Assembly (NCBI RefSeq): GCF_002217755.1
Contig: NZ_BCFL01000019.1
Location: 248,001 to 312,000, forward strand
Source: Streptomyces hyaluromycini
GTDB lineage: Bacteria > Actinomycetota > Actinomycetes > Streptomycetales > Streptomycetaceae
DNA length: 64,000 bases
Reading direction: 5' to 3'
Shown piece by piece: positions 1 through 64,000 of the stretch; position 1 is the stretch's first letter, and the number at the start of each line of letters is the position of its first letter. The notes beneath the pieces were generated by a model. The model was not told where the DNA came from, made no database searches, and saw only the letters and a list, made by a program, of their open reading frames with translations. The translations under genes and the position numbers were made by a program.

Positions 1-176
1 CAGGGGGGTCGGGCAAGGCGTCGCCGTCGGGCGGCGGGAGTTCGGCGGCCGCGAGCAAGGACGACAGCGGGTCCGTGGGGGGCGGGGCCAAGGTCGGTGC
101 CGTCGTCGTCGGGGTCGCCCTGCTCGCCCTCTTCGGCCTGCGGCGGCTGCGGCGCCCGACTGCGCGCCGTCACTGA
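1..176 (+). CDS. C-terminus of a membrane-anchored surface protein (partial)
   Basis: The 5' end lies outside the window. The visible 57 codons encode a Gly/Ser/Ala/Lys-rich linker, then a hydrophobic stretch of about 15 residues (VGAVVVGVALLALFGL) and an Arg-rich tail (RRLRRPTARRH) before TGA. A low-complexity linker, one transmembrane helix and a short basic cytoplasmic tail is the usual end of an exported protein held in the membrane, with the basic tail inside. No catalytic domain is visible, so no function is assigned. Confidence 0.6.
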   Translation, partial: GGSGKASPSGGGSSAAASKDDSGSVGGGAKVGAVVVGVALLALFGLRRLRRPTARRH

Positions 177-306
177 TCCCTCTCCGTGTGTCACCCGTCC
201 GGGTCACCGGCGCGGCGGCGCGCCGGTCCGGGCAGGCTGGGAGACGTCCCGCGGGACGGGGGCGGCAACAGGTGATCGGGTCCCGCTTCACGGAATCGGA
301 GCACCC

Positions 307-669
307 ATGCGCCGCAACGTCCTGCGCCTGGCCGGGAACGTCTGCCTGCTCACGGCAGCCCTGGGCCTGACCGTCCCGGTGACCGCCGGCACCGCCACCG
401 CCACCGCCACCACCGCCGAGCCCACCCGGACGGTCCGGGCCACAGCCGCCGCCCTCCCGCAGTTCAAGTCCGTCAGGCTGCCGATCAGCGGCACCTTCAC
501 CGGCCCGAGTGAGAGCATCTCCGGCACCGGCACCGCCGACGTCACCGTCATCACCCTCCCGAACGCCGCGTACAACGGGGCGGTCCCGGCCGGGGGTTCG
601 GCGGGCTTCGGCTTCGGGGGCGCTCCCGGGGGCGGGGGCGTGCCGACGGTGACGTGCACGGCGACGTGA
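307..669 (+). CDS. Small secreted protein with a CBM2-like C-terminal fragment
   Basis: 120 residues from ATG. An N-terminal signal (MRRN, hydrophobic core LCLLTAALGL type, Ala/Thr-rich cleavage region) indicates export. The last ~35 residues (NAAYNGAVPAGGSAGFGFGG, then a terminal Cys) resemble the end of family 2 carbohydrate-binding modules, where a YNG..-AGGS-.-FGF strand is followed by a disulfide Cys. A complete CBM2 is about 100 residues with surface Trp; only the end is present and no Trp is visible, so cellulose or chitin binding is doubtful. It may be a degenerate remnant or an unrelated beta-sandwich protein. Longer upstream starts exist but would bury the signal peptide. Confidence 0.5.
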   Translation: MRRNVLRLAGNVCLLTAALGLTVPVTAGTATATATTAEPTRTVRATAAALPQFKSVRLPISGTFTGPSESISGTGTADVTVITLPNAAYNGAVPAGGSAGFGFGGAPGGGGVPTVTCTAT

Positions 670-804
670 GGCGGCGGTCGTCACCCGGGTGGCGGACCGG
701 GATGCCCGAAATACACTGCTCTGGGCTCCGGTGCAGCAGGCTGTTCCCGCCGGTCGTCGACAGGGGCGGCCGGACACCGCACCACGACGGCTGATGGAGC
801 TGAC

Positions 805-1191
805 ATGTCCAACGTGCCCGCCGACCTCCGCTACACCGAAGACCACGAATGGATCCGCACCGAGGCCGACGGCAGCCTGGCCGTCGGCATCACCTATCAC
901 GCGCAGAAGAACCTCGGCGACATCGTCTTCTTCGAGCTGCCCGAAGTCGGCAGGAAGATCCAGGCGGGTCACGCCGTCGGCACGGTGGAGTCGGTCAAGG
1001 CGGTGTCCGAGATCTTCAGTCCGTTCGACGGCGAGGTCGTCGCGGTCAACGAGGACGTCGTGGAGAACCCCGAGGACGTCAACGCCGAGCCCTACGGCAT
1101 GTGGCTCTTCAAGATCAAGACCAAGGGCGGGGCGTCGTCCAACGGGCTGCTCGACGCCAAGGCGTACCAGAAGCTCGTCGACGGGGAGTGA
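805..1191 (+). CDS. gcvH: Glycine cleavage system H protein
   Basis: 128 residues, the normal length. It is the lipoyl carrier of the glycine cleavage complex and shuttles the aminomethyl group from P protein to T protein in the cytoplasm. The lipoylation motif ESVKAVSEI places the modified lysine at K65, and the family N-terminus ([10 protein letters not shown]) and the [12 protein letters not shown] strand are intact. No gcvT, gcvP or glyA is adjacent. It stands alone and ends in a strong hairpin, so it may be a second H protein or a dispersed gcv gene. Confidence 0.95.
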
Positions 1192-1197
1192 AAGCCC

Positions 1198-1233
1198 GAG
1201 GGGCGCCCGGTGTCCCCGCACCGGGCGCCCCTC
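1198..1233. terminator. Terminator hairpin after gcvH
   Basis: A perfect 15-bp GC-rich stem (1198-1212 with 1219-1233) with a 6-nt loop starts 7 nt after the gcvH stop. There is no T-run, as is common in streptomycetes. It lies between convergent genes and probably works both ways. Confidence 0.8.
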
Positions 1234-1247
1234 GTCGTGCCCGGCAC

Positions 1248-1730
1248 TCAGCCCCGCACCGCCCTGAGCGCGTGCAGGCGGCGTGGTTTGGGGGCGTCCA
1301 GCAGGCTGACGCCGTTGTAGGCGCGGCTTTTGACGAAGAGCACGGGAGCGGCGACGAACGTGACGAAGACCGAGACGACGCTGACCGGGAACAGGGTGGG
1401 CAGCGACTGGCCCTCGGGCAGCGTCTTGCCGCCCTCGTGGACGGCGTAGGCGAAGGCCGCGAAGAAGACGATCGTGCAGAGGGCGGCCAGGGTCCGCAGG
1501 ACGACCCGGGTCCGGAGGGTGCGGGCCTCGGTGCGGACCTCGGCCAGCAGGGACGCGTCGCAGACGGGGCAGGTGAGCTCCACGGTCTGCTTGCCGGACT
1601 GCGGCCGGCGTACCCGGAAGACGCTGTCCTTCCAGGTGATCCGGCGGGTGCGGACGAGGAAGCCCGTGACCTTGTCGCTCAGGATGTGGCGCACCGCTAC
1701 CTCGACGGTGCCCGGTATCGGTCTGTTCAT
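1248..1730 (-). CDS. Small two-helix membrane protein, unknown function
   Basis: 160 residues from ATG (MNRPIPG); a GTG 11 codons upstream is possible but lacks a ribosome site. The soluble N-terminal half contains a CPVC pair (TCPVCDA), possibly a metal or redox site. Two hydrophobic segments follow (LRTLAALCTIVFFAAFAYAV and LFPVSVVSVFVTFVAAPVLFV), then a basic cytoplasmic tail. No family recognised. It lies downstream of serC on the same strand, 139 nt away, separated by a perfect inverted repeat that contains the probable AAGGAG ribosome site, so expression may be controlled at the RNA level. Confidence 0.7.
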   Translation of the reverse strand: MNRPIPGTVEVAVRHILSDKVTGFLVRTRRITWKDSVFRVRRPQSGKQTVELTCPVCDASLLAEVRTEARTLRTRVVLRTLAALCTIVFFAAFAYAVHEGGKTLPEGQSLPTLFPVSVVSVFVTFVAAPVLFVKSRAYNGVSLLDAPKPRRLHALRAVRG

Positions 1731-1741
1731 GTACGCGTGGA

Positions 1742-1790
1742 TCTCCTTCGTCGCATGGGGCACACAGTGTCCGGTGTGCGACGAAGGAGA
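1742..1790. promoter_or_regulatory. Perfect 14-bp inverted repeat over the start region of the membrane-protein gene
   Basis: TCTCCTTCGTCGCA at 1742-1755 is repeated in inverted form at 1777-1790 around a 21-nt loop. On the minus strand the second arm contains AAGGAG, the likely ribosome site of the gene starting at 1730. It could be an RBS-sequestering hairpin, a protein operator, or the serC terminator (no T-run follows). Confidence 0.55.
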
Positions 1791-1869
1791 CTCAACTGTC
1801 CACGGCAGGCTTTGCCTTGATCATGCCTTCCGGGCAAACCAGCAGCTTGTTACGGGAGTTGCCGGGCCC

Positions 1870-2997
<1,128 letters not shown>

Positions 2998-3145
2998 TTA
3001 GCCGGTGGAGGAAACCTGGGCGAAACCTCGTCCGTCGGGTGAGACGCGTTTCGGGTGCCGGCCCCGTGGGCTGCCGCCCCCGGACCCCCGCTTCGGCCTG
3101 AACGGCCTCGTCCTCAAACGCAGGACGGGCTGATTGAGTGGACGC

Positions 3146-6079
3146 ATGTCGGAACTAGAGGCGGAACTGCGGAGCGCCGTCCGGGGTGAGGTCGGCTTCG
3201 ACGTCACGTCCCGGGCGCTGGTCACCATGGACGCGTCCAACTACCGGCGGGTTCCGGTGGGGGTGGTGGCCCCTCGGGACGCGGACGACGTGGCGGCCGT
3301 ACTGGAGGTGTGCCGGACCCGCGGTGTGCCGGTGGTCGCCCGGGGCGGCGGCACCTCGATCGCGGGGCAGGCGACCGGCACGGGCGTGGTCCTGGACTTC
3401 ACCCGGCACATGAACCGGCTCCTCGCCCTCGACCCGGCCACCCGTACGGCCGTCGTCCAGCCGGGGCTGGTCCTGGACCGCCTCCAGGAGGCCGCGGCCC
3501 CGCACGGCCTGCGCTTCGGCCCGGACCCCTCCACGCACGGCCGCTGCACGCTCGGCGGGATGATCGGCAACAACTCCTGCGGGTCGCACAGCGTGGCCTG
3601 GGGGACGACGGCGGACAGCGTCCGGGAGCTGGACGTGATCACCGCGCGGGGGCAGCGGCTGCGGCCGGGGCGGGACTGGGCCGGGGCACCGCAGGGGCTG
3701 CGGGAGCTGGTGGAGGGGGAGTTGGCGCGCCTGCGCACGGGCTTCCCGGACCTCCCCCGCCGTATCTCCGGCTACGCCCTGGACGCTCTCCTCCCCGAGA
3801 AGGGCGCGGACGTCGCCCGCTCCTTCTGCGGTTCGGAGGGCACGCTCGGGATTGTCACGGAGGCGACCGTACGGCTGGTGGAGCCGCCACGCGCGCGTGC
3901 GCTGGCCGTGCTGGGGTACGCCGACGAGAGCGCCGCGGCGGAGGCGGCGGCGGGGCTGCTGGACTGTGCACCGCTGACGGTGGAGGGCATGGCGGCCGAC
4001 CTGGTGCCGTCCGCCACGGGCCTGCCCCGGGGCGGGGCGTGGCTGTTCGTCGAGACCGGCGGGGAGTCGGCGGCGGAGGCACGCGCGCGTGCGGAGACGG
4101 TCGTGCGGGCGGCGGACGTCCTGGACGCGCTGGTCGTCACCGACGCGGCCGGGCAACGCGCGCTCTGGCGCATCCGCGAGGACGCGGCCGGCACGGCGAC
4201 GCGGATGCCGGACGGCACCGAGGCCTGGCCGGGGTGGGAGGACTGCGCGGTACCGCCGGCCCGCCTGGGCGCGTACCTGCGTGACTTCCGTGCCCTGCTC
4301 ATCGCGCACGGCCTCCGCGGCACCCCCTACGGCCACTTCGGCGACGGCTGCGTCCACGTCCGTATCGACTTCGACCTGCTGAGCGAGGCGGGCGTGGCCC
4401 GTTTCCGCCGCTTCTCGGAGGAACTGGCGGACGTGGTGGTGGCGCACGGCGGCTCCCTGTCCGGGGAGCACGGGGACGGCCAGGCGCGGGCGGAACTCCT
4501 CCCGAAGATGTACGGCGACGAGCTGGTGGCGCTCTTCGGCCGGGCGAAGGGGATCTGGGACCCGGACGACCTCCTCAACCCGGGCGTACTGGTCAGGCCC
4601 GCCCCCCTGGACACGAACCTCCGCTTCGCCGTCCTGCCCCGCGAGCCGGTGCCGGTGGCCTTCGGCTACCCCGCCGACGGCGGTGACTTCTCGGCGGCGG
4701 TCCGCCGCTGCGTGGGCGTGGCGAAGTGCCGTACGACCGGGCCGTCCGGCGCATCCGTCATGTGCCCCTCCTTCCGGGCCACCGGCGAGGAGGAGCACTC
4801 GACCCGCGGCCGGGCCCGGCTGCTGCACGAGATGCTGGCGGGCGAGCTGGTGACGGACGGCTGGCGCTCGACGGAGGTCCGGGACGCCCTCGACCTCTGT
4901 CTGTCCTGCAAGGGCTGCCGGTCGGACTGCCCGGTCGGGGTGGACATGGCGACGTACAAGGCGGAGTTCCTGCACCAGCACTACGCGGGCCGGCGCCGCC
5001 CGGCGGCCCACTACAGCATGGGATGGCTGCCGAGGTGGCTGCGCCTTGTGGCCCGGACCCGCACGGCGGCGGTCGTCAACGCCCTCGCCTCGGTACGACC
5101 GCTGGCGGCGCTCGCCAAGCGGCTGGGCGGCATCGCACCGGAGCGGAGGATCCCGCGCCTCGCGGCCGAGCCCTTCAGCCGGTGGGAGCGGCGGCGGCAG
5201 CGCGGGCGGCTGCGCGCGTGGCGGGCGCAGGCGCGGGCGGGACGGCGGCCGGACCTCCCGGGGCGGATGGCGTTCCTGTGGCCGGACACCTTCACCGAGC
5301 ACCTGTCGCCGCAGGTGGGCCGGGCGGCCGTACGGGTGCTGGAGGCGGCGGGCGTGGGGGTGGTGCAGCTGCCGACACGGCGGTGGAGGGCACGGCGATC
5401 GGACGACGGCGGGCCGGCCGGCTACGGCATGTCCCTGCTGAATCCGCGCCGGACCCGAGCCTGCTGCGGCCTCACGTACCTCTCGACGGGCCAACTGGAC
5501 CGGGCCCGCGCGGTGCTGCGCGAGACGCTGGACCTGCTTGAGCCGTTTCTGCTGCTGGAACCGGACGAGTTCGCGTACCCCCCGCCGTTCGTCGTCCTGG
5601 AGCCCAGCTGTGCCGCCGCCCTCCGTGCCGACCTGCCGGAGCTGCTTGCGGACGACCCCCGGGCGGCCCGTCTCGCCGCGCGGGTGCTCACCTTCGCGGA
5701 GGCGCTGGAACGCCTGGCCCCCGACTGGTCCCCGCCCCGCCTGGAGCGCCCGGTCACCGGGCAGACCCACTGCCACCAGCACGCGGTGCTCGGCGACGCC
5801 CCGGACCGCCGCCTCCGCGGGGCCGCCGCCCTCACCGGCGACCTGGTCGGCGGCTGCTGCGGCCTGGCGGGCAACTTCGGCTTCGAGAAGGGCCACTTCG
5901 AGGTGTCGAAGGCCTGCGCGGAGGATCAGCTCCTGCCGGCGGTGCGGGCGGCGGAGCCGGGCACGGTGGTCCTGGCCGACGGCTTCTCGTGCCGGACGCA
6001 GCTGGAGCAACTGGCCGGGGTACAGGGGAGACATCTGGCGGAGGTGCTGGCGGAGGGGCTGGAGGGGGAGGGGAAGTGA
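3146..6079 (+). CDS. Fused FAD-linked oxidase / Fe-S oxidoreductase (D-2-hydroxyacid dehydrogenase type)
   Basis: 977 residues from ATG; an in-frame TTG lies four codons upstream. Order of domains: PCMH-type FAD-binding domain (RGGGTSIAGQA near residue 70, then IGNNSCGSHS), FAD-oxidase C-terminal domain (HFGDGCVHVRID, GEHGDGQARAE), two ferredoxin-type clusters (CVGVAKCR...MCPSF, then CLSCKGCRSDCP near 590), and a CCG-type heterodisulfide-reductase-like domain (ACCGL, HCHQHAVLG, GGCCGLAGNFGF). This is a GlcD-GlcF type fusion, as in D-lactate or glycolate dehydrogenases that feed electrons to the membrane quinone pool. The substrate cannot be read from sequence. Its stop overlaps the next gene, so the two are co-translated. 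Confidence 0.88.
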   Translation: MSELEAELRSAVRGEVGFDVTSRALVTMDASNYRRVPVGVVAPRDADDVAAVLEVCRTRGVPVVARGGGTSIAGQATGTGVVLDFTRHMNRLLALDPATRTAVVQPGLVLDRLQEAAAPHGLRFGPDPSTHGRCTLGGMIGNNSCGSHSVAWGTTADSVRELDVITARGQRLRPGRDWAGAPQGLRELVEGELARLRTGFPDLPRRISGYALDALLPEKGADVARSFCGSEGTLGIVTEATVRLVEPPRARALAVLGYADESAAAEAAAGLLDCAPLTVEGMAADLVPSATGLPRGGAWLFVETGGESAAEARARAETVVRAADVLDALVVTDAAGQRALWRIREDAAGTATRMPDGTEAWPGWEDCAVPPARLGAYLRDFRALLIAHGLRGTPYGHFGDGCVHVRIDFDLLSEAGVARFRRFSEELADVVVAHGGSLSGEHGDGQARAELLPKMYGDELVALFGRAKGIWDPDDLLNPGVLVRPAPLDTNLRFAVLPREPVPVAFGYPADGGDFSAAVRRCVGVAKCRTTGPSGASVMCPSFRATGEEEHSTRGRARLLHEMLAGELVTDGWRSTEVRDALDLCLSCKGCRSDCPVGVDMATYKAEFLHQHYAGRRRPAAHYSMGWLPRWLRLVARTRTAAVVNALASVRPLAALAKRLGGIAPERRIPRLAAEPFSRWERRRQRGRLRAWRAQARAGRRPDLPGRMAFLWPDTFTEHLSPQVGRAAVRVLEAAGVGVVQLPTRRWRARRSDDGGPAGYGMSLLNPRRTRACCGLTYLSTGQLDRARAVLRETLDLLEPFLLLEPDEFAYPPPFVVLEPSCAAALRADLPELLADDPRAARLAARVLTFAEALERLAPDWSPPRLERPVTGQTHCHQHAVLGDAPDRRLRGAAALTGDLVGGCCGLAGNFGFEKGHFEVSKACAEDQLLPAVRAAEPGTVVLADGFSCRTQLEQLAGVQGRHLAEVLAEGLEGEGK

Positions 6080-6849
6080 CGGGGGAAGTGACGGGCGACG
6101 CAACCGAGTCGGGCCGGGTGGCGGTGCTCTCCGACATCCACGGGGTGCTGCCGGCGCTGGAGGCGGTGCTGGCGGAGCCGGATGTGGCCGCGGCCGACCG
6201 CATCGTCCTCACCGGCGACATCACGGCGGGCCCGCAGCCGGCCGAGACGATCGACGCGCTGCGCGCACTGGGCGACCGGGTGCTGTGGCTGTCGGGGAAC
6301 GCCGACCGGGAGCTGGTGGAGTACCGCAGGGGAGAGCGCGCCGAGATCCCGGACCCGATAGGCCCGTTCGCGGCGGACGCGCTCCGCGACGACCAGGTCG
6401 ACTTCCTGGCCGCCCTCCCCGGGACGGCCACTCTGACGATCCGTGGCCTCGGCCGGGTCCTCTTCTGCCACGCGACCCCGCGCGACGACGAGGAGATCGT
6501 CCTGGTCGACTCCCCTCTGGACCGCTGGGCGGAGGTCTTCTCCGCCGTCGCCCCCGGCATCGGCACGGTCGTCTGCGGCCACACCCACATGCCCTACATC
6601 CGCCTCGCCCACGGCCGCCTGGTCGTCAACCCCGGCAGCGTCGGCATGCCGTACGGCCGCTCCGGCGCCCACTGGTGCCTCCTCGGCCCCGGCACCGACC
6701 TGCGCGTCACGCCGTACGACATCCCGGCGGCCGTCGCCCGTGTCGTGGCGGAGTGCGCCTACCCCGGCATCGAGGAATGGGCCGACTACTTCCTGCGGGC
6801 CCGGGCGTCGGACGGGGAGGCACTCGGCGTGTTCGGGACGGCGCGGTAG
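6076..6849 (+). CDS. Calcineurin-like metallophosphoesterase
   Basis: 257 residues from a GTG overlapping the previous stop (GTGA); a second GTG at 6088 is an equally possible start. All dinuclear metal motifs are present in order: LSDIHG, LTGDI, LSGNAD, the FCHATP histidine and CGHTHMPY. This is the short, cap-less Metallophos_2/YfcE-like group, usually phosphodiesterases or nucleotide phosphatases. Coupling to the FAD/Fe-S oxidase may be only positional. Substrate unknown. Confidence 0.85.
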   Translation: MTGEVTGDATESGRVAVLSDIHGVLPALEAVLAEPDVAAADRIVLTGDITAGPQPAETIDALRALGDRVLWLSGNADRELVEYRRGERAEIPDPIGPFAADALRDDQVDFLAALPGTATLTIRGLGRVLFCHATPRDDEEIVLVDSPLDRWAEVFSAVAPGIGTVVCGHTHMPYIRLAHGRLVVNPGSVGMPYGRSGAHWCLLGPGTDLRVTPYDIPAAVARVVAECAYPGIEEWADYFLRARASDGEALGVFGTAR

Positions 6850-6941
6850 CGGGCGCGGCCGTGGTAGAGAGGGGAGATGGCCGGTCGGTTACCGCTGGCG
6901 CGAGCAGTGGCCCGGGCTGACGGTTCTGGAGTGGCCGCCGG

Positions 6942-8174
6942 TCAGATGATGAACGTGGGCTGTTCGGTGATGCCCAGGAGGGTGCGGCCGTAGATCTCGC
7001 GGGCGAGGTCGGGGTTGACGACGCCGTGCCGGGAGGCGGTGCCGAGGTCGCGCCAGATGCGCTGGAGGGGGTTGGCCAGGGCGAAGGTGCTCGCGCCGCA
7101 GACGGAGACGAGGCGGTCCACGGCCTCGCGGGTGCGGATCGCGGCGACGGCCGTGTCCATGCGGACCCGGGTCCGCTGCTCGACCGTCAGCTGCCGGGCC
7201 CCGGCGGCGGCGTGGTCGAGGTCGTCGGCGGCCCGGTAGGCGTGCAGCTGGGCGGTGTCGACGAGGGACGCCGCGTCGGCGACGGCGAGCTGGACGCTCG
7301 GGGAGTCGGCCAGGCGCTCGTAGACGGTCAGGGACATGGGCTTGCGGGCCGCGGTGTCGAGCGTCAGGTCCAGGGCGGCCCGGGCCATGCCGAGCATGGG
7401 GGCGACGACGGTGAGCGCGAGCATCGAGGCGATCGCGACGGCGTTGCGGGGCTCGCCCTCGTACCGGGTGGCGTAGACCCCGGCCAGGACCGCGCCCATG
7501 TCGAGCGTCCGGTGGGCCGGCACCCGTACCCGGTCGGCGACGACGGTGTTGCTGCCGGTTGCGGCCATGCCCGCCACGTGCCAGGTGTCCTCGACCGTCA
7601 CCTCCGCCACCGGCACCAGGGCGATCACCGGCGGCAGGTCCGGCGCGCCCGGAGCGATCGCCAGGGCCACCCAGCCGGCGTGGTCGATGCCCGAGGCCCA
7701 GCCCCACCGGCCCGACACGAGGAGATCGCCGTTCTCGGCGGTGGCCGCGGAGCCCGACGGGGTCAGCGACGCGGCGACCGCCACGTCGGGGTCCTGGCCC
7801 CAGACCTCCTGCCGGGCCCGCTCGTCCATCAGCGAGGCGACCAGGCCGCCCCCGGTGTAGATGTTCGCGATCCAGGCGGCGGAGGCGTCGCCGCGGGCCA
7901 GTTCGGCCGTCACCTCCATGGACGTACGCACCCCGGCCCCGAAGCCGCCGAAGACACGCGGGGTGCCGAGGCGGAACATGCCGCCCTCGCGCAGCGCACG
8001 CGCCGCGTCGTCCGACACCCTGCGCAACCGTTCGCTCTCCTGGGCCTGCCCGGCGAGAATGGGGACGAGCTTTCCGGCCGTCGCCGTCAGCTCGGCGCGG
8101 ACGCCGGTCTCGTCGTCCGGCGACGGGGAGGACAACGGCGCAGAGGACAGGGGCAGGTTCACAGCAGGCTCCAC
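6942..8174 (-). CDS. Acyl-CoA dehydrogenase-fold flavin monooxygenase/oxidase
   Basis: 410 residues. Helical N-terminal, central beta and C-terminal helical domains of the acyl-CoA dehydrogenase superfamily are recognisable. The LARGDASAAWIANIY region and GWASGIDHAGWVALA match the HsaA / 4-hydroxyphenylacetate monooxygenase branch rather than true dehydrogenases, and no catalytic Glu of short-chain acyl-CoA dehydrogenases is evident. Such proteins use FMNH2 supplied by a separate reductase, and none is adjacent. A divergent AraC regulator 93 bp away probably controls it. The substrate is likely aromatic or heterocyclic, by family only. Confidence 0.75.
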   Translation of the reverse strand: MEPAVNLPLSSAPLSSPSPDDETGVRAELTATAGKLVPILAGQAQESERLRRVSDDAARALREGGMFRLGTPRVFGGFGAGVRTSMEVTAELARGDASAAWIANIYTGGGLVASLMDERARQEVWGQDPDVAVAASLTPSGSAATAENGDLLVSGRWGWASGIDHAGWVALAIAPGAPDLPPVIALVPVAEVTVEDTWHVAGMAATGSNTVVADRVRVPAHRTLDMGAVLAGVYATRYEGEPRNAVAIASMLALTVVAPMLGMARAALDLTLDTAARKPMSLTVYERLADSPSVQLAVADAASLVDTAQLHAYRAADDLDHAAAGARQLTVEQRTRVRMDTAVAAIRTREAVDRLVSVCGASTFALANPLQRIWRDLGTASRHGVVNPDLAREIYGRTLLGITEQPTFII

Positions 8175-8267
8175 TCAGGTGCGGGGACGGTTCATCGCGC
8201 TGGCAGCAGCGTAGGAAGCGGGACACGGCGTCCAAAGGAACATCGGTGCCACGATGGGGGGATACGG

Positions 8268-9260
8268 GTGACACGGACGGAGCCGGTCGACGGGGCGCCA
8301 TGGCGGAACCGGGCGTCCATCGCCGTACCGCTGCAACACCCCCACCGGCAGGACCTCCTGCACGAACAGTGGCAGCGCCGCTTCGGCCACCTGGCCCACG
8401 TACGGCAGCTGCGCCTGCCCGCCGACCGCACGGCCGGCATGCACCGCACCCGGGTGGAACGCCGCCTGGTCGGCGACGTCGCGGTCAGCCGGCAGTTCAG
8501 CGACCCCATAGCGGGCGTGTCGGGTCACGGCGACGCCGACGGACGCGCCGACCTCGTCGCCGTCCACATCATCCGCAGCGGCAGCCTGTCCGTCGAGGAC
8601 ACCGCCCGGCGGGCCGACCTCGGCCCCGGCACCCTGTGCATACGCGACCTGCACTCCCGCTGGCGCTTCGCCTACACGGCACCCACCGACTGCAGGGTGC
8701 TCCTGCTGCCCAGGGCCGCCCTGCTCGGCCAGCTGCGCCGGACCCGGCTGCCGGCCCTGACCGTCGCCCCCGCCACCGCTCCCGAGTCCCGGCTGCTGCT
8801 CGCCCATCTCGACACTGCCTGGGCCCTCTCGGAGCACCTCGGCCCGGCGGGCACCCACGCGGCGGGCGCCGCACTGTCCCTGCTGCTGACCGGGCTCATC
8901 GGCACCCACGCCGCCACCGCCGTCCCCGCCCACGCCCCCGTTCCCGCCCCTGCGCCGACACTGCGCGCCGCGGCCACGGCCTACGCCGACCGGCGGCTGC
9001 GGGACCCCGGCCTCACCCCCGCCGCCATCGCCCGCGCGCTGCACGTCTCCGTCCGCACCCTCCACCGTGCCTTCGCCGACGGCGAGAGCGTCATGGCCTA
9101 CGTACGCCGGCGCCGTCTCGAAAGCGCCCGCCGGGAACTGGACCACCCCGGGGGCGAGTACACCGTCGCCGACGTCGCCTCCCGCTGGCAGTTCGCCGAC
9201 CCCAGCCACTTCCGCCGCACCTACCGCAACACGTACGGGCAGCCGCCGCGCCGGGGCTGA
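8268..9260 (+). CDS. AraC/XylS-family transcriptional regulator
   Basis: 330 residues from GTG, with a GGGGGG ribosome site. The N-terminal half is the AraC-binding-like cupin type (HIIRSGSLSVEDTARRADLGPGTLCIRD). The C-terminal ~100 residues hold the two AraC helix-turn-helices (LTPAAIARALHVSVRTLHRAF and YTVADVASRWQFADPSHFRRTYRN). It is divergent from the flavin monooxygenase gene and is its likely regulator. The effector is unknown. Confidence 0.88.
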   Translation: MTRTEPVDGAPWRNRASIAVPLQHPHRQDLLHEQWQRRFGHLAHVRQLRLPADRTAGMHRTRVERRLVGDVAVSRQFSDPIAGVSGHGDADGRADLVAVHIIRSGSLSVEDTARRADLGPGTLCIRDLHSRWRFAYTAPTDCRVLLLPRAALLGQLRRTRLPALTVAPATAPESRLLLAHLDTAWALSEHLGPAGTHAAGAALSLLLTGLIGTHAATAVPAHAPVPAPAPTLRAAATAYADRRLRDPGLTPAAIARALHVSVRTLHRAFADGESVMAYVRRRRLESARRELDHPGGEYTVADVASRWQFADPSHFRRTYRNTYGQPPRRG

Positions 9261-9285
9261 GCGGGTCCGGCGAATTCCGCTGCGC

Positions 9286-9372
9286 TTCGGGAGCGCCCCG
9301 AAGGGGCGCTGGGGGTACCCCCAGCCGAAGGCTGGGGGAGGAACTGCGCGACCAGCCACGACGGCGCCGCAG
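9286..9372. repeat. Intergenic hairpin cluster with dispersed streptomycete repeat
   Basis: The 271-bp gap between the AraC and FemX-like genes holds nested hairpins: GCGCCCC/GGGGCGC, then CTGGGGGTACCCCCAG, then CCCCCAGCC/GGCTGGGGG. These are followed by the GAACTGCGCGACCAGCCACG element, which recurs at 28.7, 42.2, 44.4 (inverted) and 47.2 kb. The element probably acts as a terminator. No gene is seen here. Confidence 0.7.
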
Positions 9373-9531
9373 TCGACAGACGGCACATCGCGGCACTTCC
9401 AGCGGAGCGCTTAGGCAACGGACACCTCCCCGGCCGACACACCTTCACCCACCCGCGCGCCGAAACCGTTCCCGGCAGGCACGTGTCTGTTGTCCTGGAA
9501 GCCGACGCCGACCTGCCCAGGAGCACCGCCC

Positions 9532-10659
9532 ATGACAGCAGCCCTTCGTCTCCAGCCCATCTCGCGTGCCGAGCATCTCGCCTTCGTGGGCTCCCGGCCC
9601 TCCGTCAGTCATATGCAGCTGCCGTCGTGGGGGGACGTGAAGCCCGACTGGGAGGCGGAGAGCCTCGGGTGGTTCGACGGGGAGGGGCGGGTCGTCGGGG
9701 CCGGGCTGGTGCTGTTGCGGGCGGTGCCCAGGGTGAAGCGGTATCTGGCGTATCTGCCGGAGGGGCCCGCCATCGACTGGCACGACCCCGACCTCGACCG
9801 GTGGCTCGATCCGCTGCTGGCGTACCTGAAGGGGCGCGGGGCGTTCGCCGTGAAGATGGGGCCGCCGGTCGTCGTACGGCGGTGGAGCGCGGAGGCGGTG
9901 AAGGAGGCCATCGCCGATCCGGCCGTCCGGCGGCTGGGGGACGCCGAGCCGACGTCGTACGACGCCCGCGCCGCGGACCTCGCCGAACGGCTGCGCCGGA
10001 CCGGGTGGCGGCAGGCGGAGCCGGGCGGGGAGGAGGGGTTCGCGGCCGGGCAGCCCCGGTACGTGTTCCAGGTGCCGTTCGCGGGGCGGTCGCTGGACGA
10101 CATCCAGCGCGGGCTCAACCAGCAGTGGCGGCGCAACGTGAAGAAGGCGGAGAAGGCGGGCGTCAAGGTGGTGCGGGGCGGGTACGAGGACCTGCCCGCC
10201 TTCTACGGCCTGTACACGGAGACCGCCGAGCGCGACCGCTTCATCGCGCGCCCCCTCTCCTACTTCCAGCGCATGTGGACCGCGCTCACCGCCGAACACC
10301 CCGACCGCATGCGCCTCTACCTCGCCCACCACGACGGCGACATCCTCGCCGCGGCCACCATGCTCACCGTCGGCGACCACGTCTGGTACTCCTACGGCGC
10401 CTCCACCGGCCGCAGGCGCGAGGTCCAGCCCAACAACGCCATGCAGTGGCGGATGATGTGCGACGCCCATGAGCTCGGCGCCGCCGTCTACGACTTCAGG
10501 GGCATCACCGACACCCTGGAGGAGTCCGACCACCTGCTGGGGCTGCTCCGCTTCAAGGTGGGGGCCGGCGGCGAGGCGGTCGAGTACGCCGGGGAGTGGG
10601 ACTTCCCGCTCAACAAGCTGCTCCACAGGGCGTTCGCCCTCTACATGGCGCGCCGCTGA
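9532..10659 (+). CDS. FemX-type peptidyltransferase (FemAB family, GNAT fold)
   Basis: 375 residues from ATG, chosen for its AGGAG ribosome site; an ATG 14 codons upstream is less likely. FemAB/FemX enzymes use aminoacyl-tRNA to add amino acids to the lipid II stem peptide, building cross-bridges at the membrane. The paired GNAT domains are visible: an N-terminal motif (SHMQLPSWGDVK) and the C-terminal hallmarks QQWRRNVKKAEKAGVKV, NAMQWRMMCDAHELGA and VYDFRGI, which are diagnostic of the family. Streptomycetes carry several paralogues, so this need not be the essential first-glycine enzyme. Confidence 0.85.
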   Translation: MTAALRLQPISRAEHLAFVGSRPSVSHMQLPSWGDVKPDWEAESLGWFDGEGRVVGAGLVLLRAVPRVKRYLAYLPEGPAIDWHDPDLDRWLDPLLAYLKGRGAFAVKMGPPVVVRRWSAEAVKEAIADPAVRRLGDAEPTSYDARAADLAERLRRTGWRQAEPGGEEGFAAGQPRYVFQVPFAGRSLDDIQRGLNQQWRRNVKKAEKAGVKVVRGGYEDLPAFYGLYTETAERDRFIARPLSYFQRMWTALTAEHPDRMRLYLAHHDGDILAAATMLTVGDHVWYSYGASTGRRREVQPNNAMQWRMMCDAHELGAAVYDFRGITDTLEESDHLLGLLRFKVGAGGEAVEYAGEWDFPLNKLLHRAFALYMARR

Positions 10660-10966
10660 GGCCTGCGCGGGGTGCGGCCGGCGCCTGTTCGGGGCGTACC
10701 CGGCCCGGCTTCATAAGCTGGCTCTCAGGTTCTTAAGAGAACTCTCAGCTTCGCGGTCGTTATACAGCTGTTACCCAGGTATTCACAGCACCTGTTTGCC
10801 GTTCGCAAGCCGACTTTGCCGTTGCTTGGGATCCGGGCCGTGTAAGTTCATCTGTGTCGGGCGGCGGGGATTGCCGAGGATGACGATCCAAAATCCCCGG
10901 ACGTTGCCCCAAGAGAATTCTCGTACCATCCCGCACCACTGCACTTCGAACTCTCAAGGAGTCGGA
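10660..10966 (+). promoter_or_regulatory. Promoter/leader region of the Pro/Lys peptide gene
   Basis: A 307-bp, comparatively AT-rich gap. Direct repeats CTCTCAGGTTC (10722-10732) and CTCTCAGCTTC (10742-10752) are spaced 20 bp, with a -10-like TATACA at 10761-10766 and no -35 match. This is the layout of an activator-dependent promoter whose repeats overlap the -35. The implied leader is about 195 nt and contains a 7-bp inverted repeat (GGGGATT/AATCCCC, about 10866-10898). The actual promoter is unproven. Confidence 0.4.
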
Positions 10967-11092
10967 ATGAGCCTCAAGAAGCTCGCCCCGCTGCCCCCCA
11001 AGCCCAACAAGCAGCTGCCGCCGCCGCCGCCGAAGCCCAAGAAGCGGGCCCCGAAGCCGGCTCCGAAGCCCATCCCGGGCCAGGACAACTAA
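10967..11092 (+). CDS. 41-residue Pro/Lys-rich cationic peptide
   Basis: ATG preceded by AAGGAG at ideal spacing. The peptide starts MSLKKLAPLPPKPNKQ and is about 40% Pro and 25% Lys/Arg, with only two acidic residues (one of them in the terminal GQDN) and no Cys, Ser or Thr useful for lanthipeptide chemistry beyond one Ser. It has no signal peptide. It has its own leader, its own very strong terminator, and lies 104 bp from an ABC exporter with an extremely acidic N-terminus. Possible roles: exported cationic or proline-rich antimicrobial-like peptide, cell-wall-associated peptide, or intracellular SH3-type ligand. No known family recognised. Confidence 0.65.
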   Translation: MSLKKLAPLPPKPNKQLPPPPPKPKKRAPKPAPKPIPGQDN

Positions 11093-11102
11093 GGCAGAAA
11101 AG

Positions 11103-11134
11103 AAAAGGACCGACGGTTCGCCGTCGGTCCTTTT
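11103..11134 (+). terminator. UUCG-loop intrinsic terminator
   Basis: A 14-bp stem with TTCG loop (11103-11116 / 11121-11134), with flanking A-run and a T5 tract, starts 11 nt after the peptide stop. It is one of the few true T-tract intrinsic terminators in the window and probably separates the peptide gene from the transporter. Confidence 0.93.
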
Positions 11135-11195
11135 TCACTCCCTGATTTTCAGGAGTTTCAGTAATTCCGGCGTCGGAGAGCGGAGGTTGTGTGAA

Positions 11196-13391
11196 ATGCA
11201 CGTGAAGGAGAGTGAAGGCGCAGAATACGAGTACGAAGTCGCGGACTCGGAATACGAGGACGATGACGACGAGTACGAGGACGAGTACACGCCCACCATC
11301 CCGGCCCGCGACGCCTTCCGCCGCTTCTGGCCGCTGACCCGGGGCCTGCGCGGCTGGCTGGTGATCGTCTGGGTGTGCACGGTGATCGCCGCGCTCGCCG
11401 AGACCGAGGCCATCCTCCTCTTCAGCGACCTCACCGACCACGCCCTGCAGAAGGGCTCGCTGAGCGCCTTCTGGAGCCCGGCGAGCAAATGGCTGGCCGT
11501 CGCGATCGTCGGCGCGATCGTCGCGTACGCCGGCAACTCCCTGGCCGCCTGGACCACCGAACGCTTCGTCATGCGGCTGCGCGAGCACGTCTTCGACCAT
11601 GTCCAGCAGCTGCCCCCGCACTTCTTCCAGCGCCACCGCCAGGGCGACCTGCTCTCCCGCCTGACCAGCGACGTCGATGCCATCGAGACCATGGTGGTGT
11701 CCGGGCTGGTCGGCGCCGCCTCGGCCGTCTTCAGCGCCCTGTTCTACGCGGCCGCCGCGTTCTGGCTGCGCTGGGACCTGGCCGCCGCCACCTTCGTCCT
11801 CGCGCCCCTGTTCTGGCTGGCCGCCCGCCGCTTCTCCGGCTCCATCAAGGACGTCTCCCGGGAGGGCCGGGTCGCCGACGGCGCGATCACCTCCGTCGTC
11901 GAGGAGTCCCTCGGCAACATCGTGCTGACGCAGGCGTACGACCGCCGCGACGCCGAGCGCCGGCGCCTGAACGAGGAGGCGAGCGCATGGTTCCGCGCCT
12001 CCGTCCGCTCCACCCGCCTCAACGAGGCCTACGAACAGCTCGTCCAGGTCATCGAGACGATCTGCGTCCTCGCCGTCATCGGCATCGGCGCCTGGGAGAT
12101 CTCCACCGGCCGCATGACCCTGGGCCAGCTCCTCGCCTTCTCCGCCTTCCTCGGCTACCTCTACCCGCCGGTGCGCGGCCTCGCCCAGCTCGGCCTCACC
12201 GTCACCGCCGCGACGGCGGGCGCGGAGCGGCTGATCGAGATCCTGGACGTGAAGCCGTCGGTCACCGACCCCCGGCGCGGCACCGGCACCGACACCGGCC
12301 GCCCGGACGGCGCCATCGAGGTCCGCGACGTCGGCTTCCGCTACCCCGGCGCCGACCGGACCGCCCTGGAGGGCCTCTCCTTCGCCGTCAGCCCCGGCGA
12401 ACTCGTGATCATCACCGGCCCCAGCGGCGCCGGCAAGTCCACCGTCTCCAAGATGCTGCTCCGCTTCTACGACCCCGACAGCGGCGAAGTCCTCCTCGAC
12501 GGCGTCCCGATCCGCGACTTCCCCCTGGCCCGGCTGCGCGAGTACGTCACTCTCCTCCCCCAGGAGACCCTCGTCCTGCACGACACCGTCCGCGCCAACA
12601 TCGCCTGCGGCCGGCCCGGCGCCAGCGACCAGGCCATCGAGGACGCGGCCAAGGCTGCCGACGCCCACGACTTCATCGTCCGGCTCCCCGACGGCTACGA
12701 CACCAGGGTCGACCCCAACTCCGCCCGGCTCTCCGGCGGTCAGCTCCAGCGCCTGGCCATCGCCCGCGCGATCCTGCGCGACGCCCCCGTCCTCGTCCTC
12801 GACGAGCCGACCACCGGCCTGGACGCGATGGCCGCACGCCGGGTCGTCAAGCCGCTGCGCCGCCTGATGACCGGCCGTACGACCATCATGATCACCCACG
12901 ACCTCAACCTCGCCCCCGACGCCGACCGCATCCTCGTCGTCGACCGCGGCCGCATCGTCGAGACCGGCCGCCATGACGAACTCCTCGCCCGTGGCGGCGC
13001 CTACTCCCGGCTCCACCGCTCCCAGAACAACGCGGTGATGGACACCGGCGAACTGCGGCTGCCGCTGTTCGTCGACCAGGGCGGCGCCACACCGGCGGCA
13101 GAAGCTGTGGTGGCGGGGGTGCCCCAGGCCTCCTACGCGGGGGTGCCCCAGGCCTCCTACGCGGGGGTGCAGGGCGGCGGCGACGGTGGGTACGCCTACC
13201 AGCAGCCGTACGGGAACATGTACGACTACAACTACGACGTGTACGCGGCCGCGGGACTATGGCCCCAGCCCATGTACGAGGCCCACATGGAGGCGTCCCC
13301 CATGGAGCCCGACTACGGGGCCAACATGCCCACCACACTCCCCGACGGCCGACCCCTGTTCCGGGAAGAGGAGCCCTGGCCGGGCATCTGA
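11196..13391 (+). CDS. ABC exporter (TMD-NBD fusion) with acidic Tyr-rich N-terminus and repetitive tail
   Basis: 731 residues from ATG with GGAGG. Residues 1-32 are almost only E, D and Y (EYEYEVADSEYEDDDDEYED). A six-helix exporter domain follows, then a complete ATPase: Walker A GPSGAGKST (~408), Q-loop LLPQET, signature LSGGQLQRLAIA, Walker B VLVLDEPTTGLD, H-loop ITHDL. It has no C39 peptidase domain. The ~120-residue C-terminal tail is Tyr/Pro/Met-rich and contains a tandem VPQASYAG pair encoded by a 24-bp DNA repeat (13113-13160). It functions as a homodimer by family. The adjacent cationic peptide is the obvious candidate substrate, or a partner of the acidic tail. Confidence 0.88.
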   Translation: MHVKESEGAEYEYEVADSEYEDDDDEYEDEYTPTIPARDAFRRFWPLTRGLRGWLVIVWVCTVIAALAETEAILLFSDLTDHALQKGSLSAFWSPASKWLAVAIVGAIVAYAGNSLAAWTTERFVMRLREHVFDHVQQLPPHFFQRHRQGDLLSRLTSDVDAIETMVVSGLVGAASAVFSALFYAAAAFWLRWDLAAATFVLAPLFWLAARRFSGSIKDVSREGRVADGAITSVVEESLGNIVLTQAYDRRDAERRRLNEEASAWFRASVRSTRLNEAYEQLVQVIETICVLAVIGIGAWEISTGRMTLGQLLAFSAFLGYLYPPVRGLAQLGLTVTAATAGAERLIEILDVKPSVTDPRRGTGTDTGRPDGAIEVRDVGFRYPGADRTALEGLSFAVSPGELVIITGPSGAGKSTVSKMLLRFYDPDSGEVLLDGVPIRDFPLARLREYVTLLPQETLVLHDTVRANIACGRPGASDQAIEDAAKAADAHDFIVRLPDGYDTRVDPNSARLSGGQLQRLAIARAILRDAPVLVLDEPTTGLDAMAARRVVKPLRRLMTGRTTIMITHDLNLAPDADRILVVDRGRIVETGRHDELLARGGAYSRLHRSQNNAVMDTGELRLPLFVDQGGATPAAEAVVAGVPQASYAGVPQASYAGVQGGGDGGYAYQQPYGNMYDYNYDVYAAAGLWPQPMYEAHMEASPMEPDYGANMPTTLPDGRPLFREEEPWPGI

Positions 13392-13746
13392 GCCCCCCCG
13401 CGCGCATGGTCCTGGGTTTGCGGCGGAGTGGCTTGAAGCCGGCATGGTGACGCGAAAGAGCCGGTCAGGGCGGGGCCGGCGCCTGCAAGCCGTCTCCTGG
13501 TCTCTCCTCGGTCACCTGTTCTTCACCTGGGCTGCACATCGTGTCGTGACCATGATCAATGCCTTGGTCCGGGGTTCAGCTGCGGCAGAACCCTCCTGGG
13601 CTGCCAAGTGGGCGACGGGGGGCTTGTTGCCGCAGGCGGGGGATGTCGTCATGCCGTGACACGTGTTGGTCTCGCGCGCCCTGGGGGCCGGGCGGGTGAC
13701 GGGGAGGGGTCTCCGCGCCTGGACGGGTCTCTTGTCCGCCTCCGTC
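13392..13746 (+). promoter_or_regulatory. Upstream region of the toxin gene, with PhoP-box-like direct repeat
   Basis: A 355-bp gap. Two abutting 11-nt units GGTCACCTGTT (13510-13520) and CTTCACCTGGG (13521-13531) fit the Streptomyces PhoP direct-repeat consensus G(G/T)TCAYYYR(G/C)G at 9 and 10 of 11 positions. They lie 216 bp before the chosen toxin start. No clear sigma-70 promoter and no other gene is seen. Confidence 0.4.
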
Positions 13747-16700
13747 ATGGAGAAGGACACTTCCTTGCGATTCAGACGTCCGTACAGACCCTTTCACCGC
13801 TCTCCCGCGGCCGAGCCGGAGCCGGCTTCGGGTGCCTCGCCCGGTAGCCGGCTCGCGCGGCGACGCCGCGTCAACGGCTCCGTCGTCCCGCTGGTCGTCA
13901 TCACCGCGGTTCTCGGGGGACTGCTGGGTGGCCGGCCCGCACCAGCGGGGCCTGCCATGACGAACGTGGCGGACAGCTACGACGGCTTCGACGTTGCGGC
14001 GGCCGAGCAACTGCGCCAGGACCAGTGCCTGATGGCCGACGCGCTGCGGATCGGCGGCACCGCCACGGTGCCGCTGGCGCAGAACGCGCTGAACCAGACC
14101 GCCGACCAGTTGCACACCGCCGCCGACCGCCAGTACTGGAACAACACACCGCTGTCGACCGCGTTCCAGCAGGACCGGGACGCCATCGACGCGGCGAGCG
14201 CCGTGCTGCCCACCCGGCTCGCGGCCTGGCAGACACCGCTCAAAGGCCTGTCCTTCCCCGCCAACTTCGCCACCGACGCCGAGTTCTACTGGCCGCCGGG
14301 CGTCCCCGCCACCACCGACAACTTCTTCGCCCAGGTGGGCTACTCGAAGTGGCTCGGCGAGCAGTGGTGGAAGACCGAGGGCGACCTCTACAAGGACCCC
14401 ACCGCGCAGGCCGGCGACGCCACCGTCAAGGCGGTGAAGGATCTGGGAACACCCCTGTACGGGACCGTCGATCCGACGCTGCCCACGCAGCAGTGGCAGC
14501 AGGCCTACGCCGAGCACCAGGCGTTCGACCAACTGGTCAACGGCTCCGGGGGGACCGGCGCCGACGACGCCCGGATGTTCCTGTCCTCCGGCGGCTTCCC
14601 GCGTACCGCCCCCGAACCGGGCAGCCTGGAGTTCCGGATCGCCGTCGAGGACCTGAAGTCCCGGTTCGCGGCCTGCGCCTGGCACAATCCCATCGACCCG
14701 AACAAGGTCCTGGGACAGGAGGTCGCCACCGCGTCGGCGGAGTGGCAGCAGGAGCTCGCCTCCCAGACCGCCCAGCGCAACCAGATCCTCGACGCCGACA
14801 CCGCCGCCACCAAGGCGCTCACCACGACCGCCCAGGCGCTCGGTGAGATGCTCGGCCAGTCCTGGATCGCCGACCACCTGGCCCGCTGGCAGGACTACTG
14901 GTCCGCGGGGGGCGCCGGCTGGATCGGGGACAGCCCGATGGCCATCCACGTCCACGGGTCCTCCGACAAGTGCCTTGAGGTCGGCGGGAATTCGACCGCC
15001 AACTCCGCCATCGTGCAGATCTACACCTGCAACGGCGGCGCCGGCCAGCAGTGGCGGATCTCCGGCGACACGCTGGTCAACGTCAACTCCGGCAAGTGCC
15101 TGATGCCGAAGGGCTCCGCAAGCGCGGACGGCACGGCGATGGTGCAGGGCTCCTGCACCGTCAGCAGCACCAGTGCCAACCGGTGGAAGTACAACCCGCA
15201 CGCCACCACGCCGCTCACGAACCTCGCCGACGGCAAGTGCCTGAACCTGGCGTCCTACACCAACAGCCAGGACGCCACCCTGGCGACCTGCACCGGCGGT
15301 GCCCTCCAGAAGCTGGACATCGTCCCTGCCGGACACAACGGCACCGGCGACCTCGACTACCCGACCACGGCCCAGTTCCTCCAGGCCACCAAGGGCATCG
15401 CCGCCGCCCAGGCCGCCGCGCAGACCCAGCTGACGCTGATCCAGAAGCAGGCACAGGCCGCCACCTCCGCCGCCACCGGCACCGACACGTCTCTCAACGC
15501 CGCCTACGCGATCGCCGACCAGGCGGGCGAGCCCCGCGGCCGGGGTCTGCTGGCAGGTCTGCAGAAGGCGCAGGTGACCAAGGCGTCGTCAGCCGCGATC
15601 AACGCGATGCAGGCCGCCGCCCAGACCGCGCTCTCGGCGACCAAGGCGTCCGCGGCGGACAGCGCGACCATCGCCGCCCGCGCCGTGACCCAGGCCGCGG
15701 CCTCGACGGCGGCGTTCCGCAACGCGGCCGCGGAGGCGGCCAAGGAGCAGGCGAAGGCCGCCGCCGACGCCGCCGCGGTCCAGGCCGGCAACGCCAAGGC
15801 CGCCCGGGACACCGCCAAGGCCAAGCTGGCCGTGGCCACGCAGGCGGAGGCGGACGCGAAGGCCGCCGCGGCCACCGCGCACGCCCGCCGGCTGGACGCG
15901 GAGGCCGAGGAGGCCACCGCGAAGGCGGAGAAGGAGACCGCCGCCCAGAAGCAGGCGGAGGCCGCCGAGCACAAGACCAAGGCGCAGGACTACGCGAGCC
16001 AGGCGGAGGACGCCAAGGGCAAGGCCGAGGCGGCCGACGCCACCGCCACCGAGAAGCGGCAGGCGGCCGAGACCGCGTCCGACCACGCGAGGGAGCTGAG
16101 CGACAAGGCCTGGGACGCCAAGCAGAAGGCGGACGCCGCCCTCGCGAAGTCGTACGCCAAGGAGACCTACGCTCAGGCGCACGAGTCCGACGACCAGGCC
16201 CAGTCGTCCCGGCAGGCCGCGGACGCCGCGGACGCCGCGGCCGACGACGCGGAGAGCGCCGCCGCCTCGGCCGGCACGGAGGCGGACGCGGCCACCCAGG
16301 CCGCCGCCGACGCCGACGCGGCCGCCACCCGCGCGGAGGCCGCGGCCAAGCGGGCCCACGCCGACGCCGACGCCGCCCGGTCCGCCAAGGAGGACGCGGA
16401 CGCCGCCGTCGCCACCGCGACCAGCGCCGCCGCAGACGCCATCGCCGCGTCCAAGACGGCCGCCACCGCCGCGAGCGCCGCGGTGAAACTCGCCGACGAG
16501 GCGGAGCGGCACGCCGCCGACGCCAAGTCACAGGCCGACGCGGCCAACACGGCCGCCCAGACCGCGATCGCCGGCGCCAACGTCGCCTCCGGACACGCCT
16601 ACGCCGCCGCCCAGGCCGCCGTCGACGCCGGCAACGCCGCCCGCCAGGTGGCCGCTCCCGCCAACGACGCCGTCCAGCTCGGCGCCCCCTACGTCACCAC

Positions 16701-18750
16701 CGACCCCGCCGCCGGCCTCGCCGTACTGACCGGGCAGTCCGCCAAGACGATCGCCGAGCAGCAGCAGGCCGTCGCCGAGGCCCACGCCCAGAACGCCCAG
16801 GAGGCCGCCGCCCAGGCGACGAGCACCGCCAACGCGGCCACCGGCGACGCCAAGGCCGCCTACACCCTGGCCGCCGAAGCCGCCGGATACGCCGCCGACG
16901 CCCGCGCCTCCGCGAAGGAGGCCCTGGACTACTCCGCCGAAGCCGCCGGATACGCCTCCCAGGCCGCCCAGTCCCTCGCCCGCACCATCGCCTACGACAA
17001 CCAGGCCACCGCCGACGCCAAGGCCGCCGACGACGCCGCCGGCCGCGCCGACGGCTACGCCACGCAGGCCCGCGACTCCGCCGACGCCGCCGCCCGCGAC
17101 GCCGAAGCCGCCCGCACCGCGGCCAGTCAGGCGCAACAGGCGGCCGCGGACGCCCGGGCCGCCGCCAAGGACGCCGACGCCCAGGCCACCGCGGCCGAAG
17201 AAGCCGCCAAGGACGCGCAGAAGTACGCCGAATCCGCCCAGCAGGCGGCCACGGAGGCGGCCGACGCGCAGGCCAACCAGCAGGTCGGCGCCGGCGCCGG
17301 AACGGGCATCGGCGGCACCTTCTACGTCGTCGACAAGGACACCCTCAAGGTCACGGACGTCAAGCAGGACAAGCCCTGTGAGATCCCACCGGGCTTCGGC
17401 ACCAGCTGCACGGTGACCTTCACCTACACGTTCGACGTGTCGGTCGACTTCTACCTGTGCGCCAACCCCGACGTGCCCGCGACCGCGGCCGGCTGCCCCG
17501 CCGAGGACACCCTGTTCCTCAAGACCGAGCAGCTCAAGGGCCTGACGAAGGACGACACCAAGACCTTCACCCAGCTCGACATCCTCAAGGGCCTGCTGAA
17601 CACCTACCAGACCGTCGGCAAGGAGATCCTGGTCCAGGACTTCGTCGACTGCTGGCACGGCAGTGCCAGCGGCTGCGCCTGGGCCGCCTCCAACTTCGTC
17701 CCCGGCAAGACTCTCGAGAAGATCGCCGAAGGGTTCCGCGCCCTCGACGCGGCGATGCAGACCGGCATCGGCATCCGGGACGCGTTCGACGCCCTGAAGG
17801 TCATCGACGGCCTCGACCCCTCGACGCTGAAGCACATCGAGGAAACCGTCGACGAACTCGAAGACGTCATCTCGGTCTGCACCAAGGACAGCTTCCCGGC
17901 GAGCACGGGCGTGGTGCTGGCCGACGGCTCCGTCAAGAGCATCCGCGCGGTCCGCGCCGGCGACCTCCTGCGCACCACGGATCCGGAAACCGGCCGGACC
18001 GTCACCGAGCCGGTGATCTCCACCCACCTGCACGACACCTCCGCGCTCACGGACGTCACCGTCGGCGGCGCGCTGGTCACCAGCACGACAGGCCACCGCT
18101 TCTACGTGGACGGCCGTGGCTGGACGGCGGTGTCGGACCTGCGCGTCGGGGATCTGCTCAGGGCTCCCGACGGGTCGCTCAGCCCGGTGACCGCCCTGCA
18201 CGAGCACGGCGTCCTGGCGCCGCGCGAGGTGTACGACCTCACCGTCCAGGGCACGCACACCTTCTACGTCCGTGCCGACGGATCCCGGTCCCGGGACATC
18301 CTCGTCCACAACTGCACCGACATCATCGGGGACGAGGGTCTGGGCGGCGCGCACACCATCACGGACCACGTCAACAAGTCGGACCAGCAGATGCTGGACA
18401 AGGCGAATGCCGAGACGAACGGCGTCGCCACCCGGTGGACCGACGAGGCGACGGCCGCCGAAGCGGTCAACAAGGCCGTCACCGCCTGGACGAAGAAGAA
18501 CGCCGTCCAGCTCAAGAACTGGCAGACCAGACAGGCAGGTCGTCTGAAGAAGGGACAACTGCTGGAGCCGAAGACGTTCACCTGGGACGTCCGGGACATG
18601 GGCCCCTCGCTGGGCAAGGTCTGGGTACGTGGCGGTGATCTCGCAGGGAAGGCCGCCGGGACCAAGGTGGTCGTCACCCTCAAATACATTGGTAAGACCC
18701 CGCGCCACTACGAGAAGTGGGTCGTCTACACCTCATATCCGGAGGGATGA
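13747..18750 (+). CDS. Secreted polymorphic toxin: lectin, coiled-coil stalk, HINT, RNase A-like tip
   Basis: 1667 residues from ATG (weak ribosome site; a start up to 28 codons earlier is possible). A basic RRRR plus hydrophobic segment ending near PAPAGPA is an export signal. Residues ~75-395 are a conserved-looking globular region. ~398-525 is a ricin-type beta-trefoil (SDKCLEVGG, QQWRISG, GKCLNLAS). ~540-1180 is an Ala-rich coiled coil. ~1190-1375 is a Cys-containing domain. 1378-1523 is a HINT domain (starts C1378, ends H1521-N1522-C1523), which should cleave off the tip. The tip, 1524-1667, matches the CdiA-CT RNase A-like toxin fold (GGAHTITDH with H1536/H1541, VYTSYP). The next gene is probably its immunity protein. 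Likely role: RNA-cleaving weapon against competitors. Confidence 0.87.
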   Translation: MEKDTSLRFRRPYRPFHRSPAAEPEPASGASPGSRLARRRRVNGSVVPLVVITAVLGGLLGGRPAPAGPAMTNVADSYDGFDVAAAEQLRQDQCLMADALRIGGTATVPLAQNALNQTADQLHTAADRQYWNNTPLSTAFQQDRDAIDAASAVLPTRLAAWQTPLKGLSFPANFATDAEFYWPPGVPATTDNFFAQVGYSKWLGEQWWKTEGDLYKDPTAQAGDATVKAVKDLGTPLYGTVDPTLPTQQWQQAYAEHQAFDQLVNGSGGTGADDARMFLSSGGFPRTAPEPGSLEFRIAVEDLKSRFAACAWHNPIDPNKVLGQEVATASAEWQQELASQTAQRNQILDADTAATKALTTTAQALGEMLGQSWIADHLARWQDYWSAGGAGWIGDSPMAIHVHGSSDKCLEVGGNSTANSAIVQIYTCNGGAGQQWRISGDTLVNVNSGKCLMPKGSASADGTAMVQGSCTVSSTSANRWKYNPHATTPLTNLADGKCLNLASYTNSQDATLATCTGGALQKLDIVPAGHNGTGDLDYPTTAQFLQATKGIAAAQAAAQTQLTLIQKQAQAATSAATGTDTSLNAAYAIADQAGEPRGRGLLAGLQKAQVTKASSAAINAMQAAAQTALSATKASAADSATIAARAVTQAAASTAAFRNAAAEAAKEQAKAAADAAAVQAGNAKAARDTAKAKLAVATQAEADAKAAAATAHARRLDAEAEEATAKAEKETAAQKQAEAAEHKTKAQDYASQAEDAKGKAEAADATATEKRQAAETASDHARELSDKAWDAKQKADAALAKSYAKETYAQAHESDDQAQSSRQAADAADAAADDAESAAASAGTEADAATQAAADADAAATRAEAAAKRAHADADAARSAKEDADAAVATATSAAADAIAASKTAATAASAAVKLADEAERHAADAKSQADAANTAAQTAIAGANVASGHAYAAAQAAVDAGNAARQVAAPANDAVQLGAPYVTTDPAAGLAVLTGQSAKTIAEQQQAVAEAHAQNAQEAAAQATSTANAATGDAKAAYTLAAEAAGYAADARASAKEALDYSAEAAGYASQAAQSLARTIAYDNQATADAKAADDAAGRADGYATQARDSADAAARDAEAARTAASQAQQAAADARAAAKDADAQATAAEEAAKDAQKYAESAQQAATEAADAQANQQVGAGAGTGIGGTFYVVDKDTLKVTDVKQDKPCEIPPGFGTSCTVTFTYTFDVSVDFYLCANPDVPATAAGCPAEDTLFLKTEQLKGLTKDDTKTFTQLDILKGLLNTYQTVGKEILVQDFVDCWHGSASGCAWAASNFVPGKTLEKIAEGFRALDAAMQTGIGIRDAFDALKVIDGLDPSTLKHIEETVDELEDVISVCTKDSFPASTGVVLADGSVKSIRAVRAGDLLRTTDPETGRTVTEPVISTHLHDTSALTDVTVGGALVTSTTGHRFYVDGRGWTAVSDLRVGDLLRAPDGSLSPVTALHEHGVLAPREVYDLTVQGTHTFYVRADGSRSRDILVHNCTDIIGDEGLGGAHTITDHVNKSDQQMLDKANAETNGVATRWTDEATAAEAVNKAVTAWTKKNAVQLKNWQTRQAGRLKKGQLLEPKTFTWDVRDMGPSLGKVWVRGGDLAGKAAGTKVVVTLKYIGKTPRHYEKWVVYTSYPEG

Positions 18751-18752
18751 TC

Positions 18753-19430
18753 ATGACGGCGGAGTTCGGACTCTCCTGGCTGTCCATGCAGTGCGACGGC
18801 CTGGAGCAGACCCTGACCGTGGCGGAACTGGACTGCCTCGTGGAGAGCGGTCCCAGGCCGGCCCTGCTGATGATCGCTGCCCGCTCGGTGACCGACGTTC
18901 CCGCGCCGAGCCGTACCCTGCTCGGCCGGGACGTGCGACGGCTGCTGGAGTCGCCTCTCGACGACGCCGTGCTGCGCACGGTGTGGGCCGAGGGCACGGA
19001 CACCGCCTTCGATCCCGGATGGGACGAGGAGAGTATGCGGGACTGGCTGGCCGGGATCGAGGCGGCGTGGCGGGACGCCGAACGGCTGGCGGACCCGGGC
19101 TTCGTCCCGCCTCCGCAGGTGTCGGCGCCTGATCCGGGTCTGCGCGCGGCGGTCCTGGAAACCATCGACGGCGTGGCGGCCCGGCTGGCGGCCGTGACGG
19201 AGAACCGCGTCTGGCCTCCTAAGATCCCCGGCCTGCTGCCCGCTCTGACCGAGGTCGTCGAGAGCGTCGACGCGGACCTGGGTTTCCGGCTCTTCCTACG
19301 GGTGCTGAAGGCCTCGGCCCTGCCCGTCGGCCCGCGTGATCACCAGGCGTTCCTCGCGGTCGGCGAACGGTTCGGCTACCCGGACCTGGTCGCGGAAGGC
19401 TACCTCCACGTCGTTCCCGCCGTGCCCTAG
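18753..19430 (+). CDS. Probable immunity protein for the upstream toxin
   Basis: 225 residues. The toxin stop (TGA 18748-18750) is followed 2 nt later by this ATG, with GGAGGG inside the toxin's last codons; an ATG overlapping the stop would leave no spacing. The protein is acidic and cytoplasmic with no signal, helix-rich (LRAAVLETIDGVAARLAAV, VESVDADLGFRLFLRVLKA) and of no family I recognise. The assignment rests on position: immunity genes directly follow polymorphic toxins. It would act by binding the RNase tip in the producer cytoplasm. A strong terminator follows. Confidence 0.7.
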   Translation: MTAEFGLSWLSMQCDGLEQTLTVAELDCLVESGPRPALLMIAARSVTDVPAPSRTLLGRDVRRLLESPLDDAVLRTVWAEGTDTAFDPGWDEESMRDWLAGIEAAWRDAERLADPGFVPPPQVSAPDPGLRAAVLETIDGVAARLAAVTENRVWPPKIPGLLPALTEVVESVDADLGFRLFLRVLKASALPVGPRDHQAFLAVGERFGYPDLVAEGYLHVVPAVP

Positions 19431-19480
19431 GCGCGGCGCGGCTCGCGGCAAGGCGGGTGGTGAGCAGGCCACCGTGTGTC

Positions 19481-19521
19481 CCGGGGCCCCGGGACGGCAA
19501 CCAGCCGTCCCGGGGCCCCGG
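19481..19521. terminator. 18-bp terminator hairpin after the immunity gene
   Basis: A perfect 18-bp stem (19481-19498 with 19504-19521) with loop AACCA, 50 nt after the immunity stop, ends the toxin/immunity unit. Confidence 0.88.
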
Positions 19522-19618
19522 CGCTTGTACGGCTCGGCATCTCAGCATCCAGGACAGCCCCATAAGGGGTTCACGCGCCTGTCGAAGTCCATTACCCTGG
19601 ACTGAGAAGTGCACCGTA

Positions 19619-20662
19619 ATGAACAGCGAACCCTCTGGACCGCCCGTGACCACCCCCAGCACCTCACAGCCGACGTCGACGCCCACGCCCGCCCCGGTGT
19701 CCGCGCCCGCCGCCACCGGCGTCCCCGGCCGGCTCGGCTCGCTCGGTCCCGTCGGGCTGGTCCTGGCCGGCGGGATCTCCGTGCAGTTCGGCGGCGCCCT
19801 CGCGGTGACCCTGATGCCCAGGGCGGGCGCGCTCGGCGTGGTGGCCCTGCGGCTCTTCGCGGCCGCGGTGATCCTGCTCGTCGTCTGCCGGCCGCGGCTG
19901 CGCGGACACTCCCGCACCGACTGGGGCACGGTGATCGTCTTCGGCATCACCATGGGCGCGATGAACGGCCTCTTCTACGAGGCCGTCGACCGCATCCCGC
20001 TGGGCCTCGCCGTCACCCTCGAAGTGCTCGGACCGCTCGCCCTGTCCGTGCTGGCCTCCCGGCGCCTGATCAACGCCCTCTGGGCGGGACTCGCGCTGGG
20101 CGGCGTCTTCCTGCTCGGCGGCGGAGACTTCAGCGGCCTCGACCCCGTGGGTGTCGGCCTGGCCCTGGGCGCCGGCGCCATGTGGGCCACCTACATCATC
20201 TTCAGCGCCCGCACCGGCCGCCGTTTCCCGCAGGCCGACGGTCTGGCCCTGGCCATGGCGGTCGCGGCCCTGCTGTTCCTCCCGCTGGGCATCGCCGGGG
20301 CCGGCGGCAGGCTCCTGGACCCGACCACCGTCGCCCTCGGCTCGTCGGTCGCGGTCCTCTCCTCCGTCCTGCCCTACACCCTCGAACTCCTCGCCCTGCG
20401 CCGCCTTCCCGCGCACACCTTCGCCGTCCTCATGAGCCTGGAACCGGCCATCGCCGCCACCGCCGGCTTCCTCGTCCTCGGCCAGGCCCTGTCGGCCACC
20501 CAGGCGGCCGCCGTCGCCCTCGTCATCGCGGCGAGCATCGGCGCGGTCCGCTCCCAGGTCGGACGCGGCCGGAAGGCGGCGGCCGGAGCGGAGCCGGCGG
20601 TCGTTGCCCAGCCGGAGCCGGTGGCCGCCGCTCAGCCGGAGGGGAACGGCAGCGCGTCCTGA
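19619..20662 (+). CDS. EamA/RhtA-type inner-membrane exporter (DMT family)
   Basis: 347 residues from ATG; a GTG at 19646 is an alternative start. About ten hydrophobic helices in two EamA repeats, with the RhtA-like signatures FYEAVDRIPLGLAVTLEVLGPL and YTLELLALRRLPAHTFAVLMSLEPAIAA. RhtA homologues export threonine/homoserine or drugs by proton antiport. The first ~35 residues are a Pro/Thr/Ser-rich cytoplasmic leader. The last 31 bp overlap the converging permease operon. Confidence 0.85.
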   Translation: MNSEPSGPPVTTPSTSQPTSTPTPAPVSAPAATGVPGRLGSLGPVGLVLAGGISVQFGGALAVTLMPRAGALGVVALRLFAAAVILLVVCRPRLRGHSRTDWGTVIVFGITMGAMNGLFYEAVDRIPLGLAVTLEVLGPLALSVLASRRLINALWAGLALGGVFLLGGGDFSGLDPVGVGLALGAGAMWATYIIFSARTGRRFPQADGLALAMAVAALLFLPLGIAGAGGRLLDPTTVALGSSVAVLSSVLPYTLELLALRRLPAHTFAVLMSLEPAIAATAGFLVLGQALSATQAAAVALVIAASIGAVRSQVGRGRKAAAGAEPAVVAQPEPVAAAQPEGNGSAS

Positions 20663-21429
20663 TAGCCGTTCGACGGCCGCTGGATCTTCTTCACGGTCTG
20701 GGCGTCCAGCGCGACCGGCGCGGACTGCGTGCCCAGCTTCCCGCCGGGATGCCAGTTCCCCGTCACGGACACCCAGGTGTTGGCGGCCGGGATGCTGTCG
20801 CTGTAGATCCGCACCTTCACGGACTGCGCGTCGGCCGCGCAGCAGGAGATGATGATCCGGGTCAGATCCCAGCTCCCGCCCCCCGGGACCGGCGTGACCA
20901 GCCCGCTCATCTCCACGGTCCGCGCCTTGATGGCCAGCGAGCGGTCCTGCTGCACCCGCGTGGTGAAGTCCGTGAGCGTGATGGGCAGCGGCGAGGTCTT
21001 CGGCAGCGGATCGAAGTCGTCCTGCTCCGCGACGACCTTGGCGGGCTGCCGGGCCGCGGTGTACGCGCCGAGCGCCGGCGGGGCGTAGAAGAGCAGACTC
21101 AGCGCGGGAAGCAGGAGCAGCCAGGCGACCCGGGGGACGGCCGAGTGGTCGTGACCGTGGTGCTGTTCGGGCTCGTTGTGTGGTCCGGCGCCATGTGCGT
21201 GGGCACCATGTGTGTGACCCTCATGCCTGCCGTGCCCCTTCCGCCCGTCCCGGCCCTCCCGCGCCGCCGCCTCCACGATGCCCAGCACCAGCAGCACGAA
21301 CCCCGACGCGATCAGCAGCGGCCGCATCCCGGGTTTGACGTAGCGCAGGCACAGGTCCGTGAAGAGCGAGGCGTGCAGCAGTCCCAGGCCGCTGAGGACC
21401 AGCAGGGTCACCTGGAGCGGACGTCTCAC
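20632..21429 (-). CDS. TIGR03943-family permease partner protein
   Basis: 265 residues from a GTG overlapping the permease stop. Two N-terminal transmembrane helices, a His-rich cytoplasmic loop (HGRHEGHTHGAHAHG and HHGHDH), a third helix (AWLLLLPALSLLFYAPP), then an extracytoplasmic domain with the family mark IIISCCAADA. The family regularly pairs with the DUF318/ArsP_1-like permease, as here. The His-rich loop suggests metal handling. Function not established. Confidence 0.8.
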   Translation of the reverse strand: MRRPLQVTLLVLSGLGLLHASLFTDLCLRYVKPGMRPLLIASGFVLLVLGIVEAAAREGRDGRKGHGRHEGHTHGAHAHGAGPHNEPEQHHGHDHSAVPRVAWLLLLPALSLLFYAPPALGAYTAARQPAKVVAEQDDFDPLPKTSPLPITLTDFTTRVQQDRSLAIKARTVEMSGLVTPVPGGGSWDLTRIIISCCAADAQSVKVRIYSDSIPAANTWVSVTGNWHPGGKLGTQSAPVALDAQTVKKIQRPSNGYQDALPFPSG

Positions 21430-22508
21430 AGCAGCACTCCTCCGACCAGCACACTGCACAGGACCGCGACCACCGTCGTGGCGGTCGAGAAGCGAGCCGC
21501 GAAGGCCCGGCCGAACGTGCCCGCCTGCAACGCGATCAGCTTGAGGTCGACCATGGGGCCGACCACCATGAACGCCAGCCGGGCGGTGGGCGAGAAACCC
21601 GTGAGCGACGACGCCACGAACGCGTCCGCCTCCGAGCACACCGCGAGGATGACCGCCAGCGCGGCCAGGAACAGCACCGACAGCCAGGGCGAACCGGAGA
21701 AGGTGTCGAGCACCGAACGCGGTACGGCCACGTTGAAGGTGGCCGCGGCCATGGCGCCGATCACCAGGAAACCGCCGGCCTGGAGGAAGTCGTGCTGGAA
21801 CCCGCGCCGGAACTCCGTCCAGCGGCTGTGCCCCGGCTGGTGCCCGGTGTGCCGTACGGCGGGCCGCAGCCACTCCTCCCGCCCCAGCCAGAGCCACAGC
21901 CAGCCCATCACGGCGGCGGTGACCAGCGAGGCGAGCAGCCGGGCCAGCACCATGAGGGGGGTGCCGGGGAAGGCGATGGCGGTGGCGGTCAGCACCACCG
22001 GGTTGATGGCGGGCGCGGAGAGCAGGAACGCGAAGGCGGCGGCCGGGGTGACCCCGCGCCCGATCAGGCTGTTGGCCACCGGCACCGACGCGCACTCGCA
22101 CCCCGGCAGCACGACCCCGGCGACCCCGGCGACCGGCACCGCGAGCGCGGGCCGCTTGGGCAGCAGCCGCGTGAACACCCGCTCCGGCACGAACGCGTTG
22201 ATCGCCCCCGACAGTGCGGTACCGAGCAGCAGAAACGGTGTCGCCTGCACGATCACCGCGAGACACACCGTCTGCCAGGCCTGCAGCGCGGCCTTGCTGA
22301 CGCCCTGGCCCACGAGGAAGAGGGCGGTACCGGGCAGGACGGCGGCGGCCACGAGGAGGAGCGGCCAGTAGCGGGGCGGTTCAGGCGGGGGCGGATCCTC
22401 GATCCCCGCGTCACCCGAGTCCACCGGGTAGCCGCCTGCCGGGGGTGTCACGACGGCGGTCGCCTCCACCCCTACGGCGAGTTCATCTGTCCTCCGCACG
22501 CCCCGCAC
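21426..22508 (-). CDS. Permease of the DUF318/ArsP_1-like family
   Basis: 360 residues from GTG; other in-frame GTGs are nearby. About eight to ten helices, with the family hallmark GCECASVPVANSLIGRGVTPAAAFAFLLSAPAINPVVL in pieces: GCECASVP near 135 and SAPAINP near 165. A second internal repeat ends CSEADAFVASSL. Members transport organoarsenicals or thio-compounds in some bacteria, but many are uncharacterised. It is the first gene of a two-gene operon with the TIGR03943 protein. No metal-regulator box was recognised upstream. Confidence 0.82.
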   Translation of the reverse strand: MRGVRRTDELAVGVEATAVVTPPAGGYPVDSGDAGIEDPPPPEPPRYWPLLLVAAAVLPGTALFLVGQGVSKAALQAWQTVCLAVIVQATPFLLLGTALSGAINAFVPERVFTRLLPKRPALAVPVAGVAGVVLPGCECASVPVANSLIGRGVTPAAAFAFLLSAPAINPVVLTATAIAFPGTPLMVLARLLASLVTAAVMGWLWLWLGREEWLRPAVRHTGHQPGHSRWTEFRRGFQHDFLQAGGFLVIGAMAAATFNVAVPRSVLDTFSGSPWLSVLFLAALAVILAVCSEADAFVASSLTGFSPTARLAFMVVGPMVDLKLIALQAGTFGRAFAARFSTATTVVAVLCSVLVGGVLL

Positions 22509-22680
22509 GCCTCACACATCACTCCATCGCCGGATGTTCGCATCGAACATAGGGCATGCCGGTCCCTCTGCCGCGACGGGCTGTGCCAAGGATTGCCCCA
22601 GGGTGACTCCGGATGTCGCCAAGGAGCGCCGCCCGGGGCGGCGGGCCCGCGCTCCGGACCACGGCTCCGCCGAATTAATG

Positions 22681-22692
22681 CAAGCGTGCTTG
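22681..22692. promoter_or_regulatory. Palindrome upstream of the acyl-CoA operon
   Basis: CAAGCGTGCTTG, two 5-bp arms around GT, sits in an unusually AT-rich stretch (GAATTAATG before, ATTG after), 34 bp before the first gene of the eight-gene operon. It is a plausible operator for the TetR protein encoded at the operon's end. Confidence 0.45.
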
Positions 22693-22725
22693 ATTGTTTC
22701 CTGGCCCGCTGCCATGCTCCTCCCC

Positions 22726-23520
22726 ATGTCCGATCCGACGCCCGTCATCGACGACCTGCGTGAGGAGAGTGCGGAACTCGACCGGCTGGTAGCCGAGTTG
22801 GGGCCCGAGCAGTGGGCTCTCGGCACGCCCGCGCCTCGCTGGACCGTCGCCCACCAGATCGCCCACCTCGCCTGGACCGACCACTCCTCGCTGCTGGCCG
22901 TGACCGACCAGGACGCCTTCGCCCGTGAGGTCGAGAAGGCGCTGACCGCACCCGGGGACTTCGTGGACAACGGGGCGGAGGACGGCGCCGCCAAGCCGCC
23001 CGCCCGGTTGCTGGCGGACTGGCGGGCCGGGCGCGAGGCCCTGGACCAGGCGCTGCGCGCGGCACCCGTGCGGGCGCGATTCCCCTGGTACGGCCCCCCT
23101 ATGTCGGTCGCCTCCATGGCCACCGCCCGGCTGATGGAGACCTGGGCGCACGGCCTGGACATCGCCGACGCGCTGGGCGTGACCCGCACCCCCACCGACC
23201 GGCTCCGGCACATCGCCCGCCTCGGCGTCCGCACCCGCGACTTCGCCTTCGGCGTGCACGGACTGCCCGTGCCGTTCGAGGAGTTCCGCGTCGAACTGAC
23301 CGCACCCTCCGGCGACCTGTGGACATACGGCCCCGAGGACGCCGACGACCGCGTCACCGGCCCCGCCCTCGACTTCTGCCTCCTGGTCACCCAGCGCGCC
23401 CACCGCGCCGACCTCGCGCTCGAAGCCGTCGGCCCGGACGCCGACCGCTGGCTGGACGTCGCCCAGGCCTTCGCGGGCCCGCCCGGCCCCGGCCGCACCC
23501 CGAAGGGCGGCACCCCGTGA
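22726..23520 (+). CDS. TIGR03084-family DinB-like metal-binding protein
   Basis: 264 residues from ATG (MSDPTPVIDDL). Helical-bundle DinB/maleylpyruvate-isomerase-like fold with the expected metal histidines in WTVAHQIAHLAWTDH and METWAHGLDIADALG. Proteins of this type use a divalent metal and may be thiol-dependent (mycothiol) S-transferases or isomerases. It is the first gene of the operon and overlaps the AtuA-like gene by 4 bp. Its pathway role is unassigned, though the family is often found with acyl-CoA carboxylase clusters. Confidence 0.75.
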   Translation: MSDPTPVIDDLREESAELDRLVAELGPEQWALGTPAPRWTVAHQIAHLAWTDHSSLLAVTDQDAFAREVEKALTAPGDFVDNGAEDGAAKPPARLLADWRAGREALDQALRAAPVRARFPWYGPPMSVASMATARLMETWAHGLDIADALGVTRTPTDRLRHIARLGVRTRDFAFGVHGLPVPFEEFRVELTAPSGDLWTYGPEDADDRVTGPALDFCLLVTQRAHRADLALEAVGPDADRWLDVAQAFAGPPGPGRTPKGGTP

Positions 23521-25208
23521 CCCTGCGCATAGGCAACGCCTCCGGTTTCTACGGCGACCGCTTCGACGCGCTGCGCGAGATGCTCACCGGCGGCGAACTC
23601 GACGTCCTCACCGGCGACTACCTCGCCGAGCTGACCATGCTCATCCTGGGCCGCGACCGGCTCAAGGACCCCGGCGCCGGATACGCCCGCACCTTCCTGC
23701 GCCAGCTGGAGGACTGCCTGGGCCTGGCCCGGGAGCGGGGCGTACGGATCGTCACCAACGCCGGCGGCCTCAACCCGGCCGGACTCGCCGACGCCGTACG
23801 GCAGCTGGCCGACCGGCTCGGCATACCTGTGCGCGTCGCACATGTGGAGGGCGACGACCTGACCGCCGCCCACCCCGGCAGCCTCGCCGCCCACGCCTAC
23901 CTCGGCGGCTTCGGGATCGCCGAGTGCCTGCGGGCCGGCGCCGACATCGTGGTCACCGGCCGGGTGACCGACGCGGCCCTGGTCACCGGGCCCGCCGCCG
24001 CCCACTTCGGCTGGCAGCCGGGGGAGTACGACCGGCTCGCGGGCGCCGTCGTCGCCGGGCACGTCCTGGAGTGCGGCACCCAGGCCACCGGCGGCAACTA
24101 CGCCTTCTTCGCCGCAGCGGCGGCCGCGGGCCGGGACCTGCGGCGGCCCGGCTTCCCGCTCGCCGAACTCCACGAGGACGGCAGCTGCGTCATCACCAAG
24201 CACCCCGGCACCGGCGGCTTCGTCGACGTCGGCACGGTCACCGCCCAGCTCCTCTACGAGACCGGCGGCTCCCGGTACGCGGGCCCCGACGTCACCGCCC
24301 GCCTGGACAGCGTCCGGCTGAGCCAGGACGGCCCGGACCGGGTACGGATCGAGGGCGTCCGGGGCGAGGCACCGCCCCCCACCCTCAAGGTCGGCCGCAA
24401 CCGGCTGGGCGGCTTCCGCAACGAGGTCGTCTTCGTGCTCACCGGGCTCGACATCGAGGCCAAGGCCGCGCTGGTGCGCGAGCAGATGGCCGACGCGCTC
24501 GCCAAGTCCCCGCCGTCCGGGATCCGCTGGGAGCTGGTCCGCACCGACCGCCCCGACGCGGACACCGAGGAGACGGCCAGCGCGCTGCTCCGGCTCGTCG
24601 TAAGGGACCGGGACCAGGAGACCGTCGGCCGGGCGCTGAGCGCGGCCGCCGTGGAACTGGCGCTCGCCAGCTACCCCGGCTTCCATGTGCTCGCCCCACC
24701 GGCAAAGGGCGCGCCCTATGGGGTCTTCGAGGATGTGTACGTGCCACATGGCGAGGTGCCCCATGTGGCCGTCCTCCATGACGGGCGACGGATCCCCGTG
24801 CCGCCGGCCCAGGACACCCTCGTACTCCAGGACCCGCCCGAACCATCGCTGCCCGAACCGCTGCCGGCCGGTGGTCCCACCCGGAGGGCGCCCCTCGGGC
24901 TCGTCGCCGGGGCCCGCAGCGGCGACAAGGGCGGGAACGCCAACGTCGGCGTGTGGGGGCGCTCGGACGAAGCCTGGCGCTGGCTCGCGCACACCCTGAG
25001 CGTCGACGCCTTCCGCCATCTCCTCCCCGAGACCGCCGGGTTGAGGGTCACCCGGCACCTGCTCCCGAACCTCCGCGCCCTCAACTTCACCGTCGAGGGT
25101 GTGCTCGGCGAGGGTGTGGCCGCCCAACACCGTTTCGACCCCCAGGCCAAGGCCCTCGGCGAATGGCTCCGCTCCCGCCACCTGGACATCCCGGAGGCCC
25201 TGCTGTGA
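23517..25208 (+). CDS. AtuA-like protein (DUF1446, acyclic terpene utilisation family)
   Basis: 563 residues from a GTG overlapping the preceding stop. The start LRIGNASGFYGDR, the ITNAGGLNPAGLADAV segment and GADIVVTGRVTDAAL are family hallmarks. A smaller C-terminal domain (GLVAGARSGDKGGNANVGVW) closes the protein, as in AtuA of Pseudomonas, where the gene belongs to the citronellol/geraniol cluster but its biochemical role is unresolved. It overlaps the carboxylase beta subunit by 4 bp, which fits a role with a branched unsaturated acyl-CoA carboxylase. Confidence 0.85.
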   Translation: MTLRIGNASGFYGDRFDALREMLTGGELDVLTGDYLAELTMLILGRDRLKDPGAGYARTFLRQLEDCLGLARERGVRIVTNAGGLNPAGLADAVRQLADRLGIPVRVAHVEGDDLTAAHPGSLAAHAYLGGFGIAECLRAGADIVVTGRVTDAALVTGPAAAHFGWQPGEYDRLAGAVVAGHVLECGTQATGGNYAFFAAAAAAGRDLRRPGFPLAELHEDGSCVITKHPGTGGFVDVGTVTAQLLYETGGSRYAGPDVTARLDSVRLSQDGPDRVRIEGVRGEAPPPTLKVGRNRLGGFRNEVVFVLTGLDIEAKAALVREQMADALAKSPPSGIRWELVRTDRPDADTEETASALLRLVVRDRDQETVGRALSAAAVELALASYPGFHVLAPPAKGAPYGVFEDVYVPHGEVPHVAVLHDGRRIPVPPAQDTLVLQDPPEPSLPEPLPAGGPTRRAPLGLVAGARSGDKGGNANVGVWGRSDEAWRWLAHTLSVDAFRHLLPETAGLRVTRHLLPNLRALNFTVEGVLGEGVAAQHRFDPQAKALGEWLRSRHLDIPEALL

Positions 25209-26803
25209 CGGTCATCGAGACCACCCTCGACACGAACAACCCCGACTTCCGGGCGAACCGCGACGCCATGCTCGCCAAGCTCACCGACCTGGAGGCCGAG
25301 CACGCCAAGGCCCTCGCGGGCGGCGGCGCGAAGTACGTCGAACGGCACCGGGGGCGCGGCAAGCTCCTCGCCCGCGAGCGCATCGAACTCCTCCTCGACC
25401 CCGACACGCCCTTCCTGGAGCTGTCCCCGCTGGCCGCCTGGGGCAGCGACTACGCCGTCGGCGCCTCGCTGGTCACCGGCATCGGGGTGGTCGAGGGCGT
25501 GGAGTGCCTGATCACCGCCAACGACCCGACGGTGCGCGGCGGCGCCAGCAACCCCTGGTCGCTGAAGAAGGCGCTGCGCGCCAACGACATCGCCCTCGCC
25601 AACCGGCTGCCCTGCATCAGCCTGGTCGAGTCGGGAGGTGCCGATCTGCCGTCCCAGAAGGAGATCTTCATCCCGGGCGGCGCCATCTTCCGCGACCTGA
25701 CCCGGCTCTCGGCCGCCGGGATCCCCACCATCGCCGTCGTCTTCGGCAACTCCACCGCCGGCGGCGCCTACATCCCCGGCATGTCCGACCACGTGATCAT
25801 GGTCAAGGAGCGCGCGAAGGTCTTCCTCGGCGGACCGCCCCTCGTGAAGATGGCGACCGGCGAGGAGAGCGACGACGAGTCCCTGGGCGGCGCGGAGATG
25901 CACGCGCGCGTGTCGGGTCTCGCCGACTACTTCGCCGTCGACGAACCGGACGCGCTCCGGCAGGCACGGCGCGTGGTGGCCCGCCTCAACCACCGCAAGG
26001 CCCACCCCGACCCGGGCCCCGCCGAACCGCCCAAGTACGCGGCCGACGAACTCCTCGGCATCGTCCCCGGCGACCTGAAGATCCCCTTCGACCCGCGCGA
26101 GGTGATCGCCCGCCTGGTCGACGCCTCCGACTTCGACGAGTTCAAGCCGCTGTACGGCACCAGCCTCGCCACCGGCTGGGCGAGCCTGCACGGCTACCCG
26201 GTCGGCATCCTGGCGAACGCGCAGGGCGTGCTGTTCAGCCAGGAGTCCCAGAAAGCCGCCCAGTTCATCCAGTTGGCGAACCAGCGGGACATCCCCCTCC
26301 TCTTCCTCCACAACACCACCGGCTACATGGTCGGCAAGGAGTACGAGCAGGGCGGCATCATCAAGCACGGCGCGATGATGATCAACGCGGTCAGCAACAG
26401 CCGCGTCCCGCACCTCTCCGTCCTCATGGGCGCCTCCTACGGCGCCGGGCACTACGGCATGTGCGGCCGCGCCTACGACCCCCGCTTCCTGTTCGCCTGG
26501 CCCAGCGCCAAGTCCGCCGTCATGGGCCCGCAGCAGCTCGCCGGCGTCCTCTCGATCGTCGCCCGCCAGTCGGCTGCCGCGAAGGGACAGCCGTACGACG
26601 AGGACGGCGACGCGGCCCTGCGCGCCATGGTCGAGCAGCAGATCGAGTCCGAGTCGCTGCCCAAGTTCCTGTCCGGGCGGCTGTACGACGACGGCGTCAT
26701 CGACCCGCGCGACACCCGCACCGTCCTCGGCCTGTGCCTGTCCGCCATCCACACCGCCCCCTACGAAGGCGCGCGGGGCGGCTTCGGCGTCTTCCGGATG
26801 TGA
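25205..26803 (+). CDS. Acyl-CoA carboxylase carboxyltransferase (beta) subunit
   Basis: 532 residues from GTG. It transfers carboxylate from biotin to an acyl-CoA. Both crotonase-like halves are complete: N-terminal acyl-CoA oxyanion region (NDPTVRGGASNPWSLKK, VESGGADLPSQKE, GNSTAGGAYIPGMSD) and C-terminal biotin side (FLHNTTGYMVGKEYEQGG, MGASYGAGHYGMCGRAYDP). The motifs place it with methylcrotonyl/geranyl-CoA carboxylases rather than propionyl-CoA carboxylase. It is followed after 8 bp by the biotin subunit. The substrate is probably a 3-methyl-2-enoyl-CoA; sequence alone does not separate C5 from C10. Confidence 0.9.
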   Translation: MTVIETTLDTNNPDFRANRDAMLAKLTDLEAEHAKALAGGGAKYVERHRGRGKLLARERIELLLDPDTPFLELSPLAAWGSDYAVGASLVTGIGVVEGVECLITANDPTVRGGASNPWSLKKALRANDIALANRLPCISLVESGGADLPSQKEIFIPGGAIFRDLTRLSAAGIPTIAVVFGNSTAGGAYIPGMSDHVIMVKERAKVFLGGPPLVKMATGEESDDESLGGAEMHARVSGLADYFAVDEPDALRQARRVVARLNHRKAHPDPGPAEPPKYAADELLGIVPGDLKIPFDPREVIARLVDASDFDEFKPLYGTSLATGWASLHGYPVGILANAQGVLFSQESQKAAQFIQLANQRDIPLLFLHNTTGYMVGKEYEQGGIIKHGAMMINAVSNSRVPHLSVLMGASYGAGHYGMCGRAYDPRFLFAWPSAKSAVMGPQQLAGVLSIVARQSAAAKGQPYDEDGDAALRAMVEQQIESESLPKFLSGRLYDDGVIDPRDTRTVLGLCLSAIHTAPYEGARGGFGVFRM

Positions 26804-26811
26804 GGGACCAC

Positions 26812-28659
26812 ATGATTTCGACCCTGCTGGTCGCCAACCGCGGCGAGATCGCCTGCCGGATCTTCCGCACCTGCGCCGAACTCGGCATCAGGACCGTCGC
26901 CGTGCACTCGGACGCCGACGAGAACGCCCTCCACGCGCGCGTGGCCGACACCGCCGTACGGCTGCCGGGCGCGACACCCGCCGACACCTACCTGCGCGCC
27001 GACCTGGTGGTGAAGGCCGCCGTGAGCGCCGGCGCGGACGCCGTGCACCCCGGGTACGGCTTCCTCTCCGAGAACGCCGACTTCGCCCGGGCCGTCCTCG
27101 ACGCCGGCCTGGTCTGGATCGGGCCGCCCCCCGAGGCGATCGAGTCGATGGCCTCCAAGACCCGCGCCAAGGAGCTCATGGGCATCGCCCCGCTCGGCGA
27201 GGTCACCGAGTCCGACCTGCCGGTGCTGGTCAAGGCGGCCGCCGGCGGCGGCGGGCGCGGCATGCGCATCGTGCGCCGCCTCGACGAACTGGGCGCCGCA
27301 CTGGAGGGCGCACGCGCCGAGGCGGCCAGCGCCTTCGGCGACGGCGAGGTCTTCGTCGAGCCCTACATCGAACGCGGCCGCCATGTGGAGGTGCAGATCC
27401 TCGCCGACACCCACGGCACGGTGTGGCCGCTCGGCACCCGCGACTGCTCACTCCAGCGAAGGCACCAGAAAGTCATCGAGGAAGCACCGGCCCCCGGTCT
27501 CCCCGAGGGGCTGGTGAAGGAGCTGCACGCGCTGGCCGTGCGCGCCGCCCGCGCCGTCGCCTACGTCGGCGCGGGCACCGTCGAGTTCCTCGTCGCCGAC
27601 GGCAGGGCGCACTTCCTGGAGATGAACACCCGCCTCCAGGTGGAACACCTCGTCACCGAGGCGGTGTTCGACCTCGACCTGGTGGCGGAACAGATCCGCG
27701 TCGCCGAGGGCCACGCCCTCCCCCTCGACGCCCCACGCGCGCGTGGCCACGCGATCGAGGCCCGCCTCTACGCCGAGGACCCCGCCCGCGACTGGGCCCC
27801 GCAGACCGGCACCCTGCACCGCCTCGCCGTACCGGACGGCGTCCGCCTGGACACCGGCTACACCGACGGCGACGAGATCGGCGTCCACTACGACGCGATG
27901 CTCGCGAAAGCGGTCGCCCACGCCCCCACCCGCGCGGAGGCCCTGCGCAAACTGGCCCACGCCCTGGAGCAGGCCACCCTGCACGGCCCCGCCACCAACC
28001 GCGACCTCCTGGTCCGCTCCCTGCGCCACGAGGAGTTCGCGACGGCCCGCATGGACACGGGTTTCTACGACCGTCACCTCACCCACCTCACGGCACCCGC
28101 CCCCGACCCGCACGCCCCCCTCGCGGCCGCCCTGGCCGACGCCCACGGCCGCTCCCGCTTCGGCGGCTGGCGCAACCTGCCCTCCCAACCGCAGACCAAG
28201 CGCTACCTGATGGCCGGCGAGGAGCACGAGGTCCACTACCGGCACACCCGCGAGGGCCTCACGGCAGACGGCGTACGGGTCGTGCACGCGGGCGCGCGTC
28301 TGGTCGTACTCGACATCGACGGCGTACACCGCAAGTTCGAGGTGACGAGCTACGGCAACCAGGTCCACGTCAACAACACGCCCCTCACCGCCCTGCCCCG
28401 CTTCCCCGATGCCAAGGCTCAGTTGGCACCGGGTTCGCTGCTCGCGCCGATGCCGGGGACGGTCGTACGGATCGCCGAGGGCCTGGCCGAGGGGGCGTCG
28501 GTCGAGGCCGGCCAGCCCCTGCTGTGGCTGGAGGCGATGAAGATGCAGCACCAGATCACCGCACCGGTCACGGGCACGCTGAGCGAACTGCGGGCCGTGG
28601 TCGGCCAACAGGTAGAGCCCGGCTCTCTACTGGCAGTAGTACAGGCGCCCCTTCTTTAG
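26812..28659 (+). CDS. Biotin-dependent acyl-CoA carboxylase alpha subunit (shortened biotin carboxylase)
   Basis: 615 residues. N-terminal biotin carboxylase: LLVANRGEIACRI, HPGYGFLSENADFA, ATP loop KAAAGGGGRGMRIV, EMNTRLQVEHLVTE. A linker beta-domain follows, then a C-terminal biotinyl domain with the biotin lysine in LEAMKMQHQ near residue 573. Between AKELM and LPVLVKA the sequence is roughly 15-25 residues shorter than usual, losing the loop that normally reads GVPV.PG and the following helix. The flanking catalytic motifs are intact, so it is probably active. It pairs with the beta subunit just upstream. Confidence 0.88.
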   Translation: MISTLLVANRGEIACRIFRTCAELGIRTVAVHSDADENALHARVADTAVRLPGATPADTYLRADLVVKAAVSAGADAVHPGYGFLSENADFARAVLDAGLVWIGPPPEAIESMASKTRAKELMGIAPLGEVTESDLPVLVKAAAGGGGRGMRIVRRLDELGAALEGARAEAASAFGDGEVFVEPYIERGRHVEVQILADTHGTVWPLGTRDCSLQRRHQKVIEEAPAPGLPEGLVKELHALAVRAARAVAYVGAGTVEFLVADGRAHFLEMNTRLQVEHLVTEAVFDLDLVAEQIRVAEGHALPLDAPRARGHAIEARLYAEDPARDWAPQTGTLHRLAVPDGVRLDTGYTDGDEIGVHYDAMLAKAVAHAPTRAEALRKLAHALEQATLHGPATNRDLLVRSLRHEEFATARMDTGFYDRHLTHLTAPAPDPHAPLAAALADAHGRSRFGGWRNLPSQPQTKRYLMAGEEHEVHYRHTREGLTADGVRVVHAGARLVVLDIDGVHRKFEVTSYGNQVHVNNTPLTALPRFPDAKAQLAPGSLLAPMPGTVVRIAEGLAEGASVEAGQPLLWLEAMKMQHQITAPVTGTLSELRAVVGQQVEPGSLLAVVQAPLL

Positions 28660-28701
28660 GGGCGCGGGGAACTGCGCGAGAAACCACGACGATCCCGCAC
28701 C
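28645..28701. repeat. Dispersed streptomycete repeat at the alpha subunit stop
   Basis: GCGCCCC and GGGGCGC arms flank the TAG stop, followed by GGGGAACTGCGCG, then CCACGACG and CCCGCA. This is one of the copies listed for 9.3, 42.2, 44.4 and 47.2 kb. It sits inside the operon, where a hairpin could attenuate or stabilise the mRNA. Confidence 0.7.
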
Positions 28702-28713
28702 CGAAGGAGCACC

Positions 28714-29880
28714 GTGCCCCCCCAAATCGAAACCGACGAACACAAGGCACTCCGCGAGGCCGTAGCGACCCTCGGCAGGAAATACGGCCGCACCTACATG
28801 ACCTCGGTGATCTCCGCCGGAGGCCACCCCAGCGAACTCTGGAACGAGGCAGGGAAACTCGGCTACCTCGGCGTCAACCTCCCGGAGGAGCACGGCGGCG
28901 GAGGCGGCGGCATCGCCGAACTCTCCATCGTCCTGGAGGAACTCGGCGCCGCGGGCTCCCCACTGCTCATGCTCGTGGTCTCACCGGCCATCTGCGGCAC
29001 CGTGATCGCCCGCTTCGGAACCGACGACCAGAAGTCCCGTTGGCTGCCCGCGCTGGCGGACGGCTCCCGCCTCATGGCCTTCGGCATCACCGAACCCGAC
29101 GCCGGCTCCAACTCCCACCGCATCACCACCACCGCCCGCCGCGACCCGGCGAGCGGCGACTGGCTGCTCACCGGCCGCAAGGTCTTCATCTCCGGCGTCG
29201 ACATGGCCGACGCCGTCCTGATCGTCGGCCGCACCGAAGACGCCCGCACCGGTAGCCTCAAGCCCTGCCTCTTCATCGTCCCGACGGACGCCGAGGGCTT
29301 CCACAAGCGCCCCATCGACATGGAACTGAGCGCCGCCGAGAAGCAGTTCGAGCTGACCCTCGACGACGTACGACTGCCCGCCGACGCGCTCGTCGGCGAC
29401 GAGGACGCGGGTCTGCTGCAACTGTTCGCAGGCCTCAACCCCGAGCGCATCATGACCGCCGCCTTCGCGATCGGCATGGGCCGCTACGCACTGTCCAAGG
29501 CGATCGAGTACGCGCGCGACCGTACCGTCTGGAAGGCCCCCATCGGCGCCCACCAGGCCATCGCGCACCCCCTCGCCCAGGCGCACATCGACCTCGAACT
29601 CGCCCGCCTGATGATGCAGAAAGCAGCGCACCTGTACGACGCGGGCGACGACATCGGCGCAGGTGAGGCCGCCAACATGGCGAAGTACGCAGCGGGCGAG
29701 GCATGCGTGAAGGCGGTCGACCAGGCCGTGCACACCCTCGGCGGCAACGGACTCACGCGGGAATTCGGGCTCGCCTCGTTGATAACGGCCGCGCGCGTGG
29801 CTCGTATTGCTCCGGTGAGCAGGGAGATGATTCTCAACTACGTCTCCCACCAGACCCTCGGCCTGCCCAAGTCGTACTGA
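28714..29880 (+). CDS. Acyl-CoA dehydrogenase
   Basis: 388 residues from GTG with AAGGAG. FAD-dependent alpha,beta-dehydrogenation of an acyl-CoA. Visible marks: FGITEPDAGSNSHRI (FAD/substrate loop), W.LTGRKVFISG, and HTLGGNGLTREFGL near the end, where the FAD-binding/catalytic region lies. By position it supplies the enoyl-CoA that the carboxylase acts on, like AtuD or an isovaleryl-CoA dehydrogenase. An electron-transfer flavoprotein must be supplied from elsewhere. Confidence 0.9.
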   Translation: MPPQIETDEHKALREAVATLGRKYGRTYMTSVISAGGHPSELWNEAGKLGYLGVNLPEEHGGGGGGIAELSIVLEELGAAGSPLLMLVVSPAICGTVIARFGTDDQKSRWLPALADGSRLMAFGITEPDAGSNSHRITTTARRDPASGDWLLTGRKVFISGVDMADAVLIVGRTEDARTGSLKPCLFIVPTDAEGFHKRPIDMELSAAEKQFELTLDDVRLPADALVGDEDAGLLQLFAGLNPERIMTAAFAIGMGRYALSKAIEYARDRTVWKAPIGAHQAIAHPLAQAHIDLELARLMMQKAAHLYDAGDDIGAGEAANMAKYAAGEACVKAVDQAVHTLGGNGLTREFGLASLITAARVARIAPVSREMILNYVSHQTLGLPKSY

Positions 29881-29902
29881 AGTCGTACTGAGGTCGTACT
29901 GA
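29870..29902 (+). repeat. 11-bp tandem triplication over a stop codon
   Basis: Three head-to-tail copies of (A/G)GTCGTACTGA. The first copy supplies the last codons and TGA of the acyl-CoA dehydrogenase gene and the other two lie in the intercistronic gap. This suggests a recent slippage expansion. Confidence 0.8.
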
Positions 29903-29927
29903 GGCTCAAGGCCGCCTTGGAGGAACC

Positions 29928-31523
29928 GTGTTCCGCAGTGAGTACGCAGACGTTCCGCCCGTAGAACTCCCCATCCACGACGCCGTGCTGGGCCGGGCCG
30001 CCGAGTTCGGTGACGCGCCCGCCCTGATCGACGGCAACGACGGCACCACCCTCACGTACGCACAGCTGGACCGGTTCCACCGGCGGCTCGCGGCCGCGTT
30101 CGCCGACGCGGGCGTCCGCAAGGGCGACGTGCTCGCCCTGCACAGCCCGAACACGGTCGCCTTCCCGACGGCGTTCTACGCGGCCACGCGCGCGGGCGCC
30201 TCCGTCACCACCGTGCACCCGCTCGCCACGCCCGAGGAGTTCGCCAAACAGCTCAAGGACTCCGCCGCCCGCTGGATCGTCACCGTCTCGCCGCTGCTGG
30301 AGGCCGCCCGCCGGGCCGCCGAACTCGCTGGCGGGGTAGCGGAGATATTCGTCTGCGACAGCGCACCCGGACACCGCTCCCTGCTCGACATGCTGGCCAG
30401 TGAGGCCCCCGAGCCGCAGGTCGACATCGACCCCGTCGAGGACGTCGCCGCGCTGCCGTACTCCTCCGGCACCACCGGCGTCCCCAAGGGCGTGATGCTC
30501 ACCCACCGGCAGATCGCCACCAACCTCGCCCAGCTCGAACCCGCCGTCCCGGCCGGCCCCGGCGACCGCATCCTCGCGGTCCTTCCGCTCTTCCACATCT
30601 ACGGCCTCACCGCGCTCATGAACGCGCCGCTGCGCAGGGGCGCCACCGTCGTCGTCCTGCCCCGCTTCGAGCTGGAGACCTTCCTCGCGGCGATCCAGAA
30701 CCACCGCATCACCGGCCTGTACGTCGCCCCGCCGATCGTCCTCGCCCTCGCCAAGCACCCCGCGGTCGCCGACTACGACCTGTCCTCCCTGAAGTACGTC
30801 ATGAGCGCCGCCGCACCCCTGGACGCCCGCCTCGCCGCCGCCTGTTCACAGCGGCTCGGCCTGCCGCCGGTCGCGCAGGCCTACGGCATGACGGAACTCT
30901 CGCCCGGCACCCATGTCACCCCGCTCGACGCCCTGGACCATGCACCGCCCGGCACCGTCGGCAAACTCATCGCCGGCACCGAGATGCGGATCGTCTCCCT
31001 CGACGACCCGCACAAGGACATCGGCATCAGCGAACCCGGCGAGATCCTCATCCGCGGCCCCCAGGTCATGAAGGGCTACCTCGGCCGCCCCGACGCCACC
31101 GCCGACATGATCGACACCGACGGCTGGCTGCACACCGGGGACGTCGGCCATGTCGACGCGGACGGCTGGCTGTTCGTCGTCGACCGGGTCAAGGAACTCA
31201 TCAAGTACAAGGGCTTCCAGGTGGCCCCGGCCGAACTGGAGGCACTCCTGCTCACCCACCCGGGCATCGCCGACGCCGCCGTCGTCGGCGACTACAACGA
31301 GGACGGCAACGAGATCCCGCACGCCTTCGTCGTCCGCCAGCCCACCGCCGGCGACCTCACCGAGAACGAGACCATGCTGTACGTCGCCGAACACGTCGCG
31401 CCCTACAAACGCGTCCGCAAGGTCACCTTCATCACCGGCGTGCCCCGCGCGGCCTCCGGAAAGATACTCCGCCGCGAACTGCGCGCCGCCGTGAAGACCG
31501 CGGAACCCGAGGAGGGCCCATGA
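29928..31523 (+). CDS. Cinnamate/4-coumarate-type CoA ligase
   Basis: 531 residues from GTG with GGAGG. ANL-superfamily adenylate-forming enzyme: P-loop YSSGTTGVPKGVMLTH, plant-4CL-like AQAYGMTELSP, hinge/core motif TGDVGHVDADGWLFVVDRVKELIKYKGFQV and catalytic lysine in PRAASGKILRREL. It closely resembles my memory of the S. coelicolor cinnamate:CoA ligase, which accepts cinnamate, 4-coumarate and caffeate. In this operon it may activate an aryl- or isoprenoid-like acid for beta-oxidation or carboxylation. Its stop overlaps the hydratase start. Confidence 0.88.
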   Translation: MFRSEYADVPPVELPIHDAVLGRAAEFGDAPALIDGNDGTTLTYAQLDRFHRRLAAAFADAGVRKGDVLALHSPNTVAFPTAFYAATRAGASVTTVHPLATPEEFAKQLKDSAARWIVTVSPLLEAARRAAELAGGVAEIFVCDSAPGHRSLLDMLASEAPEPQVDIDPVEDVAALPYSSGTTGVPKGVMLTHRQIATNLAQLEPAVPAGPGDRILAVLPLFHIYGLTALMNAPLRRGATVVVLPRFELETFLAAIQNHRITGLYVAPPIVLALAKHPAVADYDLSSLKYVMSAAAPLDARLAAACSQRLGLPPVAQAYGMTELSPGTHVTPLDALDHAPPGTVGKLIAGTEMRIVSLDDPHKDIGISEPGEILIRGPQVMKGYLGRPDATADMIDTDGWLHTGDVGHVDADGWLFVVDRVKELIKYKGFQVAPAELEALLLTHPGIADAAVVGDYNEDGNEIPHAFVVRQPTAGDLTENETMLYVAEHVAPYKRVRKVTFITGVPRAASGKILRRELRAAVKTAEPEEGP

Positions 31524-32254
31524 CGTTGATCGGACAGACACACGCGCGTGCCGTCACCTTCCTCAGCCTCGACGCCACCGCCACCCACAACGCCCTGTCC
31601 GCCGCCCTCGTCGCCGAGCTCGCCGAGGCCCTCACCGACTGCGCCAAGGACCCCGACGTCCGCGCCGTCGTCCTCACCCACACCGGTACGACCTTCTGCG
31701 CCGGCGCCGACCTGCGCGACCCGCCCGACCCCGACGCCCTCGTCGGCCTCCTCCGCCAGATCGTCGAACTGCCCAAACCGGTCGTCGCCCGCATCACCGG
31801 CCACGTCCGCGCGGGCGGCCTCGGCCTCCTCGCCGCCTGCGACATCGCGGCCGCCTCCACCGGGTCCACCTTCGCCTTCACGGAGGTGCGGATCGGAGTC
31901 GCCCCCGCGGTGATCTCCCTCCCCCTCCTCCCGCGCACCGACCCCCGCGCCCTCGCCCGCTACTACCTCACCGGCGAACGCTTCGACCCGCCCGAAGCCG
32001 TACACCTGGGCCTTCTCACCACCACCGCCGAAGACGTCGACACCGCCCTGGCCCCCATCCTCGACGGCCTCCGCCGCTCCTCCCCCCAGGCCCTGGCCGA
32101 GACGAAGCGGCTGCTCACGGCTAGGGTGCTGGAGACATTCGACCGGGACGCGGCCACCCTCACCGCACTCTCGGCCCGGCTGTTCTCCTCCGACCAGGCC
32201 CGCGAGGGGATGACGGCCTTCCTCGAACGACGGGACGCGGCGTGGGTGGTGTGA
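31520..32254 (+). CDS. Enoyl-CoA hydratase/isomerase family protein
   Basis: 244 residues, with ATG overlapping the ligase stop. Crotonase fold: oxyanion-hole segments in GTTFCAGADLRDP and ITGHVRAGGLGLLAACDIAAAS. The canonical second catalytic Glu region reads FTEVRIGVAPAVIS. Short for the family (usually about 260) but complete. Probably hydrates the carboxylated enoyl-CoA, as AtuE or LiuC do. It overlaps the TetR gene by 4 bp. Confidence 0.87.
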   Translation: MTLIGQTHARAVTFLSLDATATHNALSAALVAELAEALTDCAKDPDVRAVVLTHTGTTFCAGADLRDPPDPDALVGLLRQIVELPKPVVARITGHVRAGGLGLLAACDIAAASTGSTFAFTEVRIGVAPAVISLPLLPRTDPRALARYYLTGERFDPPEAVHLGLLTTTAEDVDTALAPILDGLRRSSPQALAETKRLLTARVLETFDRDAATLTALSARLFSSDQAREGMTAFLERRDAAWVV

Positions 32255-32880
32255 ACACGGGTGTGAGTACGGGTGTCGGTACGGGTGTCAGTACGACGGA
32301 ACGCGCGCCGAAGCAGGACCGCAGCCGGGCCACCCGGCAGCGGCTCCTGGAGGCGGCCGTGGCCTGCCTCGCCGAGCGCGGCTGGACGGGCTCCACGGTC
32401 GCCGTCGTCGCCGAACGCGCCGGCGTCTCCCGGGGCGCCGCCCAGCACCACTTCCCGACCCGCGAGGACCTCTTCACGGCGGCCGTCGAATACGTCGCCG
32501 AGGAACGCTCCACGGCCCTTCGCGCCCTGTTCCCGCAGGGCGCGGCCGGCGACCGCCGAGCCGTCGTCTCCGCCCTGGTCGACCTCTACACCGGCCCCCT
32601 CTTCCGCGCCGCCCTCCACCTCTGGGTCGCCGCCTCCAACGAGGACCAGCTCCGCCCCCGGGTGACAGAGCTGGAAGCCCGGGTGGGCCGCGAGACCCAC
32701 CGCATCGCCGTGGACCTCCTGGCCGCCGACGAAACCCGCCCCGGCGCCCGGGAAACGGTCCAGGGCGTCCTGGACATGGCCAGGGGCCTGGGCCTGGCCA
32801 ACCTCCTCACGGACGACAGAGCGAGGCGGGAGCGCGTGGTGACGCAGTGGGCGCTGCTCCTGGAGGAGACCCTGGGCTGA
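32251..32880 (+). CDS. TetR-family regulator of the acyl-CoA operon
   Basis: 209 residues from a GTG overlapping the hydratase stop (GTGA); a GTG at 32242 is possible. N-terminal TetR helix-turn-helix (STVAVVAERAGVSRGAAQHHFPTREDLF) and a helical ligand domain. The first ~15 residues come from a 12-bp tandem repeat (ACGGGTGTSRGT-like, encoding TGVS/TGVG). As the last gene of the operon, it is the natural autoregulator. The palindrome at 22681 is a candidate site and an acyl-CoA a candidate ligand. Confidence 0.85.
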   Translation: MNTGVSTGVGTGVSTTERAPKQDRSRATRQRLLEAAVACLAERGWTGSTVAVVAERAGVSRGAAQHHFPTREDLFTAAVEYVAEERSTALRALFPQGAAGDRRAVVSALVDLYTGPLFRAALHLWVAASNEDQLRPRVTELEARVGRETHRIAVDLLAADETRPGARETVQGVLDMARGLGLANLLTDDRARRERVVTQWALLLEETLG

Positions 32881-32971
32881 GCGCCCTTTCAGGCGGCCGG
32901 GACTCCACCGGCCGGTGACCGGGCCGGTCTCGGGCCTGGCCGGCCTTGGGCTTGGCCGGCCTTGGGCCTGG

Positions 32972-33610
32972 TCAGTGGTCGGCGGGGGTGTCCCCGCGGA
33001 ACGCCCCGGCCACCACGGGGACCAGCAGCCGTTCGATCTGCTCGGCGGACAGGGCGGCCAGCTCGGTGCCGATGGGTGCCAGGGCGAGCCAGTTCAGCAG
33101 GCCGGCCGCGCATCGCGTACGGAAGTGCAGTTCCTCTTCGCCGACTCCGGGAAGGTTCGGGGCCAGTACCCGGACCACTCCTCGGCGGCTCTGCTCGAAC
33201 TTGCCGTCCAGCCGGTGCCATCCCTGGGGCGGATCGATACCGACGCGCGCCACGGTCCGCATCACGTCCAGGTCTTGCCCTCCGGCCGCCAGTGCGCGCA
33301 CCATCGGCCGGGCGAACGCCGCCGCCACGTCATGGAGTGTCGCGGTGGAGGCGAGGGAGTCGAGTTCCAGGATCTTGTCGTCCAGGTACCGCTCCAGGGC
33401 GTGCTCGATCGCCGTGTCGCACAGCTTCTTCAGCGACCCGAAGTGGTAGCTCACCGCGGCGACGTTGGCTCCGGCGCGATCCGTGATCTCGCGGAGTGTC
33501 ACGCCCTCCTGGCCTCGCTGCGAGAGCAGCTCCAGGGCGGCCGTCCGGAGGCCGTCCCGGGTGCGCTGACCGGCCTCCCGGCGCAGGTCCGTCTTTTCCG
33601 CCGGTATCAT
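32972..33610 (-). CDS. TetR-family regulator with operator at its own start
   Basis: 212 residues from ATG (MIPAEKTDLRRE). The HTH reads VTLREITDRAGANVAAVSYHFGSLKKLC; the C-terminal helical domain has the TetR_C form. A 32-bp near-perfect palindrome lies 1 nt upstream of the start, and half-site-like sequences flank the promoter of the divergent secreted-protein gene. It is therefore likely autoregulatory and controls that neighbour. Convergent with the preceding TetR gene; the gap between them contains GC-rich direct repeats of a GGCCGGCCTTGGG type. Confidence 0.88.
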   Translation of the reverse strand: MIPAEKTDLRREAGQRTRDGLRTAALELLSQRGQEGVTLREITDRAGANVAAVSYHFGSLKKLCDTAIEHALERYLDDKILELDSLASTATLHDVAAAFARPMVRALAAGGQDLDVMRTVARVGIDPPQGWHRLDGKFEQSRRGVVRVLAPNLPGVGEEELHFRTRCAAGLLNWLALAPIGTELAALSAEQIERLLVPVVAGAFRGDTPADH

Positions 33611-33611
33611 G

Positions 33612-33643
33612 CAATGTACTCAAGCATATGTTTGAGTACATTG
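33612..33643. promoter_or_regulatory. 32-bp TetR operator palindrome
   Basis: The half CAATGTACTCAAGCAT is mirrored in the second half with a single mismatched pair, and CATATG is at the centre. It is immediately upstream of the TetR start, so binding would block its promoter or translation start. Confidence 0.8.
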
Positions 33644-33777
33644 TCAACAGTCGCCTGGCCGATCACGGCCCAGCGCCGGTCGCCGGACGCCGTATCGACC
33701 CGGATCGCCGCCCCATACCTGCCCTGACCGGCCGCGATGCGATCGGCTCGGCCACCCCCGTGGCTGCGCGACCACGG

Positions 33778-33839
33778 AATTCAAACAGTAGCTTGACAGC
33801 CCACAGGGCCGTTCATAAGGTTAAGCGAGCGTTTGAATT
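33778..33839 (+). promoter_or_regulatory. Consensus promoter bracketed by a 9-bp inverted repeat
   Basis: TTGACA (33793-33798), a 17-bp spacer and TAAGGT (33816-33821) form a near-consensus housekeeping promoter for the secreted-protein gene, with a start near 33828. AATTCAAAC (33778-33786) and its inverse GTTTGAATT (33831-33839) lie on both sides. The GTTTGAAT half resembles GTTTGAGT in the TetR palindrome. Confidence 0.7.
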
Positions 33840-33907
33840 ACTAAGAGCGCGACAGAGACCGCTGCGACGGATCTCGAATCCTGAGTACCCATCTGGAGGA
33901 ACACGAC

Positions 33908-34558
33908 ATGAAGCTGCTCAGCCGGAAGTCGATCACCGCCGCGACCGCGGTAGCTGTCCTGGGTGGTCTTTCCATCGCCGCCGCGCCGTCACAGGCCGCG
34001 AGCCCCGCCCACAACACGGCGGCGGTCCACAGCAACACGGCCGCCCCGACCCTGACCGCACGCCAACTGGCGAAGCTGCCGCTCACCGACCGCCACCTGA
34101 CCAAGCACGAGAAGGCCAACCTCGCGGTGGTCCTGCGCGACTACTACGTGGCCGAGGGCAGCCACATCGACGTCCCGACGTTCGTCAACAGCTTCACCAA
34201 GGACGGCGTCTTCAACGACATGGTCGCCGGCCAGGCCTACCAGGGGAAGGCGCTCGGCAACGTCCTGCCCTACATGAAGGGCCTCTTCTCCAACGTGCAC
34301 CGCGACCTCAAGCGCATCACCGTGAACGGCGACACGATCAGCATCGAACTGTCGATCGACGGCACGTTCGACGGGCAGCTCCAGACACCGGCGGGTGTCC
34401 TCAAGGGGAACGGCAACAAGGTCGCCGCGCCGACCGCCGACTTCTGGTACCTGAAGAACGGCAAGGTCAAGATGTTCAACTGCTTCGTCGGCTACTCGAA
34501 GATGTACCACGACATGGGCATCGACTTCGACTGGGCCTCGGCCGTCAACAAGCACTGA
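33908..34558 (+). CDS. Secreted SnoaL/NTF2-like protein
   Basis: 216 residues from ATG behind GGAGG. Sec signal MKLLSRKSITAATAVAVLGG, with cleavage predicted after APSQA. The mature part has the cone-shaped alpha+beta SnoaL/NTF2 pattern: VLRDYYVAEGSHIDVPTFVNSFTKDGVFND, then strands with GTFDGQL and DFWYLKNGKVKMFNCFVGYS. Intracellular relatives bind or isomerise small hydrophobic molecules. Secreted forms are poorly known. Its promoter and the TetR-type repeats suggest induction by a ligand. Confidence 0.78.
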   Translation: MKLLSRKSITAATAVAVLGGLSIAAAPSQAASPAHNTAAVHSNTAAPTLTARQLAKLPLTDRHLTKHEKANLAVVLRDYYVAEGSHIDVPTFVNSFTKDGVFNDMVAGQAYQGKALGNVLPYMKGLFSNVHRDLKRITVNGDTISIELSIDGTFDGQLQTPAGVLKGNGNKVAAPTADFWYLKNGKVKMFNCFVGYSKMYHDMGIDFDWASAVNKH

Positions 34559-34634
34559 CCCGCTCACCTGGCGGGTGATGCCCGGCACCCCGGCCGCGCA
34601 TCACCCGCCGAGCGACCCGGGCTGACGCCCCGGA

Positions 34635-35735
34635 CTAGTGGGCGATATCCCCATACCCCTCGATGTCCTGAGGCCTCCGTGCCCCCGGCCCCACATACTC
34701 CGCCGACGGACGCACCAACCGCCCCGTCCGCTTCTGCTCAAGAATGTGCGCCGACCACCCCGCCGTCCGCGCACACGTGAACATCGACGTGAACATGTGC
34801 GCCGGCACCTCCGCGAAGTCCAGCATGATCGCGGCCCAGAACTCCACGTTCGTGGCCAGCACCCGGTCCGGCCGCCGGTTGTGCAGCTCCTCCAACGCCG
34901 CCTTCTCCAACGCCTCCGCGATCTCGAACCGCGGCGCCCCCAGCTCCCGCGCCGTCCGCCGCAGCACCCGCGCCCGCGGGTCCTCCGCCCGGTACACCCG
35001 GTGCCCGAACCCCATCAGCCGCTCACCCCGGTCCAGCGCCCGCCTGACGTACCCCACCGCGTCCCCGGTCCGCTCGATCTCCTCGATCATCCCGAGCACC
35101 CGCGACGGCGCACCCCCGTGCAGCGGCCCCGACATGGCCCCCACCGCACCCGAGAGCGCCGCGGCGACATCCGCACCGGTCGAGGCGATCACCCGCGCCG
35201 TGAACGTGGAGGCGTTCATGCCGTGCTCGGCAGCCGAGGTCCAGTAGGCATCCACAGCCGCCACATGCTTGGGATCCGGCTCCCCACGCCACCGGATCAT
35301 GAACCGCTCCACCACCGAGTGCGCCTTGTCGATCTCCCGCTGCGGCACCATCGCCAGCCCCTGCCCGCGCGCGGACTGGGCGACGTACGACAGCGCCATG
35401 ACCGCGGCCCGCGCCAGGTCCTCCCGGGCCTGCGCGGCATCGATGTCCAGAAGCGGCTTCAGCCCCCACACCGGCGCCAGCATGGCGAGCGCCGACTGCA
35501 CGTCCACCCGGATGTCACCCGAATGGACGGGGATCGGGAACGGCTCGGCCGGCGGCAGCCCCGGATTGAACGCCCCGTCGACGAGCAGCCCCCACACGTT
35601 CCCGAACGACACGTGCCCGACCAGATCCTCGATGTCGACGCCCCGGTACCGCAGGGCGCCTCCCTCCTTGTCCGGTTCGGCGATCTCCGTCTCGAACGCG
35701 ACGACTCCTTCGAGCCCGGGTACGAAGTCCGACAT
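34635..35735 (-). CDS. Citrate synthase (small, type I-like)
   Basis: 366 residues from ATG ([11 protein letters not shown]), chosen for its GAGGAG site; a longer reading frame upstream has no ribosome site. It condenses acetyl-CoA (or propionyl-CoA) with oxaloacetate. Active-site motifs: [30 protein letters not shown] and the Asp-containing [12 protein letters not shown]. The length is that of the short citrate/2-methylcitrate synthases, so a 2-methylcitrate role cannot be excluded, but no prp genes are adjacent. Divergent from pdxH by 145 bp. Confidence 0.9.
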
Positions 35736-35880
35736 GGGGCGGCTCCTCATGGGTGTAGGCGGAGGCAACTGCACCATAACCCCGAGTGCCAGAGTTGGGG
35801 AGCCCAGCGGCACTCAGTGCCACAGCAGGTATGCGTCACATGTGCCCCGGACCCATATGTGCATACGGCAAGATGACCGC

Positions 35881-36573
35881 GTGACCGATCGTGACGCCGC
35901 CGCCTCCGACGACCCCATCCTCGACCCCGCCGCGATGCGCAAGCATTACCGGGCCGAAGGACTCGAAGAGCACGACCTGGCCGCGCACCCCATGGACCAG
36001 TTCACCCGCTGGTTCGAACAGGCCGCGCGGGCCGCCGCCGACGGCATGGTCTACGAACCCAACGCGATGGTCGTCGCCACCGCCGACGCCGAGGGCCGCC
36101 CCAGCTCACGCACGGTCCTGATGAAGCAGTACGACACCCGCGGCTTCGTCTTCTACACCAACTACGACTCCCGCAAGGCCCAGGACCTCGCCGAGAACCC
36201 GTACGTCTCGCTGGTCTTTCCGTGGCACGCCATCGCCCGCCAGGTCGTCGTCACCGGCACCGCCCGCCGCACCGGCCGCGACGAGACCGCCGCCTACTTC
36301 CGCACCCGCCCGCACGGCTCCCAGCTCGGCGCCTGGGCCAGCACCCAGTCCTCGGTCATCTACTCCCGCGCCGAACTCGACGCCTCGTACGCGGAGCTCA
36401 GCGCCCGCTACCCCGAGGGCGAACAGGTCCCGGTCCCCCCGCACTGGGGCGGCTTCCGCATCGCCCCCCAGACCGTCGAGTTCTGGCAGGGCCGCCAGAA
36501 CCGCCTCCACGACCGCCTCCGCTACGTAGCCGACCCCGACGGCACCTGGCACGTGGAACGCCTCAGCCCCTGA
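35881..36573 (+). CDS. pdxH: Pyridoxamine/pyridoxine 5'-phosphate oxidase
   Basis: 230 residues from GTG. FMN enzyme making PLP. FMN-binding and active-site segments are intact: [53 protein letters not shown], and the C-terminal [14 protein letters not shown] that closes over the substrate. The N-terminal [12 protein letters not shown] matches the family. It ends just before a hairpin-rich region that terminates the converging small transcript. Confidence 0.95.
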
Positions 36574-36600
36574 CGTCCTGGCAGGGCCCCAAACGCAGAC

Positions 36601-36671
36601 GACCCGCGAGCTCGGGTCCCTCCGCCTGACGGCGGAGAAGCCGGCCGGACGTACCGGCGAGCTCGCGGGTC
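36601..36671. terminator. Branched terminator structure
   Basis: A 14-bp stem (GACCCGCGAGCTCG at 36601-36614 with 36658-36671) encloses a 7-bp hairpin (36620-36626/36631-36637) and a smaller GCCGG hairpin, forming a three-way junction. It lies between converging pdxH and the small minus-strand transcript. On the minus strand a short TTT follows. Confidence 0.7.
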
Positions 36672-36752
36672 GGGTGACTGCATTGGATTGGGCCGGCTGC
36701 GTGTTTCGAGCACACGCTGGTCCGGCACCGCACATCGTGTGGTGGCGAGCCG

Positions 36753-36791
36753 CTAGCCCGCAGCCACCTCGCGCGTCCGGGTTTCACTCAT
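36753..36791 (-). CDS. 12-residue peptide MSETRTREVAAG with extended Shine-Dalgarno
   Basis: ATG at 36789-36791, TAG stop. GAAAGGAGGTGATC (36798-36811, minus strand) is complementary to 14 consecutive nt of the streptomycete 16S rRNA 3' end, far more than ordinary genes in this window. AGGAGG lies 11 nt before ATG. No family known. It could be a leader peptide or a highly translated mini-gene. Confidence 0.5.
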   Translation of the reverse strand: MSETRTREVAAG

Positions 36792-36823
36792 TTACCCGAT
36801 CACCTCCTTTCGGCGTACTGGCC

Positions 36824-36852
36824 ACACTAAGAAGCTCCTGGGACGGACTCAA
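36824..36852 (-). promoter_or_regulatory. Promoter of the small transcript
   Basis: On the minus strand, TTGAGT (36847-36852), a 17-bp spacer and TAGTGT (36824-36829) match the HrdB consensus. The -35 overlaps the iscB stop codon. Predicted start near 36817. Confidence 0.6.
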
Positions 36853-38507
36853 CTGTTTTTTGGAGATGCTTGCGGAGGCGCTTCCCGCTGGGTGCTGTAG
36901 CCGTACCCGTCGCCCCGCTGCAGAAGCCGAAGATTCCAGTGAGAGACGTTCAGGCGGCCTTGCGGCGTGGTGAGGCTGTGCTGCCCCCTGGCCCGGACGG
37001 AAATTCGTCCCGTCCAGGTACCTGCCCACTTGCCCGAGGGGACGACGGCACGCACGAGGTCCCCGGTGACGTACCCGAAGTGTTGCTTGGTACGGGAGCG
37101 CCGTAGGCGCGGGAATCCGTACCGGTCGGGTGTGGTGCGTGCGTACGAGCCGCGGCCGGTGGCCTTTGCGACCAGGACCCGTTCGGGGAACCGTACGATC
37201 GCGTCTCCGCTCTCGTGGTCGAGGTGGCCGACGGACAGCGCGTCGAGGGCGTGCGTCTTACCGAGGCCGGTTCTCACGCGGTTGGCCATGGTGAGGTGGC
37301 CGGGCCAGGCATGTACGGGGCGGCCCAGGGTCTCCAACGCCTCCGCGAGCCGCGACTGTGTCGAGTTCATCGCGGCGGCGTCCCGGAGAGGTGTCCTGAG
37401 CTGCTCAAGGATCTTGGCGAGGCGGTCGGGGCGGTGGGCGAGGAAGGACTCGACGGAGCGGCTGTCCTTGGCTTTGTTGCAGGGGATGCAGGCGAGGACG
37501 AGGTTGGTGATGCGGTTCGAGCCGCCTTGGCTGCGGGGCCGTACGTGGTCGATGTTCAGGGGGACGCCGGTGGCGTCGCAGTAGGCGCAGGCGCTGTTCC
37601 ACCTGGCGTGGAGGTACGAGCGTGTGGTGCTTCCGGCGAGTGTGCCCTGGGAGTATTCCGTGCCGCGGAGACGGCGTCCCGCGCTCATGGAGTGGGTGTC
37701 GAAGGCCGTGCGTTCGAGGTGGATCTCGGTGACGGGCGCGTAGCGGCAGAGGCGTTTGGCCAGGGAGAACGTGGTGTCGACGCGGTGGCGTAGGGACGGT
37801 GGGAGCCAGCCCTGTGCTACGCCGCGGTTGTTCGATCGCGGTGCTCGGTAGCGGCAGTTTGCCGAGCGGCGTCGATGTCGGTATCCGGCGCGTTGCCCCA
37901 TGGTGTGGTGGATCTGGTCGCCGCGGTGCTGGAGTTCGATCGAGAAGAGTCCGCGTCGGACGGTGACGACGCGGCCGTCTGTGCCCGTCTCCTTCTTCTC
38001 GTCGGTGAGGGCGAGTCCGGTGCCTTTGGAGCCGGGGTCGATGCGTAGTTGCAAGCCGTCGACGGCCGATTCGGCGCGTGTGCGGTCCTTGAGCCGGATG
38101 GCGAAGGGTGTCTGACGTGCGACGACGGCTCGTCCTTTCCGGAGGAGTTCACGAGCGCGGGCCGGATGGCAGGGCATGAGCGGGTGCCCGTCCCTGGAGA
38201 GGACGAAAACTCTGCTGTCGCCGCTTCCGCCCGCGTACTCCGGTGGTTGTGTGGGAGCGTCACCGCTCCCGTTCTCTGCCGCCTGCGCCACCGTGGCGGC
38301 GCGCTTGGCGTGTCGCCGACGGGCCTTGGTGCCGGTCCCGTCGGTCTCCCCTCGCCCATGTTCCCTGCCGGTGCCCCGCGCGGTGGCGGGGTGTCCGTGA
38401 GCCGTTTCGTCCCTGCTCCCGGGGGTGTCTGCTCTCACGGGTTCCAGAGCAGGCTGCTGAGGAAGCACGGCCTGGTGGGTCTGCTCGCCTGCGGGAAACG
38501 TAGTCAT
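36849..38507 (-). CDS. iscB: IscB OMEGA RNA-guided nuclease
   Basis: 552 residues from ATG with GGAGG. IscB proteins are transposon-encoded, RNA-guided DNA nucleases ancestral to Cas9. Order: ~97-residue low-complexity basic extension; PLMP domain (FVLSRDGHPLMP, ~101-112; RKGRAVV); RuvC-I LRIDPGSKG with D157; Arg-rich bridge helix (~207-228); RuvC-II HLERTAFD with E265; HNH domain (CAYC 307-310, NIDHV with H321, CIPCN 340-344); RuvC-III THALDALS with H419 and D422; C-terminal TAM-interacting region to 552. All catalytic residues are present. No TnpA lies next to it. Inserted between pdxH and the RidA gene. Confidence 0.92.
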   Translation of the reverse strand: MTTFPAGEQTHQAVLPQQPALEPVRADTPGSRDETAHGHPATARGTGREHGRGETDGTGTKARRRHAKRAATVAQAAENGSGDAPTQPPEYAGGSGDSRVFVLSRDGHPLMPCHPARARELLRKGRAVVARQTPFAIRLKDRTRAESAVDGLQLRIDPGSKGTGLALTDEKKETGTDGRVVTVRRGLFSIELQHRGDQIHHTMGQRAGYRHRRRSANCRYRAPRSNNRGVAQGWLPPSLRHRVDTTFSLAKRLCRYAPVTEIHLERTAFDTHSMSAGRRLRGTEYSQGTLAGSTTRSYLHARWNSACAYCDATGVPLNIDHVRPRSQGGSNRITNLVLACIPCNKAKDSRSVESFLAHRPDRLAKILEQLRTPLRDAAAMNSTQSRLAEALETLGRPVHAWPGHLTMANRVRTGLGKTHALDALSVGHLDHESGDAIVRFPERVLVAKATGRGSYARTTPDRYGFPRLRRSRTKQHFGYVTGDLVRAVVPSGKWAGTWTGRISVRARGQHSLTTPQGRLNVSHWNLRLLQRGDGYGYSTQREAPPQASPKNS

Positions 38508-38539
38508 CGGGGGGCACCTCCCTGATCCTGCGATCGTGA

Positions 38540-38760
38540 TGACTGGGGCTGGTCACTCCACGGCTCCGTGGCCGGGGAGCGAGTGACCTCCCTTCCGAAG
38601 TGTGCAGATGAAGCTACTGACCCGGGCCTCCGCTGTCGCCTTGATCGAACGAGGGTCGCTCGTTTATGCGGACCCGGCTGATTTCCCGAACGTGCACGTG
38701 ATTTTCCTGCTAGGCGATGACCATCGTTCGACGTGCCCGAGCGGGCCCTCTAGCGTTCTG
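38540..38760 (-). ncRNA. Candidate omega RNA (HEARO-type) of IscB
   Basis: The 256-bp gap upstream of iscB is where HEARO/omega RNAs lie. It contains a 7-bp stem GGTCACT/AGTGACC (38551-38557/38582-38588) enclosing CCACGG-CT-CCGTGG (38558-38571), a 6-bp hairpin AACGAG/CTCGTT (38648-38664) and a longer-range GGG..CCGC/GCGG.CCC pairing. The 5' guide would lie near 38700-38760. Exact ends are not determinable by eye. Confidence 0.5.
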
Positions 38761-38763
38761 GGC

Positions 38764-39168
38764 ATGACAAAGCGGCGGGTGATTCTCAGTGGGTCCGTGT
38801 TCGAGGAGGAGATCGGGTATGCGCGGGCGGTGGTGGACGGGGACTGGGTGCATGTGTCGGGGACGACGGGGTTCGACTATGCGGCGATGACGATCTCCGA
38901 GGACGTGGTGGAGCAGGCGGAGCAGTGTCTGCGGAACATCGGGGCGGCGCTGGCGGAGGCCGGGTGTGGGTTCGGGGATGTGGTGCGGGTGCGGTATCTG
39001 CTGCCTGTGCGGGAGGACTTCGAGCCGTGCTGGCCGGTGTTGCGGCGGGTGTTCGGGGAGGTGCGGCCGGCGGCGACGATGATGGTGTGCGGGCTGTCGG
39101 ATCCGCGGATGAAGATCGAGATCGAGGTTTACGCGCGGCGGTCGGCAGAAGGGGAGGGTGACGCGTGA
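38764..39168 (+). CDS. RidA-family protein lacking the canonical arginine
   Basis: 134 residues from ATG. Trimeric RidA/YjgF fold (VSGTTGFDYAAMTISEDVVEQAEQCLRNIGAALAEAG). Canonical RidA deaminates 2-aminoacrylate-type imines using the Arg of P-A-R-S. Here the aligned stretch reads RPAATMM, Ala104 in place of that Arg, so it belongs to a divergent subgroup without proven imine deaminase activity. Its stop overlaps the GNAT gene. Confidence 0.82.
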   Translation: MTKRRVILSGSVFEEEIGYARAVVDGDWVHVSGTTGFDYAAMTISEDVVEQAEQCLRNIGAALAEAGCGFGDVVRVRYLLPVREDFEPCWPVLRRVFGEVRPAATMMVCGLSDPRMKIEIEVYARRSAEGEGDA

Positions 39169-39605
39169 GTGATCTTCGGGTGGTCCTCGTCGGCGGCGAC
39201 GAGGCGCTGGAGGAGTGGCGGTATGTGCACAACGTTGTGGTGCCGCCTGCTGCGATGTCGTTCGAGGAGGCCGGGGAGCGGCTCGCGCGGGGGAATCGGC
39301 TGGAGAACGCGTACGACGGGGACGTGCTGGTGGGGTGTTCGACCGTGCGGCCCGTGGTGGGTGGGGTGGGCACGGTGATCGCGCGGGTGTTGCCGGAGTT
39401 TCGGCGGCGGGGGTTTGGTGCCGCGTTGTACGAGCATGCGCTCGCGTGTGTGCGTGGGCAGGGTGCGGAGGTCGTCGAGACGTGTGTGCTGGGCGTCAAC
39501 GAGGACGGGCTGCGGTTTGCCCGGCGGTGCGGGTTTGCCGAGGTCGAGCGGTATGTGCTGGACGGGGAGAGCGACGAGTGGGTGGATCTGCGGCTCGTGC
39601 TGTGA
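39165..39605 (+). CDS. GNAT-family N-acetyltransferase
   Basis: 146 residues from GTG overlapping the RidA stop. The acetyl-CoA motif A reads VLPEFRRRGFGAALYEHAL (R/Q-x-x-G-x-G/A), followed by VLGVNEDGLRFARRCGFAEVERY, the usual motif B. The substrate is not predictable. Coupled translation with the RidA-like protein suggests shared use. Confidence 0.85.
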   Translation: MSDLRVVLVGGDEALEEWRYVHNVVVPPAAMSFEEAGERLARGNRLENAYDGDVLVGCSTVRPVVGGVGTVIARVLPEFRRRGFGAALYEHALACVRGQGAEVVETCVLGVNEDGLRFARRCGFAEVERYVLDGESDEWVDLRLVL

Positions 39606-39732
39606 AGGGCGGCGGGCGTCGGCTTGCAACGATTCCTTCAATCTTGCGGGAACACAGTGTGGGCTGCGTCACGTTCGAGTTGAATGAAGGGCAGCGAGTG
39701 AACCGACGCGCCGTGCGTGCGGACGCAGCCTG

Positions 39733-41166
39733 ATGGGGGTCCAGGTGAGTGCTTCCCGGCGTAGTGGGGCCACGGACGAGCTGGGGCCCGACGAGCCCGA
39801 GCCGGAGTCGGAGCGGGATGCTCCGGAGGACTCGGGCGGCTCCGACCTGCTCGCCGCGCTGCTCGACGGCATGGACGCGGCGCTGTGTGCGTTCGATGCG
39901 GATGGCTTCGTCACGCATTGGAACCGTGAGGCCGAGCGGATCCTGGGGTGGACGGCGGCCGAGGCGGTGGGCCGGCACGGGTTCGCCGGTTGGGCGGTGC
40001 GTGAGGCGGATGCCGACGAGGTCGAGGGGCGGCTGCTGTCGGTCATGCATGCCTCGGGCCGCCAGGTGCACGAGTTCGCGCTGCTGACCAAGGACGGCGG
40101 GCGGGTGCTCGTCCGGACGCAGTCGGCGGCCGTGCGCGGGCCGGACGGCAAGCCGGCGGGCGTGTACTGCGCGTTCAGCGAGGTGCACGCGCAGATCGAC
40201 CTGGAGCGGTCGATCGCGCTGAGCGAGGCTCTGTTCGAGGACGCTGCCTGGGGTGTCGTCCTCGTGGACGCGGATCTGCGGCCCGCCGTGGTCAACGCGC
40301 ATGCCGCGCGGGCGCTCGGTATCGGGCGTGCGTCGGCGCTCGGGCGGCCGCTGGGGGAGTTGCTGGCGCTGGGTGTGGAGGATCTTGAGGGTGCGCTCAC
40401 GCATGTGCTGGCCGAGGGGGCGCCGCCGGCGCCGGCGGAGATGTGGGTGAGTGTTCGGACGCCGGAGGGCGAGCAGCGGCGCTGCTGGCGGTCCGGGTTC
40501 CTGCGGCTGGCGTCGCCGCTCGCGGAGGAGCCGGTGCCGCTCGGGGTGGGCTGGCTGTTCCTGGACGTCACGGAGGCCAAGCACGCCGAGCAGGAGGCGG
40601 CGATGCTGCGGTTCCGTGCCAACCAGCTGCATCGTGCGGCCCGTGCGGCATCCGAGTGCGAGGACCCGGCGGAGGCGGCGACCGTCCATCTGGACTTCGC
40701 GCTGGCCGGGTTCGCCGACCACGCCGTGATCGACCGGGTGGTGGGCGGTTCCCGGGCCGACGGAGAGGTGGGGCCGGTCCGGCTGGTGCGGATCGCGGCC
40801 ACACCGTCCGGGACGCCGGGGCCGAGCATGCTGACGGGCGCGGCGGGGCTGCCGGTGCGCTACGAGGAGGGGCATCCGGCGTTGCAGTGCGTGGCGCGGG
40901 CCGGGAGTGTGCGGGCGGACGCCGGTTCGGTGCCGCTGGACCGGGCGCGGGCCTGGGCGCTGGACCGGCAGTGGCCCGGTGACGCGGTGCACGCGTTGTG
41001 CGCGGTGCTGCGCAGCCGGGGGCGGACGCTGGGCGTCGTGACGTTCCTGCGCGGGTCGGCCCGCAACCGTTTCGAGCGCGCGGACGCGACGTACGCGGAG
41101 GACGTGGCCGTGCGCATCGCGACCGCGCTGGACCTCGCCCACCTTGCGAAGGAGCGGCAGCAGTGA
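39733..41166 (+). CDS. PAS-PAS-GAF-like sensor protein without output domain
   Basis: 477 residues from ATG. An acidic N-terminal tail (DELGPDEPEPESERD), then PAS 1 (~43-155: AALCAFDADGFVTHWNREAERILGW), PAS 2 (~165-285: WGVVLVDADLRPAVVNAHAARALGI) and a C-terminal GAF-like domain (~300-470). Streptomycete relatives often end in a PP2C phosphatase (RsbU/SpoIIE type), but none is present here and no kinase motif is seen, so it probably regulates a partner by contact. Confidence 0.75.
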   Translation: MGVQVSASRRSGATDELGPDEPEPESERDAPEDSGGSDLLAALLDGMDAALCAFDADGFVTHWNREAERILGWTAAEAVGRHGFAGWAVREADADEVEGRLLSVMHASGRQVHEFALLTKDGGRVLVRTQSAAVRGPDGKPAGVYCAFSEVHAQIDLERSIALSEALFEDAAWGVVLVDADLRPAVVNAHAARALGIGRASALGRPLGELLALGVEDLEGALTHVLAEGAPPAPAEMWVSVRTPEGEQRRCWRSGFLRLASPLAEEPVPLGVGWLFLDVTEAKHAEQEAAMLRFRANQLHRAARAASECEDPAEAATVHLDFALAGFADHAVIDRVVGGSRADGEVGPVRLVRIAATPSGTPGPSMLTGAAGLPVRYEEGHPALQCVARAGSVRADAGSVPLDRARAWALDRQWPGDAVHALCAVLRSRGRTLGVVTFLRGSARNRFERADATYAEDVAVRIATALDLAHLAKERQQ

Positions 41167-41173
41167 CGGCCGT

Positions 41174-41929
41174 TCAGTGCTGGTAGAAGATCCGGTCGCG
41201 GTACTCCTCGAACACGCGGGCGTTCCATGCGTGGCCGCCGTCGACGTTGCCGGAGCGCAGCAGCGGGGGTTCGGTGCCGCGGTCGGCGAGGGTGGCCGCG
41301 GTGGTGGCCAGGACCGCTTGGAGGAGGGCGCTGGTGACGACCGTGGAGGCGGGTGCGAAGGGGGCCGGGATGGTGTCGAGGGTGAGTTCGGCGTCCCCGA
41401 CGGCGATCTTCGAGTCGAGGACGACGTCGCAGTGGTCCTTGAGGTAGGTGCCGGAGGAGTGCCGGGAGGTGGTCTCGGTGGCGTACGCCACCGATGTCAC
41501 GCCGATGACCTTGATGCCGCGCCGGCGGGCCTCGACCGCCATTTCGACGGGCAGGGCGTTGCGGCCGGACAGGGAGATGATCACGAGGGCGTCGCCGGCG
41601 CGCAGGGGCGAGGTGTCGAGGACGGCGGTGGCGAGTCCGTCGACCCGTTCGAGGCGGGAGCCGAGGGTGGCGGGCATCACATCGACGCCGACGAGGCCGG
41701 GGGCGGCGAGGAGGTTCATGAGGGCGAGGCCGCCGGCGCGGTAGACGACGTCCTGGGCGGCGAGGGAGGAGTGCCCGGCGCCGAAGGCGAAGAGCCGGCC
41801 GCCGGAGGCGACGGTGTCGGCGAGGAGGGTGCCGGCGGCGGCGATGGCCTCGGCCTCCTCGTCGCGGACCCGTTGCAGGAGGCCGATGGCGGCGTCGAAG
41901 AACAGGTCGGCGGGCGTGCCGTCGCTCAT
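41174..41929 (-). CDS. SIS-domain sugar isomerase-like protein
   Basis: 251 residues from ATG (MSDGTPADLF) with AAGGGG. Phosphosugar-binding SIS fold: FAFGAGHSSLAAQDVVYRAGGL, DALVIISLSGRNALPVEMAVEARRRG. Matches the UPF0309 group, which binds phosphorylated or amino sugars; the reaction is unknown. In the streptomycete gene order I remember it is next to dmdR1, as here. Confidence 0.85.
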   Translation of the reverse strand: MSDGTPADLFFDAAIGLLQRVRDEEAEAIAAAGTLLADTVASGGRLFAFGAGHSSLAAQDVVYRAGGLALMNLLAAPGLVGVDVMPATLGSRLERVDGLATAVLDTSPLRAGDALVIISLSGRNALPVEMAVEARRRGIKVIGVTSVAYATETTSRHSSGTYLKDHCDVVLDSKIAVGDAELTLDTIPAPFAPASTVVTSALLQAVLATTAATLADRGTEPPLLRSGNVDGGHAWNARVFEEYRDRIFYQH

Positions 41930-42063
41930 GCGGTGCCCCTTCGCAGCGTCAGCGTCAGCGTGTGTGTCGCGGATCACCCTCAGGTCTGGACCAGGCCGGT
42001 GTCAATACGGCCTGTGCGGGGGCAGGGGCTGAGGCCGGGGGGTGGGGACGCTTACCGGCGCTT

Positions 42064-42195
42064 GCAGGGTGCCTCCCCCAGAGGGGGGACCCCCAGCGCC
42101 CACCCGTGCCGCTCTGCGGCACGCCTGCCCGCAGCTACGACGTGCTCCGTAAGGGGCGCGGGGAACTGCGCGATCAGCCCCCGCCGGCCCGCAGG
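42064..42195. repeat. Composite intergenic repeat, copy 1
   Basis: The 390-bp gap between the SIS gene and dmdR1 holds a ~130-bp composite: GCAGGGTGCCTCCCCCAG, then hairpins (GGGGGGACCCCC, GTGCCGC/GCGGCAC), then GGGGCGCGGGGAACTGCGCG. A close copy lies at 47097-47243. The rest of the gap contains only the dmdR1 leader. Confidence 0.8.
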
Positions 42196-42319
42196 TGAAG
42201 CGCGGCCCGCACCCCCCGTTTTTCCGGTGTCCCCCGCTTGTCAGTGGGATCCGGCAGAATTGGTTGCAGGGCCAGCGCACGCCGCCGGGGTTTCCGGCAG
42301 AGGTAATCGAGGGGCACGT

Positions 42320-43012
42320 ATGTCCGGACTGATCGACACCACGGAGATGTATCTCCGCACCATCCTCGAGCTCGAAGAGGAAGGCGTGGTCCCCATGCGC
42401 GCCCGCATCGCGGAGCGGCTCGACCAGAGTGGGCCGACGGTGAGCCAGACGGTCGCGCGGATGGAGCGGGACGGACTGGTGTCCGTGGCCAGCGACCGCC
42501 ATCTGGAACTGACCGACGAGGGCCGCAGGCTGGCGACACGCGTGATGCGCAAGCACCGCCTCGCCGAGTGTCTGCTGGTCGACGTGATCGGCCTGGAGTG
42601 GGAGCAGGTGCACGCTGAGGCGTGTCGCTGGGAGCACGTGATGAGCGAGGCTGTGGAGCGGCGCGTCCTGGAGCTGCTGCGGCACCCGACCGAGTCGCCG
42701 TACGGCAACCCGATCCCGGGTCTGGAGGAGCTGGGCGAGAAGGACGGCGCGGATCCGTTCCTCGACGAGAGCATGGTGTCGCTGGCCGACCTGGATCCGG
42801 GTACGGACGGCAAGACGGTGGTCGTGCGCCGGATCGGCGAGCCCATCCAGACCGACGCGCAGCTGATGTACACGCTGCGGCGGGCGGGTGTGCAGCCCGG
42901 TTCGGTGGTGAGCGTGACGGAGGCGGCCGGCGGGGTGCTGGTGGGCAGCGGCGGCGAGGCGGCCGAGCTGGAGGCGGACGTCGCCTCCCACGTGTTCGTC
43001 GCCAAGCGCTGA
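42320..43012 (+). CDS. dmdR1: DtxR-family iron-dependent repressor DmdR1
   Basis: 230 residues from ATG, the length of DmdR1. Winged-helix DNA-binding domain (RARIAERLDQSGPTVSQTVARMERDGLV), metal-dimerisation domain with all DtxR ligands at the same numbers (M10, H79, E83, H98, C102, E105, H106) and a C-terminal SH3-like domain. With Fe2+ it represses siderophore and uptake genes. In S. coelicolor an antiparallel gene (adm) overlaps dmdR1; a long antisense frame (about 42241-43065) is open here too. No iron box is seen within the window. Confidence 0.95.
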   Translation: MSGLIDTTEMYLRTILELEEEGVVPMRARIAERLDQSGPTVSQTVARMERDGLVSVASDRHLELTDEGRRLATRVMRKHRLAECLLVDVIGLEWEQVHAEACRWEHVMSEAVERRVLELLRHPTESPYGNPIPGLEELGEKDGADPFLDESMVSLADLDPGTDGKTVVVRRIGEPIQTDAQLMYTLRRAGVQPGSVVSVTEAAGGVLVGSGGEAAELEADVASHVFVAKR

Positions 43013-43533
43013 GCGCCAAGCGCCGAGCGCCGCCTGCTCGGCGCCGTAACCGGAGCATCGTTCAACTTCCGTTGTTCGTGGGGGAGTTGAGGCCTTCACT
43101 CGACGTCTCACCCGCGTGTGTCGAACGCGTCGAATCCAAGATTCAGTGCGCCGAATCGCAGCGCTGGAACGTTTCGCGTGCAAGGCTGTCGCGAGAGGCA
43201 TATGACCTGAGGGGGGCGGGGAGGATGTGCCGAAGACGTGGGATTGGCCCCGGTACCTTTCGGTACCGGGGCCTGTCCTCCCCAGTGCTGACCCGGAGCC
43301 CCGAGCTCTCAGGGTCATCCCCTCGGACCGTTTTCCCCGAGCGGTCCGCCCCCCGCAGAACAAATCCCCCCGGTGACGCCGATCATGCCTGGGGAGGGGT
43401 CACTCGAATGAGGGGTGTTGCCCGCAGGAACCCGATTTTCGAATAGAGGTTCGATAGTCTGCGGTGGTACCGAACCACCACGAAGCGACACGAGGCGACA
43501 CTAGGCACGCGGAGCTAGGGGGGTGCCAGGCCC
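43013..43533. other. 521-bp intergenic region with a nested hairpin
   Basis: A perfect 12-bp stem GGCCCCGGTACC/GGTACCGGGGCC (43246-43257/43262-43273, loop TTTC) is enclosed by a second stem GGGGAGGA/TCCTCCCC (about 43219-43226/43276-43283). Probable dmdR1 terminator. The rest is lower-GC and likely holds the promoter of the next gene. No reading frame is credible. Confidence 0.6.
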
Positions 43534-44394
43534 ATGGCACGGCGCATCGACGTGACAGGAGCCGGCGGCGTGGACCTCGCCGCCTGGGAGTTCGCGGACC
43601 CGCCCAAGACGGAGGATCCGGGCCACTCGTTTCCCGGTGTGCTGTTACTGCACGGCCTGATGGGCCGCGCCTCGCACTGGGCGTCCACCGCCCGCTGGCT
43701 CGCCGGGCGGCACCGTGCCGTCGCCCTCGACCAACGCGGCCACGGCCAGAGCGACAAGCCCCCGCAGGCCGCCTACACCCGTGAGGCGTACGTCGAGGAC
43801 GCCGTGGCCGCCGTCGAGCAGCTGGGCCTCGCGCCGGCCGTGCTCATCGGCCACGCCATGGGCGCCCTGACCGCCTGGCAGCTCGCCGCGAAACGCCCCG
43901 AGCTGGTGCGGGGCCTGATCATCTGCGACATGCGCGCCTCCGCACTCGGCGCGGCCTCGCAGCGCGAGTGGGCCGACTGGTTCAAGTCCTGGCCCGTGCC
44001 CTTCGCCACGCTCGCCGACGTACGCAAGTGGTTCGGCGAGGACGATCCCTGGGTGGAGCGGCCGAACCCGGCGCGCGGGGAGTTCTACGCCGAGGTGATG
44101 CACGAGTGCGCCGACGGCTGGCGGCCCGTGTTCGACCCTGACCAGATGCTGAAGTCCCGCGAGACCTGGGTGTACGACGCGCACTGGGAGGAGCTGGCCC
44201 AGGTGCCGTGCCCCACGCTGGTGGTGCGCGGGGTGGACGGGGAGCTGGGGCGGGCGGAGGCGCAGGAGATGGTTCGGGTGCTTCCCCGAGGGGAGTACGC
44301 CGAAGTGGCGGACGCCGGGCATCTGTTGCCTTATGACCGGCCGGAGGCCTGGCGGGCGGCGGTCGAGCCGTTTCTTGATCGGGTGGGGGAGTGA
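43534..44394 (+). CDS. Alpha/beta-hydrolase-fold protein with Ala in place of the nucleophile; contains TTA
   Basis: 286 residues from ATG. Complete alpha/beta-hydrolase fold: LLLHGLMGRASHW (oxyanion), ALDQRGHGQSDKP, the elbow LIGHAMGA, acid region VVRGVDGELG and catalytic His in DAGHLLPYDRP. The elbow, normally G-x-S-x-G, reads G-H-A-M-G with Ala108, so it cannot form an acyl-serine intermediate. Codon 38 is TTA (43645-43647), the rare leucine codon read by bldA tRNA, so translation should be developmentally limited. It may be a non-hydrolytic family member, binding protein or pseudoenzyme. Confidence 0.85.
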   Translation: MARRIDVTGAGGVDLAAWEFADPPKTEDPGHSFPGVLLLHGLMGRASHWASTARWLAGRHRAVALDQRGHGQSDKPPQAAYTREAYVEDAVAAVEQLGLAPAVLIGHAMGALTAWQLAAKRPELVRGLIICDMRASALGAASQREWADWFKSWPVPFATLADVRKWFGEDDPWVERPNPARGEFYAEVMHECADGWRPVFDPDQMLKSRETWVYDAHWEELAQVPCPTLVVRGVDGELGRAEAQEMVRVLPRGEYAEVADAGHLLPYDRPEAWRAAVEPFLDRVGE

Positions 44395-44659
44395 AGGGCG
44401 CCTACGGGGGAGGGGGTGCAGGAGGTTCGGCGGGTGCGGGTGCGTTGTGGTTGCTCGCGCAGTTCCCCGCGCCCCTGAAGGGGCGCGTGTTCCGTCCGTC
44501 GGTTGGAGGGCTCGCGCCTACGCGGCGGTAGCCGCAGATCGATACAGTCCCGCGCTCCTGAAGGGGCGCGTGTTCCGTCCGTCGGTTGGAGGGTTCGCGC
44601 CTACGCGGCGGTAGCCGCAGATCGATACAGTCCCGCGCCCCTGAAGGGGCGCGCTGCAG
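44395..44659. repeat. 83-bp tandem duplication with flanking dispersed repeat
   Basis: An inverted copy of the GCGCAGTTCCCCGCGCCCCT element (44458-44477) is followed by two 83-bp head-to-tail units (44478-44560, 44561-44643) that differ at two positions, and the start of a third. Located between convergent genes. Confidence 0.9.
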
Positions 44660-46252
44660 CTAGCCCTTGCTGACGGCGAGCAGGATCTCCGGCAAGCAGG
44701 CCGCTGTTCGCGGGGCCGCCATCCGCAGCCCTGCCCACGTGATCGTCGCCCCGTAGGCCGCCCCCGCCGGCAGCAGCAGCCAGGTCCACTCCTCGCCTCC
44801 CGCGCTCACGTTCAGCGCGATGGTCAGGGCGATGACCGGGGAGCTCAGCAGGGCCGCCGCGACCATCCCGCCGAAGATCGCGATGCAGGCCAGGCCGGTC
44901 TGGCCGGGGGCGACGTTGCGGTGGCCCTCCTGGGGGATGGAGTAGGGGAAGCGGGCGGAGGTCCAGGCGCCGGTCGCCAGCATCGCGCCGAGCAGGGCGA
45001 AGGCGAGGCCGAGCACCTCGGGCAGCCGGGGCCAGTCGCCCAGCAGGGCCGTGGTCAGGACGGTCACCAGCGCGGTGTACGGCAGGGTGATCGCCAGCAG
45101 GGCCAGTGCCCGCCCGCGCAGTTCGACGTAGGCGTCCCGCGCGGACGAGACGGTCATCGCGACCATCCAGAAGGCGGAGGTGTCCTGCCCGAACTGGTTG
45201 TACATCTGGATGCCGAGCATCCCGGCGGCGAAGCACGCGAAGTAGACCGACCCGGTGCCCTGCAGGGCGTTGAAGACGGGCACGATCAGGCCGATGGCCA
45301 GCGAGGTCACCCAGGCGGCCTTGGTCTTGGGATCGCGCCAGACGTAGCGCAGGCTGCGCGCCATGACCGTACCGGTGCGTCCGCCGGGCAGCAGCCGTCC
45401 GAGAACGCCGCCCGCGGACGAGCGGCCCCGGTCGGCCGCGTCGGGCGCCTGGAGCGTGGAACCGTCGGGTGAGGTCATCAGCCGGGTCAGCGTCCGCGCC
45501 CAGGCGCCCACGAGCAGCGCCGACGCGGCCAGGGACAGACCGAGCTGGAGGACGGCGGTCCCGTACGAACCCTCGCTCGCCGAGTGCACCGCGCCGATCG
45601 CCGACGCGGGCGGCAGCCACCGCACCACGTCGGCCACCGGCGCGAGCCTGCCGAGGCCGGCCGAACCGAGGCTCTGGGCGCCGAAGTTGACGAGCTGTGC
45701 CCCGACGGCGACGACCAGGCCGCTCAGGACGGCCAGGTCACGTCCCCTGCGGCTGCTGAGCAGCCGTACGTTCGCGGCGGCCACGGCGCGCGCGAGGGCC
45801 ACGCAGACCAGCAGGGCGAGGGGTACGGCGACGACCGCGACGCCGTAGCCGGCCGCACCGTGCGCCACCGCCACCGCACAGCCCACCAGTAGCAACAGGC
45901 TGACCAGGGGGCCGATGCCGACCAGCGAGGCGGCCAGCAGGGCCCGTACCAGCGGCCGGGGCCGCAGCGGGAGCATCACCAGCCGGGTCGGGTCCAGGGT
46001 CTCGTCGCCGCCCGGGAAGAACAGCGGCATCACCGCCCACCCCAGCGCCAGCACGGCGGCCCCCAGCACCGCCACCGCGTCCGCGTGCGCATGCCCGCGC
46101 AGCAGGACCAGGCCCAGCAGCTGCAGTACCGCGAACAGCAGCGCGACGACCGCCGACGCGACGAACGCGGCCCGCCGGCCGCCGGACTGCCGCAGCCCGT
46201 TGCGCAGCAGCGACAGCTTCAGCCGTACGACGGTGGCGGTCACGTCCGTCAT
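44660..46252 (-). CDS. ABC-2-type multi-helix transporter permease
   Basis: 530 residues from an ATG overlapping the ATPase stop. About 12 hydrophobic segments, e.g. AAFVASAVVALLFAVLQLLGLVLL, ALGWAVMPLFFPG, VTSLAIGLIVPVF, in two halves split by a polar loop (SPDGSTLQAPDAADRGRSSAGG). No substrate-specific motif is seen. It partners the ATPase at 46249-47022. Probably exports a hydrophobic compound or peptide, by family. Confidence 0.85.
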   Translation of the reverse strand: MTDVTATVVRLKLSLLRNGLRQSGGRRAAFVASAVVALLFAVLQLLGLVLLRGHAHADAVAVLGAAVLALGWAVMPLFFPGGDETLDPTRLVMLPLRPRPLVRALLAASLVGIGPLVSLLLLVGCAVAVAHGAAGYGVAVVAVPLALLVCVALARAVAAANVRLLSSRRGRDLAVLSGLVVAVGAQLVNFGAQSLGSAGLGRLAPVADVVRWLPPASAIGAVHSASEGSYGTAVLQLGLSLAASALLVGAWARTLTRLMTSPDGSTLQAPDAADRGRSSAGGVLGRLLPGGRTGTVMARSLRYVWRDPKTKAAWVTSLAIGLIVPVFNALQGTGSVYFACFAAGMLGIQMYNQFGQDTSAFWMVAMTVSSARDAYVELRGRALALLAITLPYTALVTVLTTALLGDWPRLPEVLGLAFALLGAMLATGAWTSARFPYSIPQEGHRNVAPGQTGLACIAIFGGMVAAALLSSPVIALTIALNVSAGGEEWTWLLLPAGAAYGATITWAGLRMAAPRTAACLPEILLAVSKG

Positions 46253-47022
46253 CGGGCCGCCCCGCCGCCCAGCCAGTCCAGATCGGAGGCCGCGTTCCGG
46301 CCGCTCGCCCCGACCAGCTCCAGGAACGCGGCCTGGAGGGTGGGATGCGCCCCGCGCACTTCTTCCAGCGTCCCCGTCGCGCGGATCCGCCCGGCCGCCA
46401 GCACCGCGACCCAGTCGCACAGCGACTCGACGAGCTCCATCACGTGGGAGGAGAAGACGACGGTCGCGCCGGAGGCGGTGTACCGCTCCAGCACGCCCCG
46501 GATGGTCTGCGCGGACACCGGGTCGACGCCCTCGAACGGCTCGTCCAGGAAGAGGACTTCGGGGTTGTGGAGGAGAGCGGCGGCGAGCCCGATCTTCTTG
46601 CGCATGCCGGTCGAGTAGTCGACGACGAGTTTGTGCTGGGCTCCGGCGAGGTCCAGTACGTCCAGGAGCTGGGTGGCCCGCTTGTCGACCTCGGCGCCGG
46701 GGAGGCCGCGCAGCCGGCCGGAGTAGCCGAGCAGTTCGCGTCCGGAGAGCCGCTCGAAGAGGCGGAGGCCTTCGGGGAGGACGCCGATGCGGGCCTTCAC
46801 GGCGACCGGGTCCCGCCACACGTCGTGGCCGACGACCTCGACGGAGCCCTGGTCCGGGCGCAGCAGTCCGGTCACCATGGAGAGCGTGGTGGTCTTGCCT
46901 GCGCCATTGGGGCCGACCAGCCCGACGAACTTTCCGGCGGGCAGCGACAGATCGATCCCGCCGACGGCCACCTGCTGCCCAAACCGCTTCCAGAGCCCAC
47001 GAACACGCACGGCATCGGTCAT
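46249..47022 (-). CDS. ABC transporter ATP-binding protein
   Basis: 257 residues from ATG. Walker A GPNGAGKTTTLSM, Q-loop GVLPEGLRLFERLSGRELL, signature YSTGMRKKIGLAAALL (STGM replaces the usual SGGQ, common in the ABC-2/DrrA group), Walker B VLFLDEPFEGVD, H-loop SSHVMEL. It overlaps the permease by 4 bp. DrrA-like, so an exporter. Confidence 0.93.
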   Translation of the reverse strand: MTDAVRVRGLWKRFGQQVAVGGIDLSLPAGKFVGLVGPNGAGKTTTLSMVTGLLRPDQGSVEVVGHDVWRDPVAVKARIGVLPEGLRLFERLSGRELLGYSGRLRGLPGAEVDKRATQLLDVLDLAGAQHKLVVDYSTGMRKKIGLAAALLHNPEVLFLDEPFEGVDPVSAQTIRGVLERYTASGATVVFSSHVMELVESLCDWVAVLAAGRIRATGTLEEVRGAHPTLQAAFLELVGASGRNAASDLDWLGGGAAR

Positions 47023-47096
47023 GGATGAACCCTATGGGGCGGCGAGGTTTTGAGGGTGCGGGTGGGTGGGGGCGGGGGTTTCGCTTGCCGGCGCCG

Positions 47097-47243
47097 GCAG
47101 GGTGCCTCCCCCAGAGGGGGGACCCCCAGCGCCCACCCGTGCCGCCCTGCGGCACGGCTGCCCGCAGCTATGTGGCTGACGCGACTGCAGCGCCCCTTGA
47201 GGGGCGCGGGGAACTGCGCGACCAGCCACGACGCACCCGCAGC
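47097..47243. repeat. Composite intergenic repeat, copy 2
   Basis: Near copy of 42064-42195: the same GCAGGGTGCCTCCCCCAG, hairpin series and GGGGAACTGCGCGACCAGCC end, with a GCGCCCC/GGGGCGC hairpin added. It lies between the ABC ATPase start and the primase-like gene end. Confidence 0.8.
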
Positions 47244-47278
47244 CGCTCACAACACATCACCCGGCAGCCCAGGAGGCG

Positions 47279-47932
47279 CTACCGATCCCTCCCGCACGCA
47301 TAGGCCAACGGCGAGATCAGCTCCTCCGCATCCGGCAGCCACCGGTTCGCCGCCGTCGGCCGGCAGGCCCACTGGACCGCCCCCCGGGACCCGTACCGCG
47401 TCGGCGGTGCCGGCACGTACGCCCCCTCCCCGAGCGCCGTGAGGTCCAGCGACGCCGGTGACCAGCCGATCTTCCGTACCAGGTCCGGCACCTTCACCGA
47501 CGCGCCCGGCAGTACGAAGAACTGCATCCGGCGGTCGGGGGTCAGGGTCACCGGCCCCAGCGTCAGCTCCATCCGCTCCATGCGCGCCAGCGCGAGAAAC
47601 CCGGCCGTCTCCGGGACGGACAGCGCGTCGAAGGTCCGCCCCGTCGGCAGCAGGATCGACGCCGTCGGCTGCTTCTGCCACATCCGGCGCGCCACCGTCG
47701 CACTACCGGTGGCCTGCGTCGCCCAGTCCGGGCGCGCCGCGTGCGCGCCGGGCGCGCCGCACGCGACCTCACCACAGGAGCAGCGTTGCACCCCCTCGGC
47801 CGCTTCCAGCCAGGTGCCCGGGAAGACGTCCCAGTGGCGCTCCTCGGCGTAGCGTACGGCGGTCTCCAGCAGCGATTCCCCGCGCTGCTTCGGAATCTGA
47901 GCGGCTTCGGTGCCCACGATCGTCTCTTCCAC
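47279..47932 (-). CDS. Prim-pol-like domain protein
   Basis: 217 residues from GTG (then EETIVGTEAAQ); upstream GTG/TTG codons are possible. Resembles the bifunctional DNA primase/polymerase N-terminal fold (AVRYAEERHWDVFPGTWLE, CSCGEVACGAPGAHAARPDWATQATG, SILLPTGRTFDALSVPE). The second acidic residue of the D-x-D metal pair is absent (FDALSV), so polymerase activity is questionable. Divergent from the HTH/TPR regulator with 283 bp between. No replication or plasmid genes nearby. A conserved streptomycete gene of unknown role. Confidence 0.75.
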   Translation of the reverse strand: MEETIVGTEAAQIPKQRGESLLETAVRYAEERHWDVFPGTWLEAAEGVQRCSCGEVACGAPGAHAARPDWATQATGSATVARRMWQKQPTASILLPTGRTFDALSVPETAGFLALARMERMELTLGPVTLTPDRRMQFFVLPGASVKVPDLVRKIGWSPASLDLTALGEGAYVPAPPTRYGSRGAVQWACRPTAANRWLPDAEELISPLAYACGRDR

Positions 47933-48215
47933 GCTCAACACAACTCCCGCACCCACCTGGAGTTACGGGCGTAGCGCGCGCGGGGGAGGAGCATCTTTCC
48001 CGTAACTGGGGCGCATGGATGCACGTGTGGGGGCGCGCAGGAGGAACCGGGGCGTGAGCGGGTAGTCACACGTGGGGGGTTGGCGGCGGTCGTACCCGTG
48101 GTTCCGCTGCTTTTACCCGGCAATCCTCGCATGTCCCGCATTTTCGGCATGTCCGCTGGGCAGTGATCGCAAAGGCCGGATCTTTTCCCTACAGGGAGTT
48201 CGCAGGGGGTACGCC

Positions 48216-49601
48216 ATGGCCGCAAGGCCGCTTGTCGCGCGGCAGCCGAACGAACGGTTGCAGGCGCTCATCCAGGAGGCGGGGTGCTCGAACGCCGGGC
48301 TCGCCCGCCGGGTCAACATGTGCGGCGCCGAGCACGGTCTCGACCTGCGGTACGACAAGACGTCCGTGGCGCGCTGGCTGCGCGGCCAGCAGCCGCGGGG
48401 CCGGGCGCCCGCGATCATCGCCGAGGCGCTGGGCCGCAAGCTGGGCCGTACGGTCACGATCGACGAGATCGGCATGGCCAACGGCAAGAACCTCGCGTCG
48501 GGCGTCGGTCTCCAGTTCTCGCCGACGGTGCTGGGGGCCATCGAGCAGGTCTGCGAGCTGTGGCGCAGTGACGTGGGGCGCCGGGACTTCCTGTCCGGTT
48601 CCTCGGTCGCCGCGTCCGCGCTGGTGGAGCCCAGCCGGGACTGGCTGATCTCGGCGCCGGACGCGCAGGTGGCGCGGCAGGCGGGGCCGCGGGTCGGGCA
48701 GTCGGACGTCGCGGCGGTGAAGGCGATGACGCAGGCGCTGACGGATCTGGACCACCAGTTCGGCAGCGGGCATGTGCGTCCGGTCGTCGTGCACTACCTC
48801 AACAGCGTCGTCTCCGGGCTGCTGGCCGGCTCCTACCGGGAGTCCGTGGGGCGGGAGTTGTTCGCCGCCGTCGCCCGGCTCACCGAGCTCGCCGGGTACA
48901 TGGCCGTCGACACCGGTCAGCCCGGGCTGGCCCAGCGGTACTACATCCAGTCGCTGCGCCTCGCGCAGGCGGCCGGCGACCGTGGCTACGGCGGCTATGT
49001 GCTCGCCTCCTCCATGAGCCACCTCGCCGCGCAGCTCGGAAACCCGCGCGAGATCGCCCAGTTGGCACGGGCGGCGCAAGAGGGGGCGCGTGGTCGTGTG
49101 ACCCCGCGCGCGGAGGCGATGTTCTTCGCGGCCGAGGCCCGTGGCCACGCCCTGCTGGGCGATGTGCGGTCGGCGCAGCTGGCGTCCGGGCGGGCGGTGT
49201 CGGCGATGGAGGCGGCCGATCCGGCGTCCGGGGACGACCCGGCGTGGATCAGGCACTTCGACGAGGCCTACCTGGCCGACGAGTTGGCGCACTGCCACCG
49301 CGACCTGGGCCAGGCCGAGGCGGCCGCCAGGTGTGCGCAGCAGTCGCTGGACGGGCACCCGGAGACCCGGGCGCGGCGCCGCGCGATCGGCTATGTGCTC
49401 CTCGCCACGGCGCAGGTGCAGCAGCGCGAGATCGAACAGGCATGTGCCACCGGGACGAAGGCGGTGGAGCTGCTGGAGACGGTCCGCTCCAACCGGGGCG
49501 CCGAGTACCTGGAGGACTTCCAGCTGCGGCTGGAGCCGTTCCGGGACGAACCGGTGGTCAGGGAGTTCGGAGCGCGCCTGGATCTGCAGGCGGCCGCATG
49601 A
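48216..49601 (+). CDS. HTH/TPR regulator (NsdA-like superfamily)
   Basis: 461 residues from ATG with GGGGG. The N-terminal ~70 residues contain a helix-turn-helix-like segment (NERLQALIQEAGCSNAGLARRVN... KTSVARWLRGQQPRG). The rest is tetratricopeptide-like helices (RYYIQSLRLAQAAGDRGYGGYVL, ADELAHCHRDLGQAEAAARCAQQSL). This architecture is expanded in Streptomyces and includes repressors of differentiation such as NsdA, to which it is only distantly similar. Ends in two adjacent hairpins. Confidence 0.8.
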   Translation: MAARPLVARQPNERLQALIQEAGCSNAGLARRVNMCGAEHGLDLRYDKTSVARWLRGQQPRGRAPAIIAEALGRKLGRTVTIDEIGMANGKNLASGVGLQFSPTVLGAIEQVCELWRSDVGRRDFLSGSSVAASALVEPSRDWLISAPDAQVARQAGPRVGQSDVAAVKAMTQALTDLDHQFGSGHVRPVVVHYLNSVVSGLLAGSYRESVGRELFAAVARLTELAGYMAVDTGQPGLAQRYYIQSLRLAQAAGDRGYGGYVLASSMSHLAAQLGNPREIAQLARAAQEGARGRVTPRAEAMFFAAEARGHALLGDVRSAQLASGRAVSAMEAADPASGDDPAWIRHFDEAYLADELAHCHRDLGQAEAAARCAQQSLDGHPETRARRRAIGYVLLATAQVQQREIEQACATGTKAVELLETVRSNRGAEYLEDFQLRLEPFRDEPVVREFGARLDLQAAA

Positions 49602-49623
49602 ATTCCTGCCCCGCGGCTGCATG

Positions 49624-49662
49624 AACGTGTGGAAAACCACACGTTGCCGCTCAAGAGGCGGC
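49624..49662 (+). terminator. Double hairpin after the HTH/TPR gene
   Basis: AACGTGTGG/CCACACGTT with AAAA loop (49624-49645), immediately followed by GCCGC/GCGGC (49646-49662). Probable terminator. Confidence 0.7.
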
Positions 49663-49802
49663 ATATACAGCGCACCGCGGGGCGGTTCTGTTACTGCTGT
49701 CACAAGGAACAAGATCGCGACCTTGGCTGCGTGGCACCTGGCTGAGGGGACCCGGTAGCGTGAGCCGACGATTCACAAGGTCCCCCATTAGTAGGAGTCC
49801 CG

Positions 49803-51419
49803 GTGACGCAGAGTGGACAGGGCGAGCCCGCGCGCGAAGGCATCGTGCTGCCCTCCGACGGTGGCGAGCCCCTGCTGCCGGGTATGACGGGCAGTCCCGT
49901 CCCCGTCACACAGCCGCCCGCCCCGGCCGCCGCGCCGTCCGAGGGCCAGTCCTGGGGCCAGCCGTGGGGCCCCGGCCACCAGCAGAGCCCGCAGCCCGAG
50001 CCGGGCGGCCAGGGCTGGCCGCAGGCGGCCGGCCAGGAGTGGGCCGCTCCGGAGCACCAGCTGCCGCCCGCCTGGAACGCCCAGTCGCATGCCGCCCAGG
50101 CCCAGGCCGCCCAGGCCCCCGGTGCCGGTGCGCTTCCGCCGGAGGGGGCGCCGGCCCCGTCGTACGGCGGCTACGAGCAGTCGTACGGCTATGGCGGCCA
50201 GCCCCAGCAGCCGTACGGCGCCCCGCTGCCCCCGGCCGCCGGCCAGGACCCCTACGGCGCTCAGGGCGCCGCGCTGCCGCCCGCCGTCCCGCAGGGCGGC
50301 CACGGCGGCTACGGCGGTGCGCTGCCGCCCGCCGACGAGGGCGCCACCCAGTACATACCGCCGGTGCCCGCCGCGCCGGTGGACGAGGGCGCCACGCAGT
50401 ACATACCGCCGGTTCCGGCGGCCTCCGAGGGCGCCACCCAGCTGATCCCGCCGGTGGGCCCCGGCGCGCTGCCGCCGGAGATGTCCCACGGGCAGACCGC
50501 CTTCCACGGCGGGCCGCCCGCCCCGGCGGCGCACTCCGACGCCGAGGCCACGCAGTACATCGTGCCGTACCCGGCCGGCGGCCCGCAGGGTGGCGGGGCC
50601 GACCGGCAGCCGCCCGCCGAGTTCGACAACCTCTTCCGCAGCGGGCCGGGCGGCGAGCCCCCGGCCGCCTCCACGGCCTATCTGCCGCGCTTCCAGGAGC
50701 AGCCCCAGAGCGGCTACCAGCAGCCGCCGGCGTTCACCCCGCCCCCGACGTCGTACGACCATCACGACGACGACGGTGGCGGCCGGGGCGGCCGCGGCAG
50801 GTCGAAGGTGCCGCTGATCGCGGCCGTCGGGATCGGCATCGCGGTGCTCGGCATCGGCGCCGGTGCCCTGCTCAGCGGTGGCGGCGGGGGCTCGGACGAC
50901 ACCGGCAAGACGGTGGCCGCGTCCGCCTCGGCCACCGACGGGTCCTCCTCGGCCGCGGCCGACCCCGCGAAGGCGCAGGCCGTCGCCCTGGACAAGCTGC
51001 TCGCCGACAGCGGCAGCAGCCGGGCCTCGGTGATCAACGCCGTCGCCCAGGTGAAGCAGTGCAAGGACCTGGACGGCTCCGCCTCCGACCTGCGCAACGC
51101 CGCCCAGCAGCGCACCGAGCTGGTCACCCGGCTGTCGAAGCTGGCCGTCGACAAGTTGCCGGGCAACGCCGAGCTGAGCACCGCCCTCACCAAGGCCTGG
51201 CAGGCCTCCGCGAACGCCGACAACCACTACGCGGCCTGGGCCGACCAGGCCAAGGGCAAGCACGGCTGCCACAAGGGCGAGGCCCGCACCACCGGCCAGA
51301 CCCTCGCCGGCAACCGCGAGAGCGGCACCGCCAGCAGCCAGAAGGTGAAGGCGGCCGCGCTGTGGAACACGATCGCGAGCAAGTACGGCCTGACCCAGCG
51401 GCAGCCGACCCAGCTGTGA
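49803..51419 (+). CDS. Pro/Gln-rich membrane protein with TQxI repeats
   Basis: 538 residues from GTG with AGGAG. A ~335-residue Pro/Gln/Gly-rich, presumably disordered cytoplasmic part, one transmembrane helix (VPLIAAVGIGIAVLGIGAGALL, near 340), then a ~180-residue extracytoplasmic helical domain (SRASVINAVAQVKQCKDL...). The cytoplasmic part carries four copies of (E/A)GATQ(Y/L)I-type sequences (EGATQYIPPVP twice, EGATQLIPPV, EATQYIVPY), which fit phosphothreonine-binding FHA recognition (T-x-x-I/L). Possible substrate or scaffold of Ser/Thr kinases. Family unknown. Confidence 0.75.
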   Translation: MTQSGQGEPAREGIVLPSDGGEPLLPGMTGSPVPVTQPPAPAAAPSEGQSWGQPWGPGHQQSPQPEPGGQGWPQAAGQEWAAPEHQLPPAWNAQSHAAQAQAAQAPGAGALPPEGAPAPSYGGYEQSYGYGGQPQQPYGAPLPPAAGQDPYGAQGAALPPAVPQGGHGGYGGALPPADEGATQYIPPVPAAPVDEGATQYIPPVPAASEGATQLIPPVGPGALPPEMSHGQTAFHGGPPAPAAHSDAEATQYIVPYPAGGPQGGGADRQPPAEFDNLFRSGPGGEPPAASTAYLPRFQEQPQSGYQQPPAFTPPPTSYDHHDDDGGGRGGRGRSKVPLIAAVGIGIAVLGIGAGALLSGGGGGSDDTGKTVAASASATDGSSSAAADPAKAQAVALDKLLADSGSSRASVINAVAQVKQCKDLDGSASDLRNAAQQRTELVTRLSKLAVDKLPGNAELSTALTKAWQASANADNHYAAWADQAKGKHGCHKGEARTTGQTLAGNRESGTASSQKVKAAALWNTIASKYGLTQRQPTQL

Positions 51420-51440
51420 CGGCCGGGGCGTGCGCGGGGG

Positions 51441-52763
51441 TCAGCTGAGGTCGGCGTTCTCCAGGACCTTGGTCATGTCCAGGGCCTGCTTGTTCGCCGA
51501 CTGCAGCAGACCGCCCTTGACCGTCTGGACGTTCACGTCGGCGTTGACCAGCCGGGCGAAGCCGGCCGCGGCCAGCTTGCCCTGGTAGGGCCAGCTCAGG
51601 GACGGGGTGAGGCCGCCGGTGTCGACCTTCAGGCCGTCGTTGAGGGTGTGCCGCACACTGTCGGCGCTGACCTCGCCGTCGCCGATCTTCTCCAGCGCGG
51701 CGGTGAGGACCTTGTAGGCGATCCAGGTGGTCTGCACCCCGGCGTCGGCCGGGTCGATCCGGTTGTCGCCGAAGGCCTCCTTGCTGATGACCTTCTTCAT
51801 CCCGTCCCAGCGCGAGTCCGAGGCCACCGGGTACCAGCCGGTGATGTACGAGCCCTCGTACGGGCCGGACGCGCCGCCGGTGGAGTTGATCACCGTCTGG
51901 TCGACGCTGCCGACCTCGGCGGCCGTCTTCACCTTCGGGTAGTCCTGGCGGGCGCGCTGGAAGTTGTCCATGAAGGTGGCCGTGCGGTCACCCAGTTCGG
52001 GCACCACACAGCCCGTCTTCAGCGAGTTCGAGGTGGCGCTCTCCAGCGCCTTCTGCGACTGCTGGTCGTACTCGGTGAGGTCCTCGGCCGCGAGCTGGTC
52101 GATCGCCTTGGCGTGGCCGCCCGCCTGCAGGCCCGAGTCGAGCAGCTGGGGCAGCTGGTCGCCGGCGATGCTGTCCGGGCGGACCAGGGTGACCGGGCCG
52201 CAGGAGTCGGCCAGCGCCTCCCCGAGTCCGGACAGCAGGGTGAGCGAGCCGCCGTTGACCGGGTAGGAGACGGGGCTGGTGAACTCCTCGTTCGACGCCC
52301 CGTAGCCGCCTATGTAGGGGATGGCCGCGCCCTCCAGCGGGGCGAAGTAGGAGTCGCCGAACTGGCTGTAGGAGCCGACCACGGCGACGACGTTCTCGTC
52401 GACCGCCCGCTGGGCGCAGCTCGCGGCGCCCACGCTGCTGTTGTGGTCGTTGCAGGTGACGAGCTTGAGCTTGCGGCCGTTGATGCCGCCCTCGGAGTTG
52501 ATCCACTTGACGTAGGCGGAGGCCATGGCGGGCATGCCGGGCTTGTTGGTGGCGCTGGTCCCCTGCGGCGCCCAGGTCATCACCTTGATCGCGTCGTCCG
52601 TCGAGGCCGACATCCCTGGGATGACACCGCAGCCGGCGGCGAGCGACACACACGCCGTCACGGCCACCGCGGACAGGGCGGCGGCTCTGACGCGCCGGTG
52701 GTTCGCGGAGACGGTGCTGCTGAGGGGGGTGCTGAGGATGGGGCGCCTGCCGGTCATGAACAT
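51441..52763 (-). CDS. Solo branched-chain-amino-acid-type substrate-binding lipoprotein
   Basis: 440 residues from ATG (MFMTGRR; a second ATG two codons on). Lipobox LAAGCG indicates a lipoprotein tethered outside the membrane. Periplasmic-binding fold of the Leu/Ile/Val type (GINGRKLKLVTCNDHNSS, ENVVAVVGSYSQFGDS, GEVSADSVRHTLNDG). No permease or ATPase genes lie next to it, so it is an orphan binding protein or sensor component. Divergent from the SCO4402-like gene. Confidence 0.85.
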   Translation of the reverse strand: MFMTGRRPILSTPLSSTVSANHRRVRAAALSAVAVTACVSLAAGCGVIPGMSASTDDAIKVMTWAPQGTSATNKPGMPAMASAYVKWINSEGGINGRKLKLVTCNDHNSSVGAASCAQRAVDENVVAVVGSYSQFGDSYFAPLEGAAIPYIGGYGASNEEFTSPVSYPVNGGSLTLLSGLGEALADSCGPVTLVRPDSIAGDQLPQLLDSGLQAGGHAKAIDQLAAEDLTEYDQQSQKALESATSNSLKTGCVVPELGDRTATFMDNFQRARQDYPKVKTAAEVGSVDQTVINSTGGASGPYEGSYITGWYPVASDSRWDGMKKVISKEAFGDNRIDPADAGVQTTWIAYKVLTAALEKIGDGEVSADSVRHTLNDGLKVDTGGLTPSLSWPYQGKLAAAGFARLVNADVNVQTVKGGLLQSANKQALDMTKVLENADLS

Positions 52764-52875
52764 GCACGATTCCGCCACATCAATAACCGAAAAGTGACCC
52801 ATGGTCAACGAAGGGTGACGTCCAGGTGAATTGCGGGGGGCCTGTTAAGGGTGTGTGACGAGGAACGTACGATCG

Positions 52876-53376
52876 ATGACCGTGCAAGGTTCGGAGAACT
52901 CTTCCCGTCGCGGCCGTCGCTCCTCCACCATGGGCGGCATGCCACTCAATGACATGCCGTGGTGGCGCTGGCGCAGCAATGTGCGCTCCGCGCTGCACAT
53001 GCTCTCCGACCCGGACTTCCAGCGGAACGTCTGGCTGGCCGGCCAGGACGGGTACGGCGACGTGACCGACGCGGTCTACCGGCTGGTCGAGGACACCTGG
53101 CTGGACAGCTGGTCCGCGGAGAAGTACGTCGGGACGATATTCCGCGACTCGCAGGAGGCGGCGCTCGTCGACACCGCCGTGCTGCGGGTGCTGCGGATCA
53201 TGCACCAGGTCGGGCCGGACGCGCCGGTCTCCGCCTACCTCGACCACCAGGCGTGGCCGGACGCGGTCCGGGCGGCCCGGGACGCGCACATACGCCTGGC
53301 GGCGAGTGACGGCGACGACCCGGACGCCCCGCCGCGCACTCTCGAAGTGCTGCGGATCATGACGCGGGCGGCCTGA
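52876..53376 (+). CDS. Conserved streptomycete protein (SCO4402-like)
   Basis: 166 residues from ATG; GTG at 52855 and ATG at 52930 (MGGMPLNDMPWW) are alternative starts, the last matching the conserved part. The helical domain reads LSDPDFQRNVWLAGQDGYGDVTDAVYRLVEDTWLD and has no signal or catalytic motif. I recall a family named after SCO4402 with this sequence next to purU. Function unknown. Confidence 0.75.
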   Translation: MTVQGSENSSRRGRRSSTMGGMPLNDMPWWRWRSNVRSALHMLSDPDFQRNVWLAGQDGYGDVTDAVYRLVEDTWLDSWSAEKYVGTIFRDSQEAALVDTAVLRVLRIMHQVGPDAPVSAYLDHQAWPDAVRAARDAHIRLAASDGDDPDAPPRTLEVLRIMTRAA

Positions 53377-53432
53377 GTCCGCGAAGCGGACGCCGACCGC
53401 CGGGGCGGGCGGGGCATGAGATTCTGTGCTGC

Positions 53433-54317
53433 ATGACCGACGAGTCCACCCGAGCCCAGGCCGCCCCGGCCGACCAGTACGTCCTCACGCTCTCCTGCCC
53501 GGACAAAAAGGGCATCGTGCACGCCGTGTCGAGCTACCTGTTCATGACCGGCTGCAACATCGAGGACAGCCAGCAGTTCGGGGACCACGACACGGGTCTG
53601 TTCTTCATGCGCGTGCACTTCTCGGCCGACGCGCCGGTGACGGTCGACAAGCTGCGGGCGAGCTTCGCGGCGATCGGTGACTCCTTCCACATGGACTGGC
53701 AGATCAACCGGGCCGACGAGCGGATGCGCATCGTCCTCATGGTCAGCAAGTTCGGCCACTGCCTGAACGACCTGCTCTTCCGCGCCCGCATCGGCGCGCT
53801 CCCGGTGGACATCGCGGCTGTGGTCTCCAACCACACCGACTTCAAGGAGCTGGTGGACTCGTACCACATCCCCTTCCACCACATCCCGGTGACGAAGGAG
53901 ACGAAGGCCGACGCCGAGGCCCGGCTGCTCGACCTCGTCCGCGAGGAGAACGTCGAACTGGTGGTGCTGGCCCGCTACATGCAGGTCCTCTCGGACGACC
54001 TGTGCAAGCAGCTGAGCGGCCGGATCATCAACATCCACCACTCGTTCCTGCCGAGCTTCAAGGGCGCGAAGCCGTACCACCAGGCGCACGCGCGGGGCGT
54101 GAAGCTGATCGGTGCGACGGCGCACTACGTCACGGCGGACCTGGACGAGGGCCCGATCATCGAGCAGGAGGTCGAGCGGGTCGGCCACGACGTCACCCCG
54201 GACCAGCTGGTGGCGATCGGCCGCGACGTGGAGTGTCAGGCGCTGGCGCGGGCGGTGAAGTGGCACGCGGAGCGCCGCATCCTGCTCAACGGCCGACGGA
54301 CGGTCGTCTTCGGCTGA
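53433..54317 (+). CDS. purU: Formyltetrahydrofolate deformylase
   Basis: 294 residues from ATG. Hydrolyses 10-formyl-THF to THF and formate, supplying formate for purine synthesis and balancing one-carbon pools. N-terminal ACT domain (LTLSCPDKKGIVHAVSSYLF), then a formyltransferase-like domain with the catalytic N-H-D set in IINIHHSFLPSFKGAKPYHQAH and TADLDEGPIIEQ. The full length and all motifs fit PurU. Confidence 0.96.
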   Translation: MTDESTRAQAAPADQYVLTLSCPDKKGIVHAVSSYLFMTGCNIEDSQQFGDHDTGLFFMRVHFSADAPVTVDKLRASFAAIGDSFHMDWQINRADERMRIVLMVSKFGHCLNDLLFRARIGALPVDIAAVVSNHTDFKELVDSYHIPFHHIPVTKETKADAEARLLDLVREENVELVVLARYMQVLSDDLCKQLSGRIINIHHSFLPSFKGAKPYHQAHARGVKLIGATAHYVTADLDEGPIIEQEVERVGHDVTPDQLVAIGRDVECQALARAVKWHAERRILLNGRRTVVFG

Positions 54318-54372
54318 CGGTTGCGAGGCGGGCTTCGCCCAGGGGGCGGTCCGGCCCCTTGGGCGGACGTCC

Positions 54373-55659
54373 CTACATCCGGCTCAGGCTCGCGGCAGCG
54401 AACAGCACGTCTCTGATCGCCGCCCGATCCCCCAGCTGGCCCGCGGCCGCCTCCTCCGGCGGCACATGGCCCGCGGCCAACCGGCAGAACTCCACGTCGT
54501 CCAGCGCCACGTGCGCCACCTCGAACTCCGACGAGCCCACCGCCCCCGGCGAGTCCAGCGGGATCAGCCACTCGCCGCCGCCGCTGCCCTCGATCTCCAG
54601 CCGCAGACTCCGGCCGGGCCGTCCCGCAGGGACCAGGTGGGGGGTCTGGCCGGGCGACGCCAGCCCCGCCCGCCGGCGCTCGGCCAGCGCAGCGGGCAGC
54701 ATCCGGGCCGCGAGGTCGATCATCCGGTGCAGGTGCCTCGGGGCCGGCGGCCCGTAGGGATAGTCCACCGCCTCCGCGATGTCCTCCGCGTGCACCCAGC
54801 ACTCGAAGGCACGGTCCAGCATCGAGTCGTGCAACGGCAGTTCGAAGTCGCCGTACGCCACCCCGAGGCGCCCGGCGCCGCCGCCGGTGAAGGAGACGGT
54901 CTGCACGAGCCGGTGGCTCTGCTCCCGCCAGGGCACCCGCACCGCACGCGTCGGCGGGAAGTGCGAGGCCTGCCAGAAGGCCTCGGTGCGGGCGGCCGGG
55001 CCCTGCGCCCGGACCTCCCCCAGCGGGTCCTCCAGGCCCAGTGCCGTCGCCACCAGCCCGTCGACGGACAGCAGATGCGCGATCACGCCGGCGACCGTCG
55101 TACGGCGGCTCGCCGCCGCCTCGCCGTCGAACCAGCGCAACCGCACCGGCGTGTGCCACTCCGCGTCGCCGATGTCCTGGAGCAGGGCGTCGAGGCGGGC
55201 GGTCTCCGCGTCGTAGGGCGCCGCCCAGGCGGGGATCGGGATCCTGGCCGGCCGGCGGTCCAGGCAGGCCTCCAGGACCCGGGTGCGCAGCCCGGGATCG
55301 AGGTCCAGGCTCTCCGGCTGGTGCAGCAGGCCGACCGCCTCGCGCAGCCGCCGTGCCTCGTCCGCGCAGGCCCCGCAGTCGCCGAGGTGAACCTCGACGG
55401 CGAGGGACTCGGCCGTCGAGCACGCGGCCAGCGCCCACGCCCCGAGCAGCGACTTGAGGACGTCGTGCGGCAACTCCAGCGGTACGGGCGGCAGGCCGGC
55501 CGGCTCGGGCAGCGGCTGGCCGCCGTCCTCGACGGAGGCCCGGGGCAGCGGTATGCGCGGCGACCGGCCGAAGTCGGCGCCGCCGTCGTGCGGCACGTCG
55601 CCGTCCCCGGAGCCGGCGCCGGCGCCGTCGTGCGCCTCGGAGAACTCGGCGCCGGTCAC
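54373..55659 (-). CDS. Anti-sigma factor with zinc-finger and DinB/MDMPI domain
   Basis: 428 residues from GTG overlapping the sigma stop (GTGA). Acidic N-terminus, a zf-HC2-type motif (VHLGDCGACADEA: H-x3-C-x2-C near 110), then a maleylpyruvate-isomerase-like bundle (TVAGVIAHLLSVDGLVATAL, FECWVHAEDIAEAVDYP). No transmembrane helix is obvious, so a soluble redox- or metal-responsive anti-sigma is likely. Co-translated with the sigma factor, its likely target. Confidence 0.82.
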   Translation of the reverse strand: MTGAEFSEAHDGAGAGSGDGDVPHDGGADFGRSPRIPLPRASVEDGGQPLPEPAGLPPVPLELPHDVLKSLLGAWALAACSTAESLAVEVHLGDCGACADEARRLREAVGLLHQPESLDLDPGLRTRVLEACLDRRPARIPIPAWAAPYDAETARLDALLQDIGDAEWHTPVRLRWFDGEAAASRRTTVAGVIAHLLSVDGLVATALGLEDPLGEVRAQGPAARTEAFWQASHFPPTRAVRVPWREQSHRLVQTVSFTGGGAGRLGVAYGDFELPLHDSMLDRAFECWVHAEDIAEAVDYPYGPPAPRHLHRMIDLAARMLPAALAERRRAGLASPGQTPHLVPAGRPGRSLRLEIEGSGGGEWLIPLDSPGAVGSSEFEVAHVALDDVEFCRLAAGHVPPEEAAAGQLGDRAAIRDVLFAAASLSRM

Positions 55660-56237
55660 GCCCCACCTCCGTATCCGGGCGGTGTCCCGGCGTCGTGCGC
55701 GGTGGACAGCAGTTGCAGGCCCAGGCGCAGCCGGCGGCGGGCCTCGTCCTCGGTGACGCCGAGGTCCACCGCGGTCTGCCGGTAGTCGCGGCGCTGGAAG
55801 TAGGCGAGGTCCAGGGCGGCGCGCAGCGGGGCCGGCATGGAGTGCACGATGTAGTCCGCGCGGGCGGCGACGGACGCCCGCCGCACCTTGTGCTCCAGCT
55901 CCTCCGCGGCCTCCGGGGAGCCGCTGTCGCCCGGGGCGAGCGCGGCGGTCTCGGTGGCCCTCAGGCGCTGCACGGCGAGCCGGTGGGCCAGCGCGGCGAG
56001 CCACGAGCGCAACGGCCCCTGCCGGGGGTCGTAGGCGTCGGGGTGCTCCCAGACCTGGGCGAAGACCTCGCGGGTTATGCCGTCGGCGGCCCGCTCGTCC
56101 CCGAGGACGCGATGGGCGAGCCCGTGCACGAGCGAGGCGAAGCGGTCGTACAGCTCACCGAGGGCGGCCGCCTCGCCGCGGGCGAGCCGCTGCTGCATCT
56201 TGCGGTCCCAGCGGGGCGGTACGTCCTTCTTCGCCAT
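55656..56237 (-). CDS. ECF-type RNA polymerase sigma factor
   Basis: 193 residues from ATG (MAKKDVPPRW) with GGGGAGG; a longer frame upstream lacks a site. Sigma region 2 (ALGELYDRFASLVHGLAHRVLGDERAADGITREVFAQVWEHPDAYDPRQGPLRSWLAALAHRLA in short segments) and region 4 (DLAYFQRRDYRQTAVDLGVTEDEARRRLRLGLQLL) are present. Overlaps the anti-sigma gene by 4 bp. Target promoters unknown. Confidence 0.9.
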   Translation of the reverse strand: MAKKDVPPRWDRKMQQRLARGEAAALGELYDRFASLVHGLAHRVLGDERAADGITREVFAQVWEHPDAYDPRQGPLRSWLAALAHRLAVQRLRATETAALAPGDSGSPEAAEELEHKVRRASVAARADYIVHSMPAPLRAALDLAYFQRRDYRQTAVDLGVTEDEARRRLRLGLQLLSTAHDAGTPPGYGGGA

Positions 56238-56584
56238 GCGGCCCCCTCCCCGTGTCCGTGTCCAGCGTGTCTCCACCGTCTCCTCGAATGTAGTCGGCAC
56301 GTCCGGCAACGCACGCCCCTTTATGGCAATGCGCGCCCTTGACGGACCGCGGGTGGTACTGGGCGCTTCCGGTCCTTCTCGGGTCTCCCGTTCGTCTCCG
56401 GCCGAACCCTCTGTTTCTGATCGAACAGGATCGGTGATGACCGAAACAAGACCCTCTCCGATCGATGCTCGTTTGTCATCCGGGGTTTCGGGGAACGGCC
56501 GCTGGGCAGCCGCGCGACAAGAAGCGTAGGAACTGGCTCCGTTTCCGGGCGGTTCCGGAGATCCGGCGAGCGGAGGGCTGAGCC
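56238..56584. other. 347-bp divergent intergenic region
   Basis: Lies between the ECF sigma start and the anti-anti-sigma start. Comparatively AT-rich, with GATCGAACAGGATCGGTGATG and several GGTTTCGGGG-like tracts. It probably holds both divergent promoters, but I find no convincing consensus element and no gene. Confidence 0.5.
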
Positions 56585-56959
56585 GTGGCTTTCAAGGTGA
56601 CCGGCGTCGAACAGGGCGAGTGGGCGGTGCTCGGAGTGTCGGGCGAACTGGACCTGGTGACCTCGCCGGTGCTGCGCCAGCGGGTGCACGACGTGGTCGC
56701 CGAGGGCCATCACAGCCTGGTCCTCGACCTCTCCGACGTCTTCTTCTGCGACTCCAGCGGGGTCGGCGTCCTCATCGCGGCCCGCCGCCTGATCCGCTCC
56801 TGCCGGGGCCGGCTGCGGCTGATACTGCCCGCCCAGGGCGCGAGTGACGGTTCTCACGTCAACCGGGTCCTCGGCGCCCTCGGTGTACGGCGGCTGTTCG
56901 ACGTGTACGCCGACATCGACAGCGCGACCGCCGACGAGGAGGACCCGCTGTCCGCGTAG
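56585..56959 (+). CDS. STAS-domain anti-anti-sigma factor
   Basis: 124 residues from GTG with GGAGG. SpoIIAA/RsbV-like STAS fold: VLGVSGELDLVTSPVLRQRV and the phosphorylation site DSSGVGVLIAARR. When dephosphorylated it binds an RsbW-type kinase/anti-sigma and frees a SigB/F-type sigma. No RsbW gene is adjacent; one is encoded at 61972-62463. Confidence 0.9.
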   Translation: MAFKVTGVEQGEWAVLGVSGELDLVTSPVLRQRVHDVVAEGHHSLVLDLSDVFFCDSSGVGVLIAARRLIRSCRGRLRLILPAQGASDGSHVNRVLGALGVRRLFDVYADIDSATADEEDPLSA

Positions 56960-57143
56960 CCGGGGTGGCCGGGGCAGCCGGGCTCCGCGAGCCCGTAGCC
57001 GACGATCACGACAGTGCCACGTTGTTGTCGCGGAATTCCCCCGGTCTTGGCACAACCGTCGTTTTCCCGCTCTCCGGCCGCCGCCGCGTCGTACGCTCCC
57101 AGCGAGATGAACCCCCACGTCACGTAAGGCGGCCCGAACAGAC

Positions 57144-57656
57144 ATGGTCAGCACCGAGTACGAGCGACGGATCGCCGCCCGGTTCGCAACCTTCGACCAG
57201 GACGGCAACGGCTGGATCGACCGCGAGGACTTCAACGCGGCGGCCAAGGCGCTGCTCGCCGAGTTCGGCGTCCCCGCGCGCTCCGACAAGGGCCAGGCCC
57301 TGTACGCCGGCGCGGAGGCCTTCTGGCAGGGCATGGCCGGCATGGCGGACCGGGACGGCGACCAGCGCATCACCCGCCAGGAGTTCGTGAGCGGCGCGGT
57401 CAAGCGGCTGCACGACAACCCCGAGCGGTTCGGCGAGATCGCCCGCCCCTTCCTGCACGCGGCCCTCGCCCTCGCGGACACCGAGGGCACGGGCACGGCG
57501 ACCGTCGCCGACACCGTGCGCGTGCTGCGCGTCCTCGGGGTCGCCCCGGAGCTCGCGCAGGCGGTCGCGGCGGGCCTGGACACCGACGGCGACGGCAAGG
57601 TCGCGGAGGCCGAGATCGTCCCGGCGTTCGCCCGCTACTTCACGATCCCGGAGTAG
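57144..57656 (+). CDS. EF-hand calcium-binding protein (calerythrin-like)
   Basis: 170 residues from ATG. Four EF-hand positions: DQDGNGWIDREDF (~18-30), DRDGDQRITRQEF (~69-81), a degenerate DTEGTGTATVADT and DTDGDGKVAEAEI (~145-157). Loops 1, 2 and 4 carry Ca2+-coordinating Asp/Asn/Gly. This four-site layout with a dead third loop is that of actinobacterial calerythrin. Possible Ca2+ buffer or sensor. Confidence 0.9.
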   Translation: MVSTEYERRIAARFATFDQDGNGWIDREDFNAAAKALLAEFGVPARSDKGQALYAGAEAFWQGMAGMADRDGDQRITRQEFVSGAVKRLHDNPERFGEIARPFLHAALALADTEGTGTATVADTVRVLRVLGVAPELAQAVAAGLDTDGDGKVAEAEIVPAFARYFTIPE

Positions 57657-59280
57657 GGCTCTCCGCAGCAGGACTCCCGGCACCAGGACTTTCCGCAGCA
57701 GGACTCCCGGCACCAGGACTTTCCGCAGCGGGACTCCCCGCAGCGGGACTCCCCGCGGCGGGACCCTCCGGTGCGGGAGTCCCCGAGAACCGCTCGCGCA
57801 GCCTGTACTTGAGCACCTTGCGCAGCGTCTCGTTGCGCGGAAGCGCGTCCACCACCTCCAGCCGCTCCGGCAGCTTGTGCACCGACAGCCCTTCCGCGCG
57901 CAGGTAGGACACCGTCTCCGGGAGCGTCAACACGGCGGCCCCCGGAGGCTGTTCGACCACCGCGCACACCAGCTCACCGCGCTCCGCGTCCGGCAGCCCG
58001 ACCACCGCGGCGTCGGCCACCGCCGGATGCGCGGCGAGCAGGTCCTCGATCTCCTTCGCCGAGATGTTCTCGCCCTTGCGGATGATCACGTCCTTGAGCC
58101 GCCCGGTGAGGACCAGGTGGCCGGTCGCGGTCACCCGGCCCAGGTCGCCGGTGCGCAGGAAGCCCTCGTCGTCGAAGGCCGCGGCGGACTGCGCCGGATC
58201 CAGGTACCCCTGGCACACCGCCTCCCCGCGCAGGCGCACCTCGCCGCCCTCCGCGATCCGTATCTCCATCCCCTCCGGCGGCCGTCCCTCGGTCGTCGCC
58301 AGGTTCTCCACCGTGTCGTCCGGCGCTCCCATCGTGATCATCGGCACCTCGGTCATGCCGTACCCGTGCGTCAGCTGCACCCCCATCTCGCGCACCACCG
58401 CGTGGTACACCTCCGGCGGCTTGGGCGCCCCGCCGCCGGCCAGCAGCCGCAGCGAGGGGATGACCGGCACCCCCGGCCGCTTGCGCTGCTCGGCCAGGAA
58501 CATCGAGTAGAACGCCGTCGAACCGCCCGCCACCGTCACCCCGTGCCTGCGGTACTCCGGCAGCGCGTCCGGCAGCGCGAACTGCTCGAACAGCACCGCC
58601 GGGAAGCCGTACAGCAGCAGCATCACCGTGTAGTCGGGGCCGGCGATGTGCGCGTACGGGAACGCCATCGAGCCCACGTCGTCCGCCGTGAGCCGCAGCG
58701 CGTGCGCGAGACACGACCCGCCCGCGACGAGCGACCGGTCCGTATGCAGAACGCCCTTGGGGTCCGAGGTGGTTCCCGAGGTCCAGTAGATCCACCGGAC
58801 GGAGGTGCCCTCGGCGGGCGGGGCGGGCAGCACGGCCGGATCGCCGTCGGGGAGGTCGTCGTAGGCCTCGAAGATCCCCTTCGCGCCCAGCCGGCGCGCC
58901 ATCTCCGTGTGGTCGAAGCCGCGCCACACGCCCGGTACGGCGAAGAACTCGGCCCTGGACTCGCGCAGCGCGAAGCCGACCTCGCGGTCCCGGTAGAAGG
59001 GGATGACGGGGGACTGGACGGCGCCGAGCCTGGCCAGCGCGAAGGACAGGACGGCCGTCTCGATCCGGGTCGGCAGCTGCCAGGCGACCACCGTGCCGGG
59101 GCGCACGCCCATGCCGTACAGCCCGGCCGCGACGCGTTCGGCACGCGCGCGCAGCCCGCCGAAGGTCAGGGTGCGGTCGCCCTGGAGGAACACCGGGCGG
59201 TCGGGGGTGAGTCCGGCGCGCCGGGCGACCAGGTCCCAGAGGGTGCGGGAGGTACTCAGCTCGTGTGCGGTGGCGTTCAT
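57640..59280 (-). CDS. Acyl-CoA synthetase, cyclohexanecarboxylate-CoA ligase-like
   Basis: 546 residues from ATG. ANL enzyme with P-loop YWTSGTTSDPKGVLHT, core GYGMTEVP, TGDLGRVTATGHLVLTGRLKDVIIRKGENISAKEIEDLL and C-terminal lysine region NETLRKVLKYRLRE. The start LWDLVARRAGLTPDRPVFLQGD resembles the cyclohexanecarboxylate-CoA ligase (AliA) branch. After residue ~505 the tail is a short Pro/Ala/Ser repeat (PAAGSPAAESPGAGS) from a GC-rich DNA repeat, and its last 17 bp overlap the EF-hand gene. Divergent from two acyl-CoA dehydrogenase genes. Confidence 0.85.
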   Translation of the reverse strand: MNATAHELSTSRTLWDLVARRAGLTPDRPVFLQGDRTLTFGGLRARAERVAAGLYGMGVRPGTVVAWQLPTRIETAVLSFALARLGAVQSPVIPFYRDREVGFALRESRAEFFAVPGVWRGFDHTEMARRLGAKGIFEAYDDLPDGDPAVLPAPPAEGTSVRWIYWTSGTTSDPKGVLHTDRSLVAGGSCLAHALRLTADDVGSMAFPYAHIAGPDYTVMLLLYGFPAVLFEQFALPDALPEYRRHGVTVAGGSTAFYSMFLAEQRKRPGVPVIPSLRLLAGGGAPKPPEVYHAVVREMGVQLTHGYGMTEVPMITMGAPDDTVENLATTEGRPPEGMEIRIAEGGEVRLRGEAVCQGYLDPAQSAAAFDDEGFLRTGDLGRVTATGHLVLTGRLKDVIIRKGENISAKEIEDLLAAHPAVADAAVVGLPDAERGELVCAVVEQPPGAAVLTLPETVSYLRAEGLSVHKLPERLEVVDALPRNETLRKVLKYRLRERFSGTPAPEGPAAGSPAAGSPAAESPGAGSPAAESPGAGSPAAESPTPGS

Positions 59281-59309
59281 GGCGTCCCCCTGCCCAGCGG
59301 ACCACGGAA

Positions 59310-59403
59310 CTGACGAGTCGTCAGATCGTAGGTCCTGGCGCCTTGTCGGTCCAGGGGTGCGGGGCTAGCCTGCGATGGCTGACGAAGTCTGACGAACCAT
59401 CAG
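59310..59403. promoter_or_regulatory. Operators between the CoA ligase and the acyl-CoA dehydrogenase genes
   Basis: CTGACGAGTCGTCAG (59310-59324) is a perfect 7-bp-arm palindrome. CTGACGAACCATCAG (59389-59403) is a one-mismatch copy 21 bp before the dehydrogenase start, with a further CTGACGA half-site at 59379. The motif recurs at 63771-63787. Confidence 0.75.
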
Positions 59404-59423
59404 CTCCGTGGGGGTGCCTGCCG

Positions 59424-60554
59424 GTGGACCTGTCGTACACGCCCGAGGAGGAGGACTTCCGGGCGCGGCTGCGGGAGTGGCTCGCCAAGGTGCTGCCCGG
59501 CCTCCCGCCGAAGCCGAAGCCCGAGGACTGGCCGGGCCGCCGCGCCTACGACCTCGGCTGGCAGCGCACGCTGTACGACGCCGGGTACGCCGACGTCCAC
59601 TGGGACGCGTCCCCCACCATGCGGCTGATCTTCCTTGAGGAGACCGAGAAGGCCGGCGCGCCCTATGTGGGCGCCAACTTCGTCGGCCTGCTGCACGCGG
59701 GCCCCACCATCGCCGCCGAGGGCACCGAGGCGCAGCGGGCCCGCTGGCTGGCGCCGATCCTGCGCGGCGACGAGGTGTGGTGCCAGGGCTTCAGCGAACC
59801 GGACGCCGGCTCCGACCTGGCCGCGCTGCGCACGCGCGCGTGGCGCGACGGCGACGACTACGTGGTGAGCGGCTCCAAGATCTGGACCTCGCACGCGGAG
59901 GTCGCCGACTGGTGCGAACTGCTGGTGCGCACGGACCCGGAGGCGCCCAGGCACCGGGGCATCACCTGGCTGGCCATGCCCATGGACGCCCAGGGTGTCA
60001 CCGTACGGCCGCTGCGCACGCTCGCCGGGTCCCACGAGTTCGCCGAGGTGTTCCTCGACGAGGTGCGGGTGCCGGCGGCCAACCGGGTCGGCGCCGAGAA
60101 CGACGGCTGGCGCGTCACCATGGTGACCCTCTCCTTCGAACGCGGCACCGCCTTCGTCGGCGAGGTCGTCGCCTGCCGCCGGGTGCTCGGCGACCTCGCG
60201 CGCGTGGCGCGCGCGAACGGCACCTGGGACGACCCCGAACTGCGCCGCCGCCTGGGCCGCCTGAACGCCGAGTTCCGGGCGCTGTGGCGGCTCACCCAGT
60301 GGAACGTCAGCGAGGCGGAGGGCAGGGGCGTGCCGGGCGTCGGCGGCTCGGTCTTCAAGCTGCGGTACTCGCACGCCCGGCAGGAGCTGTACGACGCGGC
60401 GGCCGCCGTGCTCGGCCCCGACGCCCTCGACCTCGACCGGCCGTGGGTCCTCGACCGGCTCTCCGCCCTCTCGTACACCATCGCGGCCGGGACCTCGCAG
60501 ATCCAGCGGAACATCGTGGCCGAGCGGATCCTCGGGCTGCCGAAGGGGCGGTGA
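59424..60554 (+). CDS. Acyl-CoA dehydrogenase, large subunit type
   Basis: 376 residues from GTG. Complete three-domain acyl-CoA dehydrogenase: WCQGFSEPDAGSDLAALRT, VSGSKIWTSHAEVADW, TIAAGTSQIQRNIVAERILG, where the conserved Arg binds FAD. Sequence resembles the steroid/cyclic-acid FadE group. Followed after 6 bp by a shorter dehydrogenase gene, suggesting a two-subunit (alpha2beta2) enzyme as in mycobacterial steroid side-chain degradation. Confidence 0.85.
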   Translation: MDLSYTPEEEDFRARLREWLAKVLPGLPPKPKPEDWPGRRAYDLGWQRTLYDAGYADVHWDASPTMRLIFLEETEKAGAPYVGANFVGLLHAGPTIAAEGTEAQRARWLAPILRGDEVWCQGFSEPDAGSDLAALRTRAWRDGDDYVVSGSKIWTSHAEVADWCELLVRTDPEAPRHRGITWLAMPMDAQGVTVRPLRTLAGSHEFAEVFLDEVRVPAANRVGAENDGWRVTMVTLSFERGTAFVGEVVACRRVLGDLARVARANGTWDDPELRRRLGRLNAEFRALWRLTQWNVSEAEGRGVPGVGGSVFKLRYSHARQELYDAAAAVLGPDALDLDRPWVLDRLSALSYTIAAGTSQIQRNIVAERILGLPKGR

Positions 60555-60560
60555 GCGGAC

Positions 60561-61433
60561 GTGCGCTTTCGACTGACCCGTGACCAGGAGGCGTTGCGGG
60601 CGGGCATGCGGGAGCTGCTCGGGCGCCGCTTCGACGGCGCGGTGCTGCGGGCGGCCGCCGGCGCGCCGGGCCGGCTGGACCGGGGCCTGTGGCGGGAGCT
60701 GGGAGCCGCCGGGTTCTTCGCGCTGCGGCTGCCCGAGGCCGACGGCGGTGTCGGACTCGGCCTGGCCGAAGCCGTGTTGGTGTTCGAGGAGGCGGGGCGG
60801 GCGCTGCTGCCCGGCCCGCTGGTGGCCACCCACCTCGCGGCGGCCGACGTGCCCGGCGCGGCCACCGGGGAGGCCGTGGTGGCCCGTGCGGACGGCGGCC
60901 TGGTGGAGTGGCTGGCCGAGGCCGACGAGGTGACGGGGGACGCGTCGGGGGCCGTACCGGTGCGCTCGGTGGACCCGTTGACGCCCCTGCACCGCGTCCC
61001 CGGGCCGGTCTCCGGGCCGCCCGACCCGGTCGCCGTGCTCCTCACCGCCGCCGAGCAGCTCGGCACGGCCACGCGCGCGTGCGAGCTGGCCGTGCAACAC
61101 GCACGCACGCGCGTGCAGTTCGGGCAGCCGATCGGAGCGTTCCAGGCGGTCAAGCATCTGTGCGCCGACATGCTGGTGCGCGCCGAGACCGCGCGGGCGG
61201 CCGTCTACGCGGCCGCCGTGACCTCCGCCCCCGCGGACATCGCGGCGGCCCGGCTGCTCGCCGACGAGGCCGCCGTGCGCGGCGCCCGGGACTGCCTCCA
61301 GGTGCACGGCGGGATGGGCTTCACCTGGGAGTCGGAGGTGCATCTGCATCTGAAACGGACATGGGTGCGGGCACAGCGTGGTGGTGCGAACACGGAGAGT
61401 GAGGAGATGCTCGCCGCGGAGCTGCTCAGCTGA
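60561..61433 (+). CDS. Short acyl-CoA dehydrogenase subunit
   Basis: 290 residues from GTG, against about 380 for the family. N-terminal and C-terminal helical domains are present (LTRDQEALRAGMRELL; VQFGQPIGAFQAVKHLCADMLVRAE; QVHGGMGFTWESEVHLHLKR). The central beta domain is mostly missing (about 115-165). Such cut-down subunits occur in heterotetrameric acyl-CoA dehydrogenases and depend on the partner for the flavin site. Confidence 0.82.
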   Translation: MRFRLTRDQEALRAGMRELLGRRFDGAVLRAAAGAPGRLDRGLWRELGAAGFFALRLPEADGGVGLGLAEAVLVFEEAGRALLPGPLVATHLAAADVPGAATGEAVVARADGGLVEWLAEADEVTGDASGAVPVRSVDPLTPLHRVPGPVSGPPDPVAVLLTAAEQLGTATRACELAVQHARTRVQFGQPIGAFQAVKHLCADMLVRAETARAAVYAAAVTSAPADIAAARLLADEAAVRGARDCLQVHGGMGFTWESEVHLHLKRTWVRAQRGGANTESEEMLAAELLS

Positions 61434-61860
61434 GCGTTCGAAACGGCTCTGGCCTGCGGAATCATGGGTTCTGGCGGTCGGGATGTCGCGGATTGTGGCA
61501 TACCGGAATCACGGAGCGTTGATACCGGGTTGTGTCCAACGCGTGACTCGTCACGGCCTGGAGTCGGCTGTCCCCTCCGGTACCTTCTGTGGGATGCGAG
61601 TGGTTCCGAGGACGAGCCATGCCGGCGGAGCCGTCGAAGCGGCCCCGCCACTCATGGTGCGCACCGCCGCTCGCAGGGCGGTAAGGGCTTGTGCCCCCGC
61701 TTGTTCGACTCCCCGCCGCGAGCGTCGCACAGTATGCCGGAGGCGTACTCCTTCGCGCTGGAATATGCCCGAAGCGCTTGTTGGGGTGACTGTACGTCAA
61801 CCATGCTGTCTCGTAAGGGAATCACGTTCCGTGACCCTTGCTCTGGCCGTTGTTCTGGCC
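61434..61860. other. 427-bp intergenic region
   Basis: No credible gene or strong hairpin. It contains lower-GC stretches (e.g. about 61790-61860) that could hold the promoter for the small membrane peptide and the RsbW-like ATPase. Confidence 0.4.
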
Positions 61861-61968
61861 ATGCAGAAAATGGCTACGATCGTGGCCCTCGTCGTCCTTT
61901 TCGTCGCGGCCCTCGTCGTGGCGTTGGCTCGGCGCGGGTTCATGTGTCCGCCGGTTCGGATGGTGTGA
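61861..61968 (+). CDS. Possible 35-residue single-helix membrane peptide
   Basis: ATG, with reading frame MQKMATIVALVVLFVAALVV then ALARRGFMCPPVRMV and TGA. One transmembrane helix and a basic tail. The ribosome site is weak; it ends 3 bp before the RsbW-like gene. It could be a real small membrane protein, a leader, or chance. Confidence 0.35.
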   Translation: MQKMATIVALVVLFVAALVVALARRGFMCPPVRMV

Positions 61969-61971
61969 GCG

Positions 61972-62463
61972 GTGCAGGTGCTTCAAGTGCAGCTGGAGAT
62001 CCGGCCCGACCCCACGGAGGTGGGGCGGGCCAGAAGGTGGGCCCGCTCGCGCCTCGCCGGGGCCGGTATAGCGGCGGACGAGCCGCTGGCCGAGACGCTG
62101 ATCCTGCTCGTCTCCGAGCTGGTCACCAACGCCGTGGTGCACACCGGCTGTCCGGCCGTACTGCGGCTCTCCCTGCCGGGCACGGACCGCGGGGGCGCCG
62201 ACGAGTCGGTCACCGTACGGCTGGAGGTGGCCGACGCCAGCGACCGCGCGCCCGTGCCGCGGTGCGCCGACGGCGACGCGACCGGCGGCCGCGGCCTCGC
62301 CCTCGTCGACGGGCTCGCCGACCGCTGGGGCTGGAGCCCCGAAGGCGCCGGCAAGCGCATCTGGTGCGAACTCGACCGGTGTTCGCAGCCCCGGCAGGGC
62401 GCGGCGGTCGCGTACGGGGGCGGACTGGCCTCGTACGAAGGGCTGGCCTTCGAGGCGGTGTGA
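61972..62463 (+). CDS. RsbW/SpoIIAB-like ATP-binding anti-sigma/kinase
   Basis: 163 residues from GTG. GHKL ATPase fold: N-box LLVSELVTNAVVHTG, G1 box VADASDRAPVPR, G2 box TGGRGLALVDGLADRWGW. This group, very abundant in Streptomyces, contains kinases/anti-sigma factors that bind STAS partners, such as the one at 56585-56959. Partner pairing here is not shown by operon structure. Confidence 0.85.
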   Translation: MQVLQVQLEIRPDPTEVGRARRWARSRLAGAGIAADEPLAETLILLVSELVTNAVVHTGCPAVLRLSLPGTDRGGADESVTVRLEVADASDRAPVPRCADGDATGGRGLALVDGLADRWGWSPEGAGKRIWCELDRCSQPRQGAAVAYGGGLASYEGLAFEAV

Positions 62464-62786
62464 TCCCGGTGCGCGGCCATGCGCCGGGGGTTGCATCCGT
62501 GCGCGCCCATGGCGAACCGGGGCATAAGTCGTAAAACCCCGTACGGGTGTTGACGCCTTGTGACCGTTTGCTCACGCTTGAGGTCTGCGATTCGCCGCGA
62601 GGGGACGGCGAGGGTCTGGGTGACGGACGCCCTCGTCGAGTGTGGGTCGAGCCGGATGGCGGCGCGCGGGACCGGGCTCGGGGCGGGCCGGTGCGCGTGG
62701 TCGTCCGGATGCAGGGGGAATGGGGGAGGGCCGGTGTCACGCCGCCTCGGGCGTGACACCGGCTTTCGACAGGCGGCGGGCGGTGC
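62464..62786. terminator. 323-bp gap with 14-bp terminator hairpin
   Basis: GCCGGTGTCACGCC (62730-62743) pairs perfectly with 62750-62763 around a 6-nt loop, 24 bp past the cyclase-family stop, and serves as its terminator. A TTTCG follows on the plus strand. The rest of the gap holds no gene. Confidence 0.8.
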
Positions 62787-63722
62787 TCACAGGACGGCCA
62801 CCGGGGCGACCGGAGTGCCCGTGGCCCCGACGAACGGCTCGGGCATCGCCGACAGCAGGAACGCGTACCGGCCGGTTTCTCCACAGGCTGTGGACAACTC
62901 TTCGAGATTCCAGTTCTGGCCCTGCAGCATCCCCATCTCGACCAGGTCCAGGGCGTGCACGGGCAGCCACAGGTCCTCGATCTCGGGCGGGAAGATCTCG
63001 AACGTGAGGGTGTCGTTGGCGACCGCGGCCACGTCGCGCGCGTGGAACCACTCCGGGGTGTGCACCGAGAGACCCGGCGACGGGTAGCCGTACCCGTGCT
63101 TGTCCCCGGCCAGGTACACCTGCACCTGCCCGGTCCTTACGAGGACGATGTCGCCGCTGCGGACGGTCGTCCCGGCGAACTCCTCGGCCGCGTCCAGGTC
63201 CTCCGGAGTGACCGCGTGCCCGCCCGCCAGCCGGTCCACGCCACGCGCGCGTGCCACGTCCAGGAGCACCCCGCGCGAGACGATGTGCCGCGCCTTGTCG
63301 ATCCCGCAGAACTCGGCACCGCCGTGCGCGGTGACGGTGTGCGCCGGGCGGCCGTTGTAGAGCTTCCCCGAGTGCGAGACATGGGTGAGCGCGTCCCAGT
63401 GGGTGCCCGCCTGCAGCCCCATGGTCACGGCGTCGTCGCTGCACGCCACGGTCCCCGGGCCGAAGAGCTCCTGGTTGATCTGCACCATGGCGTGCAGGGG
63501 GTTGACCCGCCCGGGGATCATCCCGGTCTGCACCCCGTCCTGCTGGAGCGGAAGGGCGAGGGGAACGCGGCGCCCGCTCCTGACGGCCGCCACAGCCTCC
63601 CGCACCACCTCGTCGGTGACCAGGTTCAGCGTGCCGATCTCGTCGTCGGCGCCCCAGCGCCCCCAGTTGTTGACGCGCTTGGCGATGTCGTGGAACGCGG
63701 GATGAAGCGCCGGCAGTGACAT
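62787..63722 (-). CDS. Cyclase-family (metal-dependent) hydrolase
   Basis: 311 residues from ATG (MSLPALHPAF) with GGGGAGG. Cyclase/kynurenine-formamidase superfamily: zinc motif HWDALTHVSHSGKLYNG (H-x-D-x-x-x-H) and the later H-containing segment LSVHTPEWFH. Substrates are amides or cyclic acids. In a CoA-ester catabolic locus it could hydrolyse or open a cyclic intermediate. Divergent from the SDR gene, with a shared operator between. Confidence 0.82.
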   Translation of the reverse strand: MSLPALHPAFHDIAKRVNNWGRWGADDEIGTLNLVTDEVVREAVAAVRSGRRVPLALPLQQDGVQTGMIPGRVNPLHAMVQINQELFGPGTVACSDDAVTMGLQAGTHWDALTHVSHSGKLYNGRPAHTVTAHGGAEFCGIDKARHIVSRGVLLDVARARGVDRLAGGHAVTPEDLDAAEEFAGTTVRSGDIVLVRTGQVQVYLAGDKHGYGYPSPGLSVHTPEWFHARDVAAVANDTLTFEIFPPEIEDLWLPVHALDLVEMGMLQGQNWNLEELSTACGETGRYAFLLSAMPEPFVGATGTPVAPVAVL

Positions 63723-63770
63723 CTGGGTCCTCCCCAGGCCTTGTGTCCGCACATCTGACGGGTCATAAAA

Positions 63771-63787
63771 TCTAACGGTCCGTCAGA
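63771..63787. promoter_or_regulatory. CTGACG-type operator between the cyclase and SDR genes
   Basis: TCTAACGGTCCGTCAGA (63771-63787) is a 17-bp palindrome with one mismatched pair, next to a half-site TCTGACGG (63754-63761) and a -10-like TAAAAT (63766-63771). It has the same core as the palindromes at 59310 and 59389. Confidence 0.75.
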
Positions 63788-63808
63788 AACCGCGGGAAGG
63801 GGCCGGGC

Positions 63809-64000
63809 GTGGGGAACTTCTTGGCAGGCAAGGTCGTCGCCGTGACGGGTGCGGGGCGCGGTATCGGACGGGCGGTGGCGCTGGCGGCGGCGGCCGAGGG
63901 GGCGAAGGTCGTCGTCAACGACTACGGCGTCGCGGTCGACGGCGGATCGCCCACGAGCGAGGTCGCCCAGGCCGTCGTCAAGGAGATCGAGGCGGCGGGC
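63809..64000 (+). CDS. Short-chain dehydrogenase/reductase (5' part only)
   Basis: 64 codons from GTG with GGGAAGGGG; the gene continues past the window. Nucleotide-binding motif TGAGRGIGRAVA and a second-strand NDYG, then a segment found in SDRs that act on 3-hydroxyacyl-CoA or cyclic alcohols. Its position beside the CoA ligase/dehydrogenase genes and the shared operator suggest the same pathway. Confidence 0.85.
   Translation, partial: MGNFLAGKVVAVTGAGRGIGRAVALAAAAEGAKVVVNDYGVAVDGGSPTSEVAQAVVKEIEAAG

What the first reader, a model, noticed from the sequence alone, without database searches (positions are those of the whole stretch)
36849..38760. IscB OMEGA nuclease with likely guide-RNA region and no transposase
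All RuvC and HNH catalytic residues are intact, with a ~97-residue basic N-terminal extension. The upstream gap folds into several hairpins in the place where HEARO/omega RNAs lie. No TnpA is adjacent, so it is either mobilised in trans or domesticated between pdxH and the RidA gene.
Basis: partly seen in the sequence, partly recalled or inferred. Interest (0 to 1): 0.76.

Follow-up and report, generated by a model that had tools for sequence, protein, structure and literature searches.

The report
IscB nuclease aimed at neighbour's alleles
A Streptomyces gene of the Cas9-ancestor kind carries a 16-letter guide that matches the gene next door in other Streptomyces species but not its own copy, which suggests an RNA-guided nuclease that spreads between strains without a transposase.

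Summary
The IscB is real (NF040563, 383 bits), with catalytic-type residues kept in 35-36 of 36 full-length orthologues and median dN/dS 0.21. Its guide RNA (HEARO, E 1.3e-6, below Rfam's cut-off) shows both-side compensatory changes at 27 of 79 pairs and overlaps the ORF: the start codon lies inside it, and the "97-residue extension" is scaffold that is also in frame.

It sits just upstream of the Ms_IGR-5 small RNA (389 of 392 Streptomyces genomes) in all 41 loci compared. Where ridA was found beside an Ms_IGR-5 without intact iscB, the gap was 108-184 nt in 14 of 18.

Main result: of 39 readable 16-nt guides, none is within 3 mismatches of the strain's own Ms_IGR-5 sites (minimum 4, median 7), yet all 39 are within 3 of another strain's, 8 exactly, this window's included. 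Drawing from near relatives, 5.5-7.2 self-matches were expected (P 1e-4 to 1.5e-3). Three guides match a second site in the same gene.

Best reading: a free-standing RNA-guided homing endonuclease that spares its own recoded target. Cleavage and copying are inferred.

The parts
38611..38616 (-). promoter -10-like box (TAGCTT) before the guide RNA
   Evidence: a TA..T box lies 28-30 nt before the scaffold in 34 of 41 loci; a start 6-7 nt downstream would make the RNA begin with the 16-nt guide (inference)
38588..38603 (-). 16-nt guide ACACTTCGGAAGGGAG
   Evidence: register fixed by the empty-site control of a second IscB group; exact match to the Ms_IGR-5 leader of locus L246, followed by GTGG; coordinates
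38340..38587 (-). omega RNA scaffold (HEARO RF02033); two further hairpins predicted to about 38256
   Evidence: 42.2 bits, E 1.3e-6, full model, below the gathering score 83; 79 pairs, 27 with compensatory changes in 36 sequences over 38587-38256
38508..38522 (-). ribosome-binding-like GGGAGG and spacer inside the second scaffold hairpin
   Evidence: sequence kept in most loci; coordinates
38211..38507 (-). N-terminal extension of IscB, encoded by scaffold and spacer
   Evidence: same ATG, open frame in 36 of 41 loci; outside the IscB profile, which starts at residue 100
36849..38210 (-). IscB core (PLMP, RuvC, HNH, C-terminal region)
36822..36852 (-). Ms_IGR-5 promoter-like sequence TTGAGT...TTAGTG; its first bases overlap the iscB stop
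   Evidence: same layout in the other loci read; coordinates
36798..36819 (-). own leader site AGTACGCCGAAAGGAG plus GTGATC: the recoded copy, 7 mismatches to the own guide
36762..36783 (-). own small-ORF site AACCCGGACGCGCGAG plus GTGGCT, the position that guides of L027 and L030 match (0 and 1 mismatch)
36753..36791 (-). small ORF in Ms_IGR-5 (MSETRTREVAAG)
   Evidence: sequence
36594..36816 (-). Ms_IGR-5 small RNA (RF02471)
   Evidence: 76.6 bits, gathering score 45; single copy in this assembly
38764..39168 (+). RidA-type gene, left homology flank
   Evidence: PF01042

Best explanation
The cassette (promoter, guide, omega RNA, iscB) acts as a free-standing RNA-guided homing endonuclease. 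It sits beside Ms_IGR-5 without interrupting it. Its 16-nt guide matches Ms_IGR-5 alleles of other strains at one of two positions (leader or small ORF), each followed by GTGR as target-adjacent motif. When carrier DNA meets such an allele, for example after conjugation, IscB would cut it, and repair from the carrier copy through the ridA and Ms_IGR-5/pdxH flanks would copy in the cassette together with the recoded, uncuttable leader. The carrier is spared because its own two sites differ from its guide. As other alleles spread, guides are exchanged. Shown: one-site location, matches to foreign alleles, absence of self matches, protein constraint, RNA structure, sites without the insert. Inferred: transcription start, cleavage, repair-driven copying, and how new guides arise.
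For: Guide to own sites: minimum 4, median 7 mismatches of 16, 0 of 39 within 3; to other strains: exact in 8, within 1 in 25, within 2 in 35, within 3 in 39. Expected self matches within 3 if own alleles came from the 6, 12 or 20 nearest relatives: 7.2, 5.9, 5.5; observed 0 of 35; P 1.0e-4, 8.1e-4, 1.5e-3. 36 of 39 guides are within 2 of 14 of some of 181 Ms_IGR-5 alleles from loci without intact iscB; 0 of 39 against 225 or 744 other ribosome-site-like sequences; shuffled guides reach 1.2 on average, at most 6. This window's guide: exact in L246; 1 mismatch to the leader of its sister L006, while L006's guide has 2 to this window's leader. Exact ACTTCGGAAGGGAGGTG occurs in 5 of 384 genomes, 3 of 5 at Ms_IGR-5. 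L027, L030 and L057 match the small-ORF site, with the promoter box and scaffold around unchanged. Catalytic residues kept, dN/dS 0.21. Register control: in a second IscB group the guide of L061 equals the empty-site sequence before ATGA, 16 of 16.
Against: No cleavage, TAM or expression data. The self-avoidance P-values assume independent lineages; at the stricter threshold of 2 mismatches they are 0.0085, 0.029 and 0.047. In one search, with 14-nt guides in the earlier register, 3 carriers were within 3 of their own site (7.3 expected). A permutation on mean distance was not significant at 16, 12 or 10 nt (P 0.07, 0.11, 0.15) and 0.02 at 8 nt (two sites misread there). The five guide bases next to the scaffold are nearly invariant, as a ribosome-site-like sequence would be. 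Guides of L020, L031, L035 and L056 are 3 mismatches from the nearest known allele. iscB distances correlate with flanking genes (rho 0.54), which fits descent as well as exchange.
Confidence: 0.62

Rival explanations
1. Transposon with TnpA supplied in trans: the guide is simply the flank of the insertion site and IscB retains the element there, as proposed for IS200/IS605 nucleases.
For: IscB and TnpB belong to such elements; in the second Streptomyces group the guide is indeed the flank of the insertion site.
Against: All 41 loci compared are beside Ms_IGR-5; own genome has one full iscB and only partial Y1 transposase matches. The cassette lies upstream of Ms_IGR-5's own promoter and the target sequence on its right is complete, so the guide is not one half of an interrupted target. 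Guides differ between loci at the same site, and three match another part of the gene.
Confidence: 0.12
2. Domesticated regulator: IscB with its guide controls the adjacent Ms_IGR-5, as TldR proteins do for flagellin genes.
For: Fixed neighbourhood, purifying selection, guide resembling the neighbour's leader.
Against: 0 of 39 guides within 3 mismatches of the own sites; even over the 8 bases nearest the TAM, own near-matches (9 of 39 within 1) are rarer than between strains (38%); catalytic residues intact.
Confidence: 0.06
3. Neutral relic: the sequence before the scaffold is an old copy of an Ms_IGR-5 leader that drifts, and iscB serves something else or nothing.
For: Leader, promoter box and guide resemble an Ms_IGR-5 5' end; several loci are decayed.
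Against: Guides match several current allele types and the small ORF, 8 exactly; intact copies are under constraint; self matches are missing.
Confidence: 0.12
4. Guide and leader are kept different only to avoid deletion between two direct repeats about 1.8 kb apart.
For: Both lie on the same strand about 1.8 kb apart.
Against: 16 nt is very short for homologous deletion (general knowledge), and this does not explain the matches to other strains' alleles or to the small ORF.
Confidence: 0.03
5. Defence: the nuclease acts against incoming DNA that carries Ms_IGR-5-like sequence.
For: Same cutting rule (foreign allele cut, own spared).
Against: Ms_IGR-5 is a single-copy chromosomal gene in nearly all genomes searched; phage and plasmid collections were not searched with it here.
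Confidence: 0.05

Closest known systems
IscB / HEARO OMEGA nucleases (OgeuIscB 7xht; PMC9755519, one section and passages read)
   Same: Protein family, catalytic residues, structured 5' RNA with the guide at its 5' end, target-adjacent motif 3' of the target; few HEARO genes lie near TnpA (PMC9755519).
   Different: Fixed beside one gene across a genus, with guides to other strains' alleles of that gene and a start codon inside the RNA.
TnpB as gene drive of insertion sequences in plasmids (PMC11870625; abstract and section list read)
   Same: RNA-guided nuclease cuts copies that lack the element and so favours its own.
   Different: There the element moves by transposition, the guide records its own insertion site and the arena is multicopy plasmids. 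Here no transposase, a neighbouring intact gene as target, a recoded own allele, and guides that differ between strains.
Free-standing homing endonucleases of phages ('intronless homing', SegF type; recalled, not read)
   Same: Endonuclease gene beside its target gene; own target resistant, relative's target cut; repair copies gene and flank.
   Different: Specificity here lies in a 16-nt RNA guide; host is a bacterial chromosome. Cutting and copying not shown here.
TldR RNA-guided repressors (PMC13418256; start of abstract seen in a listing)
   Same: Derived from the same transposon world, guide to a specific gene.
   Different: Nuclease residues intact here and no match to a gene of the same cell found.
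Second Streptomyces IscB group (L061, L062, L064)
   Same: Same kind of RNA and guide register; own sequence before the start codon differs from the guide.
   Different: Inserted directly at the ATGA of its target gene; different genes.

Membership tests
IscB (OMEGA) | IscB protein profile with PLMP, RuvC and HNH | tested here: met
   NF040563 383 bits; PLMP and catalytic residues
IscB (OMEGA) | structured omega/HEARO RNA directly 5' of the gene | tested here: met
   E 1.3e-6 though below gathering score; covariation
IscB (OMEGA) | RNA-guided cleavage | not testable with these tools
   needs biochemistry
IS200/IS605 (ISC) transposon | Y1 transposase in the element | tested here: not met
   none adjacent; only partial matches elsewhere in the assembly
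IS200/IS605 (ISC) transposon | found at varied sites | tested here: not met
   41 of 41 loci compared beside Ms_IGR-5; 7 further 5'-truncated loci too
free-standing homing endonuclease | gene beside a target that is intact and resistant in carriers | tested here: met
   (resistance read from mismatches only)
free-standing homing endonuclease | matching allele present in strains without the gene | tested here: met
   36 of 39 guides within 2 of 14 of such alleles, 15 exact
free-standing homing endonuclease | horizontal copying into the cut site | tested here: inconclusive
   rho 0.54 with flanks; nearest by flanks among 3 nearest by iscB in 12 of 32
free-standing homing endonuclease | cleavage of the matching allele | not testable with these tools
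   needs biochemistry
TldR-like regulator | nuclease residues lost | tested here: not met
   residues kept in 35-36 of 36
TldR-like regulator | guide matches a gene of the same cell | tested here: not met
   own Ms_IGR-5: 0 of 39 within 3; whole genome searched only for this window's guide: nothing within 2 mismatches but the guide locus

The most novel reading that the evidence does not exclude
A chromosomal, transposase-free, RNA-guided homing drive in bacteria: IscB spreads between Streptomyces species into one orthologous site by cutting non-self alleles of the adjacent small RNA, carries its own resistant allele, and is repeatedly re-aimed by exchange of a 16-nt guide as resistant alleles spread, so that a Red Queen conflict is written into one small-RNA leader across a genus.
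Probability: 0.57. Interest if true: 0.92.

Novelty: new variant of a known kind. Interest (0 to 1): 0.84.

Why it matters
Few HEARO/IscB genes lie near a transposase (PMC9755519, section read), so how they persist is open. If this reading holds, homing is one answer, and natural guides and targets of a Cas9 ancestor can be read straight from genomes. It would be an RNA-guided counterpart of homing endonucleases in which specificity changes by swapping 16 nt. It gives ready-made guide/target pairs, immune alleles and a predicted TAM for a bench test, and offers a reason why the Ms_IGR-5 leader and small ORF come in discrete types.

Tried and rejected
Regulator of the own Ms_IGR-5: rejected on zero self matches. 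Element mobilised in trans: not supported. 'The extension is only RNA wrongly read as protein': my first idea (note), rejected because the frame is open from the same ATG in 36 of 41 loci. Further guide RNAs in this genome: the only other HEARO match has E 5.5. Link between iscB and the pdxH-citS inversion: rejected, both orientations occur in carriers (18 and 16, 5 undetermined) and others (30 and 23, 19 undetermined). misread two leader sites (L010, L026); redone and moved by one base into the final register. The null contained Ms_IGR-5 copies and pattern-selected loci and was replaced. Four-fold-site distances (rho 0.18, same nearest carrier in 10 of 32) are confounded by the inversion, which swaps G and C at third positions; positions 1+2 were used instead. 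The expression found no empty sites; one search read the positions directly. Paper searches (open-licence library) listed nothing that I recognised as this arrangement; most hits were seen as listings only. No structure was predicted.

Rows dropped. One search gave 38 loci: 29 were compared in full; L034, L036, L038, L039, L041, L042, L043 lack the 5' part of iscB (only their 3' flank was read), L037 is short, L040 is not Streptomyces. Of 41 loci, L016 and L059 have lost the guide (39 left). Of 190 fetched Ms_IGR-5 regions without intact iscB (7 with remnants), 178 showed the motif, 177 gave both sites, 4 were added by hand, 9 were not used. 35 of 39 carriers had usable flanking genes. Alignment A1 left out L014 and L015 by choice and L016, L035, L059 for damage. 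The first 110 regions came from the best-scoring Ms_IGR-5 copies; 80 lower-scoring ones were added to lessen that bias.

Full report
What is there. ORF 36849-38507 (-) is an IscB: NF040563 383 bits (cut-off 175), aligned from residue 100; RRXRR and HNH domains; solved relatives include OgeuIscB, E 7.8e-18. In 36 full-length orthologues (of 41 loci) the residues that I take as catalytic, from recalled IscB/Cas9 knowledge, are kept in 35 or 36. Median dN/dS over the 617 pairs with dS below 1.5 is 0.21, range 0.11-0.42. It has one full iscB.

Guide RNA. HEARO (RF02033) aligns over its full length at 38587-38340 (-), 42.2 bits, E 1.3e-6, below the gathering score of 83. All 14 other Streptomyces loci scanned also score below 83, 46.2 to 76.7, so Rfam's cut-off misses these RNAs. 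An alignment of 36 orthologous RNAs gives 79 consensus pairs, 27 with changes on both sides that keep the pair. The scaffold reaches into the ORF: a ribosome-site-like GGGAGG and the ATG lie in its second hairpin. From this ATG the frame is open to the core in 36 of 41 loci; the exceptions are L014 (ATG lost, a stop), L019 and L023 (out of frame), L016 and L035 (region lost).

Where it sits. In 41 of 41 loci compared (the window, 29, 11) Ms_IGR-5 follows iscB, its small-ORF site 1046-1475 nt after the core start; 7 more 5'-truncated loci show it too. Ms_IGR-5 is in 389 of 392 Streptomyces genomes searched, in 386 once and in 3 twice. It was confirmed by RNA-seq in S. lividans (PMC8079986, passages) and matched an sRNA transcript in S. 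avermitilis (PMC8780764, passage). IscB matches at E 1e-15 or better, second group and fragments included, occur in 48 of 392 genomes (my count of the table). In 18 Ms_IGR-5 regions without intact iscB where ridA was found, the distance from ridA to the small-ORF site is 108-184 nt in 14; the other four are 209 and 810 (both with iscB remnants), 304 and 729. In the window it is about 2 kb. In the short gaps printed (L191, L200, L226) I see one promoter-like sequence by eye; carriers have a second one before the guide. So the cassette appears to bring its own promoter and leaves Ms_IGR-5 whole.

Guide register. In a second Streptomyces IscB group (about 54-59% identity) three elements lie at the ATGA start of one gene. 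The 16 nt before the scaffold of L061 equal the 16 nt before ATGA in L288, a genome without the insert; L062 and L064 are within 2 of several others among the 30 loci read. These carriers' own 16 nt before ATGA differ from their guides at 12-14 positions. This fixes the register: guide then scaffold GTCAC; target then RTGR. ATGA/GTGA as HEARO insertion context is recalled, not read here.

Self-avoidance. With this register 39 guides were compared with the two 16-nt sites before GTGR in Ms_IGR-5. Own distance: minimum 4, median 7, none within 3. Best distance to another strain: 0 in 8, within 1 in 25, within 2 in 35, within 3 in 39. The window's guide is exact in L246 (genome G169), has 1 mismatch to the leader of its sister L006, and 7 to its own; L006's guide has 2 to the window's leader and 8 to its own. 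Thirty-six of 39 guides lie within 2 of 14 of some of 181 Ms_IGR-5 alleles from loci without intact iscB, 15 exactly; none lies that close to 225 or 744 other ribosome-site-like sequences, and shuffled guides do so 1.2 times on average, at most 6. If own alleles were drawn from the 6, 12 or 20 nearest relatives by flanking genes, 7.2, 5.9 or 5.5 self matches within 3 would be expected and none is seen in 35 (P 1.0e-4, 8.1e-4, 1.5e-3, independence assumed). At 2 mismatches the P-values are 0.0085, 0.029 and 0.047. An earlier count with 14-nt guides found 3 self matches within 3 against 7.3 expected, and a permutation on mean distance was not significant at 16, 12 or 10 nt (P 0.07, 0.11, 0.15). 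The signal is in the missing near-matches, not in mean distance.

Specificity. In this genome no place but the guide locus is within 2 mismatches of CACTTCGGAAGGGAGGTG; four are at 3, no more than for the reversed control. Exact ACTTCGGAAGGGAGGTG occurs in 5 of 384 Streptomyces genomes, in three of them (G007, G169, G372) at Ms_IGR-5 (places compared; the other two read).

Retargeting. Guides of L027, L030 and L057 match the small-ORF site (0, 1 and 0 mismatches) and not the leader; promoter box and scaffold around them are unchanged. The outer guide is nearly as variable (1.2-1.4 bits) as the flank (1.5), the five bases next to the scaffold and the scaffold itself are not (0.28). In the first 104 usable regions without intact iscB, which are biased to high-scoring copies, the leader [CT]ACACGAGAAGGGA occurs 54 times; among 39 carriers once (L019, whose guide is of another type). 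Lower-scoring copies show other types.

Mechanism. The simplest account is homing: a foreign allele is cut and repaired from the carrier, which copies the cassette with its resistant leader. What is shown is sequence pattern; cleavage, repair and guide exchange are inferred. iscB distances correlate with flanking genes (rho 0.54, 486 pairs), yet the nearest relative by flanks is among the three nearest by iscB in only 12 of 32; descent and exchange may both act. Many loci hold remnants, as an invade-and-decay cycle would leave.

Compared with known systems. The nearest concept found is TnpB as a drive of insertion sequences in plasmids (PMC11870625; abstract and section list read); it rests on transposition, on the element's own junction as target and on multicopy plasmids. 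Phage intronless homing (recalled) has the same layout with protein-encoded specificity. By its parts this is an IscB; by its arrangement it would be a new variant. Ten paper searches of the open-licence library listed nothing that I recognised as this arrangement.

Noticed in passing
window 34635-36573 and related loci: The divergent pdxH-citS pair is inverted relative to Ms_IGR-5 in about half of the genomes, with or without iscB, and citS third positions change with it (G 63% here, 20% in L012).
   Followed up: partly
window 36594-36816: Ms_IGR-5 has a small ORF (MSETRTREVAAG here) and its leader and ORF come in a few discrete allele types across Streptomyces.
   Followed up: partly
window 38499-38522: Ribosome-binding-like sequence and start codon of iscB lie in a hairpin of its own guide RNA, so translation and guide folding may exclude each other.
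   Followed up: partly
L061, L062, L064: A second IscB group sits at the ATGA start of a gene for MTAGNNGAST...; its 3' end brings a new ribosome site, and the guide equals the empty-site one. This window's genome has that site empty (L294, 2 mismatches to the L062 guide).
   Followed up: partly
genome G257: Four IscB copies of about 58-59% identity in one genome, possibly still mobile.
   Followed up: no
G000 contigs C15 and C33 (L003-L005): Partial Y1 transposase matches, one with a TGA inside, two adjacent pieces.
   Followed up: no
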